Shown piece by piece: positions 1-23,522 of a DNA stretch of 23,522 nucleotides. The first letter of the stretch is position 1, and each line of letters starts with the position of its first letter. Under the pieces are notes generated by a model that had not been told where the DNA came from, did no database searches, and was given only the letters and a program-made list of their open reading frames with translations. The DNA is from a virus: the IMG/VR virus record IMGVR_UViG_3300035665_001424, positions 1 to 23,522 of that record, one strand, 5' to 3'. Made by a program: the position numbers and the translations under genes.

Positions 1-407
1 AATTCTTGGCCTCCAGCCGTTATTTTTTCGTCCGATTGACCGGGTTGGCCGCTAGGCTGCATACCGCCAGACAACTCTCTGATTGCTTGCGATTTTTGTG
101 CCGCACCATATTGGCCTGCAGCAAGTTCTGCACGGATCTGAGCCATCTCAATGTTGCGTTTGCGTTCAGCCTCTGCAGCCGGAGCCACAGCAGCAGCAGC
201 ATTGGCAAGACCTTCGCCAAAAGTTCCTGACTTCGTTGGCGACAGTAAACCTTGAGCAAGAGCAAGCAGTGTCGGATCAAATAACTGATTGCGTGACTCT
301 AAGGCCTCGAGAAGTTTTTGCTGCGTATCAAGGTAAGACTGACGCGCTTGCGTCATGCCGCTGGATTCGCCCGGTATCTCGGCAAGTGCTAAGGGTGATT
401 TGGCCAT
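1..407 (-). CDS. N-terminal part of a helical internal-virion-type protein, cut by the window edge (135+ aa)
   Basis: An ATG at 407, 3 bases after the stop at 411 and 7 bases after GAGGA, opens a frame that runs without a stop to the window edge: MAKSPLALAEIPGESS, then QARQSYLDTQQKLLEALESR, LFDPTLLALAQGLLSPTKSG, and an Ala/Glu-rich helix (EAERKRNIEMAQIRAELAAG). No membrane or catalytic motif is visible in the part present. Downstream of a putative ejection protein, the complete gene may be another ejection protein, possibly with an enzymatic domain further on, but this cannot be seen here. It is missed if only ORFs with both ends are considered. Confidence 0.78.
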   Translation of the reverse strand, partial: MAKSPLALAEIPGESSGMTQARQSYLDTQQKLLEALESRNQLFDPTLLALAQGLLSPTKSGTFGEGLANAAAAVAPAAEAERKRNIEMAQIRAELAAGQYGAAQKSQAIRELSGGMQPSGQPGQSDEKITAGGQE

Positions 408-410
408 GGC

Positions 411-1619
411 TTAGTCCTCACCAGGATCTGTGCTTTGATCGTCATAGTTACCTAGCCAACCACCGCTACCCGTGCCCAAAATATTGTTAAAGAAGTCTTC
501 AAGCTCTTCAGAACCCATCGTTCCGCCGCTTCCCGATTCGGAAACAATTCGGTCAATGTCTGCCATGTTAATAGCAAGATTTTTTGACTGCTGTTCGGCC
601 AGATAGTCCTTAAGACCTTTAACTGCTTGACTGCCGATGCCTTGGCCACCCTGAGGAAATAACGAGGAGATCAATGCGCCAGTGCCGGTAATTTGTTGGA
701 ACTTGCTTGGACCGTAAATGGTTCCCGGCCCTTTGTAGGTCTCTGTGGTGGTTGTCGGATAGGAGTAGCCACGCATGAGTGCCGCTACATTGGCAGCCCT
801 TGTCAGGGGTGCGTCAATCTTGCTTTGCTCGTAAGTCACATCCTGACCGCCAATATCTGCAAGCGTATTTAAGGCGCCTCGCGTTGCAGCCGCTTCGCCA
901 GTGCCGATCGTGCCTAGAGTGCCTGCAATCTGGCCTTGCTGCTGTTGCTGCTTTAAGGCTGCATCCAAAGCAGTCTCAAATCCTTTGGACCTTGCCGCGG
1001 TCTGTTGGGCTTGTAGGTTTGATGCAATATCAGCTAGAGCCTGGCCTCCAATACTGCGCATGCGGCTACTGCCACCTTGCCCAGATGAAATACCAAGAGC
1101 CTTCAGCGATGGAAGAATACTGCGCTGCAAGTTGATGTCTGACTGCCTTTGCATCTCATCAATGACTTGCTGCTTAAATGGGTCATAGAAAGATTTCAGC
1201 GCATCAGAAAAGATGGGATTGCCCTGCTGGTCATAAGTCAGGCCAATTGATTGCCCGGCAGTCTTAGCAAGTGATGCAGCGTCTTGCATGGTCCCTTGAT
1301 AGGTTTGCAAGTTGCCAAGCGAAGGAAGTGAGCCAGAGGTATATTCCTTGCCTGTAGCCGGATCAATGCCTTGCTGCAGGTTTCTCAGGTAATCAGGCCT
1401 GCTGGCAATAAGCTCTTCACCCGTTTTGGGAGTGAATGAGCCTGGCGTTATGACATTGCCTTGTGCATCTTTAACAGCAGGCGTTGTAGTCCCTAAAGCG
1501 CCTGTGCCAATCTCGGCTAGATTGGTCAAATACTTGGTTAAGTATTCGGGAGTCTGCTGCGCAGTCGTGGTGGTTTTGTTAATGTCTGGCGGTGACACGC
1601 CTTCAAATAATCCGGCCAT
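411..1619 (-). CDS. probable internal virion / DNA-ejection protein (402 aa)
   Basis: The protein has a helical, Ala/Gln/Gly-rich composition. N-terminal TPEYLTKYLTNLAEIGTGAL is followed by a flexible Gly/Thr stretch. A core of helices comes next (FKQQVIDEMQRQSDINLQRS, SRMRSIGGQALADIASNLQA), then a polyglutamine run (KQQQQQGQIAG) and a Gly-rich end (GGTMGSEELEDFFNNILGTG). No catalytic, membrane or signal motif is seen. This composition, and its position after the nozzle region and before another helical protein, matches internal ejection proteins of podoviruses (the role played by P22 gp7/gp20/gp16), although no direct family match can be claimed. It starts 2 bases after the previous stop. 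GAGGA in its last codons serves as ribosome site for the next gene. Confidence 0.72.
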   Translation of the reverse strand: MAGLFEGVSPPDINKTTTTAQQTPEYLTKYLTNLAEIGTGALGTTTPAVKDAQGNVITPGSFTPKTGEELIASRPDYLRNLQQGIDPATGKEYTSGSLPSLGNLQTYQGTMQDAASLAKTAGQSIGLTYDQQGNPIFSDALKSFYDPFKQQVIDEMQRQSDINLQRSILPSLKALGISSGQGGSSRMRSIGGQALADIASNLQAQQTAARSKGFETALDAALKQQQQQGQIAGTLGTIGTGEAAATRGALNTLADIGGQDVTYEQSKIDAPLTRAANVAALMRGYSYPTTTTETYKGPGTIYGPSKFQQITGTGALISSLFPQGGQGIGSQAVKGLKDYLAEQQSKNLAINMADIDRIVSESGSGGTMGSEELEDFFNNILGTGSGGWLGNYDDQSTDPGED

Positions 1620-1621
1620 GA

Positions 1622-4600
1622 TTACTTACCTTTCAGGTAGTCAAGCGGAGACTTGTGTGCAGGAGGGGGCAGATCTTTCTTGTGAGTCGATCGCGCTCTT
1701 GCTCGGATCTCGTGCATCATCTTGTATAGTTTATCGGTTCCTGCCTTTGTTGAGCCATTTCCAAGCGCTGAAACCACGTCGGCAGGGAAAACAAATTCGC
1801 CATCAGCAAGCCATGCAGGAATGTCATCGGATTGGCCATCGCCTTCGCCGGCAACATGCTTGCCGTCTTTGAAGTTCTCTCTGCCGCCAGGAAGAGATCC
1901 GCCTTCTCGATACATGAATTGCGGATTCATCGCTTTGAGCGGCTCAACGTAACCGCCTTCTGCGTATTCACGATTACCAAGATTCAGAATGTCATCAATC
2001 GATGTCTCTTGGCCATAAGAGAATGACGGCATTTCTTGTTGTTGAATGCCAAGTCGCTGTGCCATTACCTGGGCAAGCGATGGATCAATCGCATTCATAT
2101 CTGCAATCCTTTGTTTGAATGCTGCTAACGGATCAATTTGTTTCTGATCAATGACTTTGGCCTCTAGCATCTTGCCTATAAGCCTAGGAATCTCTGCGCC
2201 GGTCCATGCCGCTGCCATGCTAGGAGCCGAAACAGTGCGCGTAGGCGTAGGGGTTGTAGGGGTTGTAGGGGTTGTAGGTGATACGGGAGTTTTGGTAACT
2301 GGCGTGGGCTTGGCCTCATCGGCTACGCAGGTCTTACCATCTGGCCCAAGGTGATAGCCGGGCGGGCAAGTGATCTCTTCATCGTCTTCGTATTTGATAC
2401 AGGTTTTACCATCAGGACCGAGGTAATAGCCTTCTGGGCACGTCTTTTCTTCCGGCTCTTTCTCATCTAATACGCATGTCTTGCCGTCAGGTCCGAGGTG
2501 GTATCCCTCAGGACACTTGATTTCCTCTTCCTTTTCATCAGGAACACATGTTTTTCCATCAGGGCCGAGGTGGTAGCCAGTTGGGCAGGTTATAACCTCT
2601 GGCTCCTTGGGCTTGATCAATACACAAGTCTTCCCATCAGGGCCAAGTTCGTAACCTTCTGGGCATTTGCCAATTGAGTCGTCGCCACCAGGAGAAGTGT
2701 CTTCACCTGGTACGGTGTCATCGCCTCCGGGCGCCGTGTCATCACCAGGGAGAGTGTCTTCACCGCCAGGAGAACTGTCTTCACCCGCAGGGACTGTATC
2801 ACCCCCCGGAATTGTGCTTTCACCGGGAATAGTGTCATCCCCAGGGAGCGTATCGTCTCCGCCTGGAGAGGTGTCGTCGCCTGGAACAGTGTCGCCTCCT
2901 GGAACTGTACTCTCACCAGGGACTGTACTCTCCCCTGGAACCGTGCTTTCACCAGGAATGGTGTCATCGCCTTTTTCGCTGGGGCCTTTAGTCTTGTCGT
3001 CAGCCTTAACGGAGTCTTGATCAGAAACCGAATCCTTGCCATCGGTCTTGACATTCTCAGTGCTGGCCAATTCAGTGCTATCTAAATCGCCCGTTAAGTT
3101 TTCTGCTTCTGTTTTCTTCTTAAGGTCTGACGTTGCCGCTGCCGCTGCCTCTAATGCTTCCTCGTCAGTAGCGCCGGCATTCTTGGCGTCTTGAAAGACT
3201 TGGGCTTCTAAGTCAAGAACGTCTTGCTGCAAAACCTCTTGGCCAGCATCTGCACGACTCCTCAGGTCTTCAAGTGCCGAGAAGGTGACATCATCAAGAT
3301 ACGATGACGTTGATGAGAAGTCTTTAGATCCGCCAAGAGCACTAGGCGCTTCGCTTAACGTGGCCAGAACCCTGCTGTTAACAGGATTGATGAGCAACTG
3401 ATTGCCCTCGTCATCCGTAATAAGCTGAGGCCTTTGGCTGATGATATTGCTGCCATACTGACCCTCTGTTCCTACGGGTACGCTGTAACGAATTGTGCCG
3501 TCTGTTGGATCGTAAATGGCTGTGTAAAAGACTTGATTGCCAGATGCGTCCAAGATTGGATTGCCAGCACGGTCTAGCATCTGAATGCGTTGATTCAAAT
3601 AAGGCGCACCGCCCTCTGGATCTTCGCTCAGATAGGTTGAGCCATAAATCTTATCCGTATCGCCAACCGATAGGCCTGGGATCTTGTAGCCGCTTGTATC
3701 CGTACCGCCAAAGGTAACGCCAGTCTTGACAAGATTGGGATCGGTCTCAGCGCCGACGACGTAATCCAAAGGACCCGTACCCTCGGTTGCCAACTGAGTG
3801 CCTTCGCCGCCAGTGACGTTGTATTCATCCAGTACGCTTTTGCCCGAAGAGCCGCCAGGTAGCGCTCCTTGGGTTGTTGTCATCAAACTCTTGGCTAGAC
3901 CTTCCGTTGCGAATGCAATATCAAAAGGGCTGGCATTAGGATTGTTAATGGTTTGAATGAGTTTGTTTGCTGCGCTAGCCGTTTTGAGGTCATTACTTCC
4001 AGTCAGCGTTGCTGCCGAAGAAAGAATAAGCGTTGGGTTGCCTGATTGCACAGCCTGCAGGAAGTTGCCTGCTTTCATGGCATCGCCAAGCGTGAAGTCC
4101 CCGGCTATCTTCGTATTGGTTAATTGGCCACCAACATCGCTAGAAAGAATCTGGTTGAGGACGGGAAGATAATTGCCTTGCGAGGCGGCATATCCCACAT
4201 TGAATAAGTTGGCCGCTTCTTTTGCGCCGGGAATGTTTAAGCCGCCTGCTGCGCCCAGACCACTTGCCACTGCGCCTGCAATATTTCCTTGCGATGCTTG
4301 GTAGACTGCATTAGCACCCTGAAGGTAAGGCCTGACCTGGTTAAACCCTTGGATAAAGGTCTTGCCAGTATTAACCAAGTCTTGCGGTAACGCCGCTTGC
4401 AGTGACGAGGTGAGATCAAACGTGGGGACCGCAGCACCACCACCCTCACCAAGAACGTCTAGACCGCTAAGACCGCCAGCGCCAGAAAGCAAATCAGCCC
4501 CGGTAATTGCAGTGCCAACTAGACTGATTGCCTGCAACCAGCCCTGAAGATCAGTTGGGTTAGGCGTTGTTAGCCGGGTGCCTGTCTTGTTGCCGTAGGC

Positions 4601-4999
4601 GTCATATTGTTGAACTAATAGCTTGCCATCTTGAACGCCGATAACCTGCTCAGTAGAGAGATCATCGCCTCTTTCAAGTTGCCTAATATTTGTGTCGGTG
4701 CCGATGTCACGATTTACAAACCCAGTCAGTGACGTGCCAAGCGGTATGCCATAGTCACGAAACATCTGCTGAACTTGATTCAGGGGTTGCCCTGTCATCT
4801 GCGATAGGGTTTCACCGCTGAGGCCGTACTGCGTGGCAAGCTTTTGCAACTGAGCCGGATCACTTCCAGCGCTTAGTACCTGTTGCCTAATTTGCGAATC
4901 ATCACTAATACCTTGGTTTAATGCCGAAGCATTGGAAGCCAATGAGAGTGGCGAATCCTCTTCTGGATCTGACAAGGTTTGAACTTGCTCGAGAGGCAT
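1622..4999 (-). CDS. large virion protein with acidic PG-repeat and Cys-loop repeat domains (1125 aa)
   Basis: Residues 1-300 are Gln/Ala/Gly/Leu-rich and helical (QKLATQYGLSGETLSQMTGQ). The middle is mixed, with many Gly/Asp turns. About 675-775 is an acidic low-complexity tract of PGESTVPG, PGDDTSPGG-type units. About 779-891 holds five units of the form CPEGYHLGPDGKTCV separated by acidic linkers, then a Thr/Pro linker (TTPTTPTTPTPT). The C-terminus (EGDGQSDDIPAWLADGEF, ALGNGSTKAG from about 1050) is a motif common at the ends of phage virion proteins. No membrane segment or enzyme motif is clear. Placed after the nozzle and before two probable ejection proteins, it could be an internal/ejection or tail protein. 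The Cys units resemble half of a calcium-binding EGF domain. Confidence 0.75.
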   Translation of the reverse strand: MPLEQVQTLSDPEEDSPLSLASNASALNQGISDDSQIRQQVLSAGSDPAQLQKLATQYGLSGETLSQMTGQPLNQVQQMFRDYGIPLGTSLTGFVNRDIGTDTNIRQLERGDDLSTEQVIGVQDGKLLVQQYDAYGNKTGTRLTTPNPTDLQGWLQAISLVGTAITGADLLSGAGGLSGLDVLGEGGGAAVPTFDLTSSLQAALPQDLVNTGKTFIQGFNQVRPYLQGANAVYQASQGNIAGAVASGLGAAGGLNIPGAKEAANLFNVGYAASQGNYLPVLNQILSSDVGGQLTNTKIAGDFTLGDAMKAGNFLQAVQSGNPTLILSSAATLTGSNDLKTASAANKLIQTINNPNASPFDIAFATEGLAKSLMTTTQGALPGGSSGKSVLDEYNVTGGEGTQLATEGTGPLDYVVGAETDPNLVKTGVTFGGTDTSGYKIPGLSVGDTDKIYGSTYLSEDPEGGAPYLNQRIQMLDRAGNPILDASGNQVFYTAIYDPTDGTIRYSVPVGTEGQYGSNIISQRPQLITDDEGNQLLINPVNSRVLATLSEAPSALGGSKDFSSTSSYLDDVTFSALEDLRSRADAGQEVLQQDVLDLEAQVFQDAKNAGATDEEALEAAAAATSDLKKKTEAENLTGDLDSTELASTENVKTDGKDSVSDQDSVKADDKTKGPSEKGDDTIPGESTVPGESTVPGESTVPGGDTVPGDDTSPGGDDTLPGDDTIPGESTIPGGDTVPAGEDSSPGGEDTLPGDDTAPGGDDTVPGEDTSPGGDDSIGKCPEGYELGPDGKTCVLIKPKEPEVITCPTGYHLGPDGKTCVPDEKEEEIKCPEGYHLGPDGKTCVLDEKEPEEKTCPEGYYLGPDGKTCIKYEDDEEITCPPGYHLGPDGKTCVADEAKPTPVTKTPVSPTTPTTPTTPTPTRTVSAPSMAAAWTGAEIPRLIGKMLEAKVIDQKQIDPLAAFKQRIADMNAIDPSLAQVMAQRLGIQQQEMPSFSYGQETSIDDILNLGNREYAEGGYVEPLKAMNPQFMYREGGSLPGGRENFKDGKHVAGEGDGQSDDIPAWLADGEFVFPADVVSALGNGSTKAGTDKLYKMMHEIRARARSTHKKDLPPPAHKSPLDYLKGK
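2253..2279 (-). repeat. 9-bp tandem repeat coding a Thr-Thr-Pro linker
   Basis: The plus strand shows gttgtaggg repeated three times (the last with one end change), coding TTP units on the minus strand. It forms part of the Thr/Pro hinge after the Cys-loop repeats and is a likely slippage site. Confidence 0.75.
2315..2665 (-). repeat. five Cys-loop repeats (C-x12-C) in the 1125-aa protein
   Basis: Five units share the plan C-P-x-G-Y-x-L-G-P-D-G-K-T-C and are 24-26 residues apart, from Cys 779 to Cys 891. Each Cys pair is exactly 12 residues apart. Linkers are acidic (DEKEEEIK, DEKEPEEKT, YEDDEEIT). The pattern resembles the second half of calcium-binding EGF modules, but there are only two Cys per unit instead of six. 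Confidence 0.85.
2680..2971 (-). repeat. acidic Pro-Gly repeat tract in the 1125-aa protein
   Basis: About 100 residues of repeating five- to seven-residue units (PGEST-V, PGGDT-V, PGDDT-S, PGGEDT-L) rich in Asp, Glu, Ser and Thr form a long flexible negatively charged linker. The DNA units vary in synonymous codons. Other frames on both strands stay open through this block because of the repeat. Confidence 0.8.
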
Positions 5000-5247
5000 C
5001 AGTTAGTCCTCGGATTCACGGCGCCGACAACGGCAGATGCCCAATCCTGCCAATCATCAAACTGATAGGGTTCAGGAATAGCTTCGTTAGCAAATACGTC
5101 GATCGCTTTAAGGCCGGCAGCCCAACCCTTCCAGTCCAGATCTGGCGTGGGAACCTGAAGCTGATTGGAAGCGTACAACTCGCACATGAGCGATGCCCAC
5201 GAGTCAAAGGTGTGAAAGCGCGGATCATAAACAAGCGCTACAGTCAT
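4999..5247 (-). CDS. small Trp/Asp-rich phage protein after the nozzle gene (82 aa)
   Basis: This acidic 82-residue protein has five Trp, spread as DSWASLMCELYASNQ, LDWKGWAAGLKAID and FDDWQDWASAVVGAVN. The repeated D-x-W-x-x-W/A pattern suggests two or three short amphipathic helices that pack on each other. It begins in an ATGA overlap with the nozzle gene and ends in a TGATG overlap with the 1125-residue gene, so synthesis should be coupled to both. Proteins of this size and style are common directly after nozzle genes in uncultured phages. The function is unknown; a minor tail or head-completion component is possible. Confidence 0.72.
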   Translation of the reverse strand: MTVALVYDPRFHTFDSWASLMCELYASNQLQVPTPDLDWKGWAAGLKAIDVFANEAIPEPYQFDDWQDWASAVVGAVNPRTN

Positions 5248-7532
5248 ACGGTATAGCCTCGTACATCGCCCGTGTCGGCATCAACGATGATTTTACCCGT
5301 TTGATAATCGCCGCCGGCCACATTGGATACAAACTTTAAGCGCAGCAATCGGCGCTGCTCTTTCATGTCGATCTTGCTTGTGCCTGGCGCAAACGTATAA
5401 GGACCCGTGGTCTTGTCGGGCTGATCGGCATAAGGTCTACCAACCACATAAAGATCAATATCGCCCGTCTGAATGAAGTTTGGCTCAACGCGCTCGATAC
5501 GCGTCCAACGGTTTTCACCGACTGGCGAGAAGGTTGCCGGGCCGCCAGCAATCACACCTAAATCTGAGGTGATGAAGTAAGACTCAATCGCTAATACTGA
5601 TGTTCCCTGAATAACATCCTTGCCATACTCGTGCTGCCACAGTGAGACCTGCTGCATCAGCGTTGAGACAGTGATCTGAAAGCCGGACCCGCCTGCAAGC
5701 GTAGCGGTCAGCACGTCACCCGCGGTATAGCCAGAGCCACGGCTGTTAATCACGACAGACACTACTTTGCCGCCAATCACGGTCATGGTGGCCGTTGCGC
5801 CTGTGCCAGTGCCGCCCGTGAGCGTTTTGTAGCTGTAGGTGGCGTCTGTGTAACCCGAGCCGGCATTTGAGATGGTTACCTCATTGATGCTGTCTGCGGT
5901 ATTAACGTCGTACCCGGCTTGAATGGGAAAGCGGAATACTTGGGAGAAGTAGCCTGCAGAGCGTTGTGCGCCTAGAGCCTCTCCCGTGTCATACCAGGTG
6001 TTATCGCGCACGTTATAAATAACCGCATCCGTGCACTCGGTTGCATCGCCTCGAGGGTAGAACCACCAGATCTCGCCAAACCTCGGAACCTTAGTAGCCC
6101 AAACCTTTTGCCGCTGGGAATAATTCAGATTGTCAAAGAAGTAGTTCTGATTGAACGTATTCGGGATCTCTTTGGTAACGCCGTTGTAGAGCAGGAACCG
6201 ATCAACGCCTGCCCAAAAATAAATACCGTCGTACTCAATCACTCCTGATGAAGACAGGAAAGATGATTGACTTGTAATGATGTCTGATCGCCAATAAGTA
6301 GGGGCGGCAAAATTTGCCGTTCCTGCCACGCCTAATGACTGAGGCGCATAAGAGATTCGCACTACCGAATCAAGCGACCAGAAAAGACCAGACGGCGCAT
6401 TAGAACCACCGCGAACTGGCAATCCTTGCAGGACCTTACCCGTAGAGGCATTAACTTGATTGGCGTCGGCAGACACCCAGTCATCAATATCGTAGGAGGC
6501 GCAATTCCAAATAAGGCCGTCATTGCCATACACAAAGACATAAGGGTGAAGTGCTACCACCCCGCCAGATATAGAGACTTCATTATCAAAAGTCAGCGTT
6601 GTGGTGGCCGATATAGTGGCTGCCTGACTCAACGTAACTGTTGTCGAAACGACAGATACAACGGTCGTGCCTGCAGGAATGCCTGGCCCTTTGACGACTT
6701 GGCCTTCGCCAATCTTAATATTCAACGCTGGAAGCGTTACCGTGGTCGTGCTGTTAAGTACACAATCGTCTACAGCAAATAACCCGGCAGCCCAAAGCAC
6801 AGTACCTGACAAGGGTCCGCACAATAAGCGGGTGTTGGTTTCATTGTCTATGTCTTGCAGATCCTGCGAGGGGTGCGCAAGCAAGAGGTTGGTATTTTGA
6901 TCAACCCTGTCAGTAAACGTATCGAATTGCCAAGAGTTCAGATCAGATGCTGTAAACGGTGAGTCAATTGCAGAGATTTGCAGCACGACGCCTGAGCCTG
7001 CGCCACCAAGGTAAGTGTTGCTGATAGTGAGGAATTCACCCTTCACATAACGCACACCGCCGCCTGTAATCGTCACAGCAGTAACTGCACCGCCAGAGAC
7101 TGTGACAGAGGCTCTAGCCCCGGTTCCTGTGCCTGTCGTGCTGTAAACCAGAGGCACATTCGTATAAGAGGCGTTGGTATAGCCACTGCCTGCCGTGGTA
7201 ATGCTTACCGTCGTAACAGGGCCGGCAAAGCTGTAATCCGTAACGCCAGCGCCTGTGCCGTTGTTATTGATGGGTACGACTTGCAAGCCATCTGAATAGC
7301 CGCTGTAGACGTTGTTATACAACCCGCGGACAACGACAAACACACCTCGAGATGGTCCTGCTAAGTTATCAACAATCTCACGGTAGCCACCCATTTTACG
7401 AGGGCGTGCAAGCTCACCGCCAAACTTCTGAAAGCGTACCCAACGCCCGTCGGTGTAATACTCTTTGTCGAAAAGCGTACCGTCCCGCTGAATACCAGGA
7501 CGTGTATCGAGAGCGAAAACCTTCTTGGTCAA
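5244..7532 (-). CDS. tail nozzle / packaged-DNA-stabilisation protein (P22 gp10-like) with inserted beta domains (762 aa)
   Basis: The N-terminus (RPGIQRDGTLFDKEYYTDGR, WVRFQKFGGELARPRKMGGY) and segments such as HPYVFVYGNDGLIWNCASYD, EYDGIYFWAGVDRFLLYNGV, RFGEIWWFYPRGDATECTDA and IYNVRDNTWYDTG fit the P22 gp10/SU10 nozzle family, which forms the tail tube end below the adaptor. It seems decorated by three insertions: residues about 105-190 and 551-625 carry related AGSGYT...GTGTGA...GG-V-VV-I modules, and about 253-319 carries a GxGIPAGTTVVSVVSTTVTL Ig-like module. It starts at TTG overlapping the previous stop and ends in an ATGA overlap. The family assignment is by pattern; the inserts probably project outward. 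Confidence 0.82.
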   Translation of the reverse strand: MTKKVFALDTRPGIQRDGTLFDKEYYTDGRWVRFQKFGGELARPRKMGGYREIVDNLAGPSRGVFVVVRGLYNNVYSGYSDGLQVVPINNNGTGAGVTDYSFAGPVTTVSITTAGSGYTNASYTNVPLVYSTTGTGTGARASVTVSGGAVTAVTITGGGVRYVKGEFLTISNTYLGGAGSGVVLQISAIDSPFTASDLNSWQFDTFTDRVDQNTNLLLAHPSQDLQDIDNETNTRLLCGPLSGTVLWAAGLFAVDDCVLNSTTTVTLPALNIKIGEGQVVKGPGIPAGTTVVSVVSTTVTLSQAATISATTTLTFDNEVSISGGVVALHPYVFVYGNDGLIWNCASYDIDDWVSADANQVNASTGKVLQGLPVRGGSNAPSGLFWSLDSVVRISYAPQSLGVAGTANFAAPTYWRSDIITSQSSFLSSSGVIEYDGIYFWAGVDRFLLYNGVTKEIPNTFNQNYFFDNLNYSQRQKVWATKVPRFGEIWWFYPRGDATECTDAVIYNVRDNTWYDTGEALGAQRSAGYFSQVFRFPIQAGYDVNTADSINEVTISNAGSGYTDATYSYKTLTGGTGTGATATMTVIGGKVVSVVINSRGSGYTAGDVLTATLAGGSGFQITVSTLMQQVSLWQHEYGKDVIQGTSVLAIESYFITSDLGVIAGGPATFSPVGENRWTRIERVEPNFIQTGDIDLYVVGRPYADQPDKTTGPYTFAPGTSKIDMKEQRRLLRLKFVSNVAGGDYQTGKIIVDADTGDVRGYTV

Positions 7533-8779
7533 AACGTGCCCCCAGAGATACCGCCTGTGAAGTTACCCGTTCCTGTGACTGCCAGGCCAGAGGTCGTGAA
7601 GTCAGCAATCAGCGAGCCGCCTACTGAGATACCTAATCGGCTAGAGCCTGGTCGGTAAATACCTGTGTTGGTTTCGCTTGCAAAGTTAAGCGAGGGGCTT
7701 GCTGCCGTGCCGTTTACAAGGCTGATGGCCGTACCGCCAGCAATTGCTGTATTGGCGTTTAAGAGGTTAGTGCCATCACAGATAAGCGTGGCTTGTCCTG
7801 AGGCTGGTACGGTGGCTGTAGCGCCTCCAGCGATGCCTGTGGAGACGGTTAAGGTGAAAACACCTGCCGAGCACTGATTGCTGATGACGTACAGGCTCAC
7901 AATCGGCGGCACGATGATCGTGACATTGCCCGTTAGGGTGCCGTTGTAGATCTGGATGGTATTGGAAGCCTCATTCGCTGTAAGCGTGTAGGTTCCCGTT
8001 GTGACCGTCTTAGTAAGCGCTGAGAATGAAAAGTCAGTGCTGACGCCAAAGCCTACGGTGACAAACGCCGTTCCCGTGCAAACAATAAAGGCTGACTCGT
8101 TAGGATTGAAGTCTTTCGTTGATGCGCCATCAATCAATTCGCCTGAGTTGCCGCTAACTGTAAGCGTGCCCGAGCCACTGTTTTTAACGAGGAAGAACCA
8201 GTTATTGCCTACTGTGGTGGCCAAGGGTAGCGTGGTGGTTGCTGTGCCGCCTGTCCAGATGTAGGTCTTAGCGCGATCGCCATCAACAAACGTCTGATTG
8301 GCAATAATTGAAGCTACCGGATGGCTTTGGTTGAGTGTCGAGCCAACAGCAAGCAGACCAGCGCCGGCAAGTGTTGCTGCATCGGCAGATGAAGTGCCAG
8401 CGCCAAACTGCACATTCGCCCAAGTGCCATAAGTGGTGCTGTTGTCAGTCAGATAAATGTATTTGGCAACACCTGAGGCGACCGTGATGATCGTGCTGTT
8501 GCCATCGTAGGTCTTAACAGTGAGTGTCTGAGCGCCAGTATTTCTGATAAGCGCGTCTTGGCCTACGGATACCTGATTGGCAGGTGGCATCCACAATTCG
8601 TAGCTTGTGCTCGTCGTGGAAACGTCCATGATCCGAGCGGCAGGGGTTTCTGTGCTCAGATTGCCATTGATAGGCCAGACAAGCTGTATGGTGCCCGTCG
8701 TTGATGTTAGGGCGATCTGCTCATAAGAAACGTCGGTTGGCTGAACAACGTCGCCAGTAAAGGGGCTTGTGTAGCTCAT
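7529..8779 (-). CDS. fibre-like structural protein with repeated beta modules (416 aa)
   Basis: This 416-residue protein is rich in Thr, Ser, Gly, Val and Asn. Several beta modules recur: IRNTGAQTLTVKTYDGNSTI, FFLVKNSGSGTLTVSGNSGE with FNPNESAFIVCTGTAFV, and LYVISNQCSAGVFTLTVSTG with VPASGQATLICDGTNL. The ends of the modules read like the small beta domains shared by aquatic phage fibres. The C-terminus has the TNTGIYRPGSSRLGISVGG and FTTSGLAVTGTG pattern that often precedes a tip or chaperone domain, yet the protein stops soon after (GGISGGTF). It starts 2 bases after the adaptor stop and overlaps the TTG start of the nozzle gene. A side fibre or tail-attached structural protein is likely. 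Confidence 0.78.
   Translation of the reverse strand: MSYTSPFTGDVVQPTDVSYEQIALTSTTGTIQLVWPINGNLSTETPAARIMDVSTTSTSYELWMPPANQVSVGQDALIRNTGAQTLTVKTYDGNSTIITVASGVAKYIYLTDNSTTYGTWANVQFGAGTSSADAATLAGAGLLAVGSTLNQSHPVASIIANQTFVDGDRAKTYIWTGGTATTTLPLATTVGNNWFFLVKNSGSGTLTVSGNSGELIDGASTKDFNPNESAFIVCTGTAFVTVGFGVSTDFSFSALTKTVTTGTYTLTANEASNTIQIYNGTLTGNVTIIVPPIVSLYVISNQCSAGVFTLTVSTGIAGGATATVPASGQATLICDGTNLLNANTAIAGGTAISLVNGTAASPSLNFASETNTGIYRPGSSRLGISVGGSLIADFTTSGLAVTGTGNFTGGISGGTF
7530..7543 (-). promoter_or_regulatory. GGGGG ribosome site and TTG start of the nozzle gene
   Basis: On the minus strand GGGGG (7543-7539) lies 6 bases before TTG (7532-7530), whose last two bases are also the first two of the TGA stop of the preceding gene. 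There is no ATG in frame until residue 47 of the nozzle protein, inside its conserved N-terminal region, so the TTG is required. Start choice is thus decided by the ribosome site and the overlap. Confidence 0.6.
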
Positions 8780-8781
8780 AA

Positions 8782-9417
8782 TTAACTATCCGCGGCAATG
8801 GCCTGACGATCAGCGATACGCAGCTTGTCTTCGGCCATGAGGGTTTGGATGATGGCGTCGTATTGAGCCTGCCACATCGGTAGGCGCTCGTCGTTCTTCA
8901 GGAAAGGCATGGCTTGCAGCAAGGAGCCATAAAGCAGTGCCTGCGGTGCGTAGACCGTAAACCAATTCGTTTGGTTGGCAGAACTCAGCGGCTGCACGCG
9001 CTCGTAGTAGAGCACTTCAAAGTTATAAGCCAGCGTAGGCGTAGGTGCTACGAACCAGTGCGTGTAATCGTAATCGCAGTAAAACTTAGGCACGCCTGTC
9101 TGTGTGGGGTCTGGCCAGTATTCCCGCAGGTACTCATACTTTCGTAGCAGGACAGGGTAGCGCTTGCCGGCCACCGTGATATTCATGGAAACCGTTTTGT
9201 GCCAACGAGCCGGTTTATCAATGACAGGATTGGCCGCTGTCAGAGTGGCACTGCCTACAGTGAGGTTGCCTAGGAATTTAATCTGGCTTGCGATGACTTG
9301 CTCTGCCAAGCCGATAAAGGTAGGGATGCGCTCGAGCGTGGCATCATCAGTCCGTTCAAGGTACTGCTGAATATCCAGCACGAGGCTGTCATACGTCATT
9401 GCATAAGCGACTGTCAT
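8782..9417 (-). CDS. SU10-type head-tail adaptor protein (211 aa)
   Basis: The sequence follows the pattern of phage SU10-like adaptors: an N-terminal helix (MTYDSLVLDIQQYLERTDDA), a second helix (IPTFIGLAEQVIASQIKFLG), a beta region (YPVLLRKYEYLREYWPDPTQ, KFYCDYDYTHWFVAP), and long C-terminal helices (YAPQALLYGSLLQAMPFLKN, MWQAQYDAIIQTLM). Such proteins form the ring that joins the portal to the tail nozzle. I chose the ATG at 9417, within TAATG; a GTG at 9423 or an ATG at 9399 are alternatives. It precedes the nozzle gene by one gene. The overall order of folds resembles the 356-residue protein at 20875-21945, which has an extra inserted domain. Confidence 0.85.
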   Translation of the reverse strand: MTVAYAMTYDSLVLDIQQYLERTDDATLERIPTFIGLAEQVIASQIKFLGNLTVGSATLTAANPVIDKPARWHKTVSMNITVAGKRYPVLLRKYEYLREYWPDPTQTGVPKFYCDYDYTHWFVAPTPTLAYNFEVLYYERVQPLSSANQTNWFTVYAPQALLYGSLLQAMPFLKNDERLPMWQAQYDAIIQTLMAEDKLRIADRQAIAADS

Positions 9418-9809
9418 TACCACACCTTCTTCTTGATCGATTCAGGCTGCGGAACAAACTGCTTGCCCTGCCTTATTCCTTCGCGCTTGGCTCGCGTGGT
9501 TGCCGCGTATTCAGAAGGTGTGAGCTTCTCTCGTGCCGCTTTCGGCAAATACCGCTCGCCGGTTGCCTTAGGACCTTGCGTGGACGGCTTTCCCGACTTC
9601 GTTCCCCAGTCTTCCTTCGTCCACTTTGAGAGCGAATTATCCGCTTTTTTAGGGCCTTTGTAACCCCCGCCAGAGGCTTTGTACTTCTGGGTGGCTAACT
9701 GTGCCTTGCGGGCGCTCCATTGGCCTGGCGAGCCGCCTTTTCCTGAGGCTTTGACTGAGGCGACAATACGTTTCCACTTGGCCGGATCTGACTTGATTGC
9801 TGAACTCAT
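9417..9809 (-). CDS. basic DUF5872-like phage protein (130 aa)
   Basis: I chose the ATG at 9809, which overlaps the lysozyme stop as ATGA. An in-frame start at 9911 would add 34 residues antiparallel in style to the family and lying wholly inside the lysozyme gene. The protein is strongly basic. SDPAKWKRIVASVKASGKGG, PGQWSARKAQLATQKYK, GGGYKGPKK, WTKEDWGTKSGK and ERYLPKAAREKLTPSEYAAT are the kind of motifs found in DUF5872. The C-terminus reads QGKQFVPQPESIKKKVW. No enzymatic motif is known to me; DNA or virion binding is likely from charge. It directly precedes adaptor two, as the DUF6321-like protein precedes adaptor one. Family name from memory. Confidence 0.82.
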   Translation of the reverse strand: MSSAIKSDPAKWKRIVASVKASGKGGSPGQWSARKAQLATQKYKASGGGYKGPKKADNSLSKWTKEDWGTKSGKPSTQGPKATGERYLPKAAREKLTPSEYAATTRAKREGIRQGKQFVPQPESIKKKVW

Positions 9810-10273
9810 CGCATTAACGCGGCCTCTGCCGCCCTCCTTCGAGTAAGTCCTGGTAGTACGCGGCCAGCGGCCTTGTTCCACTTGACACATTCCGTTGCAG
9901 CGCCGTCCCAATCGCCGGCATCAATACGCTTTTTGAAGGTCGATACACGGTAATTGCCAAGGCCACAGTTGTAGGCCCAGGAAGTAACCGCAGCCATACG
10001 TCTTGGGAGCGCTTTTGATAGGTTTGGCGACATCTTGAGCAGACCACGCACAAAATACTCGACGTGATGGTCTAGGGCGTCCTCGCACTGCTCCATAGTC
10101 CAGATGGTTCCAGGATTGACTTCTGGGCCGGTAGCGCCCCATCCTATGGTCCAAGGGTGTCCACGAGTGCCAGGATCGGGATAAGCCGTTACACGGCCAT
10201 CAGGCAAGCGTTTTGCAAGCCCCTCAAAAGGCTTTATCAGTACATCCTTGCAAAGCTTTTTGGCCTCGTTCAC
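9806..10273 (-). CDS. endolysin, GH24 phage lysozyme (155 aa)
   Basis: The GH24 active-site pattern is visible: E17 in KPFEGLAKRL, D33 in TAYPDPG and T42 in PWTIGWGATG. These correspond to the Glu-Asp/Cys-Thr catalytic triad of T4/P22-type lysozymes, which cleave the MurNAc-GlcNAc bond of peptidoglycan. Further family marks are RMAAVTSWAYNCGLGNYRVS (residues 92-111) and PGLTRRRAAE near the end. The length is normal for the family. There is no signal peptide or signal-anchor helix, so export should depend on the holin encoded just upstream. It starts at GTG, overlapping the holin stop, and no ATG alternative lies near. The stop overlaps the next gene as ATGA. Confidence 0.93.
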   Translation of the reverse strand: MNEAKKLCKDVLIKPFEGLAKRLPDGRVTAYPDPGTRGHPWTIGWGATGPEVNPGTIWTMEQCEDALDHHVEYFVRGLLKMSPNLSKALPRRMAAVTSWAYNCGLGNYRVSTFKKRIDAGDWDGAATECVKWNKAAGRVLPGLTRRRAAEAALMR

Positions 10274-10755
10274 GACTTGTTGTACTTCTCAATTGATCGT
10301 CCTACAAACCAGAACGTCAGCATCATGTTGAGCATGGCGAAGTCATCCTCGTCATAACTCTTGGTTAAAACCTCAGCCCAGTTAGCGTTACTCTGAAAGG
10401 CAATCGTTAGCCCAGCAGCCTTGACGGCCACATAAACACCAAAAGCAATCCAAGTAAGACCGGGGCGGGTAACAGCAGTGATAAAAGAAGCGAGCCAGCC
10501 AGCCTCTTTTGCGGTCTGGGCCTGTTCCTTAAATGCCTCCTTAATCGTATCCATTTGCTGGATGCTGTAGTCAACATACTTCTCCTCCATCTTGAACTCG
10601 CCCCTCATTTTCTCGAGGTCGGTCTGGAGTTGGAACATACTCAATTCATGCTGGCGTTCGTTCTTCTTATCAAGAAACTTAAGCACTTCGGGAGCAAGCC
10701 TGAATAAGCCGCCGAAGATAGAACCCATTAAGCCGCCGCCAAGTAACTCAAACAT
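10270..10755 (-). CDS. 3TM GTA-type holin (161 aa)
   Basis: A short hydrophobic N-terminus (LLGGGLMGSIFGGLFRL) is followed by a long charged helix (residues 28-82), likely coiled coil. Hydrophobic segments then occur at about 86-119, containing VTRPGLTWIAFGVYVAV, and at 139-153 (MLNMMLTFWFVGR). The RPGLTW motif and this topology match the 'holin of 3TMs, for gene-transfer release' family. Its role would be to permeabilise the inner membrane so that the downstream lysozyme, which lacks an export signal, reaches the cell wall. The stop overlaps the GTG start of the lysozyme gene (GTGA). Confidence 0.82.
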   Translation of the reverse strand: MFELLGGGLMGSIFGGLFRLAPEVLKFLDKKNERQHELSMFQLQTDLEKMRGEFKMEEKYVDYSIQQMDTIKEAFKEQAQTAKEAGWLASFITAVTRPGLTWIAFGVYVAVKAAGLTIAFQSNANWAEVLTKSYDEDDFAMLNMMLTFWFVGRSIEKYNKS

Positions 10756-10757
10756 GC

Positions 10758-11174
10758 TTACCCCTTTGCGGTAATTTGATCGGCACCTTTCTTGACCGTG
10801 ACCTTGGAGCCTTCAACGTCAACCTGCATGGGTTGCTCGACTCGGTCTAGCTTGTCTAGGCGGTGGATAAGATCCTTGATGACATCAAACTCGGGCTTTT
10901 CTTGTTTCGCTGCTGTGCCTGCAATGCCGTTTAGCATCTGTATAAGTGCAGTAAGTGAAGCACCCAAAAGACCCATAACAGCAGCAATTTTTTCGCCTTC
11001 CAAGAAAAGGGATGCGCCAACACCTACGAGTACGATCAGGAAGATATAAAGAAGACCGTCAGAACCGATGGCCTTGCCTGCCACTTCCTTGGCAGAGTCC
11101 TGGGCTTTGAGTTCTTCAAGCCGGATAGCCGCTTGTGCCTTGAGGACCGCCAACTCGTGGGTTTTGTCGTCCAT
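10758..11174 (-). CDS. two-TM membrane protein of the lysis cassette, putative holin-like (138 aa)
   Basis: An Ala/Glu/Lys-rich helix (residues 1-35) is followed by two hydrophobic segments at about 41-58 (LLYIFLIVLVGVGASLF) and 63-83 (IAAVMGLLGASLTALIQML). A charged C-terminal half ends in KVTVKKGADQITAKG. Two close membrane helices joined by a short charged turn (EGEK) fit a small holin or pinholin-like protein. The long C-terminal tail is unusual for one and could contact the lysozyme or another regulator. It starts in a TGATG overlap and ends 2 bases before the GTA-type holin gene. Holin activity is inferred from topology and neighbours. Confidence 0.72.
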   Translation of the reverse strand: MDDKTHELAVLKAQAAIRLEELKAQDSAKEVAGKAIGSDGLLYIFLIVLVGVGASLFLEGEKIAAVMGLLGASLTALIQMLNGIAGTAAKQEKPEFDVIKDLIHRLDKLDRVEQPMQVDVEGSKVTVKKGADQITAKG

Positions 11175-11389
11175 CAGATTCCCAATAGCTTTTTAACGAA
11201 TTCAGCCGCAGCACCCGGCCCAAGAAGAACAGCAGCAAACACGGCCCAGATCCAATACTCGATCTTGGTCATGCGCTTATCGCCCTTGTCTAGCTGCTCA
11301 GTGATGGCTTGGTAGCGATGAGCACATTCTTTCTCGTGAGAACTCACCCTTGCCTCTAGCACAGCATGCTTGGTCTCAATCGTATCCAT
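11174..11389 (-). CDS. single-TM lysis-cassette protein, XhlA/spanin-like topology (71 aa)
   Basis: Residues 1-40 are charged and helical (TIETKHAVLEARVSSHEKEC), probably coiled coil. One hydrophobic segment follows at about 45-65 (YWIWAVFAAVLLGPGAAAEF), then a short basic tail. This is the layout of XhlA-like haemolysin/holin-accessory proteins of phage lysis cassettes. It is not a classical i-spanin, whose long periplasmic part follows the membrane segment. It stands first in the lysis block, ahead of two further membrane proteins and the lysozyme. Its stop overlaps the next start (TGATG). The exact role in lysis cannot be decided from sequence. Confidence 0.75.
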   Translation of the reverse strand: MDTIETKHAVLEARVSSHEKECAHRYQAITEQLDKGDKRMTKIEYWIWAVFAAVLLGPGAAAEFVKKLLGI

Positions 11390-11395
11390 GACCTA

Positions 11396-11656
11396 TTAGA
11401 CAGATTGGCGCTTCGGAGTATTTTGTTCAAGGGCGGTATTAAATGCCGATACAAGCTCAGGCGTCCATATAGCATTACAAACAGCTTGAACACGAGCATC
11501 CTGGTCCGCGATGTTTTGTCCTGGCGATAATGACCAACGATGAAACGACTTTGAAAGTTCTGCGCCATCTTCAATGATTCGCGTAACTTGCCGAATCTGA
11601 ATAATTCCGTTCTCAACAATCTCGATCTTATCGATCGCCACTTGCTTCTCTAGCAT
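11396..11656 (-). CDS. small conserved-type phage protein downstream of fibre (86 aa)
   Basis: This 86-residue protein has a beta-like first half (VAIDKIEIVENGIIQIRQVTR) and a helical second half (DQDARVQAVCNAIWTPELVSAF). A KSFHRWSLSPGQN segment joins the halves. It has a clear AAAGGA ribosome site in the 10-base gap after the fibre gene. Proteins with this IQIRQVTRI...HRWSLSPG layout are frequent next to fibre genes of uncultured phages, but I know no assigned role. A fibre-assembly or minor virion role is plausible from position only. There is no membrane segment or signal peptide. Confidence 0.72.
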   Translation of the reverse strand: MLEKQVAIDKIEIVENGIIQIRQVTRIIEDGAELSKSFHRWSLSPGQNIADQDARVQAVCNAIWTPELVSAFNTALEQNTPKRQSV

Positions 11657-11666
11657 GATGGTTCCT

Positions 11667-12860
11667 TTAGCTTACCTTGACGAATCCGCATAACTGGATG
11701 AGGTTTCCAAACCCAGTCGTAAATTGACCGTTGTAGGGATCTATGACGTTATTGGTATCGGAGTCTGGCGATGACTTGTAATAAAGCTGCATTTCGTTTG
11801 CAGAACTCCAAAGCGCCATGCTTGGTGCATTTGATGGCCAAAGCTGTACCCATGTCACCTGAATCGGGTACTGGGTTGTTGTCACCAGCGCCGAAAAAGG
11901 GAAGCCTGTAATGTATAGCGGTATCCCGTCAAAATCAAAAGTTGCCGCCGTAGTCGTGATGTATAGGCTAAAGAAAACCGTATCGCCAATTTTTGTGTAA
12001 TAGCCGGCCCTTGACCCGTAAGTGATCGACAAGAAGTTAGGCACAGTTCTATAACCTGGCGTCCAAGTACCCTCTTCATAATCATCAAGCGTATTTGGGT
12101 CTGACGATAAAGGAGCCGATGCAGGAAACGTCAAACCATTCGCAGTCAGGAAACCTGCAGAGGTGACCGTAGCCGTTGAGTTCTTGATGAGCTTTCCGGT
12201 AACGCCGTCAAACTGAACCAAAGCATTGTTTGTTGCGCTCGTAGGCCCAATTACATCGCCTGTGCCGAGGCCAGAGGCTGAGAGAGCAATGCCGCCAGCC
12301 GTGTTGGAAATGCTTAATGGCGGACTAACCGTGATATTGGCCAGGGTAAAACCTGAGCCATTGCCGATCAGTAGCTGGCCGTTAGTTGCAGCAGCACTTA
12401 CACCTGTGCCGCCATTTCCATAAGGCAACGTGCCTGTAACGCCGTTTGTTAAGTCAATCTGCGCCCATGCCGGGTTGTTATTGGTTCCCGTGTTGGATAG
12501 ATAACGCGTGGCTGAGGTGCTCTTGGCAAGTCTTGCAAGCGTATTGGCGCCAGAGGCGTAAAGCAGATCGCCCTGCGAGGTCAAAACCGAAGAGGCAGAT
12601 GGCGCAAAGGACATCGTGCCTGAGCCATCAGTTTGAACGGCCTGGTAAGCAGAGCCATCAGCCGCCGGATAGGTTAGGCCGGCAGGGTTGTTGATGAGCT
12701 TTTTAACTGTGCCAGAAGAGTTTTTGGCATACAGCGCCATGCCTGAATCGTGATAATTGATGGCCAACTCACCTGCGTTCAGGTTTGCAGCATCAGGCGC
12801 TGTTGTTGACGCTGTATTTGTCCTATAAAGCTGGATCGGCGTGTAATTTGGTGCAGCCAT
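11667..12860 (-). CDS. tail fibre protein with N-terminal GELAINY-type module (397 aa)
   Basis: The start (PIQLYRTNTASTTAP...LNAGELAINYHDSGMALYAKN) is the common N-terminal module of phage fibres. Residues about 60-240 are low-complexity Gly/Ser/Thr/Asn repeats, including GTLPYGNGGTGVSAAATNGQ and LLIGNGSGFTLANI, typical of fibre shafts. The tip starts near residue 265 with LDDYEEGTWTPGY, then GYYTKIGDTVFFSLYI and beta-strand segments to the end, which resembles the jelly-roll end domain seen on many fibres. It begins 2 bases after the GT9-like gene. No reverse transcriptase or template repeat for targeted mutagenesis was seen nearby. A host-binding or accessory fibre is the best reading. Confidence 0.83.
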   Translation of the reverse strand: MAAPNYTPIQLYRTNTASTTAPDAANLNAGELAINYHDSGMALYAKNSSGTVKKLINNPAGLTYPAADGSAYQAVQTDGSGTMSFAPSASSVLTSQGDLLYASGANTLARLAKSTSATRYLSNTGTNNNPAWAQIDLTNGVTGTLPYGNGGTGVSAAATNGQLLIGNGSGFTLANITVSPPLSISNTAGGIALSASGLGTGDVIGPTSATNNALVQFDGVTGKLIKNSTATVTSAGFLTANGLTFPASAPLSSDPNTLDDYEEGTWTPGYRTVPNFLSITYGSRAGYYTKIGDTVFFSLYITTTAATFDFDGIPLYITGFPFSALVTTTQYPIQVTWVQLWPSNAPSMALWSSANEMQLYYKSSPDSDTNNVIDPYNGQFTTGFGNLIQLCGFVKVS

Positions 12861-12862
12861 GC

Positions 12863-13324
12863 TTACCCCAATACCGTTTCAAGAATGAGTGAATCAACGG
12901 CCTTCAAAACAACTGAAGGCTCAACAAATTTGCTTGCATCGTACTCGGTTTGCTCCCACCATAAAAACTGATTGGGAGCGAGGCAGTCACGACTTTTAAG
13001 CAAGTTAATGTTTTCCGGGTGGCCAAAGATCAGCGGATCAGAAACTGACCACAATACGATGCCAGGCTTACCCTCGTCCCAGCCTAAGTGCTGGAAAAAG
13101 GAGTCGCAAGCAATCCATGTATCACAGGCCTGCAGGAGCTTTCTAAGCTCTGCAATCGGCAAGTCTGGCCGGAAGTCTTCAACTAAGGGCTTTTCGCCGC
13201 TAATGCCGATCTGGACAATCTTGTGGCCTGCAAGCAAGCGAATGACGCCATCCCAAAACGGATAATTCTTGGGATTTTGCTTGCCATTTCTCAGTTGCTT
13301 GGCATAAGGCGCGATCAAGATCAT
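12863..13324 (-). CDS. GT9-like glycosyltransferase C-terminal domain as a separate ORF (153 aa)
   Basis: This 153-residue protein matches the second (nucleotide-sugar-binding) Rossmann domain of heptosyltransferase-like GT9 enzymes. It shows APYAK at the start, NPKNYPFWDGVIRLL (17-31), HKIVQIGISGE (34-44), then ACDTWIACDSFFQHLGW (66-82) and IVLWSVSDPLIFG (89-101). Full GT9 enzymes are about twice this length; the missing N-terminal part appears as the tail of the preceding protein. The two ORFs overlap by ATGA and lie in different frames. They may form a two-chain GT-B enzyme, or a single gene may have been broken by a small indel. Both reading frames look well kept, which favours the first. 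Confidence 0.85.
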   Translation of the reverse strand: MILIAPYAKQLRNGKQNPKNYPFWDGVIRLLAGHKIVQIGISGEKPLVEDFRPDLPIAELRKLLQACDTWIACDSFFQHLGWDEGKPGIVLWSVSDPLIFGHPENINLLKSRDCLAPNQFLWWEQTEYDASKFVEPSVVLKAVDSLILETVLG

Positions 13325-14286
13325 GTGTACAGCTTCCGGTAGGCATCTTCCAGACTTGATTTCCAGTTCCAGCGGTTCATCTTGCCGTAAATGTTGAACA
13401 TCTCGATGTCACCAAACAGGCTCTGGGCTTCAGCAATGGATTTTGACGGAATGATCTCTGGGTAGCAACCAAACACCACGGGATTCTTAATCGCTGGCAG
13501 GACGTGAGAAAAGACTAAGTGGTCACCCATGCCTCCGTTGAGCACCACAATCGTGTGATCCTTAAAGGCCATGGTATTGCGAAAGATCTGCTCGTCATGA
13601 GCAAACATCGCTTCATTGCTTTCCATGCGAATACCGCCCGATGGAGCCTTTAGGTGCCACGTCACTGCGCTGGGTACGACAAGCAGCTTGTAGCCTTTCT
13701 GCTTTAAGCCAAAGGTGAAGAGCGTCTCTTCTCTGTGGGCGACTCGAGACAGGCCTAGGTTGTAGTCGTAAATCCCAGCGCGGTAGAGAAACGTGCAGTG
13801 CAGATGGTCAACCTCTTTGACCTTCTTAATGGTCTGCCACTGCGGATTGGGTTCAGCGTAAATGTTGTCAATCTTGCCTGTAGCGTCGCCTTCAAACTTA
13901 TGTGGTGGCGTGAACACTGAGCCGCCAACACCGCCGACGTTAGGTGCTGCGTGCTTTAAGAGGTTCTGCAGGACGTTTGGCTCGGGCAGCGCGTCATCAT
14001 CAACGCGCCATACCCACTCGTAGCCCATCCAGTTAGCGATCTGATGATTGTGATGCTGACCTTTCTTGCCGGCAAAGAGCCACTCCCAGGCGATTTCCTT
14101 TTGGTCAAGAATGCGAAACAACTGGGAGAAAAGCGGATCTGACCGCAGGTCTTGGTGCTCGTCGTTATCATCAAAGATGACTAGCTTGTCAGGCTTGCGC
14201 GTCTGATTGATGATGGCTTGCAACGCCATGGGCAGCGTCGTATGCGTGCGGCCACGGGTTGAAATAGAGCACAAGACATTAGGCAT
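13321..14286 (-). CDS. GT2 glycosyltransferase fused to the N-terminal part of a GT9-like enzyme (321 aa)
   Basis: Residues 1-240 form a GT-A family 2 glycosyltransferase: VLCSISTRGRTHTTLPMAL at the start, WRVDDDALPEPN with DDD at 96-98 as the metal-binding motif, HREETLF (184-190) as the acidic catalytic region, and TWHL (209-212). From about residue 243 the sequence changes style. HTIVVLNGGMGDHLVFSHVL (244-263) matches the first strand and Gly-rich loop of GT9 ADP-heptose-type (GT-B) transferases, continuing to residue 321. The rest of a GT9 enzyme is in the next gene, which starts in an ATGA overlap. An 8-base overlap with the upstream GT2-methyltransferase gene also suggests coupled synthesis. 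Donor and acceptor sugars are unknown. Confidence 0.85.
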   Translation of the reverse strand: MPNVLCSISTRGRTHTTLPMALQAIINQTRKPDKLVIFDDNDEHQDLRSDPLFSQLFRILDQKEIAWEWLFAGKKGQHHNHQIANWMGYEWVWRVDDDALPEPNVLQNLLKHAAPNVGGVGGSVFTPPHKFEGDATGKIDNIYAEPNPQWQTIKKVKEVDHLHCTFLYRAGIYDYNLGLSRVAHREETLFTFGLKQKGYKLLVVPSAVTWHLKAPSGGIRMESNEAMFAHDEQIFRNTMAFKDHTIVVLNGGMGDHLVFSHVLPAIKNPVVFGCYPEIIPSKSIAEAQSLFGDIEMFNIYGKMNRWNWKSSLEDAYRKLYT

Positions 14287-15565
14287 GCCAACGTCCGATG
14301 AGGAGATTCAAGCGGTTGGCATGATCAATTTGCCGCGGCCATTCAGAAATATTGCCAGCCTCATCGATGTAGTTGAATTCAAAGCCAGGAAAGTGCGACT
14401 CGTTTAAGCCATGCAGCTTATGATGCGGTCCCCAAAAGCCTGGTGGCTCATTCATCGGCACAGTGAAAAGCAGGTTCTTGCAGTGCTTTTTGAGCTTTTG
14501 TAACACCTCGAGGCCATTATCGATATGCTCAATGACTTCAAAAGCGATGATGGTGTCGTAGTGCTCTAATTCGACCTTGTTGATGTCGGCGTGCATGAAC
14601 TTCGCATTCGGTGCCCAAGCCTGCTCTTTGGCCACATCCACAATAATCGGGTCGTAATCGAGTCCTGTGTATTCCACGCCGTTAGGCATGAATTGAAGGC
14701 CGTAACCGCTTGAGCAGCCGATCTCGAGAATCTTGTTGCCGACTACATGCTTGGCTGCCCATTCGTAGCGGGTGGTTTCCCTGGGAAAGACTGGATCTCC
14801 TTTGAGGAAGACTGCCCGCTCCCAGTAATTTGATAGCCGCCAACGATACCAGTCAGGGTTGTATTTCTTGGCTAGCTTGAGCGAGTTGCGCAGGAACACA
14901 TTGTGATAATCAGGAACCAGGCTCGTATCCAGTACGGTACCTTCGCCCTTGTGATAAATCGGAAAGCCGCCAACAAAGATGTCGCCCTGCCACATCTTGG
15001 GCGAGCATTCAATAACCTCAAACCCCGCCTTTTCAGCCTCAATGCAAAACTCGGTATCTTCACCGCCACCGACGCCGTATTCCGTATTGAGCAGGCCAAT
15101 CTTGTCAAAAACCTTGCGGTGGATCATCACGCAAAAGAAGATGGCAAATTCCTTGCCGGCTGGCTCTGATGGTCCCTTGATGACACAAGAGATGCCGCAC
15201 TTCTCATTGGCAAAGGCGCTATTGAGCATCTCTAGCCACTGGCTCTTGGCCTGCGGCAAGAGAACCGTATCATTATTCAGGAGCACGATCTTGTCTGATG
15301 TGGCAAAGCGTATGCCTGCGTTGGTAGCGCCCGAGTAGCCAAGGGCTTCATCGTGCCAGATGACTTTTAAGTGCTTCTCAAAGCCAATTCGTTTGAATTG
15401 CTCTTTGAGCGAGATGAGATAGTTTTTCGTGGAGTCTACACAGCCATTAGCCGAGATGACTAACTCAACGTCTGTCATGTCGGTATATTGGAAAATCGAC
15501 TCAACGCATGGCTTTAATAAGTCTTCGCAGTGGTTATACGTCGGAATGACGATGCTGTATTTCAC
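14279..15565 (-). CDS. bifunctional GT2 glycosyltransferase - class I methyltransferase (428 aa)
   Basis: Residues 1-210 are a family 2 (GT-A) glycosyltransferase. YSIVIPTYNH opens the nucleotide-sugar fold, LLNNDT (95-100) holds the metal/UDP-binding acidic residue, and GGGEDTEF (166-173) is the catalytic-base region. Residues about 265-420 are a SAM-dependent methyltransferase: ILEIGCSSGYG (279-289) is motif I, GLDYDP (301-306) the acidic loop, HADI (325-328) and FEVIEHID (342-349) the following motifs. The GTG start overlaps the upstream stop (GTGA) and is preceded by a hairpin holding its GGGAG ribosome site. The gene overlaps the next by 8 bases. It probably adds a sugar and methylates the same or a nearby glycan. 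Whether the substrate is the virion or the host surface is unknown. Confidence 0.88.
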   Translation of the reverse strand: MKYSIVIPTYNHCEDLLKPCVESIFQYTDMTDVELVISANGCVDSTKNYLISLKEQFKRIGFEKHLKVIWHDEALGYSGATNAGIRFATSDKIVLLNNDTVLLPQAKSQWLEMLNSAFANEKCGISCVIKGPSEPAGKEFAIFFCVMIHRKVFDKIGLLNTEYGVGGGEDTEFCIEAEKAGFEVIECSPKMWQGDIFVGGFPIYHKGEGTVLDTSLVPDYHNVFLRNSLKLAKKYNPDWYRWRLSNYWERAVFLKGDPVFPRETTRYEWAAKHVVGNKILEIGCSSGYGLQFMPNGVEYTGLDYDPIIVDVAKEQAWAPNAKFMHADINKVELEHYDTIIAFEVIEHIDNGLEVLQKLKKHCKNLLFTVPMNEPPGFWGPHHKLHGLNESHFPGFEFNYIDEAGNISEWPRQIDHANRLNLLIGRWHA

Positions 15566-15852
15566 AGGGAGTCTGCTCCCAAACTGTCAGCAGTCATGCT
15601 AGCAACAATCGTCTCAACCGTCTCTACAGCAGTCACCGGATAAGCGCACTCCACCCACGCTTTAGCGCCGTGATTCCAGTTCCATTGGTAGCCTGCTCTG
15701 TCTTGTGGCTTTGGATCACGGATGACCCACTCATTTGACCACCATACGACTTCCTTGCCCTCTGGACAGATAGGCGCATCAGGCACTTCAATCCAGCCAT
15801 CAGTGCCGTCAGTCTCAGGCTTGGGAATACTTCCGTTTTTACTGTAGAGCAT
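15562..15852 (-). CDS. small Trp-rich phage protein (96 aa), possible fibre accessory
   Basis: This 96-residue acidic protein has eight Trp. They cluster in VVWWSNEWVI (residues 35-44) and YQWNWNHGAKAW (57-68). The C-terminal quarter is Ala/Thr/Val/Glu-rich and probably helical. It has a good AAAGGA ribosome site 9 bases after the lectin fibre stop, and its last codons overlap the GTG start of the glycosyltransferase (GTGA). Small proteins directly downstream of fibre genes are often assembly chaperones, and that is a possible role. However, I do not recognise a chaperone family signature, so the function remains unknown. Confidence 0.7.
   Translation of the reverse strand: MLYSKNGSIPKPETDGTDGWIEVPDAPICPEGKEVVWWSNEWVIRDPKPQDRAGYQWNWNHGAKAWVECAYPVTAVETVETIVASMTADSLGADSL
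15567..15580 (-). promoter_or_regulatory. hairpin covering the ribosome site of the GT2-methyltransferase gene
   Basis: On the minus strand GGGAG, a CAGA loop and CTCCC form a perfect 5-bp hairpin that ends two bases before the GTG start at 15565. The GGGAG arm is the only good Shine-Dalgarno-like sequence for that start, 10 bases upstream. The hairpin lies inside the last codons of the upstream 96-aa gene, so ribosomes finishing that gene would open it. That would be translational coupling with low independent initiation. The pairing is visible; the regulatory effect is inferred. Confidence 0.4.
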
Positions 15853-15861
15853 GTTTGTCCT

Positions 15862-17889
15862 TTACTGCACAGGAAATGGCGCTGTTGGAGGCGTGAAGTT
15901 GGCTGTGTAGCGGGCATAACCTCTAGTAATGCGCATGTCGTCAATGTATCCATTAAACGTATGGCCGGCTGATCCACCAAAATAAGACACAGCCGACCCA
16001 GACGTATTAGTAGATTCAGTAGCAGACCCGTCAAGGACTCCGTTAACAAATAGCCTTACTGTGCTACCCGATCTGCTAAATGCCAAGTGATACCAAGTTG
16101 CCGAAGCCAAAGCCGTAGTACCAGTAATAATGAATCCTATATTATGTTTAACGATACAAGCTTTATAGGAATTATTCCTATCAACAACCATATACAAATA
16201 ATTAGTAATATCTTTGTAAAAACAAACATCAAATTGTCCAGCAGCACCATTACCAGACCTGTAGTACCACATTTCGTGGGTAAAGTCCCCAATTTGATCT
16301 AATAACGGAGAGTTTGGAGCAACTAAATAATCACCCGTCCCATCAAAGTACATCGACCCACCACCAAACTTACTGACGCTTGTGCTGATCTGAGCATTCC
16401 CAACAGTCTCCAGCACATTCTTGGCAGTGGCATCCGTGATACCGGCGTTGGTGAAGTTGAGGAGGAGGGATGTGTTGGGTACTGCCGTTAGTGGTGCTGT
16501 GGGACCGCCAGCGGGAGGAACAATGGCAGTGCCTTTGACTACACGAACATTTGAAATGTATCCGGCAGGGAATAGGTACGTCGCATTCCCATCTGAGCTA
16601 TATGCTCCAACCACAAAAGCGCTTGTGTTATTAGGAACTGTGCCAGATGAATTGCCTGTTCCGCCAGAAACGCCGTTTACATAAATAGTCCATGTACTCC
16701 CGCTTCTCGTAAACGCCAAGTGAGTCCATGCGTTTAGTGTGGCTGCGATAGAACTTGAAAAGGCAATTCCCCAGCTTGAACCGCTCAATGTTGCATAGAA
16801 ATTAGGCGTAAGCCCACTAAAATATATTAAAACTCCACCGAACGTACCTACGTCAGTTCGTTTGGCAAAAATTCCGTCGGATGAGCTTGGTGTTTCGTTA
16901 AGATAAACCCAGCACTCCATTGTAAAGTCAGACGCTTCCATGTCTAACGCTGTGTTATCAGCCACACTCAAATAATCCCCCGTCCCATCAAAGTACCCGC
17001 TACCACCCACTGCGGCAGCACTGTAGGAGGACGTTGGTGCGAAGGGGGAGAAGGGGGTGACTGAGGGTGAGCCTGTTACCGTAATCGTCTTAGCAGTTGT
17101 CTGCGTATTCGTATCAACAAAACGATTGCTTTGGCACGTTAAAAGAACCGTATTGGTGATCGCAGTAAGTGGTGACGTTGGTGGAGTGAATGCGCCCGTA
17201 TAAACAGGAGAGCCTTTTACAAGGCGCACGTTGGATATATATGTATTTGAAACACCAACGAAAGAACCGTTGTATGTCTGGCCGATACACAGACCATTAG
17301 CGGCAATTCCCGTAAAACTCGTTGTGATCTGTGCGCTGCCTTTGCTTACCCCGTCAACGTAAATGACGGTGTTACCAGCTCCGGTTCCGCTTCTTACCAA
17401 AGCAACGTGATGCCACGTATTAAGAGCTATTGAACCCGATGAGGTTGTTAATGCTGCTGTACCATTTGTATACAGGCTTAAGGTTGTAGTTGAACCAGGA
17501 ATGTAAAAAATAAAGCCGTTCTGACCAGCGTTTTCATTTCCGATACAGACCAACTGGCCTGACGATGAATTTGCAGTAACGTACACCCACATCTCTAAGC
17601 AAAAATCACCTGTCAAATCAAGGTCGGTGCTATCCGGTATGGTCAATCGGTAATTAGCTGATCCATCAAAGCGGTTTGACCACCCCGTCTGTGAGAACGG
17701 GCTAAAGGTTCCCTGCGTAGTGTCACCGTTGCGGGTGATGGTGAAGTTGTTAGTGGACGAGTCTAAGAACGTGTTGTTCTGTGCGCCGTTGGTGCCGTTG
17801 CCGGGGAGCAGCAGGGAGACAAGGTTGAAGTAGGTGTCTTTGACTGCGCCAGATACACCCGCAATCAGGGCGTTGAGAATGCCGGTCAT
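15862..17889 (-). CDS. three-domain LamG/concanavalin-like lectin fibre protein (675 aa)
   Basis: After an N-terminal segment of about 25 residues (MTGILNALIAGVSGAVKDTY) come three successive LamG-like (ConA-type) repeats at about residues 22-245, 246-475 and 476-675. Each shows the same signposts: FDGS/FDGTGDYL, D/GDF followed by EMW or ECWVY, W-H-A-RSG, YVNGV or YVDG, YISNVRLVKG or YIDDMRITRG, and FTPPTSPL or FTPPTAPF. Such domains bind carbohydrates, so this is a good candidate for the receptor-binding or surface-glycan-binding fibre. It starts 1 base after the previous stop, with no strong ribosome site. In domain 3 the DNA at 16141-16200 has only 15 G+C of 60, unlike its surroundings, which suggests domain exchange. 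Confidence 0.85.
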   Translation of the reverse strand: MTGILNALIAGVSGAVKDTYFNLVSLLLPGNGTNGAQNNTFLDSSTNNFTITRNGDTTQGTFSPFSQTGWSNRFDGSANYRLTIPDSTDLDLTGDFCLEMWVYVTANSSSGQLVCIGNENAGQNGFIFYIPGSTTTLSLYTNGTAALTTSSGSIALNTWHHVALVRSGTGAGNTVIYVDGVSKGSAQITTSFTGIAANGLCIGQTYNGSFVGVSNTYISNVRLVKGSPVYTGAFTPPTSPLTAITNTVLLTCQSNRFVDTNTQTTAKTITVTGSPSVTPFSPFAPTSSYSAAAVGGSGYFDGTGDYLSVADNTALDMEASDFTMECWVYLNETPSSSDGIFAKRTDVGTFGGVLIYFSGLTPNFYATLSGSSWGIAFSSSIAATLNAWTHLAFTRSGSTWTIYVNGVSGGTGNSSGTVPNNTSAFVVGAYSSDGNATYLFPAGYISNVRVVKGTAIVPPAGGPTAPLTAVPNTSLLLNFTNAGITDATAKNVLETVGNAQISTSVSKFGGGSMYFDGTGDYLVAPNSPLLDQIGDFTHEMWYYRSGNGAAGQFDVCFYKDITNYLYMVVDRNNSYKACIVKHNIGFIITGTTALASATWYHLAFSRSGSTVRLFVNGVLDGSATESTNTSGSAVSYFGGSAGHTFNGYIDDMRITRGYARYTANFTPPTAPFPVQ

Positions 17890-17890
17890 G

Positions 17891-18331
17891 TTAGGTCAAC
17901 CCGTTGCCAGAGATCAGCCACGTTGTTGATGTCATCTTGATCGCTGTTGCAATCCCGTACTGAGCAAGCGTCCTTGTGCCTGTGCTACCCGTCCCTGCGA
18001 GATACATCGTGTCGGTCGTGATTGCAATCGACAGGCTGCTAGAACTCATGTTAATGAACGTCAGCACTGTACCTGTTTCAAACGCCACAGAAGCATTGGC
18101 AGGGATCGTGAACGTCACACCAGAGCCAGAAGCAAGATAAATGGTCTTGCCCTGATCGCCATCCACTATCGGATAGTTGGCCGTCTTACTATCTAATGGC
18201 GCATTCAGATAACCCAGTGTAGTGCTTGCAACCGTAGGCAGGGTTTGTGTGATGGAGCTATTGGTTGCCGACGACTGAATGGTGTGAGCGCCAGTACCGC
18301 TAGAGTTACCTTGAACGACAAATGAGGACAT
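17891..18331 (-). CDS. small beta-rich fibre-associated protein (146 aa)
   Basis: The N-terminus (SSFVVQGNSSGTGAHTIQS) is Ser/Thr/Gly-rich. Residues about 45-145 form a domain widely seen at the ends of aquatic phage fibre-like proteins: YPIVDGDQGKTIYLASGSG, FTIPANASVAFETGTVLTF, ITTDTMYLAG, GTRTLAQYGIATAIK and TTWLISGNGL. It looks all-beta with no Cys and no membrane segment. A strong AAAGGA ribosome site lies in the 11-base gap after the collagen-like gene, the longest gap between genes here. It may be a short fibre, a cap or a decoration protein; the sequence does not say which. A structural role is likely from the domain and from its place between two fibre genes. Confidence 0.78.
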   Translation of the reverse strand: MSSFVVQGNSSGTGAHTIQSSATNSSITQTLPTVASTTLGYLNAPLDSKTANYPIVDGDQGKTIYLASGSGVTFTIPANASVAFETGTVLTFINMSSSSLSIAITTDTMYLAGTGSTGTRTLAQYGIATAIKMTSTTWLISGNGLT

Positions 18332-18342
18332 GACACTTTCCT

Positions 18343-19938
18343 TTAGAAATTCATAACAACCCAGCGCTCGCCGGTACCTACCGTTACGCCGACGCTTGTA
18401 TTAACCGTAACAGGACCTACGCTTAATCCGTTATACCCGTCTGTAATTGTGTAATTGCTTGAGATCGTGCGCTGGTTCTCAAGAATGACCGATGAACCGC
18501 CTCCACCACCTCCGCTGATCGTTACCGTAACAGCAGTTCCTACTGCGGTTGCCGTTACGCCAGCCCCAACAAAGTCAAAAGAAGTTACACCAGACGTTAA
18601 TAGTGAGCCTTCATCAGATACGGAAATATTAGTGCCGGCACCCGAGAAGCCAGAGATTCCTGAAAAGCCAGAGAACCCAGAAATGCCAGAGCCAGAGAAT
18701 CCTGAGAAGCCCGAGGTTCCTTCCCCAGAAAAGCCTGAGATACCTGAAAAACCTGAAGTGCCGGAGAAACCCGAGAATCCGCTAATCCCTGAGAACCCAC
18801 TGAGTCCTGAGAAGCCGCTGATTCCTGAGAAGCCAGAGAATCCACTGATTCCTGAGAACCCACTTAAGCCAGAGAATCCGCTGATGCCAGAAAATCCGCT
18901 GACACCTGAAAAGCCGCTAAATCCAGAGACCCCAGAGAAGCCAGATATACCTGAGCCAGAGTAGCCGCTAATACCCGAGAAACCGCTGGTTCCTGAAAAA
19001 CCAGAGGTTCCAGAGAAACCGCTAATCCCAGAGAATCCACTAATGCCTGAGAAACCGCTGAAACCAGAGATTCCGCTAAAGCCAGAAATGCCACTGAAAC
19101 CCGAGGCCCCACTGAAGCCAGAGATACCAGAACCAGAATAGCCACTGATGCCGGAGAAACCAGAGATGCCAGAAAATCCTGATATACCGGAAAAGCCAGA
19201 GATACCCGAGAAGCCTGAATATCCTGAGGTTCCGCCACCACCTCCACCAGAGATCGTGACAGTGACTGCATTACCTACCGCGGTAGCAGTGACGCCTGCG
19301 CCAACAAAGTCAAATGACTGTACGTTGGTGGTGAGTGGCGTGCCTTCATCAGAAACAGTAATCGCAGAGCCAGCACCTGAGAAGCCTGAAAGACCTGAGA
19401 ATCCCGATAAGCCAGAAAATCCTGAGCCGCCAGAGAATCCGCTCAGTCCTGAGAATCCCGATAGGCCTAGACCTGAGAATCCAGAGAATCCCGATATACC
19501 TGAACCCGAGTAGCCTGAGATGCCAGATCCCGAGTAACCCGAGATGCCTGAGAATCCAGATAATCCTGAGAAGCCAGAAAGTCCAGAGTAGCCTGACTCT
19601 CCTGAGTAGCCAGAAAGCCCTAGGCCAGAGAATCCAGAAAAACCTGAAAAACCAGAAATGCCAGAACCTGAGTAGCCCGACAAACCGCTGTAACCAGAAA
19701 GGCCTGAGTAACCGCTGATACCAGAGAAGCCGCTCGAGCCAGGATTGTCGCCAGAGAAGCCTGAAAAGCCTGAAAACCCTGAGTATCCAGAGACACCGCT
19801 GCCACCGCCACCGCCTGAAATGGCAGAGATAGCACCCGTGGTTGTCTGGACTGTACCGCCATTCTGTACGATAGGTACAAGCTCAGTTCCTGTGAGGGCC
19901 TGGGCGGTAGGAAGCTGACTGATCGTTTGATTGGCCAT
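18343..19938 (-). CDS. collagen-like phage tail fibre, Gly-X-Ser repeats (531 aa)
   Basis: Residues 1-42 carry the N-terminal motif shared with the protein at 22351-22935, then a poly-Gly hinge. Residues about 49-188 and 238-434 are two long runs of Gly-X-Ser triplets, with X mostly Phe, Ile, Leu or Tyr, broken by short register slips (GDNP, GSG, GLGLSG). Each run is followed by a near-identical spacer of about 45 residues (ITVSDEGTPL...FDFVGAGVTATAV and NISVSDEG...FDFVGAGVTATAV) ending in six glycines. The tail (ISSNYTITDGYN...SVGPVTV...GERWVVMNF) is a common phage fibre end. A trimeric collagen-like rod is expected. Unlike usual collagens, the repeats contain essentially no Pro. The Gly-rich rod could instead pack as polyglycine-II helices. 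Confidence 0.9.
   Translation of the reverse strand: MANQTISQLPTAQALTGTELVPIVQNGGTVQTTTGAISAISGGGGGSGVSGYSGFSGFSGFSGDNPGSSGFSGISGYSGLSGYSGLSGYSGSGISGFSGFSGFSGLGLSGYSGESGYSGLSGFSGLSGFSGISGYSGSGISGYSGSGISGFSGFSGLGLSGFSGLSGFSGGSGFSGLSGFSGLSGFSGAGSAITVSDEGTPLTTNVQSFDFVGAGVTATAVGNAVTVTISGGGGGGTSGYSGFSGISGFSGISGFSGISGFSGISGYSGSGISGFSGASGFSGISGFSGISGFSGFSGISGFSGISGFSGTSGFSGTSGFSGISGYSGSGISGFSGVSGFSGFSGVSGFSGISGFSGLSGFSGISGFSGFSGISGFSGLSGFSGISGFSGFSGTSGFSGISGFSGEGTSGFSGFSGSGISGFSGFSGISGFSGAGTNISVSDEGSLLTSGVTSFDFVGAGVTATAVGTAVTVTISGGGGGGSSVILENQRTISSNYTITDGYNGLSVGPVTVNTSVGVTVGTGERWVVMNF
18622..19790 (-). repeat. degenerate DNA repeats encoding two Gly-X-Ser arrays
   Basis: Two blocks of short in-frame repeats, about 18637-19224 and 19375-19794, encode the two collagen-like arrays. 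They are separated by unique sequence coding the spacer domain (about 19229-19368). The peptide pattern is strict but synonymous codons are scrambled: adjacent units use TCT, TCA and AGC for Ser, and GGA, GGC and GGT for Gly. Exact long tandem copies are therefore limited. The repeats also keep other frames open on both strands, giving spurious ORFs. Confidence 0.85.
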
Positions 19939-20279
19939 TATGGTGTTATCGCTATTCCATCGAGGTTGCCATCATTTTCGATGAGATTGGTATTGCCCTC
20001 AGTTGAGAGAATTATACTTTGCTGATCATTTAACACTAGGTTATTTTGCTCTGCAGCCACCGATACATCAGGCCGCGGGAAACGCAAATTGATCCGCTCA
20101 GTCTTTCTTGCTGGCAGTCGATAAGGGTCCTTTTGATCTCGACAATTCTCTTCGCATACCATCAGGCCAGGGAAGTTAATGTCTGGGCCAAGGGTTGCAT
20201 GCGGGCGCTTCATACGGCAGCGATCGCAAATGCCAATTGCGATGTCTGAGTAGCCCTCGGTGTCAAGAAAGAGTGGCAT
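19938..20279 (-). CDS. small zinc-ribbon-like virion protein (113 aa)
   Basis: The N-terminal half holds a four-Cys pattern: CDRC at residues 18-21 and CEENC at 42-46, separated by a short strand-turn segment. This fits a zinc ribbon. It is followed by KDPYRLPARKTERI and RFPRPD, a conserved-looking Arg/Pro stretch. Short proteins with this ICDRC...VC..C...DPyrLP layout are common among structural genes of uncultured aquatic phages, usually without a known role. The C-terminal 40 residues are Asn/Gln/Glu-rich and probably flexible. It starts in a TAATG overlap with the HNH gene and ends in a TAATG overlap with the collagen-like fibre gene. Zinc binding is inferred from spacing only. Confidence 0.75.
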   Translation of the reverse strand: MPLFLDTEGYSDIAIGICDRCRMKRPHATLGPDINFPGLMVCEENCRDQKDPYRLPARKTERINLRFPRPDVSVAAEQNNLVLNDQQSIILSTEGNTNLIENDGNLDGIAITP

Positions 20280-20872
20280 TACGATGTTCTGCCCTGAGCG
20301 GCAAGAGTGGCGCGGCGGGAAGCAACGCGCTTTGCAATTTGCTCTGGCGTCTGCTTGCGGCCTTTATTAGCCCTCCCGCCAGAAGCACAAGCCTCAACTG
20401 ATGGGGGCTTAGAATTTTTAGCATACGGGCGAGGAACACCTTTGGTTTTTGCAGACTTTTTAGCTTGCGCCTCAGCGCTCCAAGCCAAGTGCCGATGTGC
20501 ATGCAATGCTTCCAAAGACTTGCCCGTAGCTTTTTTACCAGTCAACGCCTTGCGCATTTTTTCTACCGCCTCAGGCGACTTTTTCTTACCTTTTGCGGCT
20601 AAAGACATTTTAGATTTTGTTTCTTCAGACTTAGGCTTTCGCATATAAGGCTTGGGAATGCCTTTGCGGTTTGGAATCAAGTCTTCTTTTAAGCCGTTAG
20701 CCAATCGATTATATGCCCAGCCATCAGCCGGATTGCCGTAAATTTTGAACCTAACCAGATGAGCTATCGCATGATCAATTGGATGCAAAAGGACTAAGTT
20801 ATCTGGCGCATCTGATCCGCCCTTATAACGAGGAATAATGTGATGCTTGTGAAATCCGGCTAGCAAAGTCAT
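20279..20872 (-). CDS. free-standing HNH endonuclease with NUMOD3-like repeats (197 aa)
   Basis: Near the N-terminus is a clear HNH core: HKHHIIPRYKGGSDAPDNLV followed by LLHPIDHAIAHL, giving the HH, GG-N and final H of the metal-binding nuclease fold. The rest is very basic, with repeated segments of the type KPKSEETKSKMSLAAKGKK, SPEAVEKMRKALTGKK and QTPEQIAKRVASRRA. These are NUMOD3-like DNA-binding modules of homing endonucleases. I chose the ATG at 20872, 2 bases after the connector stop; a TTG at 20878 would add two residues. The stop overlaps the next gene as TAATG. It interrupts no gene and carries no intron, so it is a free-standing, probably mobile endonuclease. Its middle is AT-richer than its neighbours (20 G+C of 60 at 20581-20640). 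Confidence 0.88.
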   Translation of the reverse strand: MTLLAGFHKHHIIPRYKGGSDAPDNLVLLHPIDHAIAHLVRFKIYGNPADGWAYNRLANGLKEDLIPNRKGIPKPYMRKPKSEETKSKMSLAAKGKKKSPEAVEKMRKALTGKKATGKSLEALHAHRHLAWSAEAQAKKSAKTKGVPRPYAKNSKPPSVEACASGGRANKGRKQTPEQIAKRVASRRATLAAQGRTS

Positions 20873-20874
20873 CT

Positions 20875-21945
20875 TCAACTCGTATATGGATTGATGTTGA
20901 CCGCAAAGTAGATCGGACTCTTATCACGCTCTTCTGCTTCTGCAAGCGCCAAGTATTTGCCAGCCTGGTCCTCAAGGTATCTGACGCGATCAAGGGGTAC
21001 TTGAGGTAATTCCATGCTTAATTGATGCGCTAGCATGCCGACAACGGCCATATACCAGCGCTGCGGGATCTGTAGTTCATCAGATAAGTCGCCTACATCC
21101 ATGATCTGCTTGGAATACCAGACAGTCATCTGGACGTACCACTCGTTTGGCACCGGCCAAAGGTAGATTTCTGGCTGTGGGACGGTCCGATTGAACCAAA
21201 ACTGGTAGGGCTGGTTAGCTGTGAAGTTTTTATTGGGCAGATTGGTGTAATCGTCACGATTTAGCCGCGCCATTTGGATTTCACGCGACATATTGCCCAC
21301 ATAAAACTCACGCAAAGCCAGTGTCGTGCCTGCAGAGGCTCTAACCCGGTAATACTGCACGCTCTGGCCTGGGTCGATGTCATACCAGAGCCACTGCTTA
21401 TCGGTTACGACAACCTCTCCGAGGTCTTCAAGGGTATTCCAAGTGGTGTTATCAGTGGAATACTCAAGGGTAAGCGTCCAGGTGGCACTTCCACCACCAG
21501 AAACATAGGGGAGAAGGCCGATCGACCCAGCATAAATTGGGTTACTGGTGCCAAAATTGATCGATATATTGCCATTCGTACTTGTCTGCAAGCAGTAAGT
21601 ATCGACATCGCTATCCCCTGCGTAGGCTGCATTGCCACCAGCGCTAGAAGAGTAGCTTCCAGTAGGGCGCTGCATGGTGCGGTAAAGCACATTTAAGGCG
21701 TCGTTAGCGCCAACAGGCAAGGTGTAAATGTATTTGTTGGGCGTAAGGCCAATGACTTCCTTCTTAATCGCCCAATACTGGATGCCAATATTGATTAGAT
21801 TGGTCAGAACGAAGCCTAACGACTCTCTGGCCGTTAGCAATTGCTCGCTAGTCAGTTCTTCAGCAAGCTTGCCACAGCGACGTGCAGCGTGGTCTATGAC
21901 CGTCTGTACTGAATAAATCTGACCGTATGTATCTGAATAGGCCAT
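20875..21945 (-). CDS. head-tail connector/adaptor protein with inserted discoidin-like domain (356 aa)
   Basis: Residues about 10-95 are helical and then beta (TSEQLLTARESLGFVLTNL, then VIGLTPNKYIYTLP), and residues 219-345 (REIQMARLNRDDYTNLP, FWFNRTVPQPEIYLWPVP, long C-terminal helices) match the pattern of gp4/gp11-type adaptors that bind below the portal and receive the tail. Residues about 97-218 look inserted. They read as an F5/8 type C (discoidin-like) beta-sandwich: INFG, TLEYSTDNTTWNTL, WLWYDI and YYRVRASAG are typical. Such a domain would project outward and may bind glycans or other tail parts. The ATG abuts the stop of the basic protein gene. A second, shorter adaptor-like protein is at 8782-9417. 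The discoidin call is by motif only. Confidence 0.8.
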   Translation of the reverse strand: MAYSDTYGQIYSVQTVIDHAARRCGKLAEELTSEQLLTARESLGFVLTNLINIGIQYWAIKKEVIGLTPNKYIYTLPVGANDALNVLYRTMQRPTGSYSSSAGGNAAYAGDSDVDTYCLQTSTNGNISINFGTSNPIYAGSIGLLPYVSGGGSATWTLTLEYSTDNTTWNTLEDLGEVVVTDKQWLWYDIDPGQSVQYYRVRASAGTTLALREFYVGNMSREIQMARLNRDDYTNLPNKNFTANQPYQFWFNRTVPQPEIYLWPVPNEWYVQMTVWYSKQIMDVGDLSDELQIPQRWYMAVVGMLAHQLSMELPQVPLDRVRYLEDQAGKYLALAEAEERDKSPIYFAVNINPYTS

Positions 21946-22350
21946 CTACCACCCCGGACAGTTCCAACGGCGCATGGATGCGCGTGCTCGAGAACCCTTT
22001 TCGCTCTTTTCTGCTACAGGACCCATTCTGGCGCAGAACGAGTCTCGTCTCGATCCGCCCTGAGGCTGTGGAGCCTTTAGGTTTGATCCTGTTTCTCGGT
22101 TGTATTTCGCTCTGCCTTTGGCCGTAAGACCAGCGCCTTGATCCGCCGGCAGCTTTTCACCGCGGCCAATCGCAAGACTCGGACCACCTTTCTTAAGCTG
22201 TTCAGGAAGCTTTGCATAAGATCGCCCTTTCACGTTGGATTGGGTGTACTCAGCCGCTACATCAGGCCGAATGCCAACCTTCTTGGCAAACTTGGGATTG
22301 TTTTCGGCTGCTTTCATCAACCGAAATTGCGCCTTGGATTTGGCGGGCAT
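21946..22350 (-). CDS. basic DUF6321-like phage protein (134 aa)
   Basis: This Lys/Arg-rich 134-residue protein begins MPAKSKAQFRLMKAAENNP, an N-terminus like that of small basic DUF3008-type proteins. It ends in a segment from about residue 70 (GLTAKGRAKYN...SFCARMGPVAEKS...RRWNCPGW) that I recognise as DUF6321-like. Two conserved Cys lie in that half. The ATG directly abuts the previous stop, with AGGTGG as ribosome site, and the gene in turn abuts the connector gene. The charge suggests binding to DNA or to acidic virion surfaces, but no activity is known. Another basic protein (9417-9809) sits in the equivalent place before the second adaptor. Family names are from memory. Confidence 0.75.
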   Translation of the reverse strand: MPAKSKAQFRLMKAAENNPKFAKKVGIRPDVAAEYTQSNVKGRSYAKLPEQLKKGGPSLAIGRGEKLPADQGAGLTAKGRAKYNRETGSNLKAPQPQGGSRRDSFCARMGPVAEKSEKGSRARASMRRWNCPGW

Positions 22351-22935
22351 TTAGGCCACCTGCATCATCGTGGCGATGACTGAAGGAATTGCCGGGTAGG
22401 CCGGAGAAACGCTTGCAGGCAAGTGCTCCATCGTAAGCGTAGCCACTGTGGGCAGCCAAACGATCTCAACGTACTGGCCAGCAGTAAGGCTCAGAAAGAT
22501 ATTCCAGGCCGTTACGCCGTAACCAAAAATGCTTGCGCTCTTTCTGGCAGGTATTGTGGTCTGAGTAGCCGAGTTTGCAAGATCCACACCGTTTACGCGA
22601 AACCAAATGGTCACGTCTTCTTGTGTGTTCTCGACGTTCTTAAACTGAGCGCTGAACTGTAGGTTATAAATGCCAGTGCTTGGTACCGTGATCCGACTAT
22701 TGCTCGCAACCGTAACCCCGTCAGAAATATCGACCGTGTTATAGGTCATGGCCGTCCCGGCAGAGATGCTGCCGGTTTGGTCTAGCGTGCTACTAAAGCC
22801 ACCATAGCTTGCGTCGTATTGCCTTAGGACATCAAGCGTTGCCTTGACGTTAGCCCCGCCCTGAACAAGAGGCACAAGTTCCGCACCCGTGAGGGTAGCG
22901 GCTGTGGGCATTGCGGAAATCTTCTGATCAGCCAT
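22351..22935 (-). CDS. fibre/decoration protein with jelly-roll-like C-terminal domain (194 aa)
   Basis: Residues 1-40 (MADQKISAMPTAATLTGAEL...) form an N-terminal motif found in many phage fibre and decoration proteins. The same motif opens the collagen-like fibre at 18343-19938 (MANQTISQLPTAQALTGTEL). Residues about 45-190 alternate beta-strand-like segments with aromatic residues (YNLQFSAQF, VTIWFRVNGVD, YVEIVWLP), resembling the C1q/TNF-like jelly-roll domains at fibre tips. No membrane segment or signal peptide is seen. GGAGG about 9 bases upstream is a good ribosome site, and the start overlaps the preceding stop. The shared motif suggests that both proteins dock at the same type of site on the particle, which is inference. 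Confidence 0.75.
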   Translation of the reverse strand: MADQKISAMPTAATLTGAELVPLVQGGANVKATLDVLRQYDASYGGFSSTLDQTGSISAGTAMTYNTVDISDGVTVASNSRITVPSTGIYNLQFSAQFKNVENTQEDVTIWFRVNGVDLANSATQTTIPARKSASIFGYGVTAWNIFLSLTAGQYVEIVWLPTVATLTMEHLPASVSPAYPAIPSVIATMMQVA

Positions 22936-23174
22936 TACGAGGCCTCCAAGACAATTTTGCTGTCATCCTCTTGAAGGACATAACCTGGGCTTGCCTCATC
23001 AAGAATGTAAAAGGTTGTGGTGGGCGTTGCACCGTACACATCGACAACGCCATCATCACCCACATCAAGACCAAAATCTGTGCCGCCAATGACGTTTTGC
23101 GCACCGACGCCCAGAGCAAAGCCGTCTGACGTGTTGGCTTGATTGGCTACGCTTGAGTAACCAACTTGGCCCAC
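22935..23174 (-). CDS. hypothetical small phage protein with Asp-rich loop (79 aa)
   Basis: This 79-residue acidic protein starts at a GTG one base after the preceding stop; there is no in-frame ATG further in. The AGG of the upstream gene's last codons can act as a weak ribosome site. Around residues 35-48 it has the stretch LDVGDDGVVDVYG, which looks like a DxxDDGxxD calcium-binding loop of the dockerin/EF-hand style, although one loop alone does not define such a domain. The C-terminus is again acidic. Its stop overlaps the next start (TAATG), so translation is probably coupled. I do not recognise a family; a small virion component is likely from context. Confidence 0.7.
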   Translation of the reverse strand: MGQVGYSSVANQANTSDGFALGVGAQNVIGGTDFGLDVGDDGVVDVYGATPTTTFYILDEASPGYVLQEDDSKIVLEAS

Positions 23175-23175
23175 G

Positions 23176-23478
23176 TTAGATACCTGCTTGGATGAGTTTT
23201 AGCGTCGCCGTTCCCGAGCCAGAATTAACAAGAAGCTTGATGGCCGTCACAGGAAAAGCGTAATTACCGTCTGCGTTTGCGGCTTGACTTGCAACCGTAG
23301 GATGGCTAAACCAAGTTGAAATGGTGCCGCTAGGATCGTCAAATGAATGCTGCACGGTGTAATTCACTGTGCCCGATACGATGACGCCGAATCCAACATT
23401 GAACGGGCTGATGTTGGTATTCATGATGATCGTGCTGCTTGATCCCGTGCCGGTCTTTGATACGGTTACAACCTTCAT
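23176..23478 (-). CDS. small beta-rich virion-associated protein (100 aa), unknown function
   Basis: This is a 100-residue protein starting MKVVTVSKTG, rich in Ser, Thr, Val and Gly, with alternating polar/hydrophobic stretches that suggest an all-beta fold. I see no Cys, signal peptide or membrane segment. A GGAAGA Shine-Dalgarno-like stretch precedes the ATG. It is the first complete gene of the minus-strand operon, after a GC-rich hairpin. Small proteins of this style commonly sit between the major capsid protein and the connector genes in uncultured aquatic phages, so a head decoration or structural role is the best guess. No enzymatic motif is visible and the function is not established. 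Confidence 0.75.
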   Translation of the reverse strand: MKVVTVSKTGTGSSSTIIMNTNISPFNVGFGVIVSGTVNYTVQHSFDDPSGTISTWFSHPTVASQAANADGNYAFPVTAIKLLVNSGSGTATLKLIQAGI

Positions 23479-23497
23479 GGCTATTCTTCCATGTGAA

Positions 23498-23517
23498 GCA
23501 GGGGCCGAAGCCCCCGC
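23498..23517 (-). terminator. GC-rich UUCG hairpin upstream of the first gene
   Basis: On the minus strand the arms GCGGGGGC and GCCCCTGC pair over 8 bp (one G-T) around a TTCG loop closed by C-G, which is a very stable tetraloop hairpin. It lies 19 bases before the start codon at 23478 and after whatever gene ends beyond the window edge. Only TT follows the stem in the minus direction, so as an intrinsic terminator it would be weak. Partial terminator, RNA processing site or 3' stabiliser of an upstream highly expressed gene (a capsid gene is typical here) all fit. That it is a hairpin is directly visible; its role is inferred. Confidence 0.5.
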
Positions 23518-23522
23518 TGTTT

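Follow-up and report, generated by a model that had tools for sequence, protein, structure and literature searches.

Enzymes of the GT9 family carry the two lobes of a GT-B fold on one chain of ~320–400 amino acids, and WaaC, WaaF and TibC are single chains of this kind. The activity of heptosyltransferase I is lowered 4688-fold by the D13A substitution, 2027-fold by D261A and 926-fold by K192A (PMC5713226). The N-lobe of TibC, which has four strands and 98 residues, uses D110 as its base and packs on another domain (PMC4358343), so N-lobes of this superfamily can be reduced in size. GT-B enzymes that are naturally split have also been described, i.e., the MurG-type pairs Alg13/Alg14 and EpsE/EpsF, which are broken at the lobe boundary (PMC4973528). 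Alg14, itself a membrane anchor, is a homologue of the N-terminal region of MurG and lacks an attached second glycosyltransferase. In phages, GT9-like proteins of ~290–315 amino acids occur as uninterrupted chains, e.g., gp53 of Pelagibacter phage HTVC111P, which adjoins a tail fibre gene. The genes gp25/gp26 of the cultured Methylophilaceae phage P19250A are annotated as hypothetical.

The stretch of DNA analysed here, referred to as the window, is the 23.5-kb virus record IMGVR_UViG_3300035665_001424 of IMG/VR. Two minus-strand genes are of concern. Gene A (13321..14286) encodes a protein of 321 amino acids, chain A, in which a GT2 glycosyltransferase of GT-A fold is followed by a C-terminal region of ~80 residues resembling a miniature GT9 N-lobe; gene C (12863..13324) encodes chain C, a separate GT9 C-lobe of 153 amino acids. 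The first-pass annotation had described both reading frames and their ATGA overlap, and all were found where it had placed them, with the 4-base stop-start overlap at 13321..13324 on the minus strand. The two lobes of a GT9 enzyme are not found on one chain at this locus. We consider it probable (roughly 60%) that a single GT9-like GT-B enzyme is encoded in two pieces by this gene pair, with a GT2 domain joined to one of the pieces; the pairing of the chains is something that we infer. The splitting of GT-B enzymes is itself already known, but a split GT9 enzyme with its N-lobe on a GT2 enzyme appears to be new, and an incomplete literature search found neither a split GT9 nor an N-lobe grafted on GT2. 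If the reading is true, this would be the first GT9 enzyme known to be split, and its GT-B N-lobe would be unusually small. It would add the heptosyltransferase family to the naturally split GT-B enzymes represented by Alg13/Alg14 and EpsE/EpsF, suggest how small an N-lobe can become with support from another domain, and make it possible to test clearly how two chains assemble into a GT-B active site.

The separate C-lobe and the two parts of chain A

Chain C is the donor-binding C-lobe of a GT9 enzyme. Its match to the Pfam GT9 profile (PF01075) spans only profile positions 170–218 of 247, with an E-value of 0.005, which falls short of the curated cut-off, but 28/28 representatives of the chain C family match this profile, the best with an E-value of 2e-8. 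The complete C-lobe was aligned when a chain C profile was compared with 41 cellular single-chain GT9 proteins (E 3.6e-12), and Met1 of chain C coincides with the start of the first C-lobe strand, at alignment position 180. An AlphaFold2 model of chain C (pLDDT 90) matches the folds of TibC, WaaF, WaaC and the Veillonella GT9 protein 3tov with probability near 1. These profile and fold matches bear out the first-pass description of the second reading frame as a GT9 C-domain only, and the position of Met1 agrees with the break that it had located near the linker between the GT-B lobes. Assignment of chain C to GT28, the MurG-type family, was rejected since both sequence and fold match GT9. Its C-lobe is homologous to that of HTVC111P gp53 and similar phage proteins (global profile E 1.6e-10), and the small chain has no PHROG match.

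Residues associated with the donor site are also present in chain C. In an alignment with WaaC, a weak match (E 0.4) from which the WaaC residue numbers were counted off, K19, D74 and H79 correspond to K192, D261 and H266, respectively. The minus-strand codons of Lys19 (13268..13270) and Asp74 (13103..13105) thereby specify the equivalents, by alignment, of heptosyltransferase I K192 and D261. K19, E44, D74 and H79 are invariant in 152/152 pairs.

Chain A begins with a GT2 catalytic domain (residues about 1–240; 13567..14286, minus strand), which matches Pfam GT2 with E-values of 7e-6 and 1.2e-5. The best structural matches of the chain A model (pLDDT 91, pTM 0.88) are GT-A enzymes, and the DDD (residues 96–98) and REE (185–187) sequences are invariant in all pairs covering the site. 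Chain A thus exhibits the GT-A fold, the acidic metal-binding motif and the catalytic acidic residues of a GT2 enzyme.

The tail of chain A (residues 242–321; 13324..13563, minus strand) contains HTIVVLNGGMGDHLVFSHVL, followed by about 60 further residues. In the model it forms a strand, a GMGDH loop, a helix, a second strand and helices, with two strands only. G252, G254, D255 and H256 are invariant in 148/148 pairs, and GMGDH occupies the same place as the GT9 loop that contains the catalytic base, D13 in heptosyltransferase I. The Asp255 codon (13522..13524, minus strand) would accordingly specify the D13 equivalent. The tail sequence has no credible or significant match in Pfam or the PDB. 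Compared with the N-terminus of the HTVC111P-type phage single-chain GT9 proteins, which contain a GGxG strand-loop-helix, it gave a local match that was equalled by 1/200 column shuffles; in the comparison with cellular GT9 N-domains, 58/200 shuffles were as good, though the register was correct. With the residues of both chains added together, the GD and D[ST]xxxH motifs lie ~140 residues apart, whereas the median spacing in single-chain GT9 proteins is 243. The homology of the tail to GT9 N-domains is moderately supported by sequence and depends mainly on one strand-loop-helix motif, and we infer that the tail is a miniature GT-B N-lobe of ~80 residues, roughly half as large as is usual. 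The first-pass annotation had assigned the N-terminal half of a GT9 enzyme to chain A. Its Gly-rich motif is indeed there, but a full-length GT9 N-domain was rejected, as only ~80 residues are available and the lobe is a miniature, not an N-domain of normal size.

The single-chain GT9-like proteins of phages differ from the pair described here in being uninterrupted, lacking a GT2 fusion and, in those examined, having Lys or Arg at the position of Asp255, so an Asp255 base is not universal among these cousins. A 145-kb phage contig that carries the split pair also encodes a single-chain GT9-like protein of 313 amino acids with an SGGAGR motif (L397:340-1281).

Conservation and nature of the junction

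Relatives of chains A and C were collected from viral contigs and one cultured phage, using the best 80 per scan. Among the 146 non-redundant C genes obtained within this limit, 138 overlap gene A by 4 bp, which answers the question, raised at first pass, of whether related phages carry the same split at the same place. Two others have short overlaps of 10 and 26 bp, and in four a methyltransferase-like gene of roughly 480–490 bases lies between the halves; the sequence of this extra gene was inspected in two of the four loci. Of the remaining two, one lies at the edge of its contig and the other is the HTVC111P single-chain protein, a distant homologue. None of the 146 is a GT2-GT9 fusion, and no locus with room for both genes has A or C alone, again among the best 80 per scan; fused forms may exist among relatives farther away than these. 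Where the halves are parted (L184, L194, L353 and L363), the gene between GT2-GT9N and GT9C encodes ~160 amino acids, and in L184 and L194 it appears to be a SAM methyltransferase.

The junction is the same across ~58–100% identity, and dN/dS is about 0.10–0.11 in chain C and in both parts of chain A, GT2 and tail, as under purifying selection. In phage P19250A, the one cultured relative, gp25/gp26 carry the same split with the same 4-base overlap and are 61% and 59% identical to the pair in the window. They are a member of the same family with no essential difference, and a likely function can now be suggested for them. A search of a genome collection gave only three hits, located on contigs that had been binned as MAGs of unrelated taxa and that are probably phage contigs. 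If the tail is an N-lobe, the two genes represent the pattern of known split GT-B enzymes, i.e., separate conserved genes with the break at the lobe boundary. The split is an old, preserved arrangement, by which many freshwater phages appear to make one sugar-adding enzyme from two proteins. Mirror-tree correlations of pairwise distances were 0.64 for GT2 and C, 0.35 for the tail and C, 0.33 for the tail and the upstream gene, and 0.17 for C and the upstream gene; these values show that A and C are inherited together, while a contact between the tail and C is not singled out.

These observations bear on how the overlapping frames arose and are expressed. The first-pass annotation had offered a simple indel in a once-fused gene as its alternative, and frame disruption by a recent indel or a sequencing error would by itself fit overlapping frames. 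The uninterrupted GT2-GT9 gene that it had named as evidence against a two-chain enzyme is found in 0/146 relatives (best 80 per scan), however, and the junction is shared by divergent relatives and a cultured phage. Since the split is kept in all relatives sampled and dN/dS is about 0.1, and with a whole gene inserted between the halves in four loci, we regard an indel as excluded for practical purposes. Programmed −1 frameshifting, which would yield a fused GT2-GT9 protein beside the short form, is compatible with the overlap and with the A-rich slippery runs seen at a few junctions. It is nevertheless very improbable, because an in-phase slippery heptamer occurs at only 5/107 distinct junctions, the median length over which the C frame stays open upstream of its start is only 7 codons, and the inserted genes part the halves completely. 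Translational coupling at ATGA offers the simpler reading of the junction sequences. In the window, a Shine-Dalgarno-like GGAAG (13333..13337, minus strand) lies inside the end of gene A, 8 nt before the ATG of chain C, and, as a raw count, a core of this kind is present at 64/107 distinct junctions.

A proposed active site between two chains

In the proposed enzyme, the nucleotide-sugar donor would be bound by chain C, a Rossmann-like C-lobe, and the C-terminal ~80 residues of chain A would form the miniature N-lobe, contributing Asp255 as the catalytic base as well as the acceptor side. The GT-B active site would then be the cleft between the two chains once they are joined. This arrangement is suggested by the identity of the C-lobe, the position of the tail motif and the invariant residues on both chains; the equivalents of the heptosyltransferase I catalytic residues are divided, with D255 (proposed for D13) on chain A and K19 (K192) and D74 (D261) on chain C. 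Because the GT2 domain has intact DDD and REE residues of its own, the complex is predicted to contain two transfer sites. A first sugar would probably be added by the GT2 domain and the following one by the composite GT9 site, resulting in a short glycan made within one complex, while translational coupling at ATGA would keep the chains in proportion. The first-pass annotation had inferred a two-step sugar-adding complex, and its interpretation is partly supported. A more specific version is advanced tentatively, at somewhat less than even odds. In it, two sugars would be added in sequence to the tail fibre, and the GT-B (GT9) site would be formed by a stand-alone C-lobe together with a miniature N-lobe that is grafted onto a GT2 enzyme.

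Known enzymes resemble this arrangement in different respects. Chain C matches the C-lobe of WaaC, WaaF and TibC by profile and by fold and has the K192 and D261 equivalents, whereas those enzymes are single chains and here two chains are involved, with the ~80-residue N-lobe fused to GT2. The reduced N-lobe of TibC, packed on another domain, is only a partial precedent for the tail; by analogy, the shortened lobe may be propped by the GT2 domain. Alg13/Alg14 and EpsE/EpsF share the division of one GT-B enzyme into separate N- and C-lobe polypeptides but belong to another glycosyltransferase family, MurG-type rather than GT9.

The tail might instead be a docking module outside any GT-B site, with chain C, a former GT9 lobe, serving the GT2 enzyme as a subunit for donor binding or regulation. 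The weak homology of the tail to GT9 N-domains and its size, about half of the usual, favor such a role, and the two-strand tail, as modeled, is smaller than the N-lobes with which it was compared, which counts against a composite enzyme. We find the docking role doubtful, since the GMGD motif is in GT9 register and both sides have invariant residues of catalytic type (K19, E44, D74 and H79; D255 and H256), and this is more than a docking module or sugar binder would need. It is less likely still that the chains are independent, adjacent enzymes of one pathway, with C working alone or with another partner. The other gene found between the halves in four distinct loci would suit independent enzymes. 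Among the relatives sampled, one half is never seen without the other where the locus has room for both, however, the halves stay in one gene run even when a gene is inserted, and a lone C-lobe would lack the acceptor side of the cleft.

Neighboring genes and a possible glycan acceptor

On the upstream side, gene A overlaps by 8 bases a gene on the same strand (14279..15565, minus strand) encoding a GT2 plus SAM methyltransferase protein of 428 amino acids, which may attach another sugar and cap it. PF00535 and PF13489 are each found in upstream genes of 27/34 distinct loci. This GT2-methyltransferase gene is a conserved neighbor in most loci; elsewhere its place is taken by larger or different genes, some of them encoding an FkbM-type methyltransferase. 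On the downstream side lies a tail-fibre-like gene (11667..12860, minus strand; tail fibre match E 6e-6), whose product is a plausible glycan acceptor, and downstream genes of related loci often belong to tail-fibre or collagen-like families. Tail, fibre and virion structural genes of the window are on the same strand as the pair. Together, the genes point to a glycan-building cassette next to tail-fibre genes in freshwater phages, and its likeliest role would be to build a short, possibly methyl-capped glycan on the phage's own tail fibre; host surface sugars are an alternative target of modification.

Further features of the region were also observed. The tail-fibre-like proteins of the window (11667–12860) and of related loci begin with a conserved sequence, GYTPIxLYxSxT...NLxxGELAxN, which may mark the part that attaches to the virion. 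A 675-amino acid protein encoded at 15862–17889 contains three concanavalin-type lectin (Laminin_G_3) domains and is likely to function in receptor binding or virion decoration. A homing-endonuclease-like gene (20279–20878; PHROG 655, E 1e-18) is situated in the structural module.
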